Below, piece after piece: positions 1-64,000 of a DNA stretch of 64,000 nt. Positions within the stretch are counted from its first letter, which is position 1, and each line of letters opens with the position of its first letter. The notes under the pieces were generated by a model that was given only the letters and a program-made list of their open reading frames with translations, had not been told where the DNA came from and did not search any database. Source of the DNA: Chitinophaga niabensis (lineage in GTDB: Bacteria > Bacteroidota > Bacteroidia > Chitinophagales > Chitinophagaceae); contig NZ_CP154260.1 in NCBI RefSeq assembly GCF_039545795.1, positions 315,001 to 379,000 of the forward strand, read 5' to 3'. The translations under genes were made by a program, and so were the position numbers.

Positions 1-516
1 CCCGTTTGCGGTCAAAATGGTTTCAATGGCTGATTGTACAATATGATCAATGGTTTCTGTATCAGTTAACCGGTTGAATAGAAATGTTTCGATCAGGTTT
101 ATCCTTTCCGGAGTTGTGCTGGCATGTAGGATCTTTTGTGCTATTTCCCGTCCGTCCTTTCCAAATAGTTTTTCCAAAGGGACGGCAGTGTTTTCCATTT
201 CCCTGATCGGAAAGGTTGCAAACGGCAGAAATCCATGTGGGTGAAAGCAAACAAAGAAAGTGCCTGTTTCTCCTGTGGGTTCTACTTCATATGGTCCGGT
301 CAGTTGCCCGATTACAAAACATTTTGGTAAGAAGATGCTGTCTCCGTTTGGAGGATAATATTTGTAGGGATCACCATAATGAAAGATCATTTTCATACAG
401 CCATCGGGAACAATGGTGTTTTTCTCAGGTGTTTTTTCTTTCGGGCTTTCCAATGTCCAATAACATTTGACGAATGCCGCTAAGTCGCTGTTCGGTTCAA
501 ATATTTGATGGATCAT
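1..516 (-). CDS. AraC-type regulator, N-terminal part (cut by window edge)
   Basis: An open frame runs from an ATG at 516-514 to base 1 without a stop (172 codons visible), so the gene continues beyond the left edge. The visible part resembles the N-terminal sensor domain (DUF6597 type) of Bacteroidota AraC regulators: a CYW motif near residue 18, VPDGCMKMIF near residue 36, and FHPHGFLPF near residue 98. The helix-turn-helix expected at the C-terminus would lie outside the window, so the AraC assignment rests on the sensor-domain motifs alone. The gene stands by itself; the 118-bp hairpin repeat at 590-707 lies just upstream of its start. Confidence 0.75.
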   Translation of the reverse strand, partial: MIHQIFEPNSDLAAFVKCYWTLESPKEKTPEKNTIVPDGCMKMIFHYGDPYKYYPPNGDSIFLPKCFVIGQLTGPYEVEPTGETGTFFVCFHPHGFLPFATFPIREMENTAVPLEKLFGKDGREIAQKILHASTTPERINLIETFLFNRLTDTETIDHIVQSAIETILTANG

Positions 517-589
517 TGATTTTATTTAACATAATGTGATAGTATTCTTTTGATTATCAGCTAATTAGAAAGTCAGCCTACCTGAAATC

Positions 590-707
590 CGCTATGGTGG
601 CTTCATCCAAGCTTAACCCTTGCTTCATCCTAGCTTCATCCTTGCTCTAAACCGCTCCAGGAGCTAACACCAAGCAAGGATTAAGCTTGGATGAAGCTAC
701 CATGGCG
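590..707. repeat. 118-bp inverted repeat built from degenerate 11-bp units
   Basis: Positions 590-625 and 672-707 are 36-bp arms that pair as an inverted repeat with three mismatches, separated by 46 bp. The left arm and the loop contain a degenerate 11-bp tandem repeat: units starting GCTTCATCC, GCTTAACCC, GCTTCATCC, GCTTCATCC and GCTC. The loop has a smaller GCTCC-A-GGAGC hairpin. It lies between the start of the AraC-type gene and the end of the XRE gene. It looks like a dispersed intergenic hairpin element rather than a terminator, since no T-run follows. Confidence 0.75.
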
Positions 708-715
708 GTAAATAC

Positions 716-922
716 TTACAGCCAATCCCGGTCCTCCAGCTCAAAAAGCTCATCAGCTTTACAATTGAGTACTTTGGCAATTTTAAAGGCTAATATCGTA
801 GAAGGAAGGAACTTACCTGCTTCAATCGCAATAATAGTTTGCCGTGCTACTTTTACTCTTTCAGCTAATTCTGCCTGTGTTAAATTCTGTCTCGCCCGCT
901 CCACCTTTATAAGATTTTTCAT
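716..922 (-). CDS. small XRE-family HTH regulator
   Basis: This 68-residue protein is almost entirely a Cro/CI-type helix-turn-helix: NLTQAELAERVKVARQTIIA spans about residues 13-32 and is followed by the IEAGKFLPS turn. Such single-domain XRE proteins bind DNA as dimers. Its ATG (922-920) overlaps the TGA of the upstream membrane-protein gene (ATGA), so the two are translationally coupled. Small XRE regulators paired with a four-helix membrane protein are common in Firmicutes and Bacteroidota; the pair may act together, but the signal is not known. Confidence 0.88.
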   Translation of the reverse strand: MKNLIKVERARQNLTQAELAERVKVARQTIIAIEAGKFLPSTILAFKIAKVLNCKADELFELEDRDWL

Positions 923-1329
923 TCCCCTTCATTTAAAGTCATCTGATACTTCAGGTAGTAAAAGTAAGCAGTAGCGATCATTAATGTTAACGCTAAAAAC
1001 TGGTAAGCTGAGATGGAAAGAATTACATCCTTCCCACGCTCAAAGCGCCAATTAAGGAAGACGTAATTGTATAGATGGGTAATTGAAAATGCAACAATCA
1101 CTGCTATTGCCAACGCTTTGAATTTTAGACTTCGTACCATTTCATCATCCGTCCTTTCCTTAGAAAAGAAAATAAATACAAATCCCCAGCTTAATCCCAC
1201 AGCTAGTTCATTGAAATCATAAATTCCCTTTTTATGGTGTTGCAGGAAGAAACTGATAATACCGGCAATGATTATCAGGATCCCCAATATTTTAGTCCAG
1301 TAGGAATAGGGGAAAGAATTTCGACTCAT
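919..1329 (-). CDS. four-helix membrane protein paired with XRE regulator
   Basis: The 136-residue product starts at the ATG at 1329-1327 (MSRNSFPYS). The frame stays open 45 codons further upstream, but that extension is Cys/Phe-rich and would run into the promoter region of the divergent gene, so the shorter start is preferred. Four hydrophobic segments are visible at about residues 12-28, 38-54, 66-88 and 105-125, with charged loops such as SKERTDDEM between the second and third. No enzymatic motif was recognised. It overlaps the XRE gene by four bases and is probably co-transcribed with it, perhaps as a membrane partner of that regulator. Confidence 0.75.
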
Positions 1330-1426
1330 AAATGTAATGTTTACAATACTAAAAGTAATGTATAGATTACATTTCTCCAAATTTTGTTGCACAAAGCCGG
1401 GTGTAAATAATAATGATAAAAAGCAC

Positions 1427-1454
1427 TTTGAAATACAAAGTATATGTATATTTG
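1427..1454 (+). promoter_or_regulatory. Bacteroidota-type promoter
   Basis: A TTTG at 1427-1430 and TATATTTG at 1447-1454 match the Bacteroidota -33/-7 pattern (TTTG ... TAnnTTTG) with a 16-bp spacer. The -7 element lies 23 bases before the ATG at 1478, which supports that start over the longer open frame from 1337. Confidence 0.6.
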
Positions 1455-1477
1455 TTTCAAACAACCTATATCAGTTT

Positions 1478-2860
1478 ATGAAAATAGACATCATCATAGC
1501 ATACGTACAACGATATGAATTCGGGCATGAACGTGATTTCGTGCCACCCATCACGGGTATTCATTTAGCTGCCATTACGCCTGCCGAACATACAGTAAAT
1601 GTATTCCACCAGCAGATCGACAAGATTAACCTCGATACGGATGCTGATCTCATCGCTATTTCTTTTTTTAGCGGATTCGCCATGGCCGCCTACAATCTGG
1701 CGGTTGAGTTTAGGAAAAGAGGAAAAACGGTAGTGGCAGGAGGCCCGCATGTTACTTACTGTCAGTCAGAAGCGCTCGCTTACTTTGATGCTATTGTTAC
1801 CGGGGAAGCTGAGAACGTTTGGTCTGAGCTGCTCAAGGATTTTACGCTTGGGCAGTTAAAACAGGCATATACCGGAAGTCCCTGCGATATGAAGGACTTA
1901 CCCACTCCGCGATACGACCTGTTGCCGGACCGCTTCTTTATTAAAAAGGTGATACAGGCAACCAGGGGCTGCCCTTTCTCCTGTTCCTTTTGTACAGTTC
2001 CTTCCCTGAATCCCGGCTTTAGGTTACGCCCGGTGGAAGATGTGATACGCGATGCCTCTTATGATAAGTTCAGCTACTGGTGGCAAAGAAAAATTGTCTG
2101 GTTTTGGGACGATAATCTCACTATCAAACGGCCCTACATCAGGGAGCTTTTGCGAAAGATGATCCCGCTGAAAAAGTGGTGGCTCACACAGGCGAGCATG
2201 GATATTGCCAAAGATCCGGAATTGCTCGATCTAATGAAGGCCTCAGGCTGCATCGGCGTATTTTTAGGGATTGAGTCTTTCGGAGTAGATTCCCTGGCTG
2301 ACGCCAATAAGCGGCAGAACAAGATCGATAACTATAGCGCCGCCGTAAAGGAGATCAGGAAAAGAGGTATTGCGGTAATGGCCGGTTTCATTGCAGGATT
2401 TGACCATGACGATGAACAAAGTATCATCAATATGGCAGACCAATTGATGAAGATTGGTATTGATGTTCCCTTTCTTAGTATCATGACGCCATTCAGAGGA
2501 ACACCTATTTATACCACCTTAAATAAGGAAGGGCGGATCCTGGGTGAAAGGAACTGGAACTTTTACAATGGCTATAATGTTGCTTTTATCCCCAAAAAGA
2601 TAAACGAGGAGCAATTACTGCAGGCGCATAGGGCCTTGTGGAAGAAATCATTTTCACCCTTATATGCTTTCAGGCGAATCCTGCGGGGAGCATTCACTTT
2701 AAGAATGGGAGCATTTCTGCTGTCCCTGTTCATGAATTCGTTCTATAGCTATAAAAGAATTAAAAGGAATTATCCTATTGATATGAGCAAACGAAATGAT
2801 GTAATTAAAGCCGTAGCCCCTGTTCAGTATCATGAACAAACAATGGTAGCTGCAAGCTGA
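1478..2860 (+). CDS. B12-binding-domain radical SAM protein
   Basis: The 460-residue product has an N-terminal cobalamin-binding-like Rossmann region (about residues 1-130, with AGGPHVTYC near residue 86), then the radical SAM cluster motif CPFSCSFC with cysteines at about 165, 169 and 172. A TIM-barrel core follows, including GIESF and a [10 protein letters not shown] strand. This is the layout of class B radical SAM enzymes such as hopanoid, bacteriochlorophyll and lipid methylases or cyclases; the exact substrate cannot be told. The C-terminal region is rich in aromatic and basic residues and may contact the membrane. The start at 1478 follows a good promoter. It is monocistronic and converges on the next gene with a gap of 5 bases. 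Confidence 0.85.
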
Positions 2861-2865
2861 GTGGT

Positions 2866-3447
2866 TTACAAACGCTCCTTTGTCACCCACTTACCAACTT
2901 CAGGTGCTTTATAGGCGGACATTTTGTTTAAAAGATCCTCAATATCATCACTAATTAAAAGCATGTCCTGATTCACCTGTTTCAAAAAGCCATTGTCAAC
3001 CATGCTTTTTGTCAATACTGTTAAACAATCATAATACCCGTTTATATTTAAAAGCGCTATAGGTTTTTTATGGAGCCCGAGCTGTGCCCAGGTCAGCATT
3101 TCAAAAAGCTCTTCCAATGTTCCATAACCCCCTGGTAAAGCGATTACACCTTCACACAGATCGTTCATTTTTATTTTTCGTTCGTGCATGCTTTCCACAA
3201 GGATCAGCTCTGTCAGGTGTTTGTGGGCAATTTCCTTTTCCTGTAAGAATTTTGGCAATACACCCGTCACTTCTCCTCCTGCATGTAAAGCACCATCTGC
3301 AATGGCACCCATTAAACCAACATTTGCTCCGCCATAAACCAACCGGATCTTTTTCTTCGCCAATGTTTGCCCGAGCAGGATTGCCTGGCTTTTATAAATT
3401 TCGTCATGACCGAAACTGGAGCCGCAGAAAACAGTAATACTTTTCAT
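2866..3447 (-). CDS. LOG-family nucleotide phosphoribohydrolase (TIGR00730)
   Basis: This 193-residue protein has the lysine-decarboxylase-like Rossmann fold of the LOG family: GGANVGLMG at 39-47, SMHERK at 86-91 and the signature PGGYGTLEE at 105-113. Family members cleave the N-glycosidic bond of (cytokinin) nucleoside 5'-monophosphates to release the base and ribose 5-phosphate. In bacteria without a plant host the role is probably nucleotide housekeeping. The length is normal and the motif intact. It is divergent from the Crp-like gene, with closely spaced opposing promoters. Confidence 0.9.
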   Translation of the reverse strand: MKSITVFCGSSFGHDEIYKSQAILLGQTLAKKKIRLVYGGANVGLMGAIADGALHAGGEVTGVLPKFLQEKEIAHKHLTELILVESMHERKIKMNDLCEGVIALPGGYGTLEELFEMLTWAQLGLHKKPIALLNINGYYDCLTVLTKSMVDNGFLKQVNQDMLLISDDIEDLLNKMSAYKAPEVGKWVTKERL

Positions 3448-3461
3448 ACCCCCAATTTACC

Positions 3462-3492
3462 CAAAAATAGGATGACGATTTGCATATATTTG
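3462..3492. promoter_or_regulatory. face-to-face divergent -7 elements
   Basis: The plus strand has TATATTTG at 3485-3492, serving the Crp-like gene. The minus strand has TATTTTTG, complementary to 3462-3469, serving the LOG gene. Both match TAnnTTTG. The plus element overlaps the possible TTG start at 3480, so translation of the Crp-like gene more likely starts at ATG 3513. Confidence 0.55.
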
Positions 3493-3512
3493 GGAGAACT
3501 GAACGTGATCTT

Positions 3513-4079
3513 ATGGAGCGATATGAATTTTTTAAACAATTCCACAGCATCAGTATAGCAGACTATCATTTGTTGACTGATCGTCTTAAAACAAGATCGT
3601 TTAAGAAGGGAGATTTCATTACCATCCCAGGGCAGGTTCAGCGGGATCTTTACTTTGTGAAAAGCGGCGTGCAGATGTCTTACTTTGATGCCGATGACAA
3701 GATCTATACCCTTTCCTTTACTTATTTCCCTTATCTATGCGCCATAGCTGAATCCTTCTCCTTTCAGGTCCCTTCCAAATATTACCTGGTTTGTTTGACC
3801 GACAGTGAATTGGAGTACATCACCTTTGATGATCTTCAGGACCTGGTCAATCAATCACAACAGATAGAAAGACTCTTCAGGCGGATGACGGAAGCCATGT
3901 TAGCAGGGATGATCGATCTCCATATAGAATTGCGCGCCATGACCATTGAAGAACGGTACAAAACATTTTGCCGGAAGAACCCTGACCTGCTTCAACTTGT
4001 ACCGCATAAGTACATCGCCTCTTATCTGGGCATAGATGCCACTAATTTCAGTAAGCTGTTCAACAGCGTTAAATTTTGA
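3513..4079 (+). CDS. Crp/Fnr-family transcriptional regulator
   Basis: The 188-residue product starts MERYEFFKQF. An N-terminal cyclic-nucleotide-binding beta-roll covers about residues 10-120, with the typical FKKGDFITIPGQ and LYFVKSGVQ strands. A long helix follows, and the C-terminal winged-helix region ends in KYIASYLGIDATNFSKLFN. This is the usual build of short Bacteroidota Crp-like regulators. The Arg that binds cAMP phosphate in CRP is not recognisable, so the effector is unknown. The next gene, 63 bases downstream in the same direction, is an alpha/beta hydrolase and may be its target or operon partner. Confidence 0.85.
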   Translation: MERYEFFKQFHSISIADYHLLTDRLKTRSFKKGDFITIPGQVQRDLYFVKSGVQMSYFDADDKIYTLSFTYFPYLCAIAESFSFQVPSKYYLVCLTDSELEYITFDDLQDLVNQSQQIERLFRRMTEAMLAGMIDLHIELRAMTIEERYKTFCRKNPDLLQLVPHKYIASYLGIDATNFSKLFNSVKF

Positions 4080-4142
4080 TGTTGGTGTATACCAAGATTT
4101 GTTTGCCGGCAGGTTTCGAACTTTGTAAGCAAACGAATACAA

Positions 4143-4928
4143 ATGAACATAAAAGGTTATGCTGATGTCAATGGTCTAAAGATGTATTATGAAGTATATG
4201 GAGAAGGAAAACCACTCCTGCTTTTACCCGGAGCGCTTTCCGGGATTGGTACTGCATTTGGAAAATTAATCCCTTTACTTGCAACGGAAAGAAAGGTTAT
4301 TGCTATTGAATTTCAGGGATATGGCCATACCGCCGATATTCCGGAACGCCTGCTTTCTTATGAGCAGCTTACGGATGACGTTATTGAATTATTAGGTGCT
4401 TTGAATATCCCGCAAGCAGATCTTTTCGGGTATAGCACAGGGGCAGGAGTAGCTTTACAGGTGGCAATCCGCAGACCTGACCTTGTCAGAAAGCTCATAC
4501 TGGCCTCCGTTAGCTACAAGAGCAGTGGGCGTCATCCGGAACTTACCACCCTGTTTAACCCTGAATTCATGGAGGCTGTGTTAAAAGGCAGTCCATACGA
4601 AACAGAATATCTGAATACGGCTTCGAAACCTGGATACTGGCCTCAGCTCCTTGCTAAAGTAAGAGCATTTGAACAACAGGAACAAAACTGGTCAGCTGGT
4701 GAGATCAGGAACATCAAAGCTCCTGCTTTGATCATAGCCGGTGATGCGGATATCATTCAGCCAGAGCATACCGTGGAGTTGTATCGGTTATTGGGAGGAG
4801 GGAGCCTTGGGGAATTATCGATGCCTGCATCACAACTTGCCATATTACCAGGAACAATGCATACTGCACTAACACAAAGAACTGATTTATTAATGGCAAT
4901 GATCCCGGGGTTTCTTGATCCTAAATAA
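4143..4928 (+). CDS. alpha/beta hydrolase
   Basis: This 261-residue cytoplasmic protein has the complete alpha/beta hydrolase signature: oxyanion-side LLLLPGALSG, nucleophile elbow GYSTG with Ser98, an acidic residue in GDADII (Asp201 or Asp203) and His240 in TMHTAL. The fold covers esterases, lactonases and C-C hydrolases, so substrate cannot be assigned. No signal peptide is present. It lies 63 bases after the Crp-like gene on the same strand. Confidence 0.85.
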   Translation: MNIKGYADVNGLKMYYEVYGEGKPLLLLPGALSGIGTAFGKLIPLLATERKVIAIEFQGYGHTADIPERLLSYEQLTDDVIELLGALNIPQADLFGYSTGAGVALQVAIRRPDLVRKLILASVSYKSSGRHPELTTLFNPEFMEAVLKGSPYETEYLNTASKPGYWPQLLAKVRAFEQQEQNWSAGEIRNIKAPALIIAGDADIIQPEHTVELYRLLGGGSLGELSMPASQLAILPGTMHTALTQRTDLLMAMIPGFLDPK

Positions 4929-4989
4929 ACGTAGCTAATTCGTATCTTTCATCACACATAAAATTTCATCAGTTGTAAATTGGTTCAAA

Positions 4990-5355
4990 ATGAAATTTAC
5001 CAGGCTCGTTCCGAATGTATTTTACACAGACATTCAAGTAGGTCTCAAACTTTTTGTCGAATGCCTTGAATTCAGGATTGGTTATGACGAATTGAACTCA
5101 GATAATCCCTTTTGCGTGATTGAAAAAGATGAACTGCGGGTAAACCTTTTTCAAAATAAGGAATACGCTGAAAAAGACAGACCTGAAATTAGACTTGTGA
5201 CAAACAATATTGAAGAGGTTTATGAGAAAGTAGCATCAACGCACCCTGAATTACTCCATCCTAATCTCAATAAAGTTACACTTCGGCCCTGGGGAGCGAA
5301 GGAATTTGCATTGAGGGATGAATCCGATGTTTGTATTATCATTCAACAATGGTAA
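4990..5355 (+). CDS. VOC-family (glyoxalase/bleomycin-resistance fold) protein
   Basis: The 121-residue product has the beta-alpha-beta-beta-beta pattern of vicinal-oxygen-chelate proteins: an N-terminal strand LVPNVFYTDI, then a FVECLEFRIGYDE helix-strand, and a second half ending in LRPWGAKEFALRDES before the terminal CIIIQQW strand. Members bind or modify small molecules, often with metal. The metal ligands are not clear here, so no reaction is proposed. A hairpin terminator follows immediately. Confidence 0.8.
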   Translation: MKFTRLVPNVFYTDIQVGLKLFVECLEFRIGYDELNSDNPFCVIEKDELRVNLFQNKEYAEKDRPEIRLVTNNIEEVYEKVASTHPELLHPNLNKVTLRPWGAKEFALRDESDVCIIIQQW

Positions 5356-5360
5356 AAAAG

Positions 5361-5392
5361 AAAGGGAACACATCGCCTGACGTGTTCCCTTT
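5361..5392. terminator. bidirectional hairpin terminator
   Basis: An 11-bp stem (AAAGGGAACAC, 5361-5371, paired with 5382-5392) with a 10-base loop. A-rich and T-rich flanks on both sides suit termination of the VOC gene (+) and the convergent repeat protein (-). Confidence 0.8.
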
Positions 5393-5410
5393 CCTTATAT
5401 GTATGTTCAA

Positions 5411-6790
5411 CTAAGATCTTTGACGTCCGGACCGGCCATGTTCACCACCCCTTTGTGGTGCTGATTGTCCTCCCTGTGGTCTGGAGATGGAGCGTGGGCT
5501 GCGATCGAACTGGCGCTGTGGTCTGTCAACTGAACGTGGGCTGCGGTCAAACTGACGCTGTGGTCCCGGGTTATATTGACGTTGAGGAGCAGCGTTACGA
5601 TTGTATTCAGGCCTTGGACTGGTAACGTTCTCGGGACTACGGTCTATCCGCCTTTCTGGTCTGGTTACCGGATTAGAACGATCATACTGTCTTGACGGTA
5701 CAGTCCTGTCCACATCAGGGTTACGATCAAACTGCCGCGAAGGTGTATTTCTGTCTACTACAGCAGGGCTACGATCAAATTGTCTTGATGGTGCGCTTCT
5801 ATTCACGCCATTTCGGTCGAACTGCCTTGACGGTACATTTCTGTCCACATCAGGGCTACGATCAAACTGCCGCGAAGGTGTATTTCTGTCTACTACTGCA
5901 GGGCTACGATCAAATTGTCTCGATGGTGCGCTTCTGTTCACGCCATTGCGGTCGAACTGTCTTGATGGTACATTCCTGTCCACCCCATTAGCGCGGGAGG
6001 GCGCACTTCTGTAATTGTTGCGATAGTTAGTTACCACTACCCGGTTCCTGTCATAAACACTCCTCGAATAAACACGCATCGGGCGATAGATATGCGGAGC
6101 CCGTGAAATACGATAGCTATGCACTATCACATATCTTGGCCTGTAGCGGTAGCAGATGGGCTCATAAACTTGCCATGCCAGCGGCCTCCAGGGGCGCCAC
6201 CATCTTGGATAGTGATACCAGCTCCAGGGAGATACCCAAATGGTATAATATGGTGCGAACACAAAACGCACGGAAGGCCAGAACCACACATTCACCACCA
6301 GTCCGGATGGTGCAAAAGCAGCATTCGGTCCATGTGGTCTGTCTGACATCGTGGCGTCATTAAATGCACTCACTTCATCATCAGTGGGTTCCACAATCTT
6401 TGACTCACCATAAATATCTTCATCCCCTACGATCTGTACCACTGCTTGTTCATTTCCTGTTTTCTCCAATTCTATCACGGCAATGTCCTGACTTTCTGAG
6501 GATGACACTAATGACTGTAATACAAAGAGTTGTACATTTCCATCTTTTTTACTGACAACGCGGATATAATCTATCTCACCGTCCTCATTCAAATCGAGGT
6601 TATTTACGCCATTCTCTTTGGTATTCAGCATTTTCTCAAATTCTTCGGGATTTTGAGCCTTTTTGAACATCTCCAGGGCGCCTTCAAGGCTAAAGTTGTC
6701 CCCAGGCAAACCCGTTTCGTCCTGCGCCTGTACGCCGGTAGTCAGCATTAAGCTGAACAGTACGGCTGGCAATGAATGTAAAATTCTCAT
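5411..6790 (-). CDS. secreted Arg/Ser/Pro-rich repeat protein, unknown function
   Basis: The 459-residue product has a Sec signal peptide (residues 1-22, ending GVQA). A globular region of about 150 residues includes an EF-hand-like DLNEDGEIDYIRV. A stretch of about 60 residues is extremely rich in Trp, Tyr, Pro and Arg (PWSWYHYPRWWRPWRP), and a long basic tail is made of PSRQFDR-type repeats. The DNA of the tail has a 135-bp tandem repeat. The protein is strongly basic and probably extracytoplasmic, perhaps bound to an anionic surface polymer. No catalytic family was recognised. A 414-base open frame on the opposite strand is only a by-product of the repeats. Confidence 0.8.
   Translation of the reverse strand: MRILHSLPAVLFSLMLTTGVQAQDETGLPGDNFSLEGALEMFKKAQNPEEFEKMLNTKENGVNNLDLNEDGEIDYIRVVSKKDGNVQLFVLQSLVSSSESQDIAVIELEKTGNEQAVVQIVGDEDIYGESKIVEPTDDEVSAFNDATMSDRPHGPNAAFAPSGLVVNVWFWPSVRFVFAPYYTIWVSPWSWYHYPRWWRPWRPLAWQVYEPICYRYRPRYVIVHSYRISRAPHIYRPMRVYSRSVYDRNRVVVTNYRNNYRSAPSRANGVDRNVPSRQFDRNGVNRSAPSRQFDRSPAVVDRNTPSRQFDRSPDVDRNVPSRQFDRNGVNRSAPSRQFDRSPAVVDRNTPSRQFDRNPDVDRTVPSRQYDRSNPVTRPERRIDRSPENVTSPRPEYNRNAAPQRQYNPGPQRQFDRSPRSVDRPQRQFDRSPRSISRPQGGQSAPQRGGEHGRSGRQRS
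5691..5970 (-). repeat. 135-bp in-frame tandem repeat within coding sequence
   Basis: The block beginning CTTGACGGTA recurs with exact 135-base spacing at 5691, 5826 and 5961 (the last as CTTGATGGTA). This gives two full copies of a 45-residue unit and the start of a third. Each unit holds three PSRQFDR submotifs separated by NGVNRSA, SPAVVDRNT and SPDVDRNV. The copies are very similar, so the expansion is recent or is homogenised by recombination. Confidence 0.85.
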
Positions 6791-6887
6791 ACGATTCGCT
6801 GTTGTTACATAATATAAGACGACAAAAACTGAGAAAAGTTATACGAGAATCAAGCCAGAAATGTTAAACTTTAGCCATTTTTAAGAA

Positions 6888-6895
6888 TAAATTTG
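6888..6895 (+). promoter_or_regulatory. -7 promoter element
   Basis: TAAATTTG matches TAnnTTTG and lies 35 bases before the ATG of the SRPBCC gene. Confidence 0.5.
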
Positions 6896-6930
6896 AGAAT
6901 TTACAGGGCGGATTTATATAGTTTCAGAAT

Positions 6931-7365
6931 ATGGCAGAGAAGTTTTCAACGACAGTTACAGTAAACGCAGCACCCATGCAGGTTTGGTCCATTTTAACCA
7001 CCCAGGTGGAATGGATGGGGGAACCTGAGATGCAGATAGAAATATTTACCGACTGGAAAGTTAATTTCCCTATACTGATCCGGGGTTTTCACCACGCGAA
7101 GTTTGAGAATAAGGGTATTGTACTGCAATATGACGAAGGGAAGAGGTTAAGCTACAGCCACCTGAGTAATGTATCCCGTTTACCGGATCTCCCGGAAAAC
7201 TATACCATTCTTGAGTTTGTACTAACGCCTGCCGGAGAAGAAACGGAGTTAACCCTGAATATCGAAAACTTCCCCACAGAAGTTATCCGTAAACACCTGG
7301 AGTTCTATTGGAGGACCACTGTTTTTAAGATTAAGAAAGCAGCAGAAGACAAACCATTATTATGA
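6931..7365 (+). CDS. SRPBCC (START/AHSA1-like) domain protein
   Basis: This 144-residue single-domain protein begins with the typical AHSA1/SRPBCC strand and helix (TTVTVNAAPMQVWSILTT), continues with alternating strands such as GIVLQYDEGKRLSYSHLS, and ends with a long amphipathic helix (HLEFYWRTTVFKIKKAA). The fold forms a deep hydrophobic ligand pocket; functions range from chaperone activation to lipid handling, and none can be chosen here. Its end overlaps the convergent DUF2809-like gene by six bases. Confidence 0.8.
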   Translation: MAEKFSTTVTVNAAPMQVWSILTTQVEWMGEPEMQIEIFTDWKVNFPILIRGFHHAKFENKGIVLQYDEGKRLSYSHLSNVSRLPDLPENYTILEFVLTPAGEETELTLNIENFPTEVIRKHLEFYWRTTVFKIKKAAEDKPLL

Positions 7366-7728
7366 CCTGACCTTTTCAATGAATATCGTAAACACAATCC
7401 CAAGCGTATAAGCAATGATATCTGCCCAGGTGAAATAATTACCGATAACAATGTTGGCTATCCGTGAATGTTCAAGTCCCAGATGTTTCACCAGGTTAAA
7501 GTACTGCAAGGTTTCCACGAGATAGGAGAATGCCAGCACAGCCAGTGCCACTGGTATAACAGGAGCCTGAACAAAACTGCGCACAAAACAGTAGATCAGG
7601 ATAACTACCAGGAAATCGCCTGCATAAGGCCGGATAAATCCATCATGGAGATAGGCCGCAATAAGTACTTCAATAACAAATATCAGAACGGCAAGGCTGA
7701 AATATAGTGGACTAAAACGTAGTTTCAT
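7360..7728 (-). CDS. DUF2809-like membrane protein
   Basis: The 122-residue protein has four hydrophobic helices (about residues 7-27, 36-56, 60-78 and 97-118). It carries the conserved pattern RPYAGDFLVVILIYCF and, after the last loop, TWADIIAYTLGI, which match the DUF2809 family of small VanZ-like membrane proteins. The function of the family is unknown. The gene is convergent with the SRPBCC gene, overlapping its stop, and stands alone otherwise. Confidence 0.8.
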   Translation of the reverse strand: MKLRFSPLYFSLAVLIFVIEVLIAAYLHDGFIRPYAGDFLVVILIYCFVRSFVQAPVIPVALAVLAFSYLVETLQYFNLVKHLGLEHSRIANIVIGNYFTWADIIAYTLGIVFTIFIEKVRS

Positions 7729-7847
7729 AGTGTTAACTCAATGTAATACTTTAATTTTCAAATATAAAAGTGACAACTTGTATTACTTTTACTATATTAA
7801 CGTAGCCCCTTTTATCAAAATAGACTAACTCAATTAAAATCGTACGT

Positions 7848-8243
7848 ATGAAAAGGAAGAACAGTATTGTACTAATGGCAGCGGTGTTACTTTCCGTCAC
7901 GCTTTGCTCACTTTCGCTGCCGCAACAGCAAGAGAAAGCCAAAAACCTGAAGGTGCTCCCTAAAGATACCAGCCACGAAGAACTCGAAAGAGTGATGAAG
8001 GAATTTAAGGATGCACTGGGCGTAAAATGTAATTTTTGCCATGCACCCCGCAAAGATGATCCTAAGAAACTCGACTTTGCCAGCGATGATAATCACCACA
8101 AAAAGATAGCCCGTGATATGATGCGGATGACTGCACGTCTGAATAAAAAGTATTTTAAAAGTCATGAAGCAGTAGCGGTTACATGTTATACCTGCCATCA
8201 CGGAAGTGATGAACCGCTTACTGGCCCGGAAGTGGTAAAATGA
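7848..8243 (+). CDS. small diheme c-type cytochrome
   Basis: The 131-residue product has an N-terminal signal (MKRKNSIVLMAAVLLSVTL). Two c-type heme sites follow: CNFCH (Cys61, Cys64, His65) and CYTCH (Cys113, Cys116, His117). Between them lies a His/Met-rich helix (HHKKIARDMMRMTARL) able to supply axial ligands. The spacing resembles half of the photosynthetic reaction-centre cytochrome c fold (PF02276), which in non-photosynthetic Bacteroidota occurs as small stand-alone periplasmic cytochromes. No oxidoreductase lies next to it, so its electron partner is unknown. A clear terminator follows. Confidence 0.88.
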   Translation: MKRKNSIVLMAAVLLSVTLCSLSLPQQQEKAKNLKVLPKDTSHEELERVMKEFKDALGVKCNFCHAPRKDDPKKLDFASDDNHHKKIARDMMRMTARLNKKYFKSHEAVAVTCYTCHHGSDEPLTGPEVVK

Positions 8244-8251
8244 TCTTATCT

Positions 8252-8278
8252 AAAAAGCCCATCCAACGATGGGCTTTT
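8252..8278. terminator. rho-independent terminator
   Basis: AAAAAGCCCATC, a CAAC loop and GATGGGCTTTT form a strong stem directly after the cytochrome gene. The symmetrical A/T flanks let it serve the convergent lipoprotein gene too. Confidence 0.85.
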
Positions 8279-8286
8279 ACATTAAT

Positions 8287-8676
8287 CTATTGCTGCCGGG
8301 CAGTATCTGCCGGCTGCCTGAGGGTAGTATCAATGGGTACGGTTTGTGTACTGTCTATACGGGTAGTATCTCTTGTTTTACCAGTCAGTATACTGTCAGC
8401 CTGCATAGCTGTAATTCGTACATTGGGTGCAGAGCGTTCCTGCTGCCTGGAGTTCATGCCAAGCCCCATCTTCTCCATATCTTTCCTTTCTTTTTTGCTG
8501 AACAGGTTCTGCGGATTCTTTTGCCTGCGAAGGCCTTCTTCAAAGCGGTACTCGGCACCCAGCCTGGGAGGCTGGTAAATACGTTCCTTTCGCTGAAATA
8601 CTCCTCTGCCACCGGAACAGCTATACAGCAGTAGTGTAATAAACAATATGGTTATTATCTGCAGAAGAAAACGCAT
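8287..8676 (-). CDS. small lipoprotein, unknown function
   Basis: The 129-residue product has a lipoprotein signal (MRFLLQIITILFITLLLYSC, lipobox LYSC with Cys20). A basic and Gln-rich middle (QRKERIYQPPRLGAEYRFEEG) and a Thr/Asp/Gln-rich tail with TxRxDSTQT-like stretches follow. No known domain was recognised. It is preferred over two overlapping plus-strand frames because only this one starts with a clean export signal. It converges on the cytochrome gene, sharing its terminator. Confidence 0.7.
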   Translation of the reverse strand: MRFLLQIITILFITLLLYSCSGGRGVFQRKERIYQPPRLGAEYRFEEGLRRQKNPQNLFSKKERKDMEKMGLGMNSRQQERSAPNVRITAMQADSILTGKTRDTTRIDSTQTVPIDTTLRQPADTARQQ

Positions 8677-8762
8677 GGTAAATGACTCTGTGGGTTTAAC
8701 GCATCTTCGGCCTGGTTTATTGTCTGAGGCCGGTATTCGCGTTTTTTTGTTATATTATATCC

Positions 8763-9038
8763 ATGTTGTTCGCTACACGCACAGTTTTTCGGTCCGTAAA
8801 CTCGGATCAAACGATCGAGTTCTATCCAGGCACGGAAGGTCATAAGTTTATATGGCAGTCTCCCAATGCCGATAAACAAGGTACCTACCGGTTTTTAAAA
8901 GACCAGCTGGAAATCTTATTCAATTATACGAGGGAGGAAACGTATGGTTTTACTATCCTTGAAGGAGAGGTGGATCTGGTTATCTCTTTCCGGTTAAGAG
9001 ACCGCTTTGGAAGAGAAACAGATTTTAGAAAAGTGTAG
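8763..9038 (+). CDS. hypothetical protein upstream of yjbQ
   Basis: This 91-residue protein has no recognised family. It reads as a compact beta-rich domain (TIEFYPGTEGHKFIWQSP, then YGFTILEGEVDLVISFRLRD) without signal peptide or membrane segment. It lies 13 bases before the yjbQ start and is probably co-transcribed with it. Overlapping shorter frames on both strands are less convincing. Confidence 0.55.
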   Translation: MLFATRTVFRSVNSDQTIEFYPGTEGHKFIWQSPNADKQGTYRFLKDQLEILFNYTREETYGFTILEGEVDLVISFRLRDRFGRETDFRKV

Positions 9039-9051
9039 GTACTTTTACAGC

Positions 9052-9474
9052 ATGAGAATATTCCAGCAGGCATTACGGCTGAAACAAAGGAACAGGGGCT
9101 TTCACCTGATCACTACTGAAGTCACCAGGGCTTTACCACAGATCAGTGAGTTGAAAACCGGCATGTGCCAGGTATTTATCAGGCATACCTCTGCTTCGCT
9201 TACCATCAATGAAAATGCAGATCCCACAGTGAGAATGGATTTTGAAACCTACTTCAATAAGGTGGCGCCGGAAGATGATCCGGATTACCTGCATAACTAT
9301 GAGGGATCTGACGATATGCCTGCACATCTTAAAGCTTCCTTGTTAGGCAGTTCTGTGCTTATCCCCATACATAATGGAAGGCTAGCCCTGGGCACCTGGC
9401 AGGGCATTTACCTTTGCGAACACAGGGATGCAGGAGGAGAAAGAGAACTGGTGATCACAGCATGGGGAGCATAG
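9052..9474 (+). CDS. yjbQ: YjbQ/UPF0047 family protein
   Basis: The 140-residue product begins at the ATG at 9052 (MRIFQQALRL); an in-frame extension to 9007 overlaps the previous gene and lacks family similarity. The family signatures are present: FIRHTSASLTINENADPTV, a DDMPAHLKASLLG segment, and GTWQGIYLCEHRD near the C-terminus. E. coli YjbQ shows weak thiamine-phosphate-synthase activity, but the physiological role of the family is unclear. Length and motifs are normal for the family. Confidence 0.92.
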   Translation: MRIFQQALRLKQRNRGFHLITTEVTRALPQISELKTGMCQVFIRHTSASLTINENADPTVRMDFETYFNKVAPEDDPDYLHNYEGSDDMPAHLKASLLGSSVLIPIHNGRLALGTWQGIYLCEHRDAGGERELVITAWGA

Positions 9475-9551
9475 CGCATTACAGGTATTTGATTAACGCT
9501 GAAAATTGTATATTTTTCTACCGCATGAATTTTCACGTTAAATAAACAGTA

Positions 9552-10691
9552 ATGGAAAGGCGCTCCTTTATAAAAAGCACAGGATTATTAGCTATGGGCG
9601 CAGGCCTTGCCGGCACAGCAGCCTTCGCAGCAGGCTTACCTGCTAATACACTGCCTAATTGGAAAGGCTTTAATCTCCTTGACTTTTTCTCACCTAAACC
9701 TGCCGGCACTGCTAATAAAACAACGGAAGATCACTTTCGCTGGATGCGTGACTGGGGCTTTGACTTCGTGCGTATCCCCGTAGCTTATCCCAGTTATCTG
9801 GCTTTTGACCGCAATAAACAGATCACCCCGGAGGAAGTATATAATATTGATGAGCAGCGGGTGGAAGAAATTGAAAAACTGGTAGTAATGGCCCATCGCT
9901 ACAATATGCATGTAAGCCTGAACCTTCACCGCGCACCGGGTTACTGCATCAATGCCGGGTTTCATGAACCCTACAATTTATGGAAAGATGAAGAGGCATT
10001 GAAAGCATTTTGCTTCCACTGGAATTACTGGGCAAAACGCTTTAAAGGAGTATCCGAAAAGAAGATCAGTTTCGATCTTTTAAATGAACCTGCTATGCGG
10101 GAGGATATGAATGATCAGCATTCAAAGATGAGTGCAGTACCAGGGGAAGTTTATCGTAAAGTAGCACAGGCGGCAGCAATTGCCATCCGTAAAGAAAACC
10201 CTTCCCGCCTGATCATTGCTGATGGCAATAATGTAGGTACATCTGTGATCCCTGAAATTGTAGATCTGGATATTGCCCAGAGTTGCCGGGGATACTATCC
10301 CGGGATAATATCCCATTACAAAGCCCCCTGGGCCAATAAAGATCCGGAAAACCTGCCGGAACCAAAATGGCCGGGGCAGGTTGGTAATGCATACCTGAGC
10401 CGTGAAATGCTGGAAAAACATTACCAACCCTGGATCGATCTCGTGAAAAAAGGAGTAGGGGTGCATTGCGGGGAATGCGGTTGCTGGAACAAAACGCCGC
10501 ATGCCGTTTTCCTGGCCTGGTTTGGTGATGTGCTGGATATCCTGCAAAGTAATAAGATCGGCTTCGGATTATGGGAGTTTAGTGGCGATTTTGGCGTGCT
10601 CAATTCCCGCAGAGCGGATGTGCAATATGAAGACTGGTATGGCCAAAAACTAGACAGGAAATTACTAACCCTGTTACAAAGGTCCATCTGA
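9552..10691 (+). CDS. Tat-exported glycoside hydrolase family 5 enzyme
   Basis: The 379-residue product carries a twin-arginine type signal (ERRSFIK, then an Ala/Gly-rich h-region ending AAFA). A GH5-like (beta/alpha)8 barrel follows: FDFVRIPVAYPSY, the HVSLNLHRAPGY strand, the acid/base motif LLNEP (Glu179) and the probable nucleophile Glu308 in VHCGECGCW. GH5 enzymes hydrolyse beta-linked glucans, mannans and related glycans. Cysteines flank the second glutamate (CGECGC), which is uncommon. The gene stands alone, about 3.8 kb upstream of the large glycan-use region and without its operator. Confidence 0.87.
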   Translation: MERRSFIKSTGLLAMGAGLAGTAAFAAGLPANTLPNWKGFNLLDFFSPKPAGTANKTTEDHFRWMRDWGFDFVRIPVAYPSYLAFDRNKQITPEEVYNIDEQRVEEIEKLVVMAHRYNMHVSLNLHRAPGYCINAGFHEPYNLWKDEEALKAFCFHWNYWAKRFKGVSEKKISFDLLNEPAMREDMNDQHSKMSAVPGEVYRKVAQAAAIAIRKENPSRLIIADGNNVGTSVIPEIVDLDIAQSCRGYYPGIISHYKAPWANKDPENLPEPKWPGQVGNAYLSREMLEKHYQPWIDLVKKGVGVHCGECGCWNKTPHAVFLAWFGDVLDILQSNKIGFGLWEFSGDFGVLNSRRADVQYEDWYGQKLDRKLLTLLQRSI

Positions 10692-10757
10692 TGCCTGAAC
10701 AGCAGTAAGCAAGCGTTAAAAAAATACACTATTGGCACAGGTAAAACCTGCAAAAAA

Positions 10758-10840
10758 CTGTCAAATTTTCAAGCCCCTTTCCCTCCTTCAATGTCAGTTT
10801 TTCAAAAAAATCTGACAAAATGTAATTGGCATACAAGTTG
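10758..10840 (+). promoter_or_regulatory. heat-shock promoter region, sigma-54-like -24/-12 with upstream repeats
   Basis: TTGGCATA at 10826-10833 and TTGAA from 10838 match the sigma-54 -24/-12 consensus (TTGGCAC-N5-TTGCW) with exact spacing between the GG and TG elements, though the usual C at -12 is A. Upstream lie CTGTCA (10758-10763), TGTCAG (10792-10797) and CTGACA (10812-10817); the last two form an inverted repeat. They could be an activator site. Transcription would start about 75 bases before groES. Confidence 0.5.
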
Positions 10841-10925
10841 AAAAGCGAAAAAAAACAATCTTGGCTTCTAAGATTGTGATTACCATATATGACTTTGTAT
10901 CTAATAAATTCAAAATCATACAACA

Positions 10926-11207
10926 ATGGCAAACAACCTAACAGCTACTCCACTACACGACAGGGTGATTGTTAAACCCTCCCAGGCAGAAGAGAAAACC
11001 AGCGGCGGCATTATCATTCCGGATACCGCAAAGGAAAAGCCACAGCGTGGCGTGATCGTTGCCGCAGGCCCCGGCAAAAAAGACGAGCCGGTGACTGTAA
11101 AAGCCGGTGACATGGTACTCTATGGGAAATATGCAGGCACAGAGGTACGCATCGGCGATGAAGACCTGCTTATTATGCGCGAGTCTGATATACTCGCTAT
11201 CATTTGA
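10926..11207 (+). CDS. groES: GroES co-chaperonin
   Basis: The 93-residue protein is a complete Hsp10: the N-terminal [20 protein letters not shown] strand and mobile loop, the [17 protein letters not shown] segment, and the C-terminal [17 protein letters not shown]. It caps the GroEL ring during ATP-driven folding in the cytoplasm. It lies 45 bases upstream of groEL in a groES-groEL-hsp20 unit behind a sigma-54-like promoter. Confidence 0.97.
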
Positions 11208-11246
11208 TGACAGCCTTGTCAGATTTTATTTCAAACAAAAAATTAA

Positions 11247-12881
<1,635 letters not shown>

Positions 12882-12900
12882 AAAACATCTCTTAATAAAA

Positions 12901-12907
12901 AAGGAGG
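12901..12907 (+). promoter_or_regulatory. unusually strong Shine-Dalgarno before hsp20
   Basis: AAGGAGG lies four bases before the ATG at 12912. A near-perfect anti-16S match is atypical for this window, where most genes have no visible Shine-Dalgarno. The spacing is short; a second ATG at 12921 would give 13 bases. Confidence 0.6.
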
Positions 12908-12911
12908 AAAT

Positions 12912-13379
12912 ATGACTAACATGGTTAAAAAAGAAAACGGCCGCCAACCGGCCATCTTTGGAAGTGTTATTGATCAGGTCTTCCAAAGCAACCTGTCCCA
13001 TTTTTTAGATGACGATTTCTGGGGTTTCAATGGTAAGATACAACGGAATCAGGCCCCTGTGAACATCCGGGAAACAGAAAAAAGTTTTGAGCTGGAAATT
13101 TTGGCTCCCGGTTTCCAAAAACAGGATTTTCATCTCAATCTTGCAGGCAACACCCTTACTGTTTCCGGCGGGCAGGAACAGGAGAAAAAAGAAGAGAACA
13201 CAAACAATGGCTGGATCAAACAGGAATTTAAGAAAATGTTTTTCAGCCGTGACTTTACCATTGATGATTCCATTGAGGCCGGAGGTATCTCTGCCAGGTA
13301 CGAAAACGGGATCTTGTACCTGACACTTCCCAAAAGCCAAAAAGCGCAGCAGCTGTCGCGTGTTATTGAGATCAGCTAA
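12912..13379 (+). CDS. Hsp20/alpha-crystallin small heat-shock protein
   Basis: The 155-residue product has a short N-terminal arm and an alpha-crystallin domain from about residue 48 (VNIRETEKSFELEILAPGF) through FHLNLAGNTLTVSGGQE. The signature ISARYENGILYLTLPK and a terminal VIEIS tail follow. Small heat-shock proteins hold denaturing proteins in a refoldable state and pass them to chaperones, which fits its place 30 bases after groEL. A perfect 13-bp stem terminator follows. Confidence 0.95.
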   Translation: MTNMVKKENGRQPAIFGSVIDQVFQSNLSHFLDDDFWGFNGKIQRNQAPVNIRETEKSFELEILAPGFQKQDFHLNLAGNTLTVSGGQEQEKKEENTNNGWIKQEFKKMFFSRDFTIDDSIEAGGISARYENGILYLTLPKSQKAQQLSRVIEIS

Positions 13380-13390
13380 TGCTTATTTAC

Positions 13391-13418
13391 AGCAAAGGAG
13401 GGCTTGCCCTCCTTTGCT
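13391..13418. terminator. hairpin terminator after hsp20
   Basis: Arms AGCAAAGGAGGGC (13391-13403) and its complement (13406-13418) pair perfectly around a two-base loop. The following T-run is weak. Confidence 0.7.
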
Positions 13419-13485
13419 GATCTTATGTTTTCCCGCGGCATGTGCCATCGGCCTTAACATCCTGCCGCCGGTAAGCGCAGCTTCT

Positions 13486-13493
13486 TACCTTTG
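13486..13493 (+). promoter_or_regulatory. -7 promoter element
   Basis: TACCTTTG matches TAnnTTTG and places transcription start near 13500, which favours translation from ATG 13517 over the earlier possible start at 13493. Confidence 0.45.
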
Positions 13494-13516
13494 TGCTACA
13501 CATCAATGACCGGTTT

Positions 13517-13804
13517 ATGAAGAATACTTTTTGCATTGTACTTTATATCAGAACCCTAAATGGACTGGAAACTTTTGGCAGATTTTATTTAGGAACTGAC
13601 AGGCAGATGGCATATACATTGTTTAATACCCTGAAAGGCAAACCGGATATTGATGAATCCCAGGTACTCTCTATAGGATTGATTGAATCGCGTGATGAAT
13701 TACCGCTCAACGTAAAAATAATCGGCTGCACATTAAATGAATTGACGGAGAATTGCCGCATCATCACCAGGGAAGTATTTAAGCTGTTCAACCTAAAAGA
13801 GTAA
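13517..13804 (+). CDS. hypothetical protein
   Basis: The 95-residue product (MKNTFCIVLYIRTLNG...) is a small alpha/beta protein without signal peptide or recognised domain. It has a strand-helix pattern: TFCIVLYIRT, TFGRFYLGTDRQMAYTLFN, QVLSIGLIESRDELP, and a C-terminal helix. The gene has a plausible -7 element. Downstream, in the same frame but past its stop, is an acyltransferase remnant to which it shows no resemblance. Confidence 0.6.
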   Translation: MKNTFCIVLYIRTLNGLETFGRFYLGTDRQMAYTLFNTLKGKPDIDESQVLSIGLIESRDELPLNVKIIGCTLNELTENCRIITREVFKLFNLKE

Positions 13805-14050
13805 TACAAGCGCTTTAAGGAAATAATTCTTGCGCTGGAACAAAACGCCGGGGTCTACTCCCGCCCATCCAAAACCCACTACCTCATTCAGCACGTGATA
13901 CAGCCATTGTTTGCAAAAATGGGTATTGAACCTAAAGGGGAACTGATGTTCCTGTTATGTTGGGCAGGAACTATTCTGGCTGCATTTATTTTATACAAAA
14001 CAGTGGAAGAACCTTTTTTAAGGCTTAGGCAAAGAATCTCTGGTATCTAA
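13805..14050 (+). pseudogene. C-terminal remnant of an acyltransferase-3-type membrane protein
   Basis: The frame directly after the stop of the previous gene stays open for 81 codons with no usable start. It reads like the end of an acyltransferase family 3 protein: NAGVYSRPSKTHYLIQH, then a hydrophobic helix (LMFLLCWAGTILAAFILY), then TVEEPFLRLRQRI. That last sequence matches the conserved 'VE-P' tail typical of that family. The rest of the protein (about 300 residues) is missing. Probably a decayed fragment left by deletion. Confidence 0.55.
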
Positions 14051-14304
14051 ATCTCCAACAACTCGCAAGGGCCAACTTTCAAAAACTCTGCAATAGCAAA
14101 CAACTCGTCCAGGTGTGGCTGGCGGGAGTTTGTAGCCCAGTAAGATACGGTTTGCGGGGCGATCTGTAAATAATGGGCTAATTCCTTAGCAGTCCTATGT
14201 TTTAAGGCAAGCATTGCTTTTATACGATTATATCTGCGGTGCTTATAGGCATGATGGCACAAATATAAAGAGATGAAAATTATCACTTCTTGAAGGGAAA
14301 ACAT
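14047..14304 (-). CDS. small XRE-like HTH regulator (start uncertain)
   Basis: The C-terminal 55-60 residues form a Cro/CI-type HTH: NRIKAMLALKHRTAKELAHY, then LQIAPQTVSYWATNSRQP, then LDELFAIAEFLKV. The first 25 residues (MFSLQEVIIFISLYLCHHAY) look untranslated. A TATATTTG -7 element on the minus strand lies inside them, and no ATG precedes helix 1 in frame except the one at 14304 and an internal ATG at 14214 that would cut helix 1. The gene may use the long start, an unusual start, or be damaged. It lies next to an acyltransferase remnant. Confidence 0.65.
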   Translation of the reverse strand: MFSLQEVIIFISLYLCHHAYKHRRYNRIKAMLALKHRTAKELAHYLQIAPQTVSYWATNSRQPHLDELFAIAEFLKVGPCELLEI

Positions 14305-14447
14305 ACGATAAGTGTATAAATGCTATCATTTGTGTGTTAATATAATTGCTGGTGTTTTTTCAATCATATATTATGATTTAAATTCCCCCAAAAAAACTTT
14401 ACCACTTCCCCACTTTCCTATAAATAATTCATTTAAATGAGTATTTT

Positions 14448-14461
14448 CGGGTACGTTACCG
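14448..14461 (+). promoter_or_regulatory. LacI-type operator A
   Basis: CGGGTACGTTACCG is an imperfect palindrome centred on a CpG (CGG..AC|GT..CCG). It directly follows a TATTTT -7-like box and lies 32 bases before the Nramp-like gene. It is one of seven related sites in the window. Confidence 0.75.
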
Positions 14462-14493
14462 AAATCTTCATTCCACCCATCATTTCTTAAAAT

Positions 14494-15726
14494 ATGGCAG
14501 ATCAGAAACAATCAAACATCCTCTCCTGGCTCAAAGGCCTCGGCCCTGGATTAATCATCGCCGCGCTTGTTTTCGGGCCCAGTAAAATGACTATCACCTC
14601 TAAATTAGGTGCCAACTACGGCTTTGATCTATTATGGATCATTGCGGTAGCCATCTTCTTTATGGTGATCTTCACCAACATGTCTGCCCGTATTGGATAT
14701 GCTACGCAACAATCTCTTTTGAGCAGCATTAAAGCACGTTGGGGAAAAGGAGTGGGGATCATTATTGGTATAGGTGTTTTCCTGGTCTGTACCTCCTTCC
14801 AGGCAGGGAATTCAGTTGGAGTAGGAGTTGCCATGGCTGAATTAACACACACTTCTACCACGCCATGGATCATTGCCTTTAATATTATAAGCATTGCACT
14901 CCTCTTCTTCAGGGCCTTCTATAAAGTATTGGAATGGCTGATGATTGCCTTGATAGGATTGATGTTACTGTCTTTTATTGTAACCGTTTTTATGATCAAC
15001 CCTGATCTGCAGCAAACAGCCGCTGGTTTCATTCCTTCCATACCGGAAGGCTCACAGGGCCTCGTGATCGCCTTTATGGCTTCCTGCTTTTCTATCGTAG
15101 GGGCATTCTACCAATCTTACTTGGTACAGGAAAGAAGACGGATCCGTGGGCTGCAGCCAAACCAGGCGGAGCCCAGGAGAAGAAGCGACAGCGTCACCGG
15201 TATCATCATCCTGGGTTTCATGAGCGCCATCGTTTTGATCTGTGCTGCAGCTATCCTGCATCCCAGGAATATAACGGTAAATACAGCATCGGATATGTCC
15301 CTGGCCCTGGAACCACTTTTTGGTAGTTACGCCTCCGGTTTATTCCTGATTGGTTTATTTGGCGCCTCTTTCTCTTCTATTATCGGTAATGCAGGAGTAG
15401 GCGGGCTTTTATTAGGTGATGCCTTAGGCTACGGCAACAATTTCAGTGCAAAGAGCATCCGCTTCTTCATAGCACTGGTAATGCTGGCCGGGGCCATAAT
15501 CGCAATCGCATTCGGAAAGCTGCCGCTGGAGCTGATAGTGTTTGCACAAAGTGTAACAATTTTCGTTGTGCCCGTAGTAGGGATTGCTATGTACCTCATC
15601 GCTAATGATGAAAAGATCATGGGGAAGGACAAGAACAGTGCCTTCGTAAAAGTAGCCGGTGCATTAGGTTTACTGGTTATCCTCGCACTGGCCATCATCA
15701 ATTTTAAAGACATCTTTTTGAAATAA
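14494..15726 (+). CDS. Nramp-fold transporter lacking the metal-site motifs
   Basis: The 410-residue protein has about eleven membrane helices and overall Nramp (SLC11/LeuT-fold) similarity (GLGPGLIIAALVFGPSK at the start of helix 1, and a Gly-rich GNAGVGGLLLGD helix). The canonical TM1 metal-binding motif DPGN is replaced by GPSK (residues 28-31). The TM6 MPH motif region reads GAFYQSYLV (203-211), so Asp, Asn and Met ligands are all absent. It is unlikely to move Mn or Fe in the usual way. As first gene of a LacI-operator-controlled unit with an epimerase, a DapA-like enzyme and an M20 hydrolase, it may import an organic substrate of that pathway; this is inference. Confidence 0.85.
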   Translation: MADQKQSNILSWLKGLGPGLIIAALVFGPSKMTITSKLGANYGFDLLWIIAVAIFFMVIFTNMSARIGYATQQSLLSSIKARWGKGVGIIIGIGVFLVCTSFQAGNSVGVGVAMAELTHTSTTPWIIAFNIISIALLFFRAFYKVLEWLMIALIGLMLLSFIVTVFMINPDLQQTAAGFIPSIPEGSQGLVIAFMASCFSIVGAFYQSYLVQERRRIRGLQPNQAEPRRRSDSVTGIIILGFMSAIVLICAAAILHPRNITVNTASDMSLALEPLFGSYASGLFLIGLFGASFSSIIGNAGVGGLLLGDALGYGNNFSAKSIRFFIALVMLAGAIIAIAFGKLPLELIVFAQSVTIFVVPVVGIAMYLIANDEKIMGKDKNSAFVKVAGALGLLVILALAIINFKDIFLK

Positions 15727-15736
15727 AACAGCAATA

Positions 15737-16744
15737 ATGGAAAAGATCTATCAGGCCATGTTAGCGCCTTCAGATGCATTGGTGAATGATATCGCCAAAA
15801 TAGAAGGAGATATCATTTTGTTAGGCGTTGGCGGCAAAATGGGCCCTGCTATGGCCAAGCTGGCAAAAGCGGCTGTAAATAAAGCCGGCATCAATAAAAG
15901 GATTATCGGTATCTCGCGTTTCTCAGAGAATGGATTGCAGGCAGAACTAAACGGTTTAGGCATTAAAACCATCGCGGCCAATCTGTTGAATGATGAAGAA
16001 TTACAAAACCTCCCCACTGCAAAAAACGTGATCTACCTCGCAGGCCAGAAATTCGGCACCACGGGCAAAGAATCCTACACTTGGGCAATGAACACTTACC
16101 TGCCCGGAAGAGTAGCAGAAAAATACAGGGATTCCAGGATAGTGGCTTTCTCCACCGGCAACGTTTACCCGCTCTCCCCTGTAATAAAAGGCGGAATGAC
16201 GGAAGAGGATCCTGCTGCTCCCTTAGGCGAATATGCCCAATCCTGCCTGGGCAGGGAAAGAATGTTCCAGTATTTCTCTTCTCTGTACGGAACACCTTTA
16301 TGTATCTACCGGCTCAATTATGCAAATGATGTGAGTTACGGTGTACTGCTGGAAATAGCAAAAGCCGTGAATGAACAACGGGAGATTGATCTGCGCATGG
16401 GCCATGTGAATGTGATCTGGCAGGGCGATGCGAATGAGATCGCTATCCGCGCATTACTGCATTGTTCCACCCCTGCAAAGTTGCTGAATGTATCAGGCCC
16501 GGAAACAGTACCCGTTCGCTGGCTGGCGGCTGAATTTGGCAAGAGGCTCAATAAACAGCCCATCCTGGCGAATGAGGAACAGCCGGATGCATTGCTGAGC
16601 AATTCAGCAGAATGTTTCAAACTCTTCGGTTATCCGCAGGTAACGCTCAAGCAAATGATAGACCTCATTGCTGAATGGGTGGTAACCGGCGGTAAAACTT
16701 TGAATAAACCAACGCATTTCCAGGAGAGGGAAGGAAATTTCTAA
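15737..16744 (+). CDS. NAD-dependent epimerase/dehydratase-family protein
   Basis: This 335-residue extended-SDR-like protein has a dinucleotide-binding GVGGKMG (30-36), the strand VIYLAG and the VAFSTGNVYP segment typical of epimerases. The catalytic YxxxK is altered: EYAQSCLGRE places Cys where Lys is expected. The active site is therefore atypical, and the protein may catalyse a different oxidation or reduction, or bind its ligand only. It lies 10 bases after the Nramp-like gene and 16 before the DapA-like gene, so it almost certainly acts on the same compound. Confidence 0.82.
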   Translation: MEKIYQAMLAPSDALVNDIAKIEGDIILLGVGGKMGPAMAKLAKAAVNKAGINKRIIGISRFSENGLQAELNGLGIKTIAANLLNDEELQNLPTAKNVIYLAGQKFGTTGKESYTWAMNTYLPGRVAEKYRDSRIVAFSTGNVYPLSPVIKGGMTEEDPAAPLGEYAQSCLGRERMFQYFSSLYGTPLCIYRLNYANDVSYGVLLEIAKAVNEQREIDLRMGHVNVIWQGDANEIAIRALLHCSTPAKLLNVSGPETVPVRWLAAEFGKRLNKQPILANEEQPDALLSNSAECFKLFGYPQVTLKQMIDLIAEWVVTGGKTLNKPTHFQEREGNF

Positions 16745-16760
16745 CAAGGAATAATTAATT

Positions 16761-17771
16761 ATGGCACAATTAAAAGAACATATCAAAGCCCTGGTGCAAA
16801 AAGGCGCTTTCATCCCGGCACATCCGCTGGCGCTGAATGAAGATCTTTCTATAGATGAAAAAAGCCAGCGCAGGCTCACCAGGTATTATATGGCCAGTGG
16901 GGTGGATGGTATTGCTGTAGGGGTACACACTACGCAATTTGAAGTCCGTCAGCCGGAATTTAACTATCTTGAACCGGTATTAAGGATGGCTGCGGAAGAG
17001 GTGGGAGATAAGCCCCTCATTAAAGTTGCCGGGATCTGCGGCCCATTGGAAAGTGCAGTGAAAGATGCGGAACTGGCTTTGAAATACGGGTACGATTTGG
17101 GCCTGTTGAGCATGGGTGGTTTGCAGAATGCCACGGAGCAGGAATTAATTGAAAGAACAAAGGTGATTGCAGAGATGATCCCCGTTTTCGGATTTTACCT
17201 GCAACCTGCTGTTGGTGGCCGTGTGCTGAGTTATGATTTCTGGAAGGCTTTTGCTGCTATCCCCAATGTGCAGGCCATTAAAGTGGCTGCTTTCAACCGC
17301 TACCAGACCCTGGATGTGGTAAGGGCTATTGCTGATACGGATATCATACTTTACACGGGTAATGATGATAATATAGTGGCGGACCTGGTAACGCCTTACC
17401 GTTTTGGCGAAAAGGAAAAACGGTTCACTGGAGGGTTGCTGGGGCATTATGCAGTTTGGACGCATAAGTCTGTAGAACTGTTCCGCCGGATCAGGGAGGG
17501 GCATACAGATCTGGATACACTGCTGGCTACCGGCATAGAGGTAACAGATATGAATGCGGCTATCTTTGATCCTAAAAATGCATTTAAAGGATGTATTGCC
17601 GGTATTCATGAAGTATTGAGGAGGCAGGGCCTGATGAAAGGTATCTGGTGCCTGAATCCCCATGAGCAGCTTTCTCCGGGGCAGGCTGAAGAAATTACCA
17701 GGGTGATGAATGCATACCCGCACCTGGTGGATGATGAATTTGTGAAGAAATTCTTAGAAACTGACCATTGA
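16761..17771 (+). CDS. dihydrodipicolinate synthase/N-acetylneuraminate lyase family protein
   Basis: The 336-residue product is a class I aldolase-type (beta/alpha)8 barrel: the Schiff-base lysine is Lys174 in AIKVAAFN and the catalytic tyrosine Tyr146 in FGFYLQPA. The usual GGTTGE-like phosphate/carboxylate loop reads GVHTTQFE, a variant seen in DapA-like proteins of sugar-acid pathways. It is about 40 residues longer than DapA. Members cleave or form bonds with pyruvate or dehydrate keto-sugar acids. It overlaps the start of the M20 gene by four bases. Confidence 0.85.
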   Translation: MAQLKEHIKALVQKGAFIPAHPLALNEDLSIDEKSQRRLTRYYMASGVDGIAVGVHTTQFEVRQPEFNYLEPVLRMAAEEVGDKPLIKVAGICGPLESAVKDAELALKYGYDLGLLSMGGLQNATEQELIERTKVIAEMIPVFGFYLQPAVGGRVLSYDFWKAFAAIPNVQAIKVAAFNRYQTLDVVRAIADTDIILYTGNDDNIVADLVTPYRFGEKEKRFTGGLLGHYAVWTHKSVELFRRIREGHTDLDTLLATGIEVTDMNAAIFDPKNAFKGCIAGIHEVLRRQGLMKGIWCLNPHEQLSPGQAEEITRVMNAYPHLVDDEFVKKFLETDH

Positions 17772-18958
17772 TGGATATGTTATTAGATGAGATCAAAAAA
17801 TTGTCCGCATCCATTTTCCCGGATGTCATAAAAGACCGGCGGCACCTGCATGCCAATCCGGAGCTTTCTTTTCATGAGCATGAAACTTGTGCGTATGTAA
17901 AAAAGGCTTTGAGCAACCTGGGTATTGAATGGACGCCTGTTGCAGAAACAGGAGTGCTGGCGCTGATAAAAGGAGACCTTTCGGGAACCAAAGTGATAGC
18001 GTTGCGTGCGGACATGGATGCATTGCCCATTACAGAAAGTAACGAAGTACCTTATGCATCAAAGCAAAAAGGTGTAATGCATGCCTGCGGCCATGATGCA
18101 CATACGGCTTCCTTACTGGGTACTGCAAAGATCCTGCAATCGCTCAAACATACATTTGGCGGCACCATCAAACTCTTATTCCAGCCCGGAGAAGAAAAAC
18201 TACCGGGAGGGGCCACCCACATGATCCGCGATGGTGTTTTGCAGAACCCTGCACCCATCGCAGCCATAGGGCAACATGTGATGCCTTCCATACCGGTAGG
18301 AAAGATCGGGATAAGAAAAGGTAAGTTCATGGCTTCCATGGATGAGATCACACTGCATATTCACGGCAGGGGAGGGCATGGCGCACAACCGCATTTGAAT
18401 ATAGATCCTGTGGCCATTGCGGCACAGGTCATTGTGTCTTTACAACAGGTAGTGAGCAGGGCCGCGAACCCTTCTATTCCCAGTGTATTATCCTTTGGTC
18501 GCTTTATTGCAGACGGGGCTATCAATGTGATCCCGGATTCTGTTTATATTGAAGGAACTTTCCGTACCATGAATGAAGAATGGCGGGAAGAAGCGCATCA
18601 GCGGATCCGTAAGATGGTGGAAGCAACGGTGGAAGGAATGGGGGCTACCTGTGAGCTCAATATTGTTAAAGGATATCCGGCTTTGGTGAATGAAGAAGGG
18701 CTCACAGAGAATGTTATCACTTACATAGCAGAATATGCCGGCAGGGAAAATATCATAGATCTGGATATCTGGATGGCTTCGGAGGATTTTGCTTACTACG
18801 GCAGAGAGCTCCCCGCTTGTTTTTATTTATTGGGAGTGGGAAACGCTGATCGTAATATCACCGCTTCCCTCCATACCCCCGGTTTTAATATTGATGAAGA
18901 TGCACTTCGTTTAAGTCCAGGCCTGATGGCTTATGTGGCCATCAGGAATTTAATGTAG
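17768..18958 (+). CDS. M20D-family amidohydrolase (N-acyl hydrolase)
   Basis: This 396-residue cytoplasmic metallopeptidase-fold protein has the complete M20D site: MHACGHDAHT (Cys107, His109, Asp110, His112) and GEE near residue 142. The dimerisation domain has GRGGHGAQPH, and the last ligand lies in SLHTPGFN. Relatives (hippurate hydrolase, N-acetyl-diaminopimelate deacetylase, IAA-amino-acid hydrolase) remove N-acyl groups. In this unit it probably deacylates an N-acylated intermediate made or imported by the preceding genes. The ATG overlaps the DapA-like stop, and the end overlaps the convergent gene by nine bases. Confidence 0.9.
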   Translation: MMDMLLDEIKKLSASIFPDVIKDRRHLHANPELSFHEHETCAYVKKALSNLGIEWTPVAETGVLALIKGDLSGTKVIALRADMDALPITESNEVPYASKQKGVMHACGHDAHTASLLGTAKILQSLKHTFGGTIKLLFQPGEEKLPGGATHMIRDGVLQNPAPIAAIGQHVMPSIPVGKIGIRKGKFMASMDEITLHIHGRGGHGAQPHLNIDPVAIAAQVIVSLQQVVSRAANPSIPSVLSFGRFIADGAINVIPDSVYIEGTFRTMNEEWREEAHQRIRKMVEATVEGMGATCELNIVKGYPALVNEEGLTENVITYIAEYAGRENIIDLDIWMASEDFAYYGRELPACFYLLGVGNADRNITASLHTPGFNIDEDALRLSPGLMAYVAIRNLM

Positions 18959-20428
18959 TTTCTTTTCCCATTTTAATAACCGCGCACAAAATTCAAACGA
19001 CTCCCGTTCCCGGCAGAGATAAGCCTTTTTAATAACAGGAAATACTTTGGCATTCCCCGGCGCCAGTTCCAGCCAGCCATGCAATTGGTTAAAGTAGTCC
19101 GGGTGAGCAGGCCCTAAGCCATCTACCCTTCTTCTCATATCACAGCCATCGGGTGTCATTACATGCTCCAGGAGGGTATTGGCAAAGCGTTTCAGATCGG
19201 TGTTGTCAAATACAATTCCTTGTTCTGCTGCCTGGGTGATCATGGCAATATCAAGTATGCCATGAGATACATCCTCTGTGATGGCATAAGGTTTAAAGTA
19301 TTTTACGTTGGCGGAGAGGTTATCTTCCGGTTTCCATCCTACAGTCGTCATAGGTTCAAACCAATAATTCCATTCGTACAGGTCTTTTTGCTGGTTATAA
19401 CGTAAACGGTTCTTGAACATCCTGCACATCTTTTCTGCTTTCTCTTTATATACCTGTTTGCCTGTTAAGCGGTATAAAGCCAGCAAGGCACATACCTGCC
19501 TGCCCTGGAAATTGAAAGGTGCTCCCACATTATCTGCCGGGAAGGATTCTCCTTTCTCACAGGTCAGAAAATATCCTTCCCCTTTATTCGGTCCTTCACG
19601 CCAGATCCTTTTGATGATATCGTCATAAGAAGCACAGGCTGCAACAATAAAGCTGTCTGCGGCAGGTACCAGGGCCGCTAATGCCGGATCCTTTTTTACA
19701 TGTTCTGCAAATCGCAACATCGGTTGATAGATCACACCATAGTATCCTCCATATGCTAATGGAATGGGCTGCAGTGTAATGGTCTGTGCTGTTAATGCTC
19801 CTTTTTTCAGCAGCTTTACCCTGATCAGGTTGGATTTATCGGTATACTCGCCGGCTGCGCAGGAATAAGGTGCCATGGGATCATTAACCACCTTTTCAAC
19901 AAAACGCACGTCCGAAGTATTAAGGCTCAGATCTGTAAATACTTCTTTCCTTTTAAAGAATTTATTATTGACCACGAGGGTAAATGACTCGTTGGCCGGG
20001 ATCACTTCCACGGTGGTTTGATTATTATAGGCACTGGGAGTGGAACGGATATCTAAAACATCATTTAGTTTACCTGCTGCTACTACATACTTGGAGGCCA
20101 TACTCCATCCCGGCCTTATTTTCCCGGAACCATCTGCTACCTGGCGTCTGTCGTCCCGGTGAGAAAGTACGTTCTGGCCACGCTGAGCCAGAATTTCAAG
20201 GTAACGCGGATCATTTGTGGCTTCATACATATCTGCCAGTGCATGCAGGGTAGGGGATTCGCCCCAGGCCAGGGTGCTGGCGTCCGGACTCCTTACCCAG
20301 GGATCCCCTGCAGGCAGTTTGGCAAATAATTCATCTGCGCGCTCCCTGGTGATAGCTACCTGCGGAGCAGGTTTAAATGCTACCAGCCAGCATGCGAGCA
20401 AAACCAGTGAGTATTTGATAGTTGACAT
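18950..20428 (-). CDS. secreted protein with alpha/alpha-barrel-like C-terminus, unknown function
   Basis: The start used is the ATG at 20428-20426 (MSTIKYSLVLLACWLVAFKP), giving 492 residues; the earlier ATG at 20464 would overlap the HiPIP gene. An export signal is followed by helical repeats (ERADELFAKLPAGDPW, LHALADMYEATNDPRYLEIL), a central beta-rich insert, and further helix pairs (QVCALLALYRLTGKQVYKEKAEKM). The pattern recalls (alpha/alpha)6-barrel carbohydrate enzymes such as uronyl epimerase or lyase folds, but no catalytic motif was recognised. It is the last gene of the minus-strand unit controlled by operator B, 10 bases after the HiPIP gene. Confidence 0.72.
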   Translation of the reverse strand: MSTIKYSLVLLACWLVAFKPAPQVAITRERADELFAKLPAGDPWVRSPDASTLAWGESPTLHALADMYEATNDPRYLEILAQRGQNVLSHRDDRRQVADGSGKIRPGWSMASKYVVAAGKLNDVLDIRSTPSAYNNQTTVEVIPANESFTLVVNNKFFKRKEVFTDLSLNTSDVRFVEKVVNDPMAPYSCAAGEYTDKSNLIRVKLLKKGALTAQTITLQPIPLAYGGYYGVIYQPMLRFAEHVKKDPALAALVPAADSFIVAACASYDDIIKRIWREGPNKGEGYFLTCEKGESFPADNVGAPFNFQGRQVCALLALYRLTGKQVYKEKAEKMCRMFKNRLRYNQQKDLYEWNYWFEPMTTVGWKPEDNLSANVKYFKPYAITEDVSHGILDIAMITQAAEQGIVFDNTDLKRFANTLLEHVMTPDGCDMRRRVDGLGPAHPDYFNQLHGWLELAPGNAKVFPVIKKAYLCRERESFEFCARLLKWEKKLH

Positions 20429-20438
20429 GGTGTAAGTG

Positions 20439-20789
20439 TTATTCCCCTTCAGTAAGAGGAGCATAATAGGTACAATATCCTTCTACTTCTATAGGGCCTT
20501 TGAACAGGGAGCAGCTGCCGCAATGTTCATCTTTGCCGGGAGGAAGGTATAATTTGCAGTTGCCGCATTTGCTATCCGGGATAGGCGATTTCTCTACATA
20601 GCCCAGTTTTTTCCTTTTGTCTTTCTCTTCTGCGCTGATCCCGGAAAGGTCACTGCAGGAAGTTGGTTTTTTATCTTTGGTAGCAGCAGGTTTTTGGCCA
20701 TCTCCGCAACCACTGAATATAAAGGCCCCGCCTAATAACAGGCCGCCCAGGCTCATAGCGTTTTTGATAAAATGTCTGCGCGTATTCAT
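20439..20789 (-). CDS. high-potential iron-sulfur protein (HiPIP) with Tat lipoprotein signal
   Basis: The 116-residue product starts at ATG 20789 (MNTRRHFIKN): a twin-arginine motif (RRHFIK) followed by a Gly/Leu stretch and a lipobox-like FSGC (Cys28). The mature domain has HiPIP spacing: Cys75 and Cys78 (CGNCKLY), Cys93 before LF, and Cys106 in GYCTYY. These would bind one [4Fe-4S] cluster cycling 3+/2+ at high potential. An extra Cys90 makes a CGSC pair. Tat export fits a folded, cluster-loaded protein. It follows the propeller 'dehydrogenase' gene by one base, suggesting it takes electrons from that enzyme. Confidence 0.9.
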   Translation of the reverse strand: MNTRRHFIKNAMSLGGLLLGGAFIFSGCGDGQKPAATKDKKPTSCSDLSGISAEEKDKRKKLGYVEKSPIPDSKCGNCKLYLPPGKDEHCGSCSLFKGPIEVEGYCTYYAPLTEGE

Positions 20790-20790
20790 C

Positions 20791-22911
20791 TCAATATTTT
20801 GTAGAAGCAACCAGTTCCTTCAGTTGAGTAATAGTTTCACCGTTGATCTTTTTCAGCTTGCCTTTTAATGCAGTCACCTTTGTTTTCAGGTCTGCATCAA
20901 TCGTAGTGGATTTTTCCCATCCGTTCACCAATCCTTTTATCGCATTCGCTTGTCTTTTATTGAAAACCATAGCCGGTTGCTCCAGCAGGGAAACAAATTG
21001 TTGCAGCTGTGCTTTGTTATTCCTGTTGCCGATCACATAACTGCAATCATGCACAAAAACGTTGGGCAGTTTAGTGGAATCGGAAGCCAGGCTGCTCTTG
21101 AATAAAGCATCCAGCGTGGCAGGAGTGGATCCTGCATTGGAGCTAAGTACGGCCATCTGAATGGTTCTGTCGTATCCAAAACGTTCCATCACTTGTACCA
21201 GTGCAGGCGTTACTTGTGGAGCATTGAACTGGCCAAGGCTTAAAGCCACCTGTAAAGCAAGTTTGGCAGGTGCATCTTTTACCAGTGCCAGCAGTTCTGG
21301 CAATAAGGCAGTATAATTTTCAGCCAGTATCACAGCATGTTCTTTTACATCATTGGAACTGTCTGCCAGTGCTTCTTTCACAATGCCGGCATTCAGCGCA
21401 TCATACGCTTCCAGTACATACAATGCATGCAAACGTGCCCGCGGATCAGCGCTTTCACGGAAAACTTTTTGTAAGGCAGGGATCACTGTTTTATCCTGTC
21501 TTTCTACCAGTAGGCGGTGTGCCTGTGATGCATACCACTGGTTGGGATGACTGAAAAGTTGTACCAGGCTGTCGCTGCTGGCTTTGCTCAAAACGGGTGT
21601 TGCTTTTTTATAAGTGCCGCCTGCAGGCATTACCCGGTAGATGCGGCCTTTGTCTGACCCGGCATAGAAATCCATATCTGCTTTCAGATCATCAGGGATG
21701 GATACAGGGGTTTCAATATGCTGGCGGTAGTAATCTAATACATAAAGATACCCATCAGGGCCAACGGAGAAGTTAACGGGGCGGAACCAGTTGTCTTTGG
21801 AATAGATGAATTCCCTTTTTACTTCTTCTGCAGGGCGTTTTGCAATGAAGTACACACTGTCTGGTGATGATGTCAGGATATCCCTGTGTACAAGGTTACC
21901 GGCTACTTCACCGGTAAAGATGTTGCCGTAGAATTGTTTAGGCAATGCATCGCCGTTATAGAATGTACCACCGGATGCACCGGTAAAATGATCTCTTTCG
22001 TATTCTACACGTTTCAGCTTTTTCTCCTGGAACTCCTGGTTCCTTCTCTTGGTCCTTTCTGCTCTCCACCAGGGCGTGGCAGATTCCTGGAACATGATAG
22101 GCTCATGATCGGAAATGTTTTTGATGGAACGGGTGGAAGGAAGGAAAGCATGCCGGTGGGTGTACCGCCATGGGATCAGGATCTGCTGAATGTGAATGGA
22201 GTTTTCTGTTACAAAACGGTTGCGGTAATCATCCAGCGCCTGGCCAAATTGACCGGGGCCTGTTTCGAGTTCAAAAAGACCGCGGTCCAGGCGGAACCTG
22301 AAGTCAGCTCCCTTTACGGAAAGGGGAGGAGTACCGGGTTTCTCTTTGTAGGTAACGTTACCGTCTTGTCCCCTGTTATTGGCATATATCCAGTTATCAA
22401 CGCCAAAGCGTAGGTTGGTGATCTGTGTTTCAGGATTGTCTTTGAAGAAACCGCTGAAGAGTACTTCGCGGGTGTCTGCTACAAAGTCTCCCGTAGTATC
22501 TTTCATGTATAGTATCTCCGGTGCGGCAGTTACAAGTAAACCGCCTTTCCAGGGCAGAATGCTGGTGCCTTCAGATAACTTGCCTGCAAAAACAATAGAA
22601 GTGTCTGCCTTACCATCGCCATCTGTATCACGGAGCACACGGATATGCCCTTTTTCTTTACCCGGTTCTGGTTTGTTGGGATAGTCGGACATCACTACCA
22701 CGTAGCAATTGCCGTCTTCATCAAATTCCATGGATACGGGATCGGTAACAAGTGGTTCCGCTGCAAACAGCTCCACTTTTAAGCCCTCAATCACCTGGAT
22801 ACTTTCCAGGGCCTTTTCCGGTGTAAGCGGGCCGGGATATTTTTCTTTGTTTTTGCAACCAACGAGTGTGATCAGCAGCGCAGCGAAGAGAAGTGTGAAC
22901 GTATTCCGCAT
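20791..22911 (-). CDS. PVC-type membrane-bound dehydrogenase-like propeller lipoprotein
   Basis: The 706-residue lipoprotein (signal ending LVGC, Cys19) has a six-bladed NHL/PQQ-dehydrogenase-like beta-propeller (about residues 40-430). Typical sequences are VSMEFDEDGNCYVVVMSDYP, LRDTDGDGKAD and SVGPDGYLYVLDYYRQHI. A helical HEAT-like region follows (about 450-700). This matches the TIGR02604/DUF7133 family of putative dehydrogenases, which commonly end in a c-type heme (CxxCH) domain; no CxxCH is present here. The HiPIP encoded next may replace the heme as electron acceptor. It heads the minus-strand unit, 105 bases from operator B. Confidence 0.85.
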   Translation of the reverse strand: MRNTFTLLFAALLITLVGCKNKEKYPGPLTPEKALESIQVIEGLKVELFAAEPLVTDPVSMEFDEDGNCYVVVMSDYPNKPEPGKEKGHIRVLRDTDGDGKADTSIVFAGKLSEGTSILPWKGGLLVTAAPEILYMKDTTGDFVADTREVLFSGFFKDNPETQITNLRFGVDNWIYANNRGQDGNVTYKEKPGTPPLSVKGADFRFRLDRGLFELETGPGQFGQALDDYRNRFVTENSIHIQQILIPWRYTHRHAFLPSTRSIKNISDHEPIMFQESATPWWRAERTKRRNQEFQEKKLKRVEYERDHFTGASGGTFYNGDALPKQFYGNIFTGEVAGNLVHRDILTSSPDSVYFIAKRPAEEVKREFIYSKDNWFRPVNFSVGPDGYLYVLDYYRQHIETPVSIPDDLKADMDFYAGSDKGRIYRVMPAGGTYKKATPVLSKASSDSLVQLFSHPNQWYASQAHRLLVERQDKTVIPALQKVFRESADPRARLHALYVLEAYDALNAGIVKEALADSSNDVKEHAVILAENYTALLPELLALVKDAPAKLALQVALSLGQFNAPQVTPALVQVMERFGYDRTIQMAVLSSNAGSTPATLDALFKSSLASDSTKLPNVFVHDCSYVIGNRNNKAQLQQFVSLLEQPAMVFNKRQANAIKGLVNGWEKSTTIDADLKTKVTALKGKLKKINGETITQLKELVASTKY

Positions 22912-23016
22912 TATGAATTGAGTTTGTGAATTTGATTGATCGAACAGTATTATTTTTTTTACCGCAGCAAAAAATGCTTGCTTTTAAAACTTATTACATC
23001 TAGATTTGTTCAACTC

Positions 23017-23030
23017 CGTTAACGTACACG
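23017..23030. promoter_or_regulatory. LacI-type operator B (divergent)
   Basis: CGTTAACGTACACG, read on the minus strand as CGTGTACGTTAACG, is a near-perfect palindrome. It is almost equidistant from the divergent starts at 22911 (-) and 23138 (+), so it probably controls both. Confidence 0.7.
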
Positions 23031-23137
23031 AATATATAGCTAAATTTTCAACACTAGGTAGCGTCCACCCTTCAAAATTGAAAATATTTATGGGATGGCG
23101 GCTTGGATAATCATATCAACCAGCTAATCGTACAACC

Positions 23138-25258
23138 ATGAAACACAAGGAGGAAAACAGCAGGCGGGCTTTTATCCGCACAATTTCATTAACAGGTCTG
23201 GGTATGGGAGTGGTGCATTCACTGCCGCTTTCTGCAGTCGCGGGACAATCCTTAATAATAGCACCTGGTACACATGCTGGCATCGGTCCAGATATACCTT
23301 TTGTCCCTAAACGCCTGGGGTCCTGGTGGTGTACCCTGGAAGACCTGCTCTGGTCGCAGAAAAAGATCACGGACAAGATAAAAAGGAGGGCTGCCGCCTT
23401 TGCAGAAGCGGATATCGATACGGCGGTAAGCTACGGCTTCCATATTCGTTTCGACTTTGCTAATTATTTCGGGCAGTTACATGGCTACCTGGCGGAAGTA
23501 TGTAACGAATTGCATAAGTACAATATCAAATTCATAGAGCACTATTCCTGCAATCATGTGGAACGCCCGCGGGGTGAAGCAGAATTCAAAAAACTGCACA
23601 GAACACAACGGCACCATACCCTGCTCTTCCATGATCCGAAGGCGGCTGCACATGCACAGTATGAAGGCCATCTTTTCCAGGACATCTGTGAAGTGGACCT
23701 CAGGGATGGCAGCCGCGGATATGCATTGCAGTACCAGATGGAAACCTTTTGCCATAATAATCCCGGCTTCTTGGATATGCACCGCAAATACCTGCAAAGA
23801 CTGGAAAAAGAAGTGAGTTTTGACGGGTACCAGGTAGATGATATGTGTAACTATGCCGGCCTCGCTACCTGTGGTTGCAAATACTGCCGGGATAGGTTTA
23901 AAAAGGATTACGGGCATGTGATACCACCGTTCGGAGATAAAAGTTTCTGGGGAGATACAAAGAAGCCCATGCTGCAATGGGGGAATTACGAAAACCCTGT
24001 GTTCCGCGATTGGCTCAAAATGAAGGATGATAGTGTGGCAGATCATGTTAAGTTAGTGAAGGAAACTGTTGGTAAAAAACCACTGATGACCTGCTGTTCC
24101 AGCACGGGCCCGGTATCATTAAATGCTATTTCCCTCAACCTGGAAAGGATAGCGCAGCATGTGGATTTTTTCATGCTGGAAAATGTAGGCACGAATATAA
24201 AATCCGTGAACTGGGTTGAAAAAGATGCTGAAGCACTGCAGCAGAAAGATATTGCTGCAAAGAGGGGCAATTCTCCCACTATCGCCCTGAGTTATACAAT
24301 TTATGAGGAAGGTGCATACCTGGGCTGGGGCCTCGCCAGGTTCTGGGGAGTGGCAAACTGGGCCAGTACCATGCAATACAGGCTGGTAGAAGATCCTGTG
24401 GATAGCCTGGAAATGGAAGATGCCATCCGGGATGTGAACAATTGGGAAATGAAACATGGCCCGCTGGATTTTATGGAGGGAAAAGACCTGGTGGAGGTAA
24501 GGCTGGTCAACAACAGTTATAACAGGGCCAATGGCTGGAGAGGAACCGATGGAAAGGAGCACTGGCATAAGGTAAAAGAATGGTCGGAACAGTTCGTGGC
24601 CAATAATATAGGATACCGTTTCCTGCGTGCTGAGGAACTGGCGGATGCTGCTGCATTACAGGCTGGAAAAACGCCACTTGTACTGGATAGTATGGGCTGT
24701 GTGTCAGACGCGCAGTTTAAAGCCATACAACAATATCTTGCTGCCGGTGGAAAAGCCTTCCTGGCATTACCATTTGGTACGCATGATGAAAAGGGTAACA
24801 AGCGCAGCAAACCGCTTTCCGGTGAATTGAAGGGGAAAGGACTGCAAATTGTAGAAACCGCAACGAGTGGCCCGGTTGTAGAAACACTGATCAAAAAAGG
24901 ATGGCTCAAACCAGCTGTTCTGCAAACAGGGGGCGATAAAAGATGGGCTGTAAGATGCAGGGACCACAAAGGAAAAATGATCCTGCATTTTATGAATACA
25001 GATATGGTGGCCGTTCCGCACGAAACTATCCGCGATATGGGAAATTCCCCCATTTTACTGCATATAGGTGCCAACATGCGGAATAATGCCCTTGTTTTTG
25101 AGGTGGATACCAGGAAAGTTCCGCTCACCGCGCTGAACATCCTCAGCCCGGAACTGAAAGACCGCAAGGTCCCGGTGGAAATTATCCGTAAAAGTAAGAA
25201 CAGTGCCACCCTGAAAGTGAGCCTCGATGGGGTAAAAGTCTATGCAGTAGCGCAATGA
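23138..25258 (+). CDS. Tat-exported glycoside-hydrolase-like (GH42/GHL-type) protein
   Basis: The 706-residue product carries a Tat signal (SRRAFIR, then a hydrophobic run to AVAGQS). A large TIM-barrel region (about 60-430) follows with GH42/GHL-like features: IDTAVSYGFHIRFDF, KYNIKFIEHYSCNHVE, and FDGYQVDDMCNYAG, where the DD pair sits at a barrel strand end. A His/Cys-rich CGCKYC loop is present. Residues of about 500-640 look like a class I GAT-type trimerisation domain (ADAAALQAGKTPLVLDSMG), then a small beta domain. The architecture resembles bacterial beta-galactosidases, but the family cannot be fixed by eye. Operator B lies 107 bases upstream. Confidence 0.75.
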   Translation: MKHKEENSRRAFIRTISLTGLGMGVVHSLPLSAVAGQSLIIAPGTHAGIGPDIPFVPKRLGSWWCTLEDLLWSQKKITDKIKRRAAAFAEADIDTAVSYGFHIRFDFANYFGQLHGYLAEVCNELHKYNIKFIEHYSCNHVERPRGEAEFKKLHRTQRHHTLLFHDPKAAAHAQYEGHLFQDICEVDLRDGSRGYALQYQMETFCHNNPGFLDMHRKYLQRLEKEVSFDGYQVDDMCNYAGLATCGCKYCRDRFKKDYGHVIPPFGDKSFWGDTKKPMLQWGNYENPVFRDWLKMKDDSVADHVKLVKETVGKKPLMTCCSSTGPVSLNAISLNLERIAQHVDFFMLENVGTNIKSVNWVEKDAEALQQKDIAAKRGNSPTIALSYTIYEEGAYLGWGLARFWGVANWASTMQYRLVEDPVDSLEMEDAIRDVNNWEMKHGPLDFMEGKDLVEVRLVNNSYNRANGWRGTDGKEHWHKVKEWSEQFVANNIGYRFLRAEELADAAALQAGKTPLVLDSMGCVSDAQFKAIQQYLAAGGKAFLALPFGTHDEKGNKRSKPLSGELKGKGLQIVETATSGPVVETLIKKGWLKPAVLQTGGDKRWAVRCRDHKGKMILHFMNTDMVAVPHETIRDMGNSPILLHIGANMRNNALVFEVDTRKVPLTALNILSPELKDRKVPVEIIRKSKNSATLKVSLDGVKVYAVAQ

Positions 25259-25319
25259 GTAAATATTTTTTAAGAAAACAGGAAAAAGAGTAACTGGCAA
25301 TCATATTTTTTGTTATTTT

Positions 25320-25333
25320 CGGGTACGTTAACG
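25320..25333 (+). promoter_or_regulatory. LacI-type operator C
   Basis: CGGGTACGTTAACG directly follows a TATTTT box. It precedes the Tat-exported aminotransferase unit by 115 bases. Confidence 0.75.
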
Positions 25334-25448
25334 GTCAACCAGAATACAATAGCAAAGGGAGTTATTTCGTAACTGTTTCATAACGATGCGGGCACGCCCT
25401 TCATCACGCAGGCGCAAAACATTTTATTAAATTCATAAACACATTCAA

Positions 25449-26804
25449 ATGGGTCATACTTCAAGAAGGGAGTTTATCCGGCAGGGTTCATTGGGCACAG
25501 CCGGCATGTTACTCGCATCTGGCCTTGTTAATAGTTCGTTTGCATCATCATTCATCAGCCGTACACCTGCTATCCTGGGTGGTACACCGTTATGGACAGC
25601 TGCAAGCTGGGTGAAATGGCCAATGTGGGTGCAAAGCGAAGATGAAAAAATAGTGATCGATAGTATCCGCAGTGGTGTATGGTCCCGTGCAAAACTGGTG
25701 GATGAATTTGAAGCTAAATGGGCTGCAGCCATAGGTACCAAAAGGTGCCTCACTGTTTCCAATGGTACTAACGCACTGATCACTGCCATCAACCAGTTCG
25801 ATATCGGGGCAGGAGATGAAGTGATCACTACTCCTTATACTTTCATTGCCTCGGTACAGGCTATCCTGGCTAATAATGCCATGCCTGTATTTGCTGACAT
25901 CGATCCGGCTACTTACCAGATCGATCCTGCAAAGCTGGAAAGCAAAATAACCAAACGCACAAAAGCTATCCTGGTGGTACATATCCTCGGTCTGCCGGCA
26001 GACATGGATAAGATTATGGCAATTGCAAAAAAGCACAATCTCATTGTTATTGAAGATGCCTGCCAGGCACACCTGGCGGAATATGAAAACAAGCGGGTAG
26101 GGTCTATCGGCAACGCCGGCTGTTTCAGCTTCCAGAACTCAAAGAACCTGCCTATCGGTGAAGGTGGCGCTATCGTATCCAACAACGATAAATTCATAGA
26201 CAATTGTTTTGCTGCACATAACCTGGGTTACGCTTATGGTACTTCCACAGGTGCTGTAGCAGGGGATAGTTTCATGAAGGCTTCAAAAATAAGGTTAACG
26301 GAATATGCCGCAGCCATTGGTCTTGCGCAAATAAAAAGACTGGAGTCACAAACGGCTACCCGTCACGAAAATGCCAGATATCTTGCTTCCATGCTCAAGG
26401 AGATAGATGGCATTACACCTATCAAATTGTACGACAAAGTAACACAGGGCGCATATCACCTTTATTCTTTCCGGTACGATCCCGCTAAGTTCAAAGGGCT
26501 GAGCAGGGCAAAATTCCTCGAGGCATTACGCAAAGAAGGCTTGCCGGCTTCCGGTGGCTATAAAGTGATGCACACCCAGGAGTTCATGCGCAATGCACTC
26601 AACTCCCGTGTATACAAAGGATTCTACGACAAGAAGATGCTGGACTTCGAAAATTACAAACAACGCAACAACTGCCCTGAAAACGAAAAGCTCTGCAGTG
26701 ATGCCGTATGGTTCACGCAGAATGTGTTACTGGGTTCCCGTCAGGATATGGAAGGGATTGCAACAGTTATTAAAAATATCAGCAAAAACGCTGACAAGAT
26801 CTAA
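25449..26804 (+). CDS. Tat-exported DegT/DnrJ/EryC1-type PLP aminotransferase
   Basis: The 451-residue protein starts with a twin-arginine signal (TSRREFIRQGSLGTAGMLLA, about residues 4-33). A full DegT/StrS sugar-aminotransferase fold follows: SNGTNALITA, GDEVITTPYTF, VIEDACQAH (cofactor Asp), and SFQNSKNLPIGEGGA with the PLP lysine in SKN. Typical DegT enzymes are cytoplasmic and transfer an amino group to a keto-sugar. A Tat signal on an intact one is unusual and implies export with PLP bound. It heads a four-gene unit behind operator C, and a paralogue lies at 45298-46659. Confidence 0.88.
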   Translation: MGHTSRREFIRQGSLGTAGMLLASGLVNSSFASSFISRTPAILGGTPLWTAASWVKWPMWVQSEDEKIVIDSIRSGVWSRAKLVDEFEAKWAAAIGTKRCLTVSNGTNALITAINQFDIGAGDEVITTPYTFIASVQAILANNAMPVFADIDPATYQIDPAKLESKITKRTKAILVVHILGLPADMDKIMAIAKKHNLIVIEDACQAHLAEYENKRVGSIGNAGCFSFQNSKNLPIGEGGAIVSNNDKFIDNCFAAHNLGYAYGTSTGAVAGDSFMKASKIRLTEYAAAIGLAQIKRLESQTATRHENARYLASMLKEIDGITPIKLYDKVTQGAYHLYSFRYDPAKFKGLSRAKFLEALRKEGLPASGGYKVMHTQEFMRNALNSRVYKGFYDKKMLDFENYKQRNNCPENEKLCSDAVWFTQNVLLGSRQDMEGIATVIKNISKNADKI

Positions 26805-26829
26805 TCAGTAAAGGATTTAAATATTATTC

Positions 26830-28164
26830 ATGCAAGTAGAAAAGAAAAGTGAGCAATCCATACTAGAGCCTTATAGTGCACAAGAAGAAAAACTGATCGC
26901 CAAAACATATGATTCCGGATTTGAGTTCGCGCATGACTCTTATAATGCAATAACCGTAGGAAGTGATGGAAGGGTGTATTATGTATTGTCTTCAGAGAAA
27001 CATGATGTGGCAGGAAGGGTGTATGTATTTGACCCGGAAAACAATACCACTACTTTATTGGCTGATCTCACGGAGATCTGTGGTGAAAAGGGGCAGCAGT
27101 TTATTTCACAGGGCAAAAGCCATGTGGAGTTCTTTGAAAGGAATGCCAAATTATATTTTTCCACCCATGTGGGATTTTATGAACTGATAGATGGAATGGA
27201 CCGCCTGCCGGTAAATGCACCGGCTGGTTATAAATTATACAAAGGCGGCCATATACTGTGTTATGATATGCGCAGCGGCAAGTTTGAGGACCTGGCTATC
27301 ATCCCTGACGGAGAAGGTGCCGTATCCATGACTATGGACACGGAAAGGGGGAATATTTATTGCATCAGCTGGCCTACCGGTAAATTTATTCACTTTAACG
27401 TGGAGTCAGGAGAGTTGCACCAGTTGGGCGCAACGGCAGCTAAAGGAGAAGCAGGAACACCGGGATCAGATTTTCGTTCCCTCTGCCGCTCTCTCTTTGT
27501 AGACCCACGCAGCGGGGCTGCTTATTTCTCTACTGCAGAAGGGGATATTTTCACCTATGCACCTGAGAAGAAGCTGCTGAAGAAACTGGAAGAAGTGGAC
27601 CTCCGCATAGATTATTTTGGAAAGTACGACCCGAAACAACCGGGGAGCATGGGATACAACTGGAGAAAGATCTGCTGGCACGAAGAAGATGAAATGGCAT
27701 ATGGGGTGCACGGCAATTCCGGTTACCTCTTCAGATTTGATCCTGTAGCGCAAAAGATCGAACTGGTAGAGCGGATCACTTCAGACCTCTCCAGGAAGAG
27801 TGGTATGTACGATCAGTTCAGTTATGGATACCTTGGTTTTCAGCTGGGGCCGGATAAAGAAACGATCTATTACCTCACCGGTGGCCCCATCTATGTGAAT
27901 GGAAAAAGGGTAGGAGGGCTTAACCAGATTGCAAAAGGCGCAGCCAAAGGTTTGGAGAACCTGCATCTCGTTACCTATCACATTCCCTCTGCAAAGTATA
28001 CGGACCATGGTCCTATATTTTATGAGAATGGAGAAAGGCCTTTGTATGTGAATTCAATCGCCGTGGCTGCAGATGGTACTATCTACACCCTGGCGCGTAT
28101 CAACAGGAATGGAAAAATAATTACAGACCTGATCAGTATTCCTAATCCACTCATGGAAGCATAA
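26830..28164 (+). CDS. beta-propeller protein without export signal
   Basis: This 444-residue protein is built of repeated propeller blades (YNAITVGSDGRVYYVLSS, GHILCYDMRSGKFEDLAI, SMTMDTERGNIYCISWP, YVNSIAVAADGTIYTLARI), seven by rough count. It has no signal peptide or lipobox, although all other products of this unit seem exported. Glu/His residues such as GKSHVEFFERN and KICWHEEDEM could form a site, but no enzyme family (SMP-30, PQQ, NHL) fits clearly. It lies 25 bases after the aminotransferase and overlaps the ceramidase-like gene by one base (TAATG). Confidence 0.78.
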   Translation: MQVEKKSEQSILEPYSAQEEKLIAKTYDSGFEFAHDSYNAITVGSDGRVYYVLSSEKHDVAGRVYVFDPENNTTTLLADLTEICGEKGQQFISQGKSHVEFFERNAKLYFSTHVGFYELIDGMDRLPVNAPAGYKLYKGGHILCYDMRSGKFEDLAIIPDGEGAVSMTMDTERGNIYCISWPTGKFIHFNVESGELHQLGATAAKGEAGTPGSDFRSLCRSLFVDPRSGAAYFSTAEGDIFTYAPEKKLLKKLEEVDLRIDYFGKYDPKQPGSMGYNWRKICWHEEDEMAYGVHGNSGYLFRFDPVAQKIELVERITSDLSRKSGMYDQFSYGYLGFQLGPDKETIYYLTGGPIYVNGKRVGGLNQIAKGAAKGLENLHLVTYHIPSAKYTDHGPIFYENGERPLYVNSIAVAADGTIYTLARINRNGKIITDLISIPNPLMEA

Positions 28165-29489
28165 TGAAGAAATATATCCTGTTCATAGGGCTGGTATTGC
28201 TCCAGCAGATCGCGTCCGCCGCTTTTATTAAAGTGGGGATAGGAAGGATCGTGATCACACCGGACCTGCCTTTTCAGCTGACTGGTTATGCCGGCAGGGA
28301 TTCACTGGCTACACAGAAAGTGCATGATCTCTGGGCTAAGGCCATGGTGATAGAAGAAAATCCTTCCAACAGGATCGTTATTGTTACAGCAGATGTATTG
28401 GGTCTTACGCCCGCTATCTCTGAAGCTGCCGCACAAAAGCTGATGGCTAAGTATGGCATCACCCGTTCACAGATCATGTTCAATTCCTCGCATACACATG
28501 CAGGTCCCATGATCTGGCCGGCCCTGAGCATGATCGGTGATTATGATACCACTACCATTAAAGGCTTCACGAAGTACGCCATGAGCCTTACGGATAAACT
28601 GGTAGCGGTGGTAGACATGGCTATGCAACATCTTGAACCCATGCAGCTCAGTTATGGGAACGGATCTGCCGGTTTTGCCATCAATCGCCGCAAAGCACCG
28701 GGCAGAGCAGATCATGTGGACCATGATGTACCGGTACTCATAGCCAGGGATGCACAGGGAAAAGAAAAGGGGATCCTTTTTGGGTATGCCTGTCACAATA
28801 CTACATTAACCGGCACCAATAATATGGTAAGCGGAGACTATGCGGGTTTTGCGCAGATTGAACTAGAAAAGAAATATCCCGGCGCCACTGCCCTCTTTTT
28901 CATCGGATGCGCTGGTGATCAGAACCCTGCTCCCAGGGGTACCATGGCATTGGCTGAGCAACACGGCAAAGAACTCGCGGATGCTGTTCAGAAAGTGCTG
29001 ATCGGAAAAACGACGAACATCGGCGCACCATTGCGCAGCGCATTCGTGAGAGCGGATTTGCCTTTTGAGCCTGTGAAAACGGAAACATTAGAGCAGGAAG
29101 TACTGAATGGCAATAAGTATGAAAAGAGAAGGGCGAAGCTGATCATGGAAGCAAGTAACAAAGGATGGGATATCTCTAACCACAGCTATCCCGTGCAAGC
29201 CATGCGCATTGGAAATAAACTCACCCTGTTATCCCTCAGTGGAGAAACAGTAGTGGATTATTCCCTCAATGCAAAAAAACGATATGCCGGCGAACAGTTA
29301 TTTGTAGCCGGATATTGCAACCAGGTGGTCTGTTATATACCTACTGAAAAGATATTGGAAGAAGGAGGGTACGAGGCGGTGTCGAATATGATCTATTACG
29401 GCATGCCCGGCCCTTTTAACAAAAGCGTGGAAAAGAAAGTGAACACTGCTATTCAGCAGGTCATGCAAAAAGTAGGCGTTAGTAAGTAA
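28164..29489 (+). CDS. neutral-ceramidase-like secreted protein (copy 1)
   Basis: The 441-residue product has a Sec signal (to about residue 19, IASAAF). A neutral/alkaline non-lysosomal ceramidase N-terminal domain follows: VGIGRIVITPDLP, the zinc-ligand motif NSSHTHAGP, YACHNTTLTG, and GCAGDQNPAP. The ceramidase amidase motif GDVSPN is changed to GDQNPA, so the catalytic serine is missing, and the C-terminal Ig-like domain of real ceramidases is absent. The enzyme is probably a metal-dependent hydrolase of another N-acyl or amino-sugar compound. A second, divergent copy is encoded at 46656-47999, again after a Tat-exported aminotransferase. Confidence 0.85.
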   Translation: MKKYILFIGLVLLQQIASAAFIKVGIGRIVITPDLPFQLTGYAGRDSLATQKVHDLWAKAMVIEENPSNRIVIVTADVLGLTPAISEAAAQKLMAKYGITRSQIMFNSSHTHAGPMIWPALSMIGDYDTTTIKGFTKYAMSLTDKLVAVVDMAMQHLEPMQLSYGNGSAGFAINRRKAPGRADHVDHDVPVLIARDAQGKEKGILFGYACHNTTLTGTNNMVSGDYAGFAQIELEKKYPGATALFFIGCAGDQNPAPRGTMALAEQHGKELADAVQKVLIGKTTNIGAPLRSAFVRADLPFEPVKTETLEQEVLNGNKYEKRRAKLIMEASNKGWDISNHSYPVQAMRIGNKLTLLSLSGETVVDYSLNAKKRYAGEQLFVAGYCNQVVCYIPTEKILEEGGYEAVSNMIYYGMPGPFNKSVEKKVNTAIQQVMQKVGVSK

Positions 29490-29506
29490 GCAATTAATAT
29501 TTTCAC

Positions 29507-30388
29507 ATGCTACAGAAACTCTTTTTTTTCACCTGCCTGCTGGCGCTCACAGCCTGTTCCAACAGGAAGATCGCGCAACAACCGGATGCAGTAAAGTCCC
29601 TGCACCTGAAAAACACTTATGGCACATATGCCGCTCCGCCGCGGCTGCCCAATGGCCGTGTAAACCAGCAGCAGCTGCTGGCTGAACTGAAAGAAATTAA
29701 TGCCACTACTTATCACTGGCTGATCTGGATGAATGAAAATGACTGGGATGATCTTCAGATCTTTCTCCCCCTGGCAAAAAAACAAGGCCTGAAAGTATGG
29801 GTAAGCCTGGTACCGCCCAGCGAATCAAAACCAATAGCTAAACATTCCTCTGAACCTTATCAGATGGATTACAAAACCTGGGCGGTAGAAATAGCACGTT
29901 TAAGTGTAAAATATCCTAACCTGGTAGCCTGGAGTATCGATGACTTTGCACACAACCTGAAACTTTTTACAACGTCATATACAGACTCCTGCCTGAAAGG
30001 TGCAAGGGCCATCAATCCGAACCTGGCATTCGTACCCTGCGTCTATTACCGCCAGATCACACCAACATTTGCCACAAATTATGGTGAGCTGATAGATGGC
30101 ATCTTATTTCCTTACAGGGCGGAAACCGGAGGTGGCAACCTGACCGATCCTACTAAAGTAGAGCCGGAGATAGCATCCATCCGTAAATTATTCAAAAAAG
30201 ATTTCCCGGTATTCGTGGATATCTATGCAACAGGTCATTCAAGATTAGGACAGTCCTCGGTGGATTACGTAAAAGAGGTACTTGCTTTCAGTAGAAAATA
30301 TGCTGACGGGGTACTGATCTACTGCCACCAGGATCCGGTGAAGTTTGCTGCAAAATATAACGTTATCAGGGAAGGGCTTAACAGATAA
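29507..30388 (+). CDS. TIM-barrel-like lipoprotein, unknown function
   Basis: The 293-residue lipoprotein (signal ending LTAC, Cys17) shows the strand-helix rhythm of a glycosidase-type TIM barrel: TTYHWLIWMNENDWDDLQ, LKVWVSLVPPSES, NLVAWSIDDFAHN (acidic pair at strand end), GILFPYRAETGG and FPVFVDIYATGHS. It resembles DUF4434-like or GHL proteins but lacks a certain match. It closes the operator-C unit, 17 bases after the ceramidase-like gene, and would act at the cell surface or in the periplasm. Confidence 0.7.
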   Translation: MLQKLFFFTCLLALTACSNRKIAQQPDAVKSLHLKNTYGTYAAPPRLPNGRVNQQQLLAELKEINATTYHWLIWMNENDWDDLQIFLPLAKKQGLKVWVSLVPPSESKPIAKHSSEPYQMDYKTWAVEIARLSVKYPNLVAWSIDDFAHNLKLFTTSYTDSCLKGARAINPNLAFVPCVYYRQITPTFATNYGELIDGILFPYRAETGGGNLTDPTKVEPEIASIRKLFKKDFPVFVDIYATGHSRLGQSSVDYVKEVLAFSRKYADGVLIYCHQDPVKFAAKYNVIREGLNR

Positions 30389-30463
30389 GGAATTCATTTT
30401 TGATCCAGCCGTTATTCAATACGCAAAATCTACTCATTTAACCTGTTTCTTTACATTCATTGT

Positions 30464-30477
30464 CGTGTACGTACCCG
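30464..30477 (+). promoter_or_regulatory. LacI-type operator D
   Basis: CGTGTACGTACCCG, with a fully palindromic GTACGTAC core, lies 41 bases before the first SusC gene. Confidence 0.75.
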
Positions 30478-30518
30478 TAGTAGTAAAGCCAACATTTACT
30501 TAAAACAACTATTCTGCT

Positions 30519-33500
30519 ATGGAACGAAAGTCGAATTTCCTTCATGTCGCGCTTCTATTTGCATTGTCATTCACTGTGCTCCTGCCTTTTGAGTCCAAAG
30601 CGCAGGCACAGGCACAAACACAACCTGCAGTAACCGGAAGGGTGCTGGAAACAGGAACCAATCTCCCTATGCCTGGCGTAACAATCGCCGTTAAGGGTAC
30701 TACCCGTAAAGTTTATTCAGATGACAATGGCCGGTACTCCATTAACGCCGGGCCAAACGATGTGCTCGTTTTTTCCTTCATCAGTATGGAAACAACTGAA
30801 TTAAAAGTGAATGGCCGCGCTATTGTGAACCTCACCATGGTTCCCAAAGAAGAAGCTTTGGGAGAAGTAGTGGTAGTAGGTTATAACACCGTAAGAAAAA
30901 AAGACCTCACTGGTTCTGTAAGTGTGGTAAATGTAAAGGACATGTCCAAGGCCCCTGTGGGATCTTTTGCTGAAGCCCTTGCCGGCCGTGTGGCTGGTGT
31001 ACAGGTTTCCAGCTCAGATGGTCAACCCGGTGGCGGCGTGAACATTGTTATCCGCGGAGCCGGATCACTTACAAACAGCGTAGCGCCTTTGTATGTGATA
31101 GATGGTTTCCCCGTGGAAGATCTCGATCCCTCTACCATTAACCCTGACGACATTGAATCCATGACCATCCTGAAAGATGCCTCTTCCACAGCTATCTATG
31201 GATCAAGGGCTGCCAATGGGGTAATACTCATCCAAACAAAGAAAGGCCGGATGGGTAGGCCAATTGTATCGCTGGGTGCTTCCAGCGGTTTTCAGCTGGA
31301 AAGAAAGAAGATCGAACTCATGAGTCCCTATGAGTACATCAGGTATCAGCTGGAAAGATTCCCCACTTCAGGTGAAGGATGGCGTTACCTGGCCGGTGGC
31401 AAAACATTGGACGACTACAAAAATGTGAAAGGTGAAGATTTTCAGGAGCATGTTTTCACTCAGGGTAAGATCAACATCTACAACGTGGCCGTAAGAGGGG
31501 GGAATGAGCAGACGAAGTATTCCGTCTCAGGCTCTTTCTTTGATCAGCAGGGTATTGTGATCAATACCGGCCTCAAAAGATATACCGGCAGGATAACGCT
31601 CGACCATACCATCAGTAACCGCGTAAGGGCAAATTTTACAGCCGGCTATTCTGATGTAACGCAATGGGGCCAGGTGATCAATAGCAGCCCAACCAGCAGC
31701 ACCTCCAGTTATGTAATGTTCCGTACCTGGGCTTACCGCCCTATCGGTTTCCCCGATTCTGAGGAGAGCCTGCTGGAAGAAGATGCTGATGACGCCGCAG
31801 TGAATGCAAGCGATTTCAGGATCAATCCTGTAAGGGACCTGGAAAATCAATACCAGTACGATTATACAGGTGTATTAGAAGGACTGGGAAGTGTGAGTAT
31901 CGATATCATAGATGGTCTCGTACTGAAAGCAGGAGGAGGGATCAGGAAAACGAGCGGTACCGCCGAAAGATTCTATAACTCTAAAACAAGTAAAGGAAGC
32001 CCTTCCAATCCCAGCAATAATGAAGGTATTAACGGTTCCCTTGCACATAATTTCATCAATAGCTGGTCCAGTGAAAATACCCTTACCTATAACAAGACAT
32101 TTAATAAGAAACATACGATCGCTGCACTCGGCCTGGTAAGTCTGCAAAAAACGGTGTACAGGTCTGACGGATTTTCTTCCAAACTGTTACCGAATGAAAG
32201 TCTGGGTATTGCAGGGCTGAATGAAGGTGTGCCTTACAATCCCGTTGCATCTACTTCTTATAATACCCGTAATTCTTATGGTGGAAGGATAGATTATAAT
32301 TATGATTCCCGCTACCTGCTTACCATCAACTTTCGGGCAGATGGTTCTTCCAAGTTTGCAGATGGCAACAGATGGGGATATTTTCCCGGAGCCTCTGCGG
32401 CCTGGAATATGCACAACGAGGCATTCCTGAAGGATCATCCGGTGATCAGCACTTCAAAGCTCAGGGGTAGTTACGGCCAGATAGGTAACGATAGGGTGGG
32501 AGATTTCAGTTATATCTCTCAGCTCACAACTAATATCTCCGGATATTCCTTCAATAATGGTACGCCTTTACTGGCTGTGTATCAGAATAATCTCGGTAAC
32601 GAAGACCTCACCTGGGAAACAACCACTTCCATGGACCTCGATTACACGCTCGGTTTGTTCAAAAACAGGATAGAACTCACGGCTGGTGTATATAAAAAGA
32701 CAACAGATCATCTGTTGTTGAATGCGCAATTGCCGCCTACGGTTGGTTTTGGAACGGCTTTCAAGAACATTGGCAAGATGGAAAATAAGGGGTTTGAATT
32801 CACCCTGAATGCACGCATCTTTGAATCCAAAGATTTCAGGTGGGAAAGTAACTTCAATATTACCTTCAATAAGAACAAAGTTCTGGCGCTTACAGAAGGC
32901 CAACGGTCTCTGGATAATGCAGTACAAACAGACGTGAACTATAGTGATAACCTGTATACTGCTACTATCGGCCAGTCTGCCGGTATGATGGTAGGATATG
33001 TATGGGAAGGGAATTATCAGTATAGCGATTTTGACAGTCCTGCTCCCGGCGTTTACATTTTGAAATCAGAGGTACCTGCCAACGGAAGGCCACGGAATGT
33101 AATACAACCCGGAGACATCAGGTACAGAGACCTTAACGGGGATGGAAACGTAAATGCGGATGATAAGACCATCATTGGCAGAGGCCTTCCTATCCATTAC
33201 GGCGGGTTCGTGAATAATTTAAGCTACAAAGGATTCAGCCTGAACATTTTCTTCCAATGGTCCTATGGTAACGATATCTATAATGCTAACCGCATCACCT
33301 TTGAAGGAAATACAAATGGCAGAAGGAACATGAACCAGTTTGCAAGTTATGCAAACAGGTGGACGCCCGAGAACCAGACCAATGAGCATTTCAGAGCAGG
33401 AGGGGAAGGGGTGATCGGTTACCATTCTACCAAATACCTGGAAGACGGATCTTATCTGCGCCTGAAAACAGTATCGCTTGATTATTCACTGCCACAGCGT

Positions 33501-33689
33501 TTTATCAAAAGGGCGTTTATGTCCGGCCTGTCCCTGAACGTGGCCATGCAGAACCTTTTTACCTGGACGAAGTACACAGGGCTTGACCCGGAGGTGTCTA
33601 CCCGGAATAGTGTGCTCACCCCCGGCTATGACTACTCTGCCTATCCGCAGGCGAGAACGATCACCTTTGGACTAAAAGCTAATTTCTAA
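30519..33689 (+). CDS. SusC/RagA-type TonB-dependent transporter (pair 1)
   Basis: This 1056-residue outer-membrane transporter has a signal peptide to about residue 30. A carboxypeptidase-regulatory-like domain follows (VTGRVLETGTNLPMPGVTIA), then a TonB-box/plug region (LGEVVVVGYNTVRKKDLTGS, about residues 112-240) with the SusC signature YGSRAANGVILIQTKKG. The long beta-barrel ends in ITFGLKANF with a terminal Phe. It imports glycan fragments using TonB energy together with the SusD lipoprotein encoded 20 bases downstream. It starts a nine-gene unit of about 12.5 kb ending at 42986, preceded by operator D. Confidence 0.96.
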   Translation: MERKSNFLHVALLFALSFTVLLPFESKAQAQAQTQPAVTGRVLETGTNLPMPGVTIAVKGTTRKVYSDDNGRYSINAGPNDVLVFSFISMETTELKVNGRAIVNLTMVPKEEALGEVVVVGYNTVRKKDLTGSVSVVNVKDMSKAPVGSFAEALAGRVAGVQVSSSDGQPGGGVNIVIRGAGSLTNSVAPLYVIDGFPVEDLDPSTINPDDIESMTILKDASSTAIYGSRAANGVILIQTKKGRMGRPIVSLGASSGFQLERKKIELMSPYEYIRYQLERFPTSGEGWRYLAGGKTLDDYKNVKGEDFQEHVFTQGKINIYNVAVRGGNEQTKYSVSGSFFDQQGIVINTGLKRYTGRITLDHTISNRVRANFTAGYSDVTQWGQVINSSPTSSTSSYVMFRTWAYRPIGFPDSEESLLEEDADDAAVNASDFRINPVRDLENQYQYDYTGVLEGLGSVSIDIIDGLVLKAGGGIRKTSGTAERFYNSKTSKGSPSNPSNNEGINGSLAHNFINSWSSENTLTYNKTFNKKHTIAALGLVSLQKTVYRSDGFSSKLLPNESLGIAGLNEGVPYNPVASTSYNTRNSYGGRIDYNYDSRYLLTINFRADGSSKFADGNRWGYFPGASAAWNMHNEAFLKDHPVISTSKLRGSYGQIGNDRVGDFSYISQLTTNISGYSFNNGTPLLAVYQNNLGNEDLTWETTTSMDLDYTLGLFKNRIELTAGVYKKTTDHLLLNAQLPPTVGFGTAFKNIGKMENKGFEFTLNARIFESKDFRWESNFNITFNKNKVLALTEGQRSLDNAVQTDVNYSDNLYTATIGQSAGMMVGYVWEGNYQYSDFDSPAPGVYILKSEVPANGRPRNVIQPGDIRYRDLNGDGNVNADDKTIIGRGLPIHYGGFVNNLSYKGFSLNIFFQWSYGNDIYNANRITFEGNTNGRRNMNQFASYANRWTPENQTNEHFRAGGEGVIGYHSTKYLEDGSYLRLKTVSLDYSLPQRFIKRAFMSGLSLNVAMQNLFTWTKYTGLDPEVSTRNSVLTPGYDYSAYPQARTITFGLKANF

Positions 33690-33709
33690 ACCCGCTTAAA
33701 ATCTCAAAT

Positions 33710-35548
33710 ATGAAAATCAAGTATTTCATTTTGTTGAGTTTTATAATAATATCATCAGCCTCCTGTAACAAGTTCCTGGATACCAAACCAAAAGATGCGC
33801 TGTTCCCGGGAGGTTATTACAAAACAGAACAGGAACTCGATTATGCACTGACCGCTGTTTATTCCAGCCTGGGAGCAGATGCCCTATATGGCAATAATGC
33901 ACTTTACCTTTTAGGCTGGTCCGGCGATGAGGGGTTTATGAACCGTTCTTCTATTGCAACCGGGGCTTTCCGTTTGAATCATACACCCGGCGATCAATAT
34001 GTGACAGCTTTCTGGAGAGAGTGTTATAATGGTATCAACCGTGCGAATGCCTTATTGGAAGGAGTGAATAATAACCCCGCAATTCCGGAAGCTAAAAGGA
34101 ATACAGTAAAGGGAGAAGCGCTTTTCCTGAGGGCCTATTTTCACTTTTTGCTGGTGCAGAACTTTGGTGCCGTTCCGCTGAAGCTCGCATCCAGCAAGTC
34201 CGCAATAGATGTACATATACCAAAGAATACCATCAAAGAAGTGTATGATCAGATAGTAAAGGATATGACGGAGGCAGAACCGCTGGTAGGAGATATCAGC
34301 AGTTATGGCTTTGGTGGCCGCGTTTCCAAATCTGCTGTCCGCGGAATATTGATGCGGGTAAACCTCTATATGGCAGGTTTTCCGCTGAAAGATGCCAGCC
34401 GCTACCAGGAAGTGATCAACTGGGGAAAGAAGATCATGGAGGACGGTTTGGCTGCACACCGCCTCAATCCCAGTTTTTCCAATATCTTCATCACACTTGC
34501 TTCGGAGAAATACGACATAAAGGAAAGTATCTGGGAAGTTGAATTTATAGGCAACGGAACGGAAGCCTATGCTGAAACCGGCAGGAATGGCTGGATCAAT
34601 GGTATTTCTACTGCCAATACCAATACCGGCAGGGCAGATGCTTACATGGCCTATACTGCCAAATTATATAATATCTATGAGCCGGGTGACCTGAGAAAGT
34701 TCTGGTGTATCCCGCTTTTCAATTATGCAGTGTTGCCTGCCGCCAACGGCGTAAAAACTTTGATCTCCGAAGTTCCGCTGGAAAGCACTAAATATTTGAG
34801 AACGCCGGGTAAGTTCAGAAGGGAATATGAAACACTGATCCCTAAAAGTGCTACCCGTTCACCTATTAATGTACAGCTATTAAGATATACAGATGTATTG
34901 CTTATGTATGCTGAAGCGCTGAATGAGATGCAGGGGCCTACTGCGGAAGTGCAGGGCGTTGTGAATCAGGTAAGACGCAGAGGCTGGTCTACCGGCGTGA
35001 AGAACATCACCATCACAAACGGCGGCAGTGGATATACCACCGCACCAACAGTAACCTTCTCCGCGGGAAATGGAAGTACTGCTACCGGTAAAGCTACTGT
35101 TGCAGGAGGTGTTGTAACGAAGATTGATCTGGACAGGGACCCCACCGGTGTTGAATTTTCCCTGTCTGGAAAATACACAACCGCACCTACCATCACTTTA
35201 ACCGGTGGAGGGGGAACCGGTGCTCAGGCAACTGCTACTATTTACGTACCCGAAGATGCAGATGTGAAACCCGCATTCACGGCCTCTAAGGAAACATTCC
35301 GGAAATTCCTCCAGGATGAGCGCCTGCGGGAGCTAAACTTTGAGAACATCCGCAGGGCAGATCTTGTACGTTGGGAAATATATGAACAAACACACCGCGA
35401 TATGGCTGCAACAATGACGGTTGATATTCCCGGTAATGTGTTTATCTCTTATTATTCCAACATAGAAATACCGAAACATTTGTTCCTCCCAATTCCTAAT
35501 GCTGAAATGGTGACGAATAATAAAATGGTTCAAAACACCGGTTGGTGA
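33710..35548 (+). CDS. SusD/RagB-type glycan-binding lipoprotein with inserted beta-repeat
   Basis: The 612-residue lipoprotein (signal ending ISSASC) has the SusD TPR-like helical core: FLDTKPKDALFPGGYYKTEQ, NGINRANALLEGV, GEALFLRAYFHFLLVQNFG, and the C-terminal DERLRELNFENIRRADLVRW. About 90 extra residues (roughly 430-520) interrupt the protein between VNQVRRRGW and the terminal ERLREL helix. They contain two GGSGYTTAPTVTFSAGNGS-like beta-repeats, of a type often seen in adhesins and phage tail proteins. It binds the glycan at the cell surface as the lid of the SusC transporter. Confidence 0.95.
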   Translation: MKIKYFILLSFIIISSASCNKFLDTKPKDALFPGGYYKTEQELDYALTAVYSSLGADALYGNNALYLLGWSGDEGFMNRSSIATGAFRLNHTPGDQYVTAFWRECYNGINRANALLEGVNNNPAIPEAKRNTVKGEALFLRAYFHFLLVQNFGAVPLKLASSKSAIDVHIPKNTIKEVYDQIVKDMTEAEPLVGDISSYGFGGRVSKSAVRGILMRVNLYMAGFPLKDASRYQEVINWGKKIMEDGLAAHRLNPSFSNIFITLASEKYDIKESIWEVEFIGNGTEAYAETGRNGWINGISTANTNTGRADAYMAYTAKLYNIYEPGDLRKFWCIPLFNYAVLPAANGVKTLISEVPLESTKYLRTPGKFRREYETLIPKSATRSPINVQLLRYTDVLLMYAEALNEMQGPTAEVQGVVNQVRRRGWSTGVKNITITNGGSGYTTAPTVTFSAGNGSTATGKATVAGGVVTKIDLDRDPTGVEFSLSGKYTTAPTITLTGGGGTGAQATATIYVPEDADVKPAFTASKETFRKFLQDERLRELNFENIRRADLVRWEIYEQTHRDMAATMTVDIPGNVFISYYSNIEIPKHLFLPIPNAEMVTNNKMVQNTGW

Positions 35549-35569
35549 TCACGCTTAAAAAATAAAGAC

Positions 35570-36640
35570 ATGCAACATAAATTCTTGTGGTTAATATGCA
35601 TGGGCCTCGCTCTGGGCGCATGCTCCGATAAGCTGGGCGAACTGGAAGATCCGGTATTCGATGTGAAGGTCACAAAAACAACCTTTAAGGTAAATGAGCC
35701 GGTGGTATTCACTATCAGTGGCGTGCAGGATAATATTTCCTTATATTCCGGAGAAGGCTTTAACGATTACGCATTTAAAGATGGCCGTAAAATAGTAGTG
35801 ACCGGTAAAGGTGCTACACTGGATTTCAGCACGCAGCTGGCAGGTACCGGCACACAAACAGGCCAGGTGTCCGTATGGCTGTCTGATAACTACAACGGCA
35901 AGGATGATTTTGCAAGCGTAAAAGCGGCCAACTGGACGGATATAACCAGCAGCTTTACCCTCGCTACTACCACTACGAACGTAGCCTCCGGTAAGCTGGA
36001 CATCAGTACATGGATAGATGCAGATAAGCCTGTTTATCTCGGCTTCAGGTACATTACAAAGCCCCAGGCTGTTAACGGCCTCGCACGGATATGGTGGATC
36101 CAGAACATGGCAGTAAGGAGCAAAGCTCCTTTTGTAGGAACACAGGAGCTGCTGATCGCAAACCAGGAGAATATTGGTTTCAGGACCATCAATCAGTTCC
36201 CGGTAGATGCACCTGCGCAAAACACCATTACTGCATCCAGGGTCACTTTATTGGGGAATAAATATAAAGATCCGAACGATTCCATTTACAATCGGAATTA
36301 TTCGCTCTATAATCCCCTTAACCCTATCTATGATCCCAAGAGCCCTGTTTACCAGCCATCGGCAAGGATACCGGTATTTGTTCCATACGATCCAGCCAGC
36401 CCTTATAACGATCCGCTGACGGAAACATGGGTGATCTCCAAACCACTTCAGGGAGATACGGTAAGTCTCGGACCTGATAGGGCTATTTCCGTAAAGGGTA
36501 TTAACACAGATGCTGTAGAGGAATATGTATATACTTATAAAACTCCTGGAAATTATAAAGTTTATTTCATAGCTTATAATCACAATAAGGAAGAAACGAA
36601 AACAGTGGTGAAGCAGCTCGATCTGACCATCACGCCCTGA
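35570..36640 (+). CDS. surface glycan-binding-like lipoprotein (DUF5017 type)
   Basis: This 356-residue lipoprotein (signal ending LGAC) is beta-rich: VTKTTFKVNEPVVFTISG, then VSVWLSDNYNG, WTDITSSFTL and a jelly-roll-like middle. A Tyr/Pro/Asn repeat-like stretch follows (NPLNPIYDPKSPVYQPSARI), then a C-terminal PKD/Ig-like domain ending KTVVKQLDLTI. It lies directly after SusD, where surface glycan-binding proteins are usually found, and resembles DUF5017 proteins. No catalytic motif was seen. Confidence 0.75.
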   Translation: MQHKFLWLICMGLALGACSDKLGELEDPVFDVKVTKTTFKVNEPVVFTISGVQDNISLYSGEGFNDYAFKDGRKIVVTGKGATLDFSTQLAGTGTQTGQVSVWLSDNYNGKDDFASVKAANWTDITSSFTLATTTTNVASGKLDISTWIDADKPVYLGFRYITKPQAVNGLARIWWIQNMAVRSKAPFVGTQELLIANQENIGFRTINQFPVDAPAQNTITASRVTLLGNKYKDPNDSIYNRNYSLYNPLNPIYDPKSPVYQPSARIPVFVPYDPASPYNDPLTETWVISKPLQGDTVSLGPDRAISVKGINTDAVEEYVYTYKTPGNYKVYFIAYNHNKEETKTVVKQLDLTITP

Positions 36641-36654
36641 TAAAAAAATATCGA

Positions 36655-38010
36655 ATGAGTAAAAACGCAAAAATCTCTGTAGAATCACTCAGCCGTAAGC
36701 AGGTGGTGATTTCCATTGCCATCATCGGTGTGATGTTCTTCATGTTTGGATTCGTGTCATGGGTGAATGCTATTCTCATCCCATATTTCAAGATTGCCTG
36801 TGAGTTAAGTCATTCTCAGGCATACCTGGTCACTTTTGCTTTCTACATTTCCTATTTCATCATGTCTGTACCTGCTTCCTATCTGTTGAAGGCAACGGGT
36901 TTCAAAAAAGGGATGATGGTAGGTTTCTGGATCATGGCATTTGGGGCATTCCTTTTTGTACCTGCCGCGGCTACGCGCACTTATGCCATTTTCCTGATCG
37001 CTTTGTTTATCCTGGGTACAGGCCTGGCTATCCTGCAAACGGCTGCCAATCCTTATATTACCATATTAGGGCCTAAGGAAAGAGCAGCACAGCGGATCAG
37101 TATCATGGGTATCTGTAACAAAGCAGCCGGTATCCTGGCTCCATTGATCTTCGCAGCGGTAGTGCTGAAAGCTACGGATACAGACCTGTTCAAACAGTTG
37201 CCTGGTATGGATGCCGTACAGAAGGCGGCAGCATTGGATGAATTGATCAGCCGGGTAATTGTGCCTTACATCTGTGTAGGTGTTTTTCTTTTCCTGCTGG
37301 GCCTCATGATCCGTTTTTCTCCTTTACCGGATATTGATACGGACGAAGAATCTCCTGAACAGCAACGTGCAAATGAAGGCAAATCAAAGATCATGCAGTT
37401 CCCGCACCTGGTGCTGGGAGCCATTGCTATATTCCTGCATGTAGGTACACAGGTAATAGCGATAGATACCATTATTGGTTATGCAGGTTCAATGAATATC
37501 TCTTTGCTGGAGGCAAAAGTATTTCCTTCTTATACTTTGTTCTGCACCATTTGCGGATATATCATAGGCATCATAATTATACCCCGCTTCATCAGCCAGG
37601 TGAATGCATTGAGGGTTTGTACGATACTGGGCACCTTGTTTTCCCTGCTTATTATTTTCACGAACGGGCAGGTGAACTTCCTGGGGCATCAGGCAAATAT
37701 TTCCATCTGGTTTGTAGTGTTGCTGGGATTAGCCAACTCATTGATATGGGCAGGCATCTGGCCACTGGCGCTCGATGGTTTGGGCAAGTTTACAAAAGTA
37801 GGGGCATCCGTATTGATCATGGGATTAAGCGGTAATGCTATCCTGCCACAGATCTACGGACTGTTTGCAGATACACATGGATTAAGGCAGGCATACTGGG
37901 TATTGATCCCCTGTTATCTCTACCTGGTGTTCTATGCGGTGTATGGTCACCGTGTGAGATATTGGTCTGCCAACAAACGCAGCAGTGAAGGAAACGTCGC
38001 TATTCAATAA
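36655..38010 (+). CDS. FucP/NagP-type MFS sugar transporter
   Basis: The 451-residue inner-membrane protein has twelve hydrophobic helices. It begins with MFFMFGFVSWVNAILIPYFK, the N-terminal signature of the FucP (FHS) family of sugar:proton symporters, and continues with ILGTGLAILQTAANPYITIL. The Asn-Pro-Tyr motif in helix 4 and GAIAIFLHVGTQV in helix 7 fit the NagP/GluP branch that imports N-acetylglucosamine, fucose or related hexoses. It is placed just before nagA, which supports an N-acetylated amino sugar as substrate. Confidence 0.9.
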   Translation: MSKNAKISVESLSRKQVVISIAIIGVMFFMFGFVSWVNAILIPYFKIACELSHSQAYLVTFAFYISYFIMSVPASYLLKATGFKKGMMVGFWIMAFGAFLFVPAAATRTYAIFLIALFILGTGLAILQTAANPYITILGPKERAAQRISIMGICNKAAGILAPLIFAAVVLKATDTDLFKQLPGMDAVQKAAALDELISRVIVPYICVGVFLFLLGLMIRFSPLPDIDTDEESPEQQRANEGKSKIMQFPHLVLGAIAIFLHVGTQVIAIDTIIGYAGSMNISLLEAKVFPSYTLFCTICGYIIGIIIIPRFISQVNALRVCTILGTLFSLLIIFTNGQVNFLGHQANISIWFVVLLGLANSLIWAGIWPLALDGLGKFTKVGASVLIMGLSGNAILPQIYGLFADTHGLRQAYWVLIPCYLYLVFYAVYGHRVRYWSANKRSSEGNVAIQ

Positions 38011-38016
38011 AGAGGA

Positions 38017-39204
38017 ATGAAATTAAGAAAGATTTATAATGCCCGCATTGTTACACCTGCCAAAGTGATCCCGAACGGGAGCATACTGATCAGGGGAAAC
38101 AGGATAGTGGGGATAGAGGAAGGAAATATCGAAGCCGCAGGAGCAGAAGAATGGGATGCACATGGGAATTATGTGATGCCGGGTTTTATTGACATTCATG
38201 TACATGGCGGCGGCGGGGACGATTTCATGGATGGGGAAGAAGAAGGCTTTTTAAAGATAGCCCGTACGCATCTGCAATATGGAACCACAGCCATGCTGCC
38301 TACCACACTTACAAGTGATAAGGCAGGTATACTGAAAACCGTTCAATGTTATCAGCGCGCAGTAGCTAAAAATAAAACAGGCGCACAGTTCCTGGGTATG
38401 CACCTGGAAGGCCCGTACTTTTCAATGGAACAGCGCGGTGCACAGGACCCTGAGTACATCCGCAATCCTGATCCCGCGGAGTATGAAGAGATCATACAGG
38501 TAGCTGCCGGTGCTGTCAAAAGATGGAGTGCAGCGCCTGAATTACCGGGTGCCAATGCATTTGCGCGTTTCCTGGTGAAACAGGGCATACTGCCTTCCCT
38601 CGCACATACAGATGCTATTTATGAAGAAGCGCTGGAAGGATTTAAGAATGGGTATACACTGGCCACACATTTATATTCTGGTATGTCTGGCGTTACCCGC
38701 AGAAATGCTTTCCGTTATGCAGGTGTCATAGAAACTGCTTTTCTACTGGATGAAATGGATGTGGAGATCATTGCCGATGGCAAACATCTTCCTGCCGCTT
38801 TATTAAAACTGATCTATAAGATCAAAGGCCCCGGCCGCATTGCACTCATTACAGACGCTATGCGTGGTGCGGCTATGCCGGAAGGGCGCAGCATCCTGGG
38901 CAACAAACAATCCGGTATGAAAGTGATCATTGAAGAGGGTGTTGCCAAACTGCCGGACAGAACTGCATTTGCAGGAAGTGTAGCCACCGCCAATGAACTG
39001 GTACGTAACATGGTGAACCTGGCAGAAGTGCCTGTGCATGAAGCTGTACAAATGATCACCTCCACTCCCGCAAGGATAGTAGGGGTAGAGGACAGAAAGG
39101 GAAGATTAACGGAAGGCATGGATGCAGACATTACCATTTGTGATGCTGCTTTCAATGTACAGGCCGTAATGGTAATGGGAGAGTTTTTATATGAGAAATT
39201 ATGA
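38017..39204 (+). CDS. nagA: N-acetylglucosamine-6-phosphate deacetylase
   Basis: This 395-residue amidohydrolase matches NagA: DIHVHGGGGDDFMDG on the first metal-site strand, the metal Glu in MHLEGPYFS, His ligands in LAHTDA and THLYSGMSG (THLFNAM in E. coli), and the catalytic Asp in LITDAM. It removes acetate from N-acetylated amino-sugar phosphates in the cytoplasm. It overlaps the next gene by four bases (ATGA) and follows the sugar importer by six. Confidence 0.92.
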   Translation: MKLRKIYNARIVTPAKVIPNGSILIRGNRIVGIEEGNIEAAGAEEWDAHGNYVMPGFIDIHVHGGGGDDFMDGEEEGFLKIARTHLQYGTTAMLPTTLTSDKAGILKTVQCYQRAVAKNKTGAQFLGMHLEGPYFSMEQRGAQDPEYIRNPDPAEYEEIIQVAAGAVKRWSAAPELPGANAFARFLVKQGILPSLAHTDAIYEEALEGFKNGYTLATHLYSGMSGVTRRNAFRYAGVIETAFLLDEMDVEIIADGKHLPAALLKLIYKIKGPGRIALITDAMRGAAMPEGRSILGNKQSGMKVIIEEGVAKLPDRTAFAGSVATANELVRNMVNLAEVPVHEAVQMITSTPARIVGVEDRKGRLTEGMDADITICDAAFNVQAVMVMGEFLYEKL

Positions 39205-39962
39205 TACGGAAATTTAAGAAAGACAAGCTGGAAGTACGGCTGTATGAAGATCGCGCAGCATCTGGCAGCGATGCAGCCCGTTGCGTGATAGAAAAAGTAC
39301 AGGAGCTATTGGCTGTTCAGCCGCAGGTGAATATCATCTTTGCAGCAGCACCCTCTCAGAACGAATTCCTGCAGGCATTGCGGAAAGCGCCATTAGAATG
39401 GGAGCGGATCAATGCCTTTCACATGGATGAATACATCGGGTTGAAAGGAAATGCACCGGAACGTTTCGGCAGTTTTCTTTACAATGCCATATTCGGAAAG
39501 GTACCTTTCCGTTCTGTTCATTACCTGAATGGCAATGAGCAGGACATCACCCGGTACAGCGATCTGCTGACACAGTATCCAACAGATATTGTATGTATGG
39601 GTATTGGCGAAAATGCACACATCGCATTCAACGATCCGCCGGTGGCAGATTTTAACGATCCATACCGGGTGAAGGTAGTAGAACTGGATGAAGCATGCCG
39701 CATACAACAGGTGAATGATAAATGTTTCGCCACCTTTGCAGATGTACCTACACACGCTATTACGTTAACCATACCAGCATTGATGGCCGCCAGGTTTGTT
39801 TATTGCATTGTGCCCGGTCCCACAAAAGCAAACGCAGTATACAACACGCTGCATGGGGAATTAAGGGAATCAGTACCGGCTACTGCATTGAGGGAACATG
39901 AAAACGCTATAATGTTCATAGATCAGAAGAGCGGAAGTTTGCTTGCTGGCCTTGATGTTTAA
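39201..39962 (+). CDS. glucosamine-6-phosphate deaminase-like protein with altered active site
   Basis: The 253-residue protein belongs to the NagB/6-phosphogluconolactonase fold: FHMDEYIGL carries the catalytic Asp and Glu, and GIGENAHIAFNDPP corresponds to E. coli NagB GxGxDGHIAFNEP. The ring-opening Asp (141 in E. coli) is Asn here, the next Gly is Ala, and Glu148 is Asp, while His143 is kept. It may therefore act on a different amino-sugar phosphate or as an isomerase. Its start overlaps nagA, so the two are translationally coupled. Confidence 0.85.
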   Translation: MIRKFKKDKLEVRLYEDRAASGSDAARCVIEKVQELLAVQPQVNIIFAAAPSQNEFLQALRKAPLEWERINAFHMDEYIGLKGNAPERFGSFLYNAIFGKVPFRSVHYLNGNEQDITRYSDLLTQYPTDIVCMGIGENAHIAFNDPPVADFNDPYRVKVVELDEACRIQQVNDKCFATFADVPTHAITLTIPALMAARFVYCIVPGPTKANAVYNTLHGELRESVPATALREHENAIMFIDQKSGSLLAGLDV

Positions 39963-39977
39963 TCTGCAGAACTATTC

Positions 39978-41264
39978 ATGAAAACGATCAGGGTTGTAAA
40001 TACAGGTGCAGAATTTGAACGGGAGAAACTGAACGGGCCGTTTGGCTTCAAGGGAGCTTACCTTTCTGAACTCTGGCAGGCAGTATCAAAGTTAAAAGCC
40101 ACCTCCGGCGAAAGTGCCATTGGTGTAGCCACGCAAAGTATCCTGTATGCGGATGCGGACCTCTTTGTGAATAATACGGAACCAGGCGGGAATGCGCTCA
40201 TGTTTGTGCTGGTGAATGAAGCCCTGAAGCTGGTAAAGGAAACACCTTTTCAGCACCCGGTAGAGTTGATGGAAAAGATCATGCCTGCCTTACAGGAAAC
40301 GGCAAAGCGGGTTACGGGGAAAGAGGACCTGAATCAGAATTTTATATACAACGCCATGGTGAGCATAGACAATGCTGCCTGGTTGTTGTACGCTAAAGAA
40401 AATGGGATCACTTCCTTTGATGACATGGTGCCAGCTCCTTACCAGTCAGCACTTAAGCATCATAATAAACGGATCGCCATTATGTACCAGGTGCCGTACG
40501 ACATGCCAATGTCCCACCTGGTGAATGCTATGAAAGAAGGCTACTTTGTTATAAAAATTAAAACCGGGTTTCCGGGATCGCAGGAAGTGATGCTGGCGCG
40601 TGATATGGAAAGGCTCACGCAGATCCATCAAACACTGAAAGACTACAGAACGCCGCATACCGCCAATGGCAAACTCATTTACACCATGGATGCAAACGGC
40701 CGGTATGAAACAAAATCCTTGCTGCTAAAATACCTGGACCATGCAAAGAAGATCGGCGCACTGGATCAGGTGCTGTTGTATGAAGAACCTTTTGTGGGAT
40801 CCAATGATGAGGAGGTGGGAGATCTGGGCATCCGCATTGCAGCAGATGAAAGTGTGCATGTAGTGGCAGATGCAGAGAAAAGGATAGCGCAGGGCTACGG
40901 TGCACTGGTGCTGAAGGGTATTGCCAAAACACTAAGCCAGTCCATGAAGATTGCGGCTTTTGCACAGGAGTTTAACATTCCCTGCCTTTGTGCAGACCTT
41001 ACGGTGAACCCGGTATTGGTTGAATGGCATAAGAATCTGGCTGCAAGGATAGCGCCCTTTCCGGGTATTGGAATGGGCCTCATGGAAACCAACGGGGACC
41101 TGAATTATGAGAACTGGGAAAAGATGACCGGTTATCAAAAGTTAGCAGGCGCTTCCTGGATGCAAAGGAAGAATGGCGTGTTTGAACTCAACCAGGATTT
41201 CTACAACACCAGCGGTGGCATTTATGAAGTGCCCCGCCATTATGAAGAGATGTTCATTTCTTAA
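39978..41264 (+). CDS. enolase-superfamily (mandelate racemase-like) enzyme
   Basis: The 428-residue product has an N-terminal capping domain and a modified TIM barrel with enolase-superfamily features. These are a KxK motif (FVIKIKTGF), metal ligands Asp in YTMDANG, Glu in LLYEEPF and Asp/Glu in IAADESV, and a C-terminal lysine strand (ALVLKGIAKTLS). Such enzymes abstract a proton next to a carboxylate, typically to dehydrate or epimerise sugar acids. In a NagA/NagB-like unit this suggests that an acidic amino-sugar derivative is processed. It has no signal peptide. Confidence 0.85.
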   Translation: MKTIRVVNTGAEFEREKLNGPFGFKGAYLSELWQAVSKLKATSGESAIGVATQSILYADADLFVNNTEPGGNALMFVLVNEALKLVKETPFQHPVELMEKIMPALQETAKRVTGKEDLNQNFIYNAMVSIDNAAWLLYAKENGITSFDDMVPAPYQSALKHHNKRIAIMYQVPYDMPMSHLVNAMKEGYFVIKIKTGFPGSQEVMLARDMERLTQIHQTLKDYRTPHTANGKLIYTMDANGRYETKSLLLKYLDHAKKIGALDQVLLYEEPFVGSNDEEVGDLGIRIAADESVHVVADAEKRIAQGYGALVLKGIAKTLSQSMKIAAFAQEFNIPCLCADLTVNPVLVEWHKNLAARIAPFPGIGMGLMETNGDLNYENWEKMTGYQKLAGASWMQRKNGVFELNQDFYNTSGGIYEVPRHYEEMFIS

Positions 41265-41275
41265 AAATAGCAAAC

Positions 41276-42211
41276 ATGTCAAATTCAATGGACAGGCGGA
41301 ATTTCGTCAGGAACATGGCAGCATCTGCTTCCGGTATTATCCTGGGAAGTACAATGCTCGCAGCTGCTGAAGCAGAAACCGCTATTCCGCCGTATTCTCC
41401 CGAAGGCCGGATCAAAAAAATGTTGGGGTACCGGAAATTAGATGCACACGTGCACCTGGGCCTTTCCGCGGACCTGCCGGAAGTAAATGTGGATTTTGCT
41501 GACAGGTTGGGAATAGATAAGATGTTCCTCTCAAAACCCGTGACTAGGGGTTTGGGCACGCCGGATGAATTCCGTGCCTGCAATGATGTGATCCTGGCTG
41601 CTATGAAGAAGTATCCAAACAAACTGGCTGGTATGCTCACCCTCAATCCGCAGTATGGAAAGGAATCGCTGGAAGAGATAAAACGTTGTGTGGGAGAAGG
41701 TATGATAGGGGTGAAGGTGTATTACCAGGTAAAGATCAATGATCCTTTATTCTACCCCATCGTGGAAAAACTGATAGACCTGAAAATGATCATGCTCATG
41801 CATGCGGAAGCTACACTGGGTATTGCCGGTTATCGTATGAAGTATGATCAGAAGATCAAACCACAGGTTTCCCTCCCGGAGAATTTTGTGGAGATCGCTG
41901 CAAGATACCCCGAGGCCATGTTCCAGTATGCACATACCGGCGGCGGCCCTGATTGGGAATATGCCTGCAAGTGTCTGCGCAATAGTCCTAATGTATATGT
42001 GGATGTTTCCGGCAGCAATAATGAAAATAATATGGTGGAGTTTGCTGTTGCCACATTAGGTTTAGAGAGGGTGTTCTTTGGTTCTGATAACATGTATTAT
42101 CAGTCTGTGGGTAAGATCATGGATGCCCGTTTAACAGAGGAACAGAAAAAGAAGATCTTCTTCGATAATTACAATAACATCCTGAAAAAAGGAGGCTATC
42201 ATGTTAATTGA
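41276..42211 (+). CDS. Tat-signal amidohydrolase-2 family protein
   Basis: This 311-residue protein starts with a Tat-like signal (DRRNFVRN, then ASASGIILGSTMLAAA). A TIM-barrel metal hydrolase of the amidohydrolase-2 family follows: the YRKLDAHVHLGLS HxH motif, GVKVYYQ, a His in MLMHAEAT, AHTGGGPDW, and the C-terminal FFGSDNMYY Asp. The fold includes decarboxylases and lactonases. It overlaps the next amidohydrolase gene by 11 bases, so an exported and a cytoplasmic homologue are made together. Confidence 0.85.
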   Translation: MSNSMDRRNFVRNMAASASGIILGSTMLAAAEAETAIPPYSPEGRIKKMLGYRKLDAHVHLGLSADLPEVNVDFADRLGIDKMFLSKPVTRGLGTPDEFRACNDVILAAMKKYPNKLAGMLTLNPQYGKESLEEIKRCVGEGMIGVKVYYQVKINDPLFYPIVEKLIDLKMIMLMHAEATLGIAGYRMKYDQKIKPQVSLPENFVEIAARYPEAMFQYAHTGGGPDWEYACKCLRNSPNVYVDVSGSNNENNMVEFAVATLGLERVFFGSDNMYYQSVGKIMDARLTEEQKKKIFFDNYNNILKKGGYHVN

Positions 42212-42986
42212 TATTAATTCGTTTGTAGGCCACTGGCCTTTCAAACGCCTGCATAGTAATAATTGCGAGGGCCTGCTGGGCAGGATGAATGAATACGGGG
42301 TGGATCTTTCCCTCGTGACCAATATCCATGGCATTTTCTATAAAAATACCCAGTCCGCCAATGAAGAGCTGATGGAGGAAATACGTTCAAAGAAAGCATA
42401 TAAGGACCGTTTCATGCCCTTCGGCATCATCAACCCCATTTATGCGGGCTGGAAGGACGACTTTAAAACATGCGTGGAAAAATTCGGGATGAAGGCCATC
42501 CGCGTGTTTCCCGGGTACCACGATTACGAAATAGATGATCCAAACCTGGTAGAACTGACCAAAATGGCCAGGGATAAAGATGTGGCCATTGTACTCACCA
42601 TGCGCATGGTAGATGTACGCCAGCGTTCCTGGATGGACCTGCCAAAGGAATGGTCCCTGAAAGATTACCTGCCATTGCTCAAAGCAGTACCGGATGCCAG
42701 GTATATGCTGATGAACCTGGCCACAGGTATAGCCTTGAGCCCGGAAGAAGAGGCGTTGGTAAAGAGCAGCAATGTACTGTTTGATACCTCCGGCCGCCAT
42801 ATCGTGAACTTTGCCTCTGTTTTCAAACGTTTCGGGAAGGAGCGGTTTGCCTTTGGCACTCACTTCCCCATACTGGACTATTACTCCGGCCTGTTGCGGA
42901 TTGAGAGCTTGCGGAAAGAGGAGGCTACGGAGGCTGATAAGGCACTGTTCTGTTCCGGTAACGTCAGCAGGTTCCTGAAGTTATAA
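42201..42986 (+). CDS. amidohydrolase-2 family protein, cytoplasmic
   Basis: The 261-residue protein begins directly with the first barrel strand (MLIDINSFVGHWPF), without signal peptide. The usual HxH pair reads INSFVGH, so the first metal histidine is replaced by Asn. Later features are GMKAIRVFPGYHDYE, MLMNLATG where the second His of many relatives is expected, and FAFGTHFPILD. The site may use fewer metals or none. It is the last gene of the operator-D unit. Confidence 0.8.
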   Translation: MLIDINSFVGHWPFKRLHSNNCEGLLGRMNEYGVDLSLVTNIHGIFYKNTQSANEELMEEIRSKKAYKDRFMPFGIINPIYAGWKDDFKTCVEKFGMKAIRVFPGYHDYEIDDPNLVELTKMARDKDVAIVLTMRMVDVRQRSWMDLPKEWSLKDYLPLLKAVPDARYMLMNLATGIALSPEEEALVKSSNVLFDTSGRHIVNFASVFKRFGKERFAFGTHFPILDYYSGLLRIESLRKEEATEADKALFCSGNVSRFLKL

Positions 42987-43006
42987 ATTTGCTTTATTTG
43001 AGAATG

Positions 43007-43037
43007 AGGGAGCGTACACGTAATTATGTTAAATTTG
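43007..43037 (+). promoter_or_regulatory. LacI gene promoter with degenerate operator E
   Basis: AGGGAGCGTACACG (43007-43020) contains one good half of the palindrome, read on the minus strand as CGTGTACG. A TAAATTTG -7 element follows at 43030-43037, 33 bases before the ATG. The half-site in the promoter suggests autoregulation. The GGGAGCGTAC part recurs at 48072-48081. Confidence 0.6.
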
Positions 43038-43070
43038 ACGCCGGATGTTCATCCTTAACTACCAAAGCTC

Positions 43071-44153
43071 ATGAAATTATCAAATAAAGACAAAGACAAT
43101 AAGAATAACCAGCTGTCAGGCATCAAGGAAATTGCCCGCAGAGCAAATGTGTCCATTGCCACGGTAGACCGTGTGATCCACAACAGAACTGGTATCGCCA
43201 AGAAAACGAAGGAGAAGATCCTCGATATTATCAAGGAATTAAACTATCAGCCTAATATACATGCCCGGCGCCTGGCCCTGGCTAAACAGTTCAGGATAGC
43301 CACGCTCATTCCCCAACGGTCCAAAGAAACCAGTTACTGGGAGGGTCCGCTGAAAGGAATAGACACGGCTTCTGCCGAAATAAGCCAGTATGGCGTAGTG
43401 CTGGAGAAATTCTTCTATGACCAGGATTCCATCTCCTCCTTTCAGCAACAGTCGCAACTGGTGCTGAAAAGCAAACCGGATGGCATCCTGCTCGCGCCCT
43501 CTTTTATTGAAGAGTCCGTGAGCTTTGTACAGAAATGCCAGAAACAGAACATCCCTTATGTACTGATGGACTCTGATCTGCCGGTTGAAGGAAGCCTAGC
43601 CTATATTGGCCCCCAGTTGAACGCCAGCGGTAACCTCTCTGCACACCTCATCAGTTACCTGATCGGGAAAAACGACAGTATCCTGATCGTGAATATCTCT
43701 AAGGAGCTGGACGGTCAGCACCATCTGTTGAAGAAAGAAGAAGGTTTCAGGAATTATTTCCGAACCCACCGCTGGGATAACAAGATCCTGAAGATCAATA
43801 TCAATAAAACAGATGTTAAGTCTATAGAAAAGGGACTGTCCACCGTGTTCAAAGAAAATCCGGGGATCAAAGTAGTGTTCGTCACCAATTCCCGGGTATC
43901 CAATGTGGCCGCATTTGTGAAGGACCTGGACAGGAAGGTGATCCTCGTAGGGTACGACTTTGTGAACGAGAACATAGAATATATTGAGAAAGGAGTGATC
44001 GACTTCCTGATCTGTCAGAAACCACTCGAGCAGGCTTACAAAGGAGTGATGACCATCTATCAGCACTTGGCTGCCTCCGCACCGGTGGAAAAGGTCACTT
44101 TCATGCCTATTGATATCATCACCCGGGAGAATTACAAGTTTTACAATTATTAA
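43071..44153 (+). CDS. LacI/GalR-family regulator
   Basis: This 360-residue protein has an N-terminal LacI headpiece (GIKEIARRANVSIATVDRVI, then the hinge helix region NIHARRLA near residue 65). A periplasmic-binding-protein-like ligand domain follows (FRIATLIPQRS, GILLAPSFIEESV, YVLMDSDLP, VFVTNSRVSNVAAFV). LacI proteins bind CpG-centred palindromes and release them on sugar binding. As the only LacI gene in the window, set among seven such sites and with one in its own promoter, it is the best candidate for the regulator of the whole glycan region. Confidence 0.93.
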   Translation: MKLSNKDKDNKNNQLSGIKEIARRANVSIATVDRVIHNRTGIAKKTKEKILDIIKELNYQPNIHARRLALAKQFRIATLIPQRSKETSYWEGPLKGIDTASAEISQYGVVLEKFFYDQDSISSFQQQSQLVLKSKPDGILLAPSFIEESVSFVQKCQKQNIPYVLMDSDLPVEGSLAYIGPQLNASGNLSAHLISYLIGKNDSILIVNISKELDGQHHLLKKEEGFRNYFRTHRWDNKILKININKTDVKSIEKGLSTVFKENPGIKVVFVTNSRVSNVAAFVKDLDRKVILVGYDFVNENIEYIEKGVIDFLICQKPLEQAYKGVMTIYQHLAASAPVEKVTFMPIDIITRENYKFYNY

Positions 44154-44202
44154 GTCTGGCAGGAATATTTTATAAGTATCTTATTATTTTTTGTGTATTT
44201 TA

Positions 44203-44216
44203 CGGGTACGTAAACG
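44203..44216 (+). promoter_or_regulatory. LacI-type operator F
   Basis: CGGGTACGTAAACG follows a TATTTTA box and lies 27 bases before the exported oxidoreductase gene. Confidence 0.75.
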
Positions 44217-44243
44217 GAGCCTATCACTAAACAGCTTTAAGCG

Positions 44244-45281
44244 ATGCAAAAGAATCAACCGCGTAGACAGTTCATCAAACAAACACTATATGCAGGCATC
44301 GGTGCAGGCATACTTTCCCAGTTGCCTTTCCAGGCATTTGCCGGTTCCGCAAAAGGAGAAGCAGGTAAACGCATTGGTATCATCGGGTTGGATACTTCTC
44401 ACAGTATCGCTTTCACCAACTTACTGAACAATCCTGAAGCAGGAGACAAACTCAAAGGATACAAAGTAGCGGCTGCTTATCCTTATGGTAGTAAAGACAT
44501 TGAAAGCAGTGCCAGCAGAATACCGGATTATATCAACCAGGTAAAAGCAAAAGGTGTGCAGATCACGGGTTCTATTGCGGAGTTACTGGGTATGGTGGAT
44601 GTGGTGCTGCTGGAAACCAACGATGGCCGTTTGCATTATGAGCAGGCCATGGAAGTGATCAAGGCTGGCAAGAAACTGTTTATAGACAAACCGATTGCCA
44701 ATAGCATGAAAGATGCCATTGCCATCTTCAAAGCGGCGAAGGAGAAAAATGTACCCGTATTCTCTTCCTCTTCCCTGCGTTTCACGGCAGGTATGGAAGA
44801 GGTGAAAAGCGGAAAGAAGATCGGAAAGATCATTGGAGCGGATACATATAGCCCCGCTAAACTTGAAAAAACACATACCGACTTTTACTGGTACGGTATT
44901 CACGGCGTGGAAATGTTATTCACGGCCATGGGTACCGGTTGCAAAACGGTCACACGTTTTTACCAGGATAATATGGACGTTGTGGTAGGCGTCTGGGGAG
45001 ACGGACGGATAGGTACCTTCAGGGGAACCCGTGCCGGCAAAGCACTGTATGGTGGCACCATCTTTGGCGAGAATGGCAATGCCACCTATGGTGCTTTTTC
45101 CTATGAAAGCCTGCTGAACGAGATTATCCTCTTCTTTGAAACAGGCAACCCGCCTGTACCCGCAGCAGAAACACTGGAGATCTGTGCTTTTATTGAAGCC
45201 GCACAGAAAAGTAAATTGAATGGAGGAAAACCCGTGAGCATGCAGGAGATATTCAGACATTATAATTACAAGCCTCAGTAA
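44244..45281 (+). CDS. exported Gfo/Idh/MocA-family oxidoreductase
   Basis: The 345-residue product has a twin-arginine signal (PRRQFIKQTLYAGIGAG ending QAFAGS). A Rossmann domain follows (RIGIIGLDTSHSIAF), then the family's KLFIDKPIANS segment carrying the catalytic-site Lys (usually EKP), and a C-terminal alpha/beta sheet domain with FYWYGIHGVEMLF. Relatives oxidise or reduce sugars and inositols with NAD(P). Glucose-fructose oxidoreductase of Zymomonas is a Tat-exported precedent with tightly held NADP. It is the first gene of the operator-F unit, 16 bases before an exported aminotransferase, suggesting oxidation to a keto-sugar coupled to amino transfer or its reverse. Confidence 0.87.
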   Translation: MQKNQPRRQFIKQTLYAGIGAGILSQLPFQAFAGSAKGEAGKRIGIIGLDTSHSIAFTNLLNNPEAGDKLKGYKVAAAYPYGSKDIESSASRIPDYINQVKAKGVQITGSIAELLGMVDVVLLETNDGRLHYEQAMEVIKAGKKLFIDKPIANSMKDAIAIFKAAKEKNVPVFSSSSLRFTAGMEEVKSGKKIGKIIGADTYSPAKLEKTHTDFYWYGIHGVEMLFTAMGTGCKTVTRFYQDNMDVVVGVWGDGRIGTFRGTRAGKALYGGTIFGENGNATYGAFSYESLLNEIILFFETGNPPVPAAETLEICAFIEAAQKSKLNGGKPVSMQEIFRHYNYKPQ

Positions 45282-45297
45282 ATAAATAATTGTCATC

Positions 45298-46659
45298 ATG
45301 CCTAACAAAGAGATCGGTCGCCGTAAATTCATTGGTACATTCACCGCAGTTTCTCTTGCAGGAATGATACCCGCTTCTTTACAGGTTTTTGCCGGCCCAA
45401 AGGTCAGTGATAAACTTGCCGTATTAGGTGGAGAACCTGTAAGGTCCAAAGCAAAGAAGTGGCCCAAGTGGCCACATGTGGATGACAGGATGATTGAAGA
45501 AATTGTGAAAACCACCAAAAGCGGAAAATGGAGCAGGATCAATGCCCCGCTGGATGGAACGGTAGTGACCTTTGAAAAACAGTTTGCCAGCATGACCGGT
45601 GCTAAATTCTGCATCGGCACAGGTTCCGGCACACAGGCATTGGCCATTTGCGTAGAGGCCTTAGGCATTGGCCCCGGCGATGAAGTGATCACTTCTCCTT
45701 ACACAGATTTCGGTACGGTGTCTGCAATCCTCACCAGCAGAGCATTACCTGTACTGGCTGATCTCGATCCTGCTTCTTATCAGATGGATCCTGACGATAC
45801 ACAACGTAAAATAACTTCCGCTACAAAAGCCATCATGCCTGTACATATGATGGGCCTCGCTGCTGATATGGACAGGTTCATGGCCATGGCACAAAAGCAT
45901 AAACTGAAAGTGATCGAAGATGCCTGCCAGGCTGCACTCGCTAAATTCCGTGGCAAAACATTGGGTACTATCGGAGATCTGGGCTGTATCAGCTTCCAGG
46001 CAAGTAAAGCCATCGCCTGTGGAGAAGGCGGCGCCATCTTAGGTAACGATGAACAACTGATGGACGAATGTTTTACCGTGCACAACCATGGTACTACACG
46101 AAAAGGGAAACATACCACCATTGGTCCTAAGAACAGGATGAATGAATTTGAAGGCGCTATCCTCAATGGCCAGTTGCCTACAGCAACAGAGCGTTTTGAA
46201 ATACGGAACAGGAATGTGGCTTACCTGAATGAAAAATTGAAAGGATTCAAAGGGCTGGTACCACAAAAAAGATATGCAGGCACAGAAAGCGGCGGTTTTT
46301 ATAACTACGCCATGTCTTATAAATCTGAACATTTTGCAGGTGCTACCCGTCAGCAATTCCTGAAAGCCATAGCGGCTGAAGGTATTCCGTTCAGTCCATA
46401 TATTCCCAACGGCCTGCATAGAGAAGCATGGATAGATCATATCCTTTCTTTAAGTGAATACAAAAAGATGTTCCCCGCTGCACGTTTAAAACAATACAGG
46501 GAACAGATGGCTTCACTGCCAGGTTGCGATACTGTATGTGCAGAAATGGTGGCCATGCATGGTTCCGGCAATTTGCTCGGCACCACTGCAGATATGGACG
46601 ATATTATTAACGCTGTGATGAAAGTATATGAGCAGCGGGAACAATTGAAGAATATATGA
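45298..46659 (+). CDS. Tat-exported DegT/DnrJ/EryC1-type aminotransferase (copy 2)
   Basis: This 453-residue protein has an N-terminal GRRKFIG twin-arginine motif and hydrophobic stretch ending VFAGP. A complete DegT fold follows: GTGSGTQALAICVEALG, GDEVITSPYTDF, VIEDACQAA, and SFQASKAIACGEGGA with the PLP lysine in ASK. It is clearly homologous to the product of 25449-26804 but divergent in the C-terminal half. It overlaps the following ceramidase-like gene by four bases. The same gene pair order (aminotransferase then ceramidase-like) recurs in the operator-C unit, so the two units are probably related by an old duplication. Confidence 0.88.
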   Translation: MPNKEIGRRKFIGTFTAVSLAGMIPASLQVFAGPKVSDKLAVLGGEPVRSKAKKWPKWPHVDDRMIEEIVKTTKSGKWSRINAPLDGTVVTFEKQFASMTGAKFCIGTGSGTQALAICVEALGIGPGDEVITSPYTDFGTVSAILTSRALPVLADLDPASYQMDPDDTQRKITSATKAIMPVHMMGLAADMDRFMAMAQKHKLKVIEDACQAALAKFRGKTLGTIGDLGCISFQASKAIACGEGGAILGNDEQLMDECFTVHNHGTTRKGKHTTIGPKNRMNEFEGAILNGQLPTATERFEIRNRNVAYLNEKLKGFKGLVPQKRYAGTESGGFYNYAMSYKSEHFAGATRQQFLKAIAAEGIPFSPYIPNGLHREAWIDHILSLSEYKKMFPAARLKQYREQMASLPGCDTVCAEMVAMHGSGNLLGTTADMDDIINAVMKVYEQREQLKNI

Positions 46660-47999
46660 AACACATCCTCAGCATTGGTTTGATCATCTTATGTTTTCAC
46701 ACTACCGTAAAAGCGGCAGATACTTTAAAGGTATGCAGCTTTGATGTAGATGCCACCCCACCGGTAGGTACTGCATTGGTGTATGATAAGATGACCAATA
46801 GCTGGGACCAGAGCCTGCGCGCCAAAGGCATCATCCTCACCGGCGCCGGCAAACCAATTGTACTTTGTGCCATTGACTGGATAGGCATTGCCAATGAAGG
46901 ATATGATGAATTCCGGAAAGCAATGGCTGAAGCGGCAGGCACTACGCCGGACAGGGTAGCACTGCATGCACTGCATCAGCATGATGCGCCTGTTTGTGAT
47001 TTCGGTGCAGAACAATGGCTGAAAAAAGAAGGCATGAACCCACAGGGTTTTGAAGGTACATTTGCCCGCGAAGTGATCAGCAGGCTAAAGGTTGCCATGA
47101 CTGGTGCTTTGAAGAATGCACAACCTGTTACGCACATCGGGCTGGGCAAAGCAGAGGTATATAAAGTAGCTTCCAACAGGCGTATACTTGGGGACGATAA
47201 AAAGGTGATCGCTTCCCGCACTTCTGCTACAAAGGATTCAGGCATAAGGGCAAGGCCGGAGGGACTGATAGATCCGATCGTATCGCTCATTAGTTTCTGG
47301 AACAATAACAAACCGCTGGCTGTATTAAGTTATTACGCCACACATCCGCAAAGTTATTACCGCACAGGAGTAGCCAATCCTGATATTCCGGGCGTAGCAA
47401 GGTTCTTCAGGCAACTGTCTGTACCCGATGCACTACACCTGCATTTCAATGGTGCCGGCGGAAATATTACCGTGGGTAAATACAACGATGGTGCAAAAGA
47501 GAACCGTCTCTTATTAGCGGAGCGTTTAGCAGATGGTATGTTAAGAGCCTGGCAGCAGACAAAAAAAGAAAAGATCAGCGCAGCAGATGTGAAGTGGGAA
47601 TCATTACCAGTGGCTTTACCCATCAAACCCAGTCTTGATAGCCTGGGAAAACTATTACACAGGGAAACCAGCGTGTTTGTTGCCAACAATGCATCCAAGC
47701 AGGTTTTCATGGAAAGAACAAAACAGGGAAAGAAAGTAGATATCAGTTGTTTAAAGATAGGCAATGCACGTATGGTACATCTGCCGGGAGAATGTTTTAT
47801 TGAATACCAGCTGGCAGCCAAAGCAATGCGTCCTGATCTCTTTGTGACCGTGGCTGCCTACGGAGATTATGCACCGGGGTATATAGGAACAGCAGAAGCC
47901 TATAATGAAGGAGGGTATGAAACCGGCCAGGCCTCAGCTGTTACAGCAGAGGCAGAAAAAGTGCTGCTGAAAGCCATGAACCAATTATTGCGTAAATAA
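46656..47999 (+). CDS. neutral-ceramidase-like secreted protein (copy 2)
   Basis: The 447-residue product has a Sec signal (about residues 1-20, VKAADT). A ceramidase-like domain follows: VDATPPVGTALVYDKM, a His motif ALHQHDAPVCD in place of SHTHxGP, SYYATHPQSYYRTG and FNGAGGNITVGKYND. The GDVSPN amidase motif is not kept (GGNITV), so ceramide hydrolysis is unlikely. It resembles copy 1 (28164-29489) only distantly. The unit ends here; operator G and the second SusC lie downstream. Confidence 0.82.
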   Translation: MKHILSIGLIILCFHTTVKAADTLKVCSFDVDATPPVGTALVYDKMTNSWDQSLRAKGIILTGAGKPIVLCAIDWIGIANEGYDEFRKAMAEAAGTTPDRVALHALHQHDAPVCDFGAEQWLKKEGMNPQGFEGTFAREVISRLKVAMTGALKNAQPVTHIGLGKAEVYKVASNRRILGDDKKVIASRTSATKDSGIRARPEGLIDPIVSLISFWNNNKPLAVLSYYATHPQSYYRTGVANPDIPGVARFFRQLSVPDALHLHFNGAGGNITVGKYNDGAKENRLLLAERLADGMLRAWQQTKKEKISAADVKWESLPVALPIKPSLDSLGKLLHRETSVFVANNASKQVFMERTKQGKKVDISCLKIGNARMVHLPGECFIEYQLAAKAMRPDLFVTVAAYGDYAPGYIGTAEAYNEGGYETGQASAVTAEAEKVLLKAMNQLLRK

Positions 48000-48049
48000 T
48001 ACCATATCATTAGCTGGTCAATAGGACGAGGATTCATTTATTCATTTTA

Positions 48050-48063
48050 CGGGTACGTTAACG
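48050..48063 (+). promoter_or_regulatory. LacI-type operator G
   Basis: CGGGTACGTTAACG is identical to operator C and lies 41 bases before the second SusC gene. A further GGGAGCGTAC at 48072-48081 matches part of operator E, so two sites may be bound. Confidence 0.75.
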
Positions 48064-48104
48064 TCCCCCATGGGAGCGTACTGTCAACCAAAAAATAAAA
48101 GTAT

Positions 48105-51100
48105 ATGGCTGTAAACTATCTGTTGAGTACGGGATATTGTATGCCTGTAACTCACAGCTATTCCCGAATGTTACGCAAAGCCGCATCATGGCTTTCGGCA
48201 GGATGCATACTGCTCCTGATCTCCATACTCGCCCATGCGCAGGACCGCGCTGTTAAAGGAGTGGTAAATGGAGAAGATGGTAAACCCATGCCGGGTGTAA
48301 CCATTCTCCTGAAAGGAGGAGAGCGTCACGCTATTACGGATGAGAATGGCCGTTTTAGTATCAGTGCAGGTGCAGATGCCATCCTGGTTTTCACCTTTAC
48401 GGGGTACGAGAAAAAAGAAGTATCCGTAAATGGACAGGCGGAATTAACCGTTCAAATGGCACCTTCCGTTACAGCACTGGAAACAGTGGTAGTAACAGCA
48501 TTGGGTCTGGAGCGTAAGAAGAAAACGCTCACCTACAGTACACAGGGCGTTAGCGCCAAAGAACTTACAGAAGCAAGAGAGCTCAATATGGTGAATGCCC
48601 TGCAGGGTAAAGTGGCCGGTTTGAATATTAGTTCCGGTTCCAGCGGAGTAGGTTCTCAGGCAAGGGTGATCCTGCGCGGTAACAGATCTATCAGTGGTAA
48701 CAGCCAGCCTTTATATGTGATAGATGGAGTAGTTACCCGTGCCAGTCCTGCTGATATCAATACAGATAACATCGCTTCCCTGAACGTACTGAAAGGAGCA
48801 AACGCTGCTGCGTTATACGGCAGCGCAGGGCAGAACGGGGTGATCGTGATCGAAACAAAAAAAGGAAGACAAGGTGTGAATGTTAGCCTGAACTCCACTT
48901 ACATGGTGGAAACGCCCATTCATTCCACCCCTTATCAATATGAATACGGGCAGGGTGTTTCCGGTACTTTCCTGAAAACTTCAGAATCTTCCTGGGGTCC
49001 AAAAATGGATGGTCGTATGGTGGACACCTGGTCGCTGGATCCCGCGGATGCAGGTAAACAATACAGTTACCTGCCGGATAGAAAAGCCCGGGAGAATGTA
49101 TTCAATAACGGCAGCAACTTCGCCACCAATCTTTCTGTAAGCACCGGCACAGAAAAATCCAAAACCCTCTTCACTTATACCCATACCAGTGGAGACGGTG
49201 TATTGCCAGGCAACGAACTTTCCCGTCACAACGCGGCATTACGTGTTACTAATCAGCTCACTAAAAAACTAACACTGGATACCAAACTGGACTACATGAA
49301 GCAAAAGATCAGCAATCAACTGGATGAAGGAGAGTCTTCCTTTAATCCGCTCCGCCAGATCGCTACCATGCCTTCCAGCATCAGGGACCAGGAACTTACT
49401 CATTTTGAATATAAAGATCCCGTATTAGGCGTAATGAAGCAGAATTACTGGAGTGCGGGTACTGTTACAGGGGCTAACCCTTACTGGGCATTGTTGCGTA
49501 ATCTGCGCTATAATAAAGTGGATCGCCTGATGGGACTGGTTTCCCTTTCTTACCAGTTTACAGAAGAATTCCGTGTGATGGTGCGTGGATCTTTTGATGG
49601 AGAAAATAATTCATCGGAAGAAAAGTCTTATTACGGCACCTATCGCGATCCTTCCGGAAGATATGCTGTAGGGAAAGGTTCTGCCTTATTGCTGAATGGC
49701 GACTTCCTGCTGAGCTATAAAAAACAATTGAATAAAGACTGGTCGCTGGGCGTAAATGCTGGTGGTGAAATAAGGAATACTACGGGAGATTTATTGACTG
49801 CCAATACCGGAACCGGTATGAGCGTACCTAATTTCTTTGCATTATCAAATATCTCATTAGCTGCCGTTGCCGGTTACACACCAGTGGTGGAAATGGAAAC
49901 ACAGTCCCTGTATGCAAATGCACAAGTGGGGTGGAAAGATGCCATCTTCCTGGAATTAACGGGCAGGAACGATTGGAGTTCTACCTTAGCAGCAAATAAC
50001 CGTTCGTATTTTTATCCTTCGGCGGGTATCAGTGCAGTGCTGTCAGAACTGGTGAAGCTGCCGCAAGCCATCACTTACCTGAAACTGAGAGGTTCCCTGG
50101 CTCAAGTGGGTAACGGCGCTTCACCCGGACTGTTACAACGTTTTGCAGCCAGCGCCCCCGGCGGCAACCTGGGTTATTTATCACTCAGCTCTACTTTACC
50201 CAATAAAAACCTGAAACCGGAAATAACCCGTTCTACAGAAGCAGGTCTTGAGCTACGCCTGTTACATGATCGTATAAGCCTGGATGTTACAGCCTATCAG
50301 ACTAATACCAGTAACCAGATCTTCCTGCAGGCGTTACCTGTTGGGAGCGGCGCGTTGAGCTTATACACAAATGGCGGCGATGTAAGGAACAAAGGAATTG
50401 AAGTGATCCTGAACACCACGCCCATAAGATCCGGCAATTTCTCCTGGGACCTCAATTTCAATTTTGCCAAGAACGATAACGTAGTATTGGAACTTTCCGA
50501 TGCCATCCCTTCTTTAATAGTGGGTGGTGATACCTACATGCGGAATTTTGTACTGGAAGAAGGCCGCCCTTTCGGACAGATCTATGGAAAAGGATTTGTG
50601 CGTGACAGCAAAGGCCGCGTGCTCGTAGGTACAAATGGGCTCCCTCAGACCACACCAGGAAAAACTGTATTGCTGGGAAACGTAAACCCTGACTGGACGG
50701 GCGGTATTTCCACTTCCTTCGCTTATAAGAACTGGAGTGCAGGCATTGTGATCAGTCACAAACAGGGAGGAGATATTGCTTCTTTCACAGATGCCATCCT
50801 TTATGGAGAAGGTTTAACAGAAGCTACACTGCAAGGCAGGGATGGAGGTTTGTTATTTGGAAAGAACATCCTCACCCGATATGCTTCTGCCAAACCGGAT
50901 GGATCAGAAAATGATAAGACGGTGAATGCACAGCAGCTCTGGCAATTCCTGGGAGGAAGAACAGCACCGGTAGGAGAGATGTTCATGCGCAAAGCCACCA
51001 ATACCAGGTTACGTGAATTCACACTGGGATATCAGTTACCATCTTCTCTTTTTAACAGAGGGCCGCTGGCAGCTATTCAGGTATCCCTGGTAGGCAGGAA

Positions 51101-51242
51101 CCTTTTCTTCATCCACAGGGATGCAAGAGGCCTTGATCCTGATTACACACAAGGCACCGGCACTATTTCAGAAGGTTTCCAGTCGTTTGCCTTGCCGCCT
51201 TCCCGTTCATTTGGGGCCAACATTAAGATCAACTTTAAATAA
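48105..51242 (+). CDS. SusC/RagA-type TonB-dependent transporter (pair 2)
   Basis: The 1045-residue protein has a regulatory-like domain (VKGVVNGEDGKPMPGVTILL) and a plug region (ALETVVVTALGLERKKKTLT). The SusC signature LKGANAAALYGSAGQNGVIV and a large barrel ending FGANIKINFK follow. Signal-peptide features begin at MLRKAASW; starts at 48141 and 48168 are therefore possible, and the longer start is given because the operator leaves room for it. The plug differs strongly from pair 1 (TALGLERKKK rather than GYNTVRKKD), marking another SusC subclass. SusD follows after six bases. Confidence 0.94.
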   Translation: MAVNYLLSTGYCMPVTHSYSRMLRKAASWLSAGCILLLISILAHAQDRAVKGVVNGEDGKPMPGVTILLKGGERHAITDENGRFSISAGADAILVFTFTGYEKKEVSVNGQAELTVQMAPSVTALETVVVTALGLERKKKTLTYSTQGVSAKELTEARELNMVNALQGKVAGLNISSGSSGVGSQARVILRGNRSISGNSQPLYVIDGVVTRASPADINTDNIASLNVLKGANAAALYGSAGQNGVIVIETKKGRQGVNVSLNSTYMVETPIHSTPYQYEYGQGVSGTFLKTSESSWGPKMDGRMVDTWSLDPADAGKQYSYLPDRKARENVFNNGSNFATNLSVSTGTEKSKTLFTYTHTSGDGVLPGNELSRHNAALRVTNQLTKKLTLDTKLDYMKQKISNQLDEGESSFNPLRQIATMPSSIRDQELTHFEYKDPVLGVMKQNYWSAGTVTGANPYWALLRNLRYNKVDRLMGLVSLSYQFTEEFRVMVRGSFDGENNSSEEKSYYGTYRDPSGRYAVGKGSALLLNGDFLLSYKKQLNKDWSLGVNAGGEIRNTTGDLLTANTGTGMSVPNFFALSNISLAAVAGYTPVVEMETQSLYANAQVGWKDAIFLELTGRNDWSSTLAANNRSYFYPSAGISAVLSELVKLPQAITYLKLRGSLAQVGNGASPGLLQRFAASAPGGNLGYLSLSSTLPNKNLKPEITRSTEAGLELRLLHDRISLDVTAYQTNTSNQIFLQALPVGSGALSLYTNGGDVRNKGIEVILNTTPIRSGNFSWDLNFNFAKNDNVVLELSDAIPSLIVGGDTYMRNFVLEEGRPFGQIYGKGFVRDSKGRVLVGTNGLPQTTPGKTVLLGNVNPDWTGGISTSFAYKNWSAGIVISHKQGGDIASFTDAILYGEGLTEATLQGRDGGLLFGKNILTRYASAKPDGSENDKTVNAQQLWQFLGGRTAPVGEMFMRKATNTRLREFTLGYQLPSSLFNRGPLAAIQVSLVGRNLFFIHRDARGLDPDYTQGTGTISEGFQSFALPPSRSFGANIKINFK

Positions 51243-51248
51243 ATAAAG

Positions 51249-52829
51249 ATGAAAAAGCATTTTTCAATATACAGCCTGCTTTCCATGGGCATGCTGGTAA
51301 TGTTCAGCCAAAGCTGTACGAAGCGGTTCGATGCCATGAACACACCGGAAAACCTGTTGCCGGAGAATGAGATAACCGCTGCATTGATCGGGCAGTCATT
51401 TGCCTTTTCACAGTATCATGGATTATGTGCCGTGTATGTGGAAGTAGGGCAAACGCTGCATGCAGATATCTACGCGCAATACTTTGCCTCCGTGCCTGCG
51501 GCTTTCAGTACAGAACAGTTCATCCCTAACGGTTCCTGGGTAGATCTTTTCTGGAAGGATTTTTATGTGAATGCAGCACCGCAGTTGTTCCTCACAGAAA
51601 AAGTGACCAGGGAAAACAACATGAATGTAGCCAATGCCATCGCTAAAATATGGAGAGTAGTGATCTATAGCAGGATGACAGATTACTTCGGCCCTGTTAT
51701 CTATTCTCATTTCGGTGATCAGACCACCAGCGTGCCTTACGATGCACAGGAGGATATCTATGCTGATTTTTTCAAAACACTGGACGAAGCAACAGCCGTA
51801 TTAAAACAAAACCCCGGCGGCAACGGTTTCGGCGCACACGATCAGGTGTATGCCGGCAGTGCAGACAAATGGCTGAAACTCGCCAACTCCCTGCGGCTCC
51901 GTTTCGCGTTACGCATTGCCTATGCAGATGCGGCCAAAGCCAAAACAGAAGCAGAGAAGGCTATCACAGAAGGGGTGATCACAACCAATGCGGATAATGC
52001 CAATGTGCTCACCACCACTAACAGCGTGAATATCCTTTCACGTATTACTTACCTGATAGACTTCCGTGCCAGTACTTCCCTGATCAGCGCATTAAAAGGA
52101 TACAACGATCCAAGGTTACCGGATTATTTATCACCGGCGGTAACAGGTGGCCAGTTTACCGGCATCCGCAATGGTTTACCCGCTGCGGAAAGAGGAACAC
52201 AATTAGCGAATCTCAATTCTTTTGTGGGCACAAAATGGTTGTCGCCGGACAGGAAGGGAACGCTGACGCCAAACAGGGTACTTTCAGCTGCGGAGGTTGC
52301 TTTCTTACGCGCAGAAGGAGCTTTGAGAGGATGGAACATGGGTGGTACGCCAAAAGATCTGTATAACCAGGGGATCAGCCTTTCTCTTTCAGAACGGGTA
52401 GCTGCTACGCCTGGTCAGATCACAACTTACCAAACCAGCACTTCGTTACCAGCACCTGTGGCTGATAAATGGAACACACCATCCATGAGTGATATTCCTG
52501 TGTTATATGATGATGCCGGCACTTTTGAAAGAAGGCTGGAACAGATCATCACCCAGAAATGGCTGGCGCTGTATCCTGATGGATGGGAAGCATGGGCAGA
52601 ACGCAGAAGAACAGGTTATCCGAGAGGGTATGCACTCATTGCTTCAGAAAGCCCGGCTATCACCAGAACACAATTAGTAAGAAGGGTTACTTATCCGCCG
52701 GTGGAAATATCTACTAACAGAGCGGCATATGATGCAGCAGTTGGGATGTTGAAAGGAGCTGATGAAAACTTTACAAGAGTATGGTGGGATAAAAAGCCAT
52801 TGACTGATTACCCACTACCTACAAATTAA
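51249..52829 (+). CDS. SusD-like nutrient-binding lipoprotein (SusD-2/PF12771 type)
   Basis: The 526-residue lipoprotein (signal ending MFSQSC) belongs to the second SusD subclass: TKRFDAMNTPENLLPENEIT, a WKDFYVNAAPQL helix, NAIAKIWRVVIYSRMTDYFG, YAGSADKWLKLANSLRLRFA, and the C-terminal QIITQKWLALYPDGWEAWAE. It pairs with the SusC encoded six bases upstream. Two different SusC/D classes under one regulator suggest that two forms or parts of the substrate are taken up. Confidence 0.93.
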   Translation: MKKHFSIYSLLSMGMLVMFSQSCTKRFDAMNTPENLLPENEITAALIGQSFAFSQYHGLCAVYVEVGQTLHADIYAQYFASVPAAFSTEQFIPNGSWVDLFWKDFYVNAAPQLFLTEKVTRENNMNVANAIAKIWRVVIYSRMTDYFGPVIYSHFGDQTTSVPYDAQEDIYADFFKTLDEATAVLKQNPGGNGFGAHDQVYAGSADKWLKLANSLRLRFALRIAYADAAKAKTEAEKAITEGVITTNADNANVLTTTNSVNILSRITYLIDFRASTSLISALKGYNDPRLPDYLSPAVTGGQFTGIRNGLPAAERGTQLANLNSFVGTKWLSPDRKGTLTPNRVLSAAEVAFLRAEGALRGWNMGGTPKDLYNQGISLSLSERVAATPGQITTYQTSTSLPAPVADKWNTPSMSDIPVLYDDAGTFERRLEQIITQKWLALYPDGWEAWAERRRTGYPRGYALIASESPAITRTQLVRRVTYPPVEISTNRAAYDAAVGMLKGADENFTRVWWDKKPLTDYPLPTN

Positions 52830-52868
52830 CGTGATGGCAAGAATGAAATAGCGTATAAGATAAGGAAC

Positions 52869-52900
52869 GGACTGCCTCATTTTGGGGCAGTCCCTTTTTT
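52869..52900 (+). terminator. rho-independent terminator after second SusD
   Basis: GGACTGCC (52869-52876) pairs with GGCAGTCC (52886-52893), followed by a T-run. It marks the right end of the glycan region. Confidence 0.85.
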
Positions 52901-52920
52901 GTTAAGTAGCTGTGAGTTTT

Positions 52921-52982
52921 CAACTGTCAAGGAATTCTTGATAGTTGGCTTTTTGCAACTACCGCGTTTTTCACGGTAGTTC
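52921..52982. terminator. two further stem-loops between convergent genes
   Basis: Arms 52921-52930/52938-52947 (one mismatch) are followed by TTTTT, a possible second plus-strand terminator. Arms 52957-52966/52972-52981 (one mismatch) end inside the stop of the minus-strand reductase gene. Confidence 0.55.
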
Positions 52983-53523
52983 ATTTCACCCTGTCATAAT
53001 TCAACGTCACCACTCCTGCCTTAGAAGACTTCACCTCATTCAATTGCAATCCCACTCTCTCCTGAATATTGCTAAACAACGGTTTCCCGGCTCCTAAAAT
53101 AACAGGGAACACCGCTAATCTGTAAATATCCACCAGCCCCTGGTTAATGAAGCTTGTGACCAATTGCCCGCCACCATACAACCAGATATCTTTCCCTGGC
53201 TGTTGTAAGATTTCGGGCACCTGGTCCATTGTAATGAAATTTGCTGTTTTCGTACGTGAGAAAACATACTTCTTCTTAGTATGGATAGTCCGATATAACT
53301 CCTGTATCATAGGAGGCGCCTGTTCTCCCGTCATGAAATTTCCCCAGAGATCATAACTGGTCCTTCCATAAAAAATAGTATCAATGCGGGAAAGGAGTTC
53401 TCCAAAGATGGAGTCAAATGTAGCATTGGGATCCTGACTGGCATATATCCAGTCAATTTCTCCATTAGGGCCTTCAATGAAGCCGTCCAGGGTTACAGCA
53501 AGGTCTAAGATGATCTTTCTCAT
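52981..53523 (-). CDS. dihydrofolate-reductase-family (RibD C-terminal) protein
   Basis: The 180-residue product starts at ATG 53523 (MRKIILDLAVTLDGFIEG). It has the RibD-C/DHFR fold: GEIDWIYASQD, FYGRTSYDLWGNF, DIWLYGGGQLVTSFI (dinucleotide-binding Gly run), and VFPVILGAGKPLF. Family members reduce pteridine- or pyrimidine-type rings with NADPH, but most paralogues have no known substrate. It lies 31 bases after the MNIO gene on the same strand and has its own -7-like TATATTTA upstream, so it may be co-transcribed or independent. Confidence 0.85.
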   Translation of the reverse strand: MRKIILDLAVTLDGFIEGPNGEIDWIYASQDPNATFDSIFGELLSRIDTIFYGRTSYDLWGNFMTGEQAPPMIQELYRTIHTKKKYVFSRTKTANFITMDQVPEILQQPGKDIWLYGGGQLVTSFINQGLVDIYRLAVFPVILGAGKPLFSNIQERVGLQLNEVKSSKAGVVTLNYDRVK

Positions 53524-53554
53524 GAGGGAGGCTATTATAGTAAATATAGCCAAT

Positions 53555-54667
53555 TTATTTCTTCCACTTCTGAGCTATCTTAATTGCCGTCTCTATCATG
53601 TAAGGCTCCCAATGCTCAATCTCCCAGTCGGATCGTGCAAGAGAAGAAGTTTGTAATGCGTTCATGGCATCTTCATAAGAAGTAGCAGATTCCAGGATAG
53701 AAGAAAGTTCCAGCTGTTGCCTGTAAAGGGTTTCATCTTCAACAGGATCCCCTGTGAGCAAAGGTAACAAAGGAGCAAAGCTCTGCTTGCCCGGAGCAGA
53801 AAAACGACCGGCGATACTTTCCATTTTCAGGAAGTCTTGATAGAATGCGGCTTTACTTTCATCAGATGATAAGCCGTTTCCCAATTGTTCCAGTACAATG
53901 TATTTGAGGTTAGGGCATCGTGTAATAGTATTTTCCAGAAGCTGAAAAACTTCTTCCGGAACAGCATCATCATGCGTATCCCGCCTGATCTGCCGGGGTG
54001 GATCAGCCAAAGAATCTTCCCAGCTGCCTCCTGAAATATGGATCTCTCTCACCATGTCTAGCGGATACAACGCAATGATATCATCAAAGGAAATATTGAA
54101 GTTGTGGATCTGGCAGTAGAGATTGTGCAGGTCCAGGATGATGAAACCATTTACAGGTGAAAGGAGTTGTTCTAAAAACTCGCCATGCCGTTTTACTTCA
54201 TCAAAAGAATAGGAGAAGGCAAGATTTTCTAATCCTACGGGACATCTACAAACATCATAGATCCTTTTCAGCCTGTCCCGGCCAATATTAAGTGTGCAGG
54301 AAGTATAAGGGATGTTTAAAGGAGCACCATGATGGAAATCTTTTCCTGTCATGAAACCAAAATGTTCCGTGATATGATCAAACTGGAACTCGGTACAGGT
54401 CTGTTTGAGTTGTTGCAGCCAGTTCTCCTGTTCTTTCAGCCATTTGCCGGAAAAGAGGGAGAAAAACACACCATGCCCGATCAGCCTTTTCTCATCGCTG
54501 AAGGCGGTTAATAATTCTATAAACCAGGATGGAACATCTTTTACTTTATACAATGCATCAAATGACCATTCCAGCGCTTCCACTCTTGATTCCTGCATTA
54601 ATGGAAGGCAGGCAGCAAGTATATCGTTGTCCAGGTTGCAGGCAACTGCTGATAATATTTTGGGCAC
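53555..54667 (-). CDS. DUF692/MNIO-family iron oxidase, probable RiPP maturase
   Basis: This 370-residue TIM-barrel protein shows the DUF692 (multinuclear non-heme iron oxidase) ligand pattern: His65 in IGHGVFFS, ITEHFGF (Glu101, His102), LENLAF (Glu147, Asn148), LDLHNLY (Asp179, His181), EIHISGG (His210), RDTHDD (Asp230, His232) and VLEQLG (Glu260). MbnB, TglH and ChrH of this family modify cysteines of precursor peptides. An extra C-terminal segment of about 80 residues might replace the separate partner protein these systems normally need. The gene 47 bases upstream encodes a small peptide ending in a Cys-Pro-Ala-Cys motif, its probable substrate. Confidence 0.87.
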   Translation of the reverse strand: MPKILSAVACNLDNDILAACLPLMQESRVEALEWSFDALYKVKDVPSWFIELLTAFSDEKRLIGHGVFFSLFSGKWLKEQENWLQQLKQTCTEFQFDHITEHFGFMTGKDFHHGAPLNIPYTSCTLNIGRDRLKRIYDVCRCPVGLENLAFSYSFDEVKRHGEFLEQLLSPVNGFIILDLHNLYCQIHNFNISFDDIIALYPLDMVREIHISGGSWEDSLADPPRQIRRDTHDDAVPEEVFQLLENTITRCPNLKYIVLEQLGNGLSSDESKAAFYQDFLKMESIAGRFSAPGKQSFAPLLPLLTGDPVEDETLYRQQLELSSILESATSYEDAMNALQTSSLARSDWEIEHWEPYMIETAIKIAQKWKK

Positions 54668-54714
54668 CCTTCCGATTTAAAAGATGATCAAATAACATGG
54701 TGTGTTCAGGGAGA

Positions 54715-54870
54715 TTAACCCATTCCGCAAGCAGGGCAGCCGTCAGGCAGTTTTTTCTCTTCCTTTTGCTTTTCCTTTGGATCGGGTGCTTTTTCTTTTT
54801 CACAGGATGTCATTGTGTGAACAGCAATGCCAATAAGAACAGCGCTAAGTAAAGTTTTGGGCAATTTCAT
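54715..54870 (-). CDS. lipoprotein-like small peptide, candidate RiPP precursor
   Basis: The 51-residue peptide starts at ATG 54870 (MKLPKTLLSAVLIGIAV), 18 codons inside the longest open frame. It has a signal peptide with a lipobox-like TMTSC (Cys23), a highly charged linker (EKEKAPDPKEKQKEEKK), and the C-terminus LPDGCPACGMG with Cys45 and Cys48. A short leader-like region ending in a small cysteine motif next to an MNIO gene is how precursors of this enzyme class are organised. If lipidated and exported, the product would be a surface- or periplasm-anchored modified Cys motif, perhaps for metal binding. It might instead be an ordinary small lipoprotein. Confidence 0.78.
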   Translation of the reverse strand: MKLPKTLLSAVLIGIAVHTMTSCEKEKAPDPKEKQKEEKKLPDGCPACGMG

Positions 54871-54909
54871 TTTGGTCGTTTTAAGAGTGAATGCAACTGT
54901 TCGTAAAAC

Positions 54910-54996
54910 GGGGATGTTTAGCAAAGGTTACACTAACGGGTAAAATTAACATAGCCATCCCCACTTTGGGTGATCCCCGCTAACACATCCGGGGAT
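54910..54996. promoter_or_regulatory. cluster of four GGGGAT/ATCCCC motifs in divergent promoter region
   Basis: GGGGAT at 54910-54915 and 54991-54996 and ATCCCC at 54957-54962 and 54973-54978 lie between the divergent peptide (-) and lipoprotein (+) genes. The last two form an inverted repeat (ATCCCCG ... CGGGGAT) with an 11-base spacer. They are candidate sites for the NarL-type regulator encoded at 59056-59703. Confidence 0.5.
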
Positions 54997-55056
54997 TGCA
55001 CACTTTTCCATCCATCTTCATCTTTGCACCATTATTTATAACCCCAAATCTTACAC

Positions 55057-55851
55057 ATGAAACAGATCACGTTCGGCGTAATATTCCTGCTGGGCCTTTT
55101 ACAGGTCAGTTGCGATAAGGACAATAACGATCATTACGAAGCACCCCCCAAAGTAAAGGTCACCGTTTTTCAATCAGCGGGAGACAGTGCCACCATCATT
55201 ACACAGATCAACAACTTCCGCGCACTCATTGGCGATCCGGTAAATAATGCACCGGGAGCTACGGCAGGCAGAAGAGAAGTGAATTGGGATGGCGTGCCCC
55301 CTAATCTTACCAATAACGATCTTTTTCCGGCGGACTTCTTCAATCTCACTGATCCTGCAGGGGCAAACGGCCGTAAAAGAGGATTGGTATATACCGCTGC
55401 CAGTTTGCCTTTAAGATTGGATAGCACCAGCTTTGCACAGATAGATGCATCTTATGCGGATGAATTCATTCCCTTCAGCCAGAAGAAACTGATCATTTCT
55501 GTTAATTCAAACGTATCAGAGGTAGAATTTAAAGTAGCCGGCACCAACACCAGCGCCTTTGTGAAAGGTTTCGGGATCATTTTCTCTGATGTGGATGATG
55601 TTAATTCCACCTTCCTGGAATGCTTTAGCGGCAATACGAGCCTTGGGGTAGTGAAAGCCCCTGTTAAAAAAGCCGGGGCGGCATTCTCTTTCCTCGGTCT
55701 GTTTTTTCCGGATGCCCAGGTAACAAAAGTCAGGATAATTGCAGGTAATGCTAAACTGGCCACCGGGGTAAAAGACCTCAGCGATGGCGGTACAAAAGAC
55801 CTGGTAGCGTATGACGATTTCTTTTATAGTGAACCCATAGCGCTCCAATAA
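55057..55851 (+). CDS. secreted lipoprotein, unknown function
   Basis: The 264-residue lipoprotein (signal ending QVSC, Cys19) has an Asp/Asn-rich spacer (DKDNNDHYEAPP) and a beta-sandwich-like body: SATIITQINNFRALIGD, REVNWDGVPPNLTNNDLFP, FKVAGTNTSAFVKGFGIIF and a terminal YDDFFYSEP. It recalls secreted jelly-roll proteins that carry a conserved NWDG motif. No enzymatic residues stand out. It is divergent from the RiPP-like peptide gene and shares a region with several GGGGAT motifs. Confidence 0.75.
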   Translation: MKQITFGVIFLLGLLQVSCDKDNNDHYEAPPKVKVTVFQSAGDSATIITQINNFRALIGDPVNNAPGATAGRREVNWDGVPPNLTNNDLFPADFFNLTDPAGANGRKRGLVYTAASLPLRLDSTSFAQIDASYADEFIPFSQKKLIISVNSNVSEVEFKVAGTNTSAFVKGFGIIFSDVDDVNSTFLECFSGNTSLGVVKAPVKKAGAAFSFLGLFFPDAQVTKVRIIAGNAKLATGVKDLSDGGTKDLVAYDDFFYSEPIALQ

Positions 55852-55869
55852 AGCTAACCCCATAAGTTT

Positions 55870-55900
55870 GATCATCCCTCTCACCGGAGGGATGATCTTT
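55870..55900 (+). terminator. rho-independent terminator
   Basis: GATCATCCCTC (55870-55880) pairs perfectly with 55887-55897, followed by a short T-run. It ends the lipoprotein gene before the sensor kinase. Confidence 0.75.
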
Positions 55901-55903
55901 GCT

Positions 55904-55909
55904 ATCCCC
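55904..55909 (+). promoter_or_regulatory. ATCCCC motif upstream of sensor kinase
   Basis: The motif reads TATCCCCGAA and lies 64 bases before the chosen start. The same TATCCCCGAA string appears on the minus strand upstream of the hydrolase gene (hexamer at 59736-59741). Confidence 0.4.
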
Positions 55910-55972
55910 GAATCCGGTGATAACGTATTTAGGAGATTTTTGTACTTTTATACGTTATCTACAAACCCCGGC

Positions 55973-58900
55973 ATGTTCAGCAGGTTATTATACACCGCTC
56001 TTTTTCTTTATTATAGTGCATTCGTTCATGCGCAGCACCCCCAACTGATCTTCTCGCGGCTGACCGTGCAGAACGGCCTTTCTCATAATAAAGTGAATTG
56101 CATCCTCCAGGATAAAAGAGGATTTGTATGGCTGGGTACGGAAGACGGCCTGAACCGCTTCGATGGAAAATACTTTTCCCTTTTCAGGAACACACCGGGT
56201 AATACCGCTACCATCTCAAAAAATATCATTACCTCTCTGCTCGAAGATGAACAGGGCATCATATGGATCGCCTCTGCAGATGCAGGTCTTACAAGATATG
56301 ATCATCGCCTGCCCGCCGCGCAGCAATTCAAACAATACCGCCACAATCCGAAAGATTCCTCCTCCATCCCCATTAATATCATCAACGCAATTACAGCGGA
56401 TAAAGAAGGTTATCTCTGGCTGGCCACCGGCGGCAACAGGGTATTACGCTTCAATAAACAAACGGAGAAATTCGAAGCCCCTGTGAAGGAAGGCACCCGA
56501 AACGCATTGTCTCTTGTAATAGATAACAGCGATACATTATGGGTAGGCAGGCAGGGCGGGGGTATGTTGAAAGTGAATATTCACAACCTGAAATATAACA
56601 TGGACCATCGTTACAGCGATCTCTATGCAGATCTCCCGCATGCATCTGTCAGTTCACTGTATAAAGATAAACGGGGAAATATCTGGTTCGGTTCCTGGGA
56701 TAAGGTATTGTACCGCTTTAATAAAGAACAGCAACGGGAAGAAGCTTTTGCATCCCCGGCAGATGATATATTGTCTTTCGCAGAAGATACAGCCGGCCAT
56801 ATCTGGATGGGAGGGAAGAACAATGGTTTATTCATTTACGATCCGGAAAAGAACAGTTTCAGTAATCTCCGTTATGATCCTGCGCTGGAAGGTACCATAG
56901 CAGACGATCGCATTAACTGCATATACATAGGAAAAGATGGAATGGTTTGGCTGGGCACCAACCGAGGTGTTAGTATTTTCAACCCGTCACAGCAACCTTT
57001 TTCACAACAGTTCCTCGATAAAAACGGTAAAGACCTGCAGATCTACGATCTGCAAACCATAAACGGTAATCTCTGGGCTGGCACCAGCGATGGGCTGTAT
57101 ATCAGAACAAAAGGTAACACTGCATTCAGCCATATTCCATTACAATATAAAGGCCGTCCACTGGTGGTGTCAAAGATCTTCCGGGATGATGATGGTACGC
57201 TTTATCTGGGCACCAACTTTACCCTATTTATCTGCAATCCGGAAACCCTTACTTTATCGCTGCTACCGAATACAGAAAAAGATGAAGTGATCTATAACAT
57301 CATAGACTCCCGCATTATATCCATCATCAAAGACACCATTGCAGGGCATCCTGTATTGATCACGGTGCCTTATGGGCATTTTATTGCTTACTATGATTTT
57401 ATCACCCAACGCTGGACTTCCCGTGAAGACACTACCATCGACATCATCAAAAAATTCAATTTAGCAGATCACCTCATCAGGAAACTCTATAAAACTTCAA
57501 AAGGTAACATCTGGATGGCTACCGGAAAAATGGGTCTGGGAAAATGGAATATAAAGAACGCACTACCCTGGCTTACTTATTACAGCGGAGCTATCAACAA
57601 TAATATATACGATGTAGTGGAAGCTCCTACAGGAAAACTGTGGATCAGTACCTATGGCGGAGGTTTGAATCAGTTTGATCCCGTAACGGATTCTTTCACG
57701 CATATTACTACATCCAGCAACCTGCTGGAAGGATTACAACTGGATGGCTGGCAGAACGTATGGATGGTCAGCAACGGCAATCTCCATAAATATGATCCTT
57801 ACATCGCCAGTTATTCCACCTATCAGTTACCGGACCTGGAGAAGTCAGGTGGCGTAAGCGGAAGTGTATTCAAAGATGCGGACGGTCAGATGTATGTGGC
57901 CGGAAATAATTACATCGTTGCTTTCCGGCCGGAAAAGATAAAAGAGGAAAGAAAATATCCGAAAGTATTCTTTACGGACTTCCAGGTATTTAATGCTTCT
58001 TTCAGCGAACGGCTGAAAGAAAAAGAGATCAGGCTGCCCCACAATGAAAATTATTTCACCTTTACTTTTTCCGCCCCGGAATTTATGCAGCGTAATACCA
58101 CCTACGCTTATATGCTGGAAGGTTTCGATAAAGACTGGATAGAAGCTGGTGACCGTAACTATGCCAGCTATTCCAACCTGGATGGCGGTTATTACATCCT
58201 GAAAGTAAAAGCCAGCAGCAGCAAAGGCAACTGGGGAAATGAGTTCACCGCCATCCGCATAAGGATTATACCCCCCTTCTGGAAAGCCTGGTGGTTTTTC
58301 CTGCTCTGTGCCGCCGTGATTGCCACAGCCACTTATGCTGTGTACCGTTACCGCATCAATGAACTGCTGGACAGGCAAGCTATCCGGAACAAGATTGCGC
58401 AGGACCTCCATGATAATGTGGGTTCCACCCTCAGCAGCATCGGCGTATACAGCGAAGTGGCACAGATCTATCTGCAACAGCAAAAACACAACGATCTGCG
58501 AAGTACATTGGAAAAGATCCGGGATGCCTGCGGTGAAATGATCAGTGAACTGAGTGATACCGTATGGACCATCAACCCGCGTAACGATCATATGAGCACC
58601 ATCCTGCAAAGGATGGACTCCTTTGCTCGCCCATTGCTCAAGGCACAGGGTGTTAACTTCCACCTGAACTTCGATATAGATATCACGGAACTGAACCTGG
58701 AAATGACGAAGCGGAAGAACTTTTACCTCATCTTCAAAGAAGCAGTTAGCAATGCTTACAAATATGCCCAGTGCCGGAATCTCTGGGTGGAAGTAAAGGA
58801 GGGACCACATATGTTGCAACTCATAGTAAAGGACGATGGAAAAGGCTTTGATGCCAAAACGGTTAAGTCTGCCAATACCCTTTCCGGTAACGGGTTGCAG

Positions 58901-58999
58901 AACATGCAGCGCAGGGCAAAGGAAATGAGAGGGGAATGTGTGATCAATAGCGTTCCGGGGGAGGGTACTACCCTTACTTTGAGGTTCCCTATCCCCTGA
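55973..58999 (+). CDS. two-component sensor histidine kinase with periplasmic propellers
   Basis: The start used is ATG 55973, giving a 1008-residue protein with a clean signal (MFSRLLYTALFLYYSAFVHA). Two seven-bladed reg_prop propellers (about 25-690; blades such as GFVWLGTEDGLNRFDGKYF) and a Y_Y_Y domain (about 700-765) follow. One membrane helix lies near 770-792, then a HisKA_3 helix with phospho-acceptor His813 in QDLHDNVGSTLSSI and an ATPase domain with DDGKGFD. Unlike glycan hybrid kinases it has no receiver or DNA-binding domain. The NarL-type regulator encoded 56 bases downstream is its partner. The ligand is unknown. Confidence 0.93.
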   Translation: MFSRLLYTALFLYYSAFVHAQHPQLIFSRLTVQNGLSHNKVNCILQDKRGFVWLGTEDGLNRFDGKYFSLFRNTPGNTATISKNIITSLLEDEQGIIWIASADAGLTRYDHRLPAAQQFKQYRHNPKDSSSIPINIINAITADKEGYLWLATGGNRVLRFNKQTEKFEAPVKEGTRNALSLVIDNSDTLWVGRQGGGMLKVNIHNLKYNMDHRYSDLYADLPHASVSSLYKDKRGNIWFGSWDKVLYRFNKEQQREEAFASPADDILSFAEDTAGHIWMGGKNNGLFIYDPEKNSFSNLRYDPALEGTIADDRINCIYIGKDGMVWLGTNRGVSIFNPSQQPFSQQFLDKNGKDLQIYDLQTINGNLWAGTSDGLYIRTKGNTAFSHIPLQYKGRPLVVSKIFRDDDGTLYLGTNFTLFICNPETLTLSLLPNTEKDEVIYNIIDSRIISIIKDTIAGHPVLITVPYGHFIAYYDFITQRWTSREDTTIDIIKKFNLADHLIRKLYKTSKGNIWMATGKMGLGKWNIKNALPWLTYYSGAINNNIYDVVEAPTGKLWISTYGGGLNQFDPVTDSFTHITTSSNLLEGLQLDGWQNVWMVSNGNLHKYDPYIASYSTYQLPDLEKSGGVSGSVFKDADGQMYVAGNNYIVAFRPEKIKEERKYPKVFFTDFQVFNASFSERLKEKEIRLPHNENYFTFTFSAPEFMQRNTTYAYMLEGFDKDWIEAGDRNYASYSNLDGGYYILKVKASSSKGNWGNEFTAIRIRIIPPFWKAWWFFLLCAAVIATATYAVYRYRINELLDRQAIRNKIAQDLHDNVGSTLSSIGVYSEVAQIYLQQQKHNDLRSTLEKIRDACGEMISELSDTVWTINPRNDHMSTILQRMDSFARPLLKAQGVNFHLNFDIDITELNLEMTKRKNFYLIFKEAVSNAYKYAQCRNLWVEVKEGPHMLQLIVKDDGKGFDAKTVKSANTLSGNGLQNMQRRAKEMRGECVINSVPGEGTTLTLRFPIP

Positions 59000-59008
59000 T
59001 TTGGGGAT
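58991..59008. promoter_or_regulatory. ATCCCC-N6-GGGGAT palindrome upstream of response regulator
   Basis: ATCCCCTGATTTGGGGAT is a perfect inverted repeat. It begins in the last codons of the kinase gene and lies 47 bases before the regulator start, which suggests autoregulation. Confidence 0.5.
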
Positions 59009-59055
59009 GTTATTTTGATAATTTTAACTGAACTTTATATAAACAGATTTGTCCC

Positions 59056-59703
59056 ATGAGCCTAAGGATTGCCATATTCGATGATAATAAGAACATCCGT
59101 GAAAGTATCAGTATGCTGCTTTCCACCGTTCCCCAGTTTGAAGTGGTCGGCTCCTTTTCTCATGTGCTGGATTGTGTGGCAGATGTAAAGGAATGTAAGC
59201 CCGATATCATCCTCATGGATATTGAAATGCCTGGTATGACGGGCATAGAAGCAGTGGTAAAGATCAAAAAGGAATTTCCGCAGATCCAGATCCTGATGCA
59301 AACTGTTTTTGAAGATGATGATCGTGTATTTGATTCTATCTGTAGCGGGGCATCCGGCTATATCCTCAAAAATTTCCTGCATACCAAATTGCTGGATTCA
59401 ATACAGGAGTTACAATATGGCGGTTCTCCCATGAGCCCTTCCATTGCCAGGAAAGTGCTCAATAAAATGCAGACGGTAGCCACGCATATTCGTCCGGAAG
59501 AAAAGGTAGATTACCAGTTGACACCCCGCGAGAAAGAAGTACTGGCTGCCCTCGTAAATGGACTCAGTTATAAAATGATTGCCGCAGACCTTTCTATCAG
59601 CTATGAAACCGTTCGCTCTCACGTAAAAAAGATCTATGAAAAACTCCATGTTGCCTCACTCACGGAAGTAGTGGCCAAAGCCATCAACAACCGCATCGTA
59701 TAA
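59056..59703 (+). CDS. NarL/FixJ-type response regulator
   Basis: The 215-residue protein has a receiver domain with phospho-acceptor Asp55 (ILMDIEMPG), an acidic pair (FDDN), a Thr/Lys switch region (QTVF and GYILKNF), and a C-terminal LuxR-type HTH (LTPREKEVLAALVNGLSYKM, then YETVRSHVKKIYEKLHV). It is the partner of the preceding kinase. The palindrome at 58991-59008 and related hexamers near neighbouring genes are its possible binding sites. Confidence 0.94.
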   Translation: MSLRIAIFDDNKNIRESISMLLSTVPQFEVVGSFSHVLDCVADVKECKPDIILMDIEMPGMTGIEAVVKIKKEFPQIQILMQTVFEDDDRVFDSICSGASGYILKNFLHTKLLDSIQELQYGGSPMSPSIARKVLNKMQTVATHIRPEEKVDYQLTPREKEVLAALVNGLSYKMIAADLSISYETVRSHVKKIYEKLHVASLTEVVAKAINNRIV

Positions 59704-59735
59704 ACTTATCTACTCCCTTATTCCTGCCCGCTTTC

Positions 59736-59741
59736 GGGGAT
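59736..59741 (-). promoter_or_regulatory. GGGGAT motif upstream of secreted hydrolase
   Basis: The hexamer, read as TATCCCCGAA on the minus strand, lies 81 bases before the hydrolase start and 45 bases upstream of its -7 element. Confidence 0.4.
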
Positions 59742-59785
59742 ATATAATACCTGCTTGCGGGATTGCTGTGTTATGCCCGGTAAGG

Positions 59786-59793
59786 TAGTTTTG
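59786..59793 (+). promoter_or_regulatory. -7 promoter element
   Basis: TAGTTTTG matches TAnnTTTG, 28 bases before the hydrolase ATG. Confidence 0.55.
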
Positions 59794-59821
59794 CAGTATT
59801 GTTGACTTCAAAACTATTAGG

Positions 59822-60712
59822 ATGAATAAACGTAATGTACTGCTGATGGCTTCCTGCATCGTCAGCACCCATCTCTCTTTTGCTCAGGCTTCTTATGATG
59901 CGGCACTTATGGAATTGCCCATCGTTAAAACAATTCAGCTTTCCACAGGTGTGGAAATACAGTATGTGGAACAGGGAGCCGTTTCCGGCATGCCTGTTAT
60001 CTTTCTCCATGGCTATACAGATTCATGGTACTCTTATGAGAAAGTGATGATGCATTTACCGCCATCTGTACATGCATATGCACTTTCCCAACGTGGTCAC
60101 GGCCTTTCATCCAAACCCCAGAAAGGATATAAGCCGGAAGATTTTGCCGCGGATGTGGATGCTTTTATGGAAGAACTGCAGATCACTTCTGCTGTCATAG
60201 TAGGTCATTCTATGGGCTCGCTCATTGCACAGCGTTTTGCCATTGATTATCCCGGGCGTACAAAAGGCCTGGTGCTGGTAGGTGCTATCGCCAGCCTTAA
60301 AAAGAACCCCGCTATCCAGGAGTTCGGCAAAATGATAGAACAGCTGCAGGATCCTATTGATTCTACCTTCATACATGAATTCCAGAAAGGCACACTCGCC
60401 AAAGAACTGGACGGAATGGAACTGCACACCTATGTCTCCGAAAGCCGGTTAGTACCTGCAAGAGTTTGGAAAGAAGTTCATTACGGCATGCTGGAAGCAG
60501 ATTATGAGAAGGAGCTGAGAAAGGTAAAAACTCCCGCGCTGATCTTATATGGTGATAAGGATACCATCATGCCGGAAACAGACCAGCGGATCCTGGCAGC
60601 CGCTTTAAGGTATTCAACCAGGATCACTTACAAAGGAACCGGCCATGCCCTGCATTGGGAAGACCCAGAGCGCTTTGTATACGATCTGCTGGGGTTTATT
60701 CAGAAATTATAA
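59822..60712 (+). CDS. secreted alpha/beta hydrolase
   Basis: This 296-residue protein has a Sec signal (to about residue 22, LSFAQA) and a complete hydrolase triad: Ser130 in VGHSMGS, Asp in YGDKDTIM, and His in GTGHALHWEDPERF. HGYTDSW supplies the oxyanion-hole strand. The build fits periplasmic esterases, lactonases or haloalkane-dehalogenase-like enzymes. It has its own -7 element and an upstream GGGGAT hexamer shared with its neighbours. Confidence 0.87.
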   Translation: MNKRNVLLMASCIVSTHLSFAQASYDAALMELPIVKTIQLSTGVEIQYVEQGAVSGMPVIFLHGYTDSWYSYEKVMMHLPPSVHAYALSQRGHGLSSKPQKGYKPEDFAADVDAFMEELQITSAVIVGHSMGSLIAQRFAIDYPGRTKGLVLVGAIASLKKNPAIQEFGKMIEQLQDPIDSTFIHEFQKGTLAKELDGMELHTYVSESRLVPARVWKEVHYGMLEADYEKELRKVKTPALILYGDKDTIMPETDQRILAAALRYSTRITYKGTGHALHWEDPERFVYDLLGFIQKL

Positions 60713-60757
60713 ATAACTTTATTATGCAACGAGTTTGTAAATAAGACACCCCAGCGT

Positions 60758-60763
60758 ATCCCC
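60758..60763 (+). promoter_or_regulatory. ATCCCC motif upstream of TPR protein
   Basis: TATCCCC lies 25 bases before the TPR gene start in a 76-base intergenic region, continuing the pattern seen in front of the other genes of this block. Confidence 0.35.
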
Positions 60764-60788
60764 TTCAAATAAAAAACAACCCCCTTCC

Positions 60789-62486
60789 ATGAAACTGTAT
60801 GTATTATTAATTGCATTATTTATGATGGGCCTTTGGCAAGCCATTTCCTCCAAAGAAGTGCCCATCGCCAAAAGAACATTTATGTACTGTGCACCTTCCT
60901 TTGATCCGGATATCTGGAAAAAAGGCGATGCGCCCCTGCTGAAAGGATTGGGAAGCGTACATTACAAAGTGAACACCCGTTCCGCCAAAGCCCAGAAATT
61001 CTTTAACCAGGGCCTTGCACTCACTTATGGTTTCAACCACGGCGAAGCATTCCGCTCTTTCAAAACCGCTCTGAAACATGATTCCACCTGTGCAATGGCT
61101 TATTGGGGAATTGCTTTGGTATTGGGCCCTAACTACAATGCTCCCCTGAACCCTGCGAGCCTTGCGGATATTAACGAGGCCATCGACAAGGCCGTTAAAT
61201 ATTCGAAAGAGGGCAGGCCCGAAGAAAAAGCCCTGATCCATACGATGACGAAACGTTTCCCCAGGGAAGAGGTGAAAGACATGACGCCTTATTACGAAGC
61301 ATATGCACTAGCGTTAAAAGAAGCGCATGAAGCATTCCCGAAGGATATGGACATCGCTACCATCTATGCGGATGCATTAATGAACCTGCATCCCTGGAAC
61401 CTCTGGTTTAAAGATGGTACCCCGCAACCCTGGACACCGGAGATCGTAGCGTTGATCGAAAAGATCCTGCAGAAAATACCGGATCATCCAGGTGCCATGC
61501 ATTATTATATTCATGCCACAGAAGCATCCAACAGGGCAGAAGTTGCTTTGCCCTATGCGGATAAACTGCGTACGGCCATGCCCGCAGCAGGACATATGGT
61601 ACATATGCCATCTCATACTTACATCCGCACCGGTCATTATCACAAAGGTGTGGTAGCAAATGAAAAAGCCTCGTTGGCAGACAGTGTTTACATTGCCCAA
61701 TGCCGCGCAGAAGGATTTTATCCGCTGGTGTTATACCCGCACAACATTCACTTCCTGGCAGCTTGTGCTTTCCTGGAAGGCAGTAGTAAGAAAGCCCTCG
61801 ATGCTGCAAGAATGGTATCCCGCAAAGCGGATAGGAAGTATCTCGCAGAAATGGCCGGTGTGCAGCATTTCTATATCATTCCGCTCTATGTAATGATCCA
61901 CCTCGGCCGCTGGGATGAGATCCTGCAGGAACCTCATCCGGGAGAACCGCTGAAGTATCCAACTGCCATCTGGCATTATGCCCGCGGAATGGCGCTGGCC
62001 GCAAAAGGAAATAGAGAAGCAGCTGAACAGGAACTGAAAATTATTCAGAACATGTTGGCAGATGGATCATTGAAAGAGCTGAGTATTTGGGATATGAATA
62101 CTGTAATGGACCTGGTGCAGATTGCGGCATATTCCCTGGAAGGTGAACTGGCTGGTTACAAAGGAGATTACGCAACAGCAGCAGATCGCTTTACAAAAGC
62201 AATTGAAATAGAAGATAAACTGGCTTACACAGAACCGCCGGATTGGTTTTTCTCTGTGCGCCTGTCTTTAGGCCACTGGCTGGTGAAAGCAGGCAAACAT
62301 GCTGAAGCAGAAAAGGTGTATGAAAAAGATCTCGAAACGTTTAAAGAAAATGGTTGGGCACTCAAAGGCTTGTTCAACAGTCTGAAAGGACAAGGAAAAG
62401 AAACGGAAGCCCTTGCAGTAAAAGCCCGGTTTAACGAAGCCTGGAAGTATGCAGATATAAAGATCGAAAGCTCCAGGAAATTTTAA
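60789..62486 (+). CDS. secreted TPR-repeat protein, unknown function
   Basis: The 565-residue protein has a short N-terminal signal (MKLYVLLIALFMMGLWQAIS). TPR-type helix pairs follow: AQKFFNQGLALTYGFNHGEA, CAMAYWGIALVLGPNYNAP, AVALPYADKL-like pairs, AGYKGDYATAADRFTKAIEI and HAEAEKVYEKDLETFKENG. Conserved His/Trp motifs in the middle (HYYIHATEASNRAE, GHMVHMPSHTYIRTGHYHKG) exceed what a pure scaffold needs and might bind metal. Related proteins of similar length occur in Bacteroidota and Proteobacteria without known role. A strong bidirectional terminator follows. Confidence 0.85.
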   Translation: MKLYVLLIALFMMGLWQAISSKEVPIAKRTFMYCAPSFDPDIWKKGDAPLLKGLGSVHYKVNTRSAKAQKFFNQGLALTYGFNHGEAFRSFKTALKHDSTCAMAYWGIALVLGPNYNAPLNPASLADINEAIDKAVKYSKEGRPEEKALIHTMTKRFPREEVKDMTPYYEAYALALKEAHEAFPKDMDIATIYADALMNLHPWNLWFKDGTPQPWTPEIVALIEKILQKIPDHPGAMHYYIHATEASNRAEVALPYADKLRTAMPAAGHMVHMPSHTYIRTGHYHKGVVANEKASLADSVYIAQCRAEGFYPLVLYPHNIHFLAACAFLEGSSKKALDAARMVSRKADRKYLAEMAGVQHFYIIPLYVMIHLGRWDEILQEPHPGEPLKYPTAIWHYARGMALAAKGNREAAEQELKIIQNMLADGSLKELSIWDMNTVMDLVQIAAYSLEGELAGYKGDYATAADRFTKAIEIEDKLAYTEPPDWFFSVRLSLGHWLVKAGKHAEAEKVYEKDLETFKENGWALKGLFNSLKGQGKETEALAVKARFNEAWKYADIKIESSRKF

Positions 62487-62494
62487 CATCCCCT

Positions 62495-62529
62495 AAAGGA
62501 CTGTTCACTATTGAGCAGTCCTTTTTTTT
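62495..62529. terminator. bidirectional terminator
   Basis: AAAGGACTG (62495-62503) pairs with CAGTCCTTT (62516-62524), followed by further Ts to 62529. It serves the TPR gene, and the stop of the convergent acetyltransferase lies in its loop. Confidence 0.85.
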
Positions 62530-63176
62530 ACGAGATAGAAAGATATTTTTCTGCGTGTAACAAACCCGAGGTGTTCATAGAGCCCGATGGCCCTTTCATT
62601 TGATTGTGATACATGCAGGAAAGGAATGATCCCCGCTGCTAGATTTCGGTTCACCAGATGTGTGATCAGGTGCCGTGCATATTTCCTTCCCGTAAATTCG
62701 GGCAGCGTAACAATAGCACTCAGTTCTGTAAGTCCATCTAAACGCATTCGCTCACCCGCCATGGCCACCAGTTTGCCTTCCTGCCTGATACCAAAATAAT
62801 TCCCCATACGGTGTGTTCCCGGAAGATAATATCCCGGTTGTACTTTAGTGACCAGCTCATACATCTCCTGGCTATCGGATAATTCTTCAATAACGGGCGC
62901 ATCTTTATCCAAAGTAACCGGCTGCTCACAAACCATCTGCAAACAAACCAGGTTATGCTGCATTTCCCAATGAGCAGGCAGGGGAGGAAGGTCACCAATA
63001 ATAAAAAAGGACTCGCCTGCTTTCATAAAAGGATCTAATGGATCAGGTGACGTCTCAAAACCAATAAAGGAAACTATATCAGGAGAATATCTTTTTGCCT
63101 GTGCTGTTCCGATAGCAAATTCTTTGTGTTTGCTGTTAAGCGCATGCCATGCCGGGTTATCTAATACTGAAAACAT
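62508..63176 (-). CDS. GNAT-family N-acetyltransferase
   Basis: The 222-residue protein has a C-terminal GNAT domain of the FR47 type: YFGIRQEGKLVAMAGERMR (substrate strand), LSAIVTLPEFTGRKYARHLI (acetyl-CoA pyrophosphate loop, Q/RxxGxG/A-like), and FLHVSQSNERAIGLYEHLGF. The N-terminal 100 residues form an unrecognised accessory domain (DPFMKAGESFFIIGDLPPLP). The acceptor is not known. Confidence 0.88.
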   Translation of the reverse strand: MFSVLDNPAWHALNSKHKEFAIGTAQAKRYSPDIVSFIGFETSPDPLDPFMKAGESFFIIGDLPPLPAHWEMQHNLVCLQMVCEQPVTLDKDAPVIEELSDSQEMYELVTKVQPGYYLPGTHRMGNYFGIRQEGKLVAMAGERMRLDGLTELSAIVTLPEFTGRKYARHLITHLVNRNLAAGIIPFLHVSQSNERAIGLYEHLGFVTRRKISFYLVKKRTAQ

Positions 63177-63195
63177 AATGGGGCAAAGTTAAGGA

Positions 63196-63924
63196 TTATA
63201 TCTTCACTACCCTGAACCCCTGGTTGCTGAAAGAAGCCCTCCTGTTCACTCTCCCGATATCTGTAGCGTTAAAGAATTTACAGGCATTTTTGCTGCACCA
63301 CCAGGACCCTCCCCGTGCATGCACCACCTGTTTGCTATCACCAGGCAAAGCCCCTGAGCAGAATTCAAACACATTCCCGAACATATCATACAGCCCGATG
63401 ATATTGGGCCGGAAACTCCCAACCGGTGCAGTGTACATAAAGCCATCACTGGTATCTGCCTGCAAATGATTTCGTCCATGCCAGATATTACCCGGTGCTG
63501 TTTTAAGCCCGCGTGCAGCAATTTCCCATTCATCCAGAGAGGGAAGCCTCACCTTCGCCCATTTGCAATAGGCTTCCGCATCATGATAACTGATAGTAGT
63601 AACAGGATGGTCCATTTTCCGTTCAATGCCACCCCTGCTCTTTCCATTAGGGTATCGCCATGAGGCTGTACTGTCTTCTAACCACCTGAATTCAGCAAGC
63701 CCGGGAACAAATACCATGGCATTCTTATACTTTTCAGCATCCGTGACATATCCCGTGCTGTGCACAAACTTTTCGAAGTCTGTATTGGTGAGTTCTGTAG
63801 TGGAGATCTGGAAGCCTGTTGTTGTTACTTTACGCAAGGGATTTAGCACATGCCCTTTTTCCCCGAGGGTATAAGTGCCTGCAGGGATCTGCACATATGC
63901 TGCCAGTAACAGTGCGTAGATCAT
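63196..63924 (-). CDS. formylglycine-generating-enzyme-like (SUMF1) protein with Cys pair
   Basis: The 242-residue protein has a short hydrophobic N-terminus (MIYALLLAAYVQIPAG) and an FGE/SUMF1 fold: FQISTTELTNTDFEKFVHST, HPVTTISYHDAEAYCKWA, RLPSLDEWEIAARG, and YDMFGNVFEFCSG. Most SUMF1-domain proteins lack the FGE active-site cysteines, but here GGSWWCSKNACKFFN gives Cys210 and Cys215 with the same spacing as Cys336/Cys341 of human FGE, followed by SNQGFR. It may therefore be a genuine Cu-dependent oxidase that makes formylglycine, or a related cuproenzyme. Its ATG overlaps the TGA of the upstream gene (ATGA). Confidence 0.87.
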   Translation of the reverse strand: MIYALLLAAYVQIPAGTYTLGEKGHVLNPLRKVTTTGFQISTTELTNTDFEKFVHSTGYVTDAEKYKNAMVFVPGLAEFRWLEDSTASWRYPNGKSRGGIERKMDHPVTTISYHDAEAYCKWAKVRLPSLDEWEIAARGLKTAPGNIWHGRNHLQADTSDGFMYTAPVGSFRPNIIGLYDMFGNVFEFCSGALPGDSKQVVHARGGSWWCSKNACKFFNATDIGRVNRRASFSNQGFRVVKI

Positions 63925-64000
63925 TTTTTGCTTTTATAGAATTTGTCTGCACGCTCCAAGATTAGGTCCTGGTTGGGTTTATTCAATTCGATGTAACCAT
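63921..64000 (-). CDS. C-terminal end of an unknown gene (cut by window edge)
   Basis: The last 25 codons before a TGA (complement of 63921-63923) read GYIELNKPNQDLILERADKF and end YKSKK. The frame is open to the window edge, and its stop overlaps the start of the FGE-like gene by four bases, so the two are co-transcribed. The tail is too short to identify. A sulfatase or another target of the FGE-like protein would be the obvious guess, but the sequence does not show it. Confidence 0.55.
   Translation of the reverse strand, partial: GYIELNKPNQDLILERADKFYKSKK

Follow-up and report, generated by a model that had tools for sequence, protein, structure and literature searches.

Two characterized systems stand closest to the gene pair described here. 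A 2025 preprint (PMC12636315) introduces "DAG-RiPPs" through DybA/DybH of Dyadobacter crusticola and ChsA/ChsH of Chitinophaga sancti, and presents such an arrangement, with Chitinophaga named, as the ChrH subfamily's main branch beyond Chryseobacterium. As reported there, neither DybH nor ChsH needs a partner protein to form a −4 Da product; the ChsH product is unmethylated, and the DybA product was resolved by NMR as a macrocycle plus a hydantoin, with one thiol closing the ring and the other free. The sequence CPACGMG alone, placed on GFP, suffices for modification. DybA is triacylated in E. coli, and the lipidated DybA obtained from E. coli is partly unmodified (Fig. 5f legend of the preprint). 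This kind of pair is therefore already published, and NCBIfam already names the precursor family.

More distant systems share parts of this design. Chryseobasin of Chryseobacterium (ChrA/ChrH; PMC10214503) has the same CPACGMG motif, and its maturase gives its name to the profile that our enzyme matches over its full length; ChrA, unlike the peptide studied here, is longer and has no lipobox cysteine, and the cluster adds ChrI, ChrE and ChrP and yields an S-methylated product (PMC10214503, PMC12636315). MelA1/MelH/MelHc of Melainabacteria has the same tail and enzyme core but a 34-kDa substrate, and its C-terminal domain is a separate, required protein (PMC12636315). In bufferins, oxazolins and methanobactin (BufBC, HvfBC, MbnBC), a PF05114 MNIO likewise acts on cysteines of a small precursor; these systems differ in that the partner is a protein of its own, in their motifs and products, and in a role with copper (PMC12636315, PMC12452194).

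Here, we analyzed a window of 64,000 nucleotides from Chitinophaga niabensis (contig NZ_CP154260.1, positions 315,001 to 379,000), all coordinates below being those of the window. We put the probability at roughly nine in ten that the pair it carries is a DybA/DybH-type (ChrH-subfamily) RiPP-lipoprotein pair with a ringed, lipid-anchored product, the chemistry being argued by analogy. Judged by the published description, it does not differ in kind from DybA/DybH and ChsA/ChsH: it shares with them the lipoprotein signal with a third cysteine in the lipobox, the CPACGMG-type tail, the precursor upstream of the MNIO, the fused C-terminal helical domain and the minimal two-gene cluster without a partner gene. 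The first-pass annotation had presented the pair as a new RiPP, which does not hold, since the family has been published and biochemically characterized, a Chitinophaga member included (PMC12636315). The present analysis shows that this published family of RiPP-lipoproteins reaches the Chitinophaga niabensis genome and that it recurs as a strict two-gene unit.

Results

A short lipoprotein-type precursor precedes the MNIO gene

The precursor gene, of the DybA/ChsA type by NCBIfam model NF050125 and a 24-row alignment, lies on the minus strand at 54715..54870 and encodes 51 amino acids followed by a stop codon. The peptide has a basic start, a hydrophobic signal, an MTSC lipobox (Cys23; called by eye and by pattern), a charged linker and a DGCPACGMG tail containing Cys45 and Cys48. 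The lipoprotein signal peptide up to Cys23, MKLPKTLLSAVLIGIAVHTMTSC (54802..54870, minus strand), is conserved across genera, and the C-terminal CPACGMG core (54718..54738, minus strand) is the site at which a macrocycle and hydantoin are predicted, from the alignment and from homology to DybA and ChsA. A spacer of 47 bases (54668..54714) separates the peptide stop from the MNIO start on the same strand. Coordinates and translation thus agree with the first-pass description of a 51-residue signal, lipobox and linker peptide ending in GCPACGMG, 47 bases before a DUF692-type gene.

The peptide scored 81.3 bits against NF050125 ("chryseobasin-related MNIO class RiPP peptide"), whose cut-off is 40, and it carries both marks of DAG-RiPP/NF050125 precursors, the C-terminal CPxCGxG, here CPACGMG, and, by pattern reading, a signal with a lipobox cysteine. 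Among 24 aligned peptides, C45, C48, G49, M50 and G51 were invariant, as was Cys23, and P46 and A47 were kept in at least 90%; the conservation of the two tail cysteines, on which the first-pass annotation had staked its proposal, is therefore complete in this alignment. The window peptide has neither an EGKCG nor a multi-cysteine pattern.

The MNIO is of the ChrH/DybH subfamily and carries a fused helical domain

The MNIO gene (53555..54667, minus strand) starts with GTG at 54667, ends with a stop codon at 53557-53555 and encodes 370 amino acids; its placement in the ChrH/DybH subfamily rests on PF05114, NF050165 and the alignment. PF05114 covered residues 52-260 (E 3.1e-31; Pfam scan). The ChrH model NF050165 covered residues 8-369 and therefore takes in the C-terminal extension; the score of 401.3 bits is below the equivalog cut-off of 600, so the enzyme is not a strict ChrH orthologue. 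NF050167, NF003818 and TIGR04159 were not reached either, with 91.4 of 310, 73.6 of 360 and 19.7 of 325 bits, and because these scores are far under the cut-offs the enzyme fails the models for the bufferin, oxazolin and methanobactin maturases (BufB, HvfB, MbnB).

An AlphaFold2 model computed from a 21-row alignment had a mean pLDDT of 87.7 and a pTM of 0.89. It shows eight barrel strands (domain of residues ~1-290; 53798..54667, minus strand), which we read as a TIM barrel from the strand order and the family, then a variable linker and a C-terminal domain (residues ~296-370; 53558..53782, minus strand) with helices at 312-326, 331-340 and 355-369. In the 21 aligned orthologues, H65, H98, E101, H102, E147, D179, H181, H210, H232, D233 and E260 were invariant, in line with the His/Glu/Asp pattern noticed at first pass, and they sit at or near strand ends; a metal site with ligands among them is predicted from this conservation. 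Sequence matches in the PDB were 8hci and 3bww, and seven of the invariant residues align with an identical residue in chain 8hci ("DUF692 family protein"), which we take to be TglH.

The extra C-terminal residues that had been noticed at first pass form the three helices after the linker. The helical block was modelled with a pLDDT of 79-93 over residues 311-370, and the alignment shows invariant residues in this domain (Q317 Q318 E320 L321, S341 S342 L343, W348, W353, K367 W368). A barrel followed by a C-terminal helical bundle is given as the build of the ChrH subfamily (PMC12636315), and the extra bundle of ~7.8 kDa by which the subfamily is recognized corresponds in the model to the helices within 312-369.

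Precursor and enzyme occur together in relatives

We searched 79 chosen relatives, the own genome counted in. Some MNIO match was present in 39 of the 79, and a full-length ChrH-type enzyme in 21 (the own genome, 19 more of the genus and one of the order); the other 18 had only distant MNIO matches, with 20-30% identity. A C-x-x-C-G-M-G peptide lay upstream of the ChrH-type enzyme in 21 of 21 genomes, as a tandem pair in three. None of the 58 genomes lacking such an enzyme gave a full-length match to the peptide profile, five having weak partial matches. Since full-length peptide matches fall only in the 21 enzyme-bearing genomes of the 79, the pairing goes beyond chance.

A second set consisted of named Bacteroidota loci, the best 80 of 233 relatives and hence the closest ones, from Chitinophaga, Hymenobacter, Pontibacter, Taibaiella, Dyadobacter, Fluviicola, Saprospiraceae and others. 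Among these best 80 of 233, 79 had the peptide at most 900 bases upstream of the MNIO (78 found by script, plus L113, whose tail reads CPACSMG), and the peptide thus stands beside MNIO homologues as the earlier proposal required. At the remaining locus, L133 from a Chitinophagales MAG, no recognizable precursor was present within 900 bases upstream of the ChrH-type MNIO. Two or more peptides occurred in 10 of the 79 peptide-bearing loci, and 89 peptides were counted in all, one of the 90 matches (CYLCCGLYS at L151) being spurious.

A search with the pattern C-P-x-C-G-x-G-stop returned 40 matches, spread over 29 of the 79 genomes, against 10 for a reversed control pattern. Twenty-three read CPxCGMG, every one at a precursor gene, and the other 17 differed from CPxCGMG. 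Further CPxCGMG-tailed substrates in trans were accordingly rejected for these genomes, with a pattern that is blind to variants such as CIACGMG (G018). An extra match in the own genome, at C1:1862430, was discarded as a precursor, its open stretch being only 13 codons long.

The pair is the only constant element of its neighbourhood

Within 21 neighbourhoods of 9–13 kb, in which families were built from ORFs of at least 90 amino acids, no family besides the pair was constant, the next commonest being found in 9. The neighbourhood table omits the MNIO of L047, which lies under a longer ORF on the opposite strand, and the peptide of L042, whose ORF was extended beyond the length limit; both are present by the genome searches above. 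A Pfam scan of seven neighbouring proteins in the window returned no metal-handling family, no MNIO partner family and no DUF1772, epimerase or M42 peptidase, in agreement with the first-pass view that the system comprises two genes, with no partner gene next to them.

On the strand of the pair, directly downstream of it (52981-53526), lies a reductase with a RibD C-terminal domain, which has a homologue by the pair in one other of the 21 neighbourhoods, and SusC-like and SusD-like genes are found near the pair at 48105-52829. On the other side, a 264-amino-acid lipoprotein-like protein without a Pfam match (55057-55851) is divergent from the peptide gene, and a Reg_prop/Y_Y_Y histidine kinase and, after it, a LuxR-type response regulator occupy 55868-59703.

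The precursor signal is well kept between genera

Signal conservation within the genus is not telling, because at that range the signals of BamD and of GldJ-like proteins closely resemble one another too; we therefore compared sequences across genera. Residues 1-16 of the precursor, taken at the best of small offsets, were 56% identical, against 29% for BamD signals (153 pairs from 18 genomes; precursor higher in 144 pairs and lower in 3), and 63% identical against 31% for GldJ-like signals (55 pairs from 11 genomes; 51 higher and 3 lower), although such pair counts overstate significance, as does the shuffle control described below, because related sequences are not independent. In the same pairs, the matched domains were 42% identical for BamD, with 62% for the MNIO, and 56% for the GldJ-like protein, with 61% for the MNIO. 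The latter control is at a similar divergence, so the GldJ-like signal is kept far less than that of the precursor. These controls were taken without the L109 genome; at the thresholds used, 1 of 22 genomes had no BamD match and 11 of 22 had no GldJ-like match, a GldJ-like match over the family cut-off was found in only 1 of 22, and lipobox parsing kept 18 of 22 BamD loci and 11 of 12 GldJ-like ones, among which the parse of G095 looks wrong.

Between genera (243 pairs, 23 peptides), residues 2-16 of the precursor were 54% identical and the enzyme 61%, and the precursor linker varied where the signal was kept; Ala10 was invariant and Gly14 present in 20 of the 23 peptides. Where two sequences share an amino acid with four-fold codons, the third base differed in 67% of cases in the signal and 69% in the tail, near the saturation value of 74%, so recent transfer is not the cause of the conservation. 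The preprint describes relaxed N-terminal selection across the subfamily (PMC12636315); the sequences of the lipoprotein branch differ from this in their N-terminal conservation.

Residues after the lipobox resemble a surface-export signal

In Capnocytophaga, C-x-K-(D/E)2 is the optimal export signal (PMC5080379). Of the 89 peptides, 87 could be parsed, and 17 of these had the strict form, against a mean of 0.7 and a maximum of 5 in 1000 linker shuffles; Asp or Glu at either place after C-x-K was found in 44 of the 87 (shuffles: mean 6.1, maximum 14). The window peptide, with CEKEK, has the loose form only. Among SusD proteins of the own genome (22 of 30 loci parsed), Lys stood at the same place in 18, the strict form was seen in none and the loose form in 9, which counts against the surface-signal reading; the genus may therefore use a different form of the export signal. 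The loose form, read by eye, occurred in 0 of 18 BamD and 1 of 11 GldJ-like proteins. The C-x-K-(D/E) start of half the parsed peptides resembles a surface-export signal of Bacteroidota, and from it surface display of the peptide is predicted. The main text of PMC12636315, as available, does not contain the words "surface" or "export signal", and, on our reading of it, both the signal conservation and the C-x-K start go beyond that preprint. Together, the conserved signal and the export-signal-like start are two testable leads on the destination of the peptide and on how modification stays ahead of export.

Discussion

If the pair works as its published relatives do, the MNIO would bind the C-terminal CPACGMG tail in the cytoplasm, the fused helical domain seemingly standing in for a separate partner. 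A four-electron oxidation would then close a macrocycle between Cys45 and the former Cys48, and the backbone after the ring would rearrange to a hydantoin, for a change of −4 Da with no S-methylation. Export would come next, with Cys23 diacylglycerylated, the signal removed and the N-terminus acylated to leave a lipid-anchored peptide. We infer by this analogy that the window MNIO makes the same product. The matches to NF050125 and NF050165, the modelled fold, the co-occurrence, the confinement of CPxCGMG to precursors and the published results on ChsA/ChsH and DybA (PMC12636315) argue for a pair of the same kind; the sub-cut-off NF050165 score, L133 without a precursor and the partly unmodified lipidated DybA argue against it. 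The first-pass interpretation accordingly keeps its core, in that the pair very probably makes a membrane-anchored modified C-x-x-C peptide in a two-gene system with a fused extension, and loses its claim to novelty; its suggestion of metal handling goes unsupported.

The shared CPACGMG motif and the full-length match to the ChrH model would also fit the +10 Da product of Chryseobacterium ChrH, S-methylated chryseobasin, and the Archangium pair ArlAH is reported to yield a mixture of both products (PMC12636315). The NF050165 score well under the equivalog cut-off, the absence of DUF1772, epimerase and M42 peptidase from the seven scanned neighbours and the unmethylated product of Chitinophaga ChsH (PMC12636315) make a methylated product very improbable. 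We give equally little credence to a membrane-held peptide binding copper or another metal in the manner of bufferins, oxazolins and methanobactin. That the enzyme is an MNIO, and that lipidation is known or predicted for some bufferins and oxazolins (PMC12636315), speak for it; against it stand the low BufB, HvfB and MbnB scores, the lack of an EGKCG or multi-cysteine pattern, the recurrence of the pair alone across all 21 neighbourhoods, and a DybA product that does not absorb as methanobactin- or bufferin-type groups would (PMC12636315). Neither the family scores nor the seven scanned neighbours nor the recurring neighbours therefore support the suggestion that the pair possibly serves metal handling; in DybA, moreover, one thiol is taken up by the ring, and the authors of PMC12636315 describe the function as unclear.

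A link to the adjacent SusCD system, in which the modified lipopeptide would be a ligand for, or guard of, a SusC/SusD importer, is suggested by the genes at its side and by the frequent SusCD co-occurrence reported for the family (PMC12636315). The own genome, however, holds 145 SusD_RagB matches above the cut-off across 7.2 Mb, so that one nearby is often to be expected, and 56 scored SusC matches of 246 candidates; in a genome so rich in both, nearness is weak evidence and was set aside. The SusC-like family occurs in 9 of the 21 neighbourhoods, 5 of them from one syntenic group, and we regard the link as unlikely.

For the DybA/DybH-type product, we infer an outer-membrane location, perhaps with an outward orientation, and our best guess at its role is a displayed thiol-bearing binding tail rather than metal storage. 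Literature on DAG-RiPP, DybH and CPACGMG, judged from titles and the openings of abstracts, yielded no functional study of these peptides. More tentatively, and with the odds against it, the signal could act as a second recognition element, keeping the precursor with the MNIO, for example via the C-terminal helices, until ring closure; alternatively, once cleaved, it could itself be a messenger. The ringed lipopeptide could then be flipped to the surface via C-x-K-(D/E).

The layout of the pair varies. Two or three precursors in tandem, mostly with different linkers, precede one MNIO at L010, L012 and L014 and at L101, L108, L117, L127, L134, L138, L139, L143, L156 and L159, some of these genomes being shared with the former three; at L127, one of three precursors ends in CPPCGRG and has no clear lipobox. 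At L008 (G046; 1196-1384 and 2519-2814), the peptide stands ~356 bases ahead of the MNIO with a 52-base tandem array (3.7 copies) in the gap, and a 91-base array (3.3 copies) repeats the final MNIO codons and runs past the gene end. Inside the MNIO gene of L020 (G014), a 54-base tandem array of 2.8 copies (2335-2485) lengthens the linker between the barrel and the C-terminal domain and leaves the frame intact.
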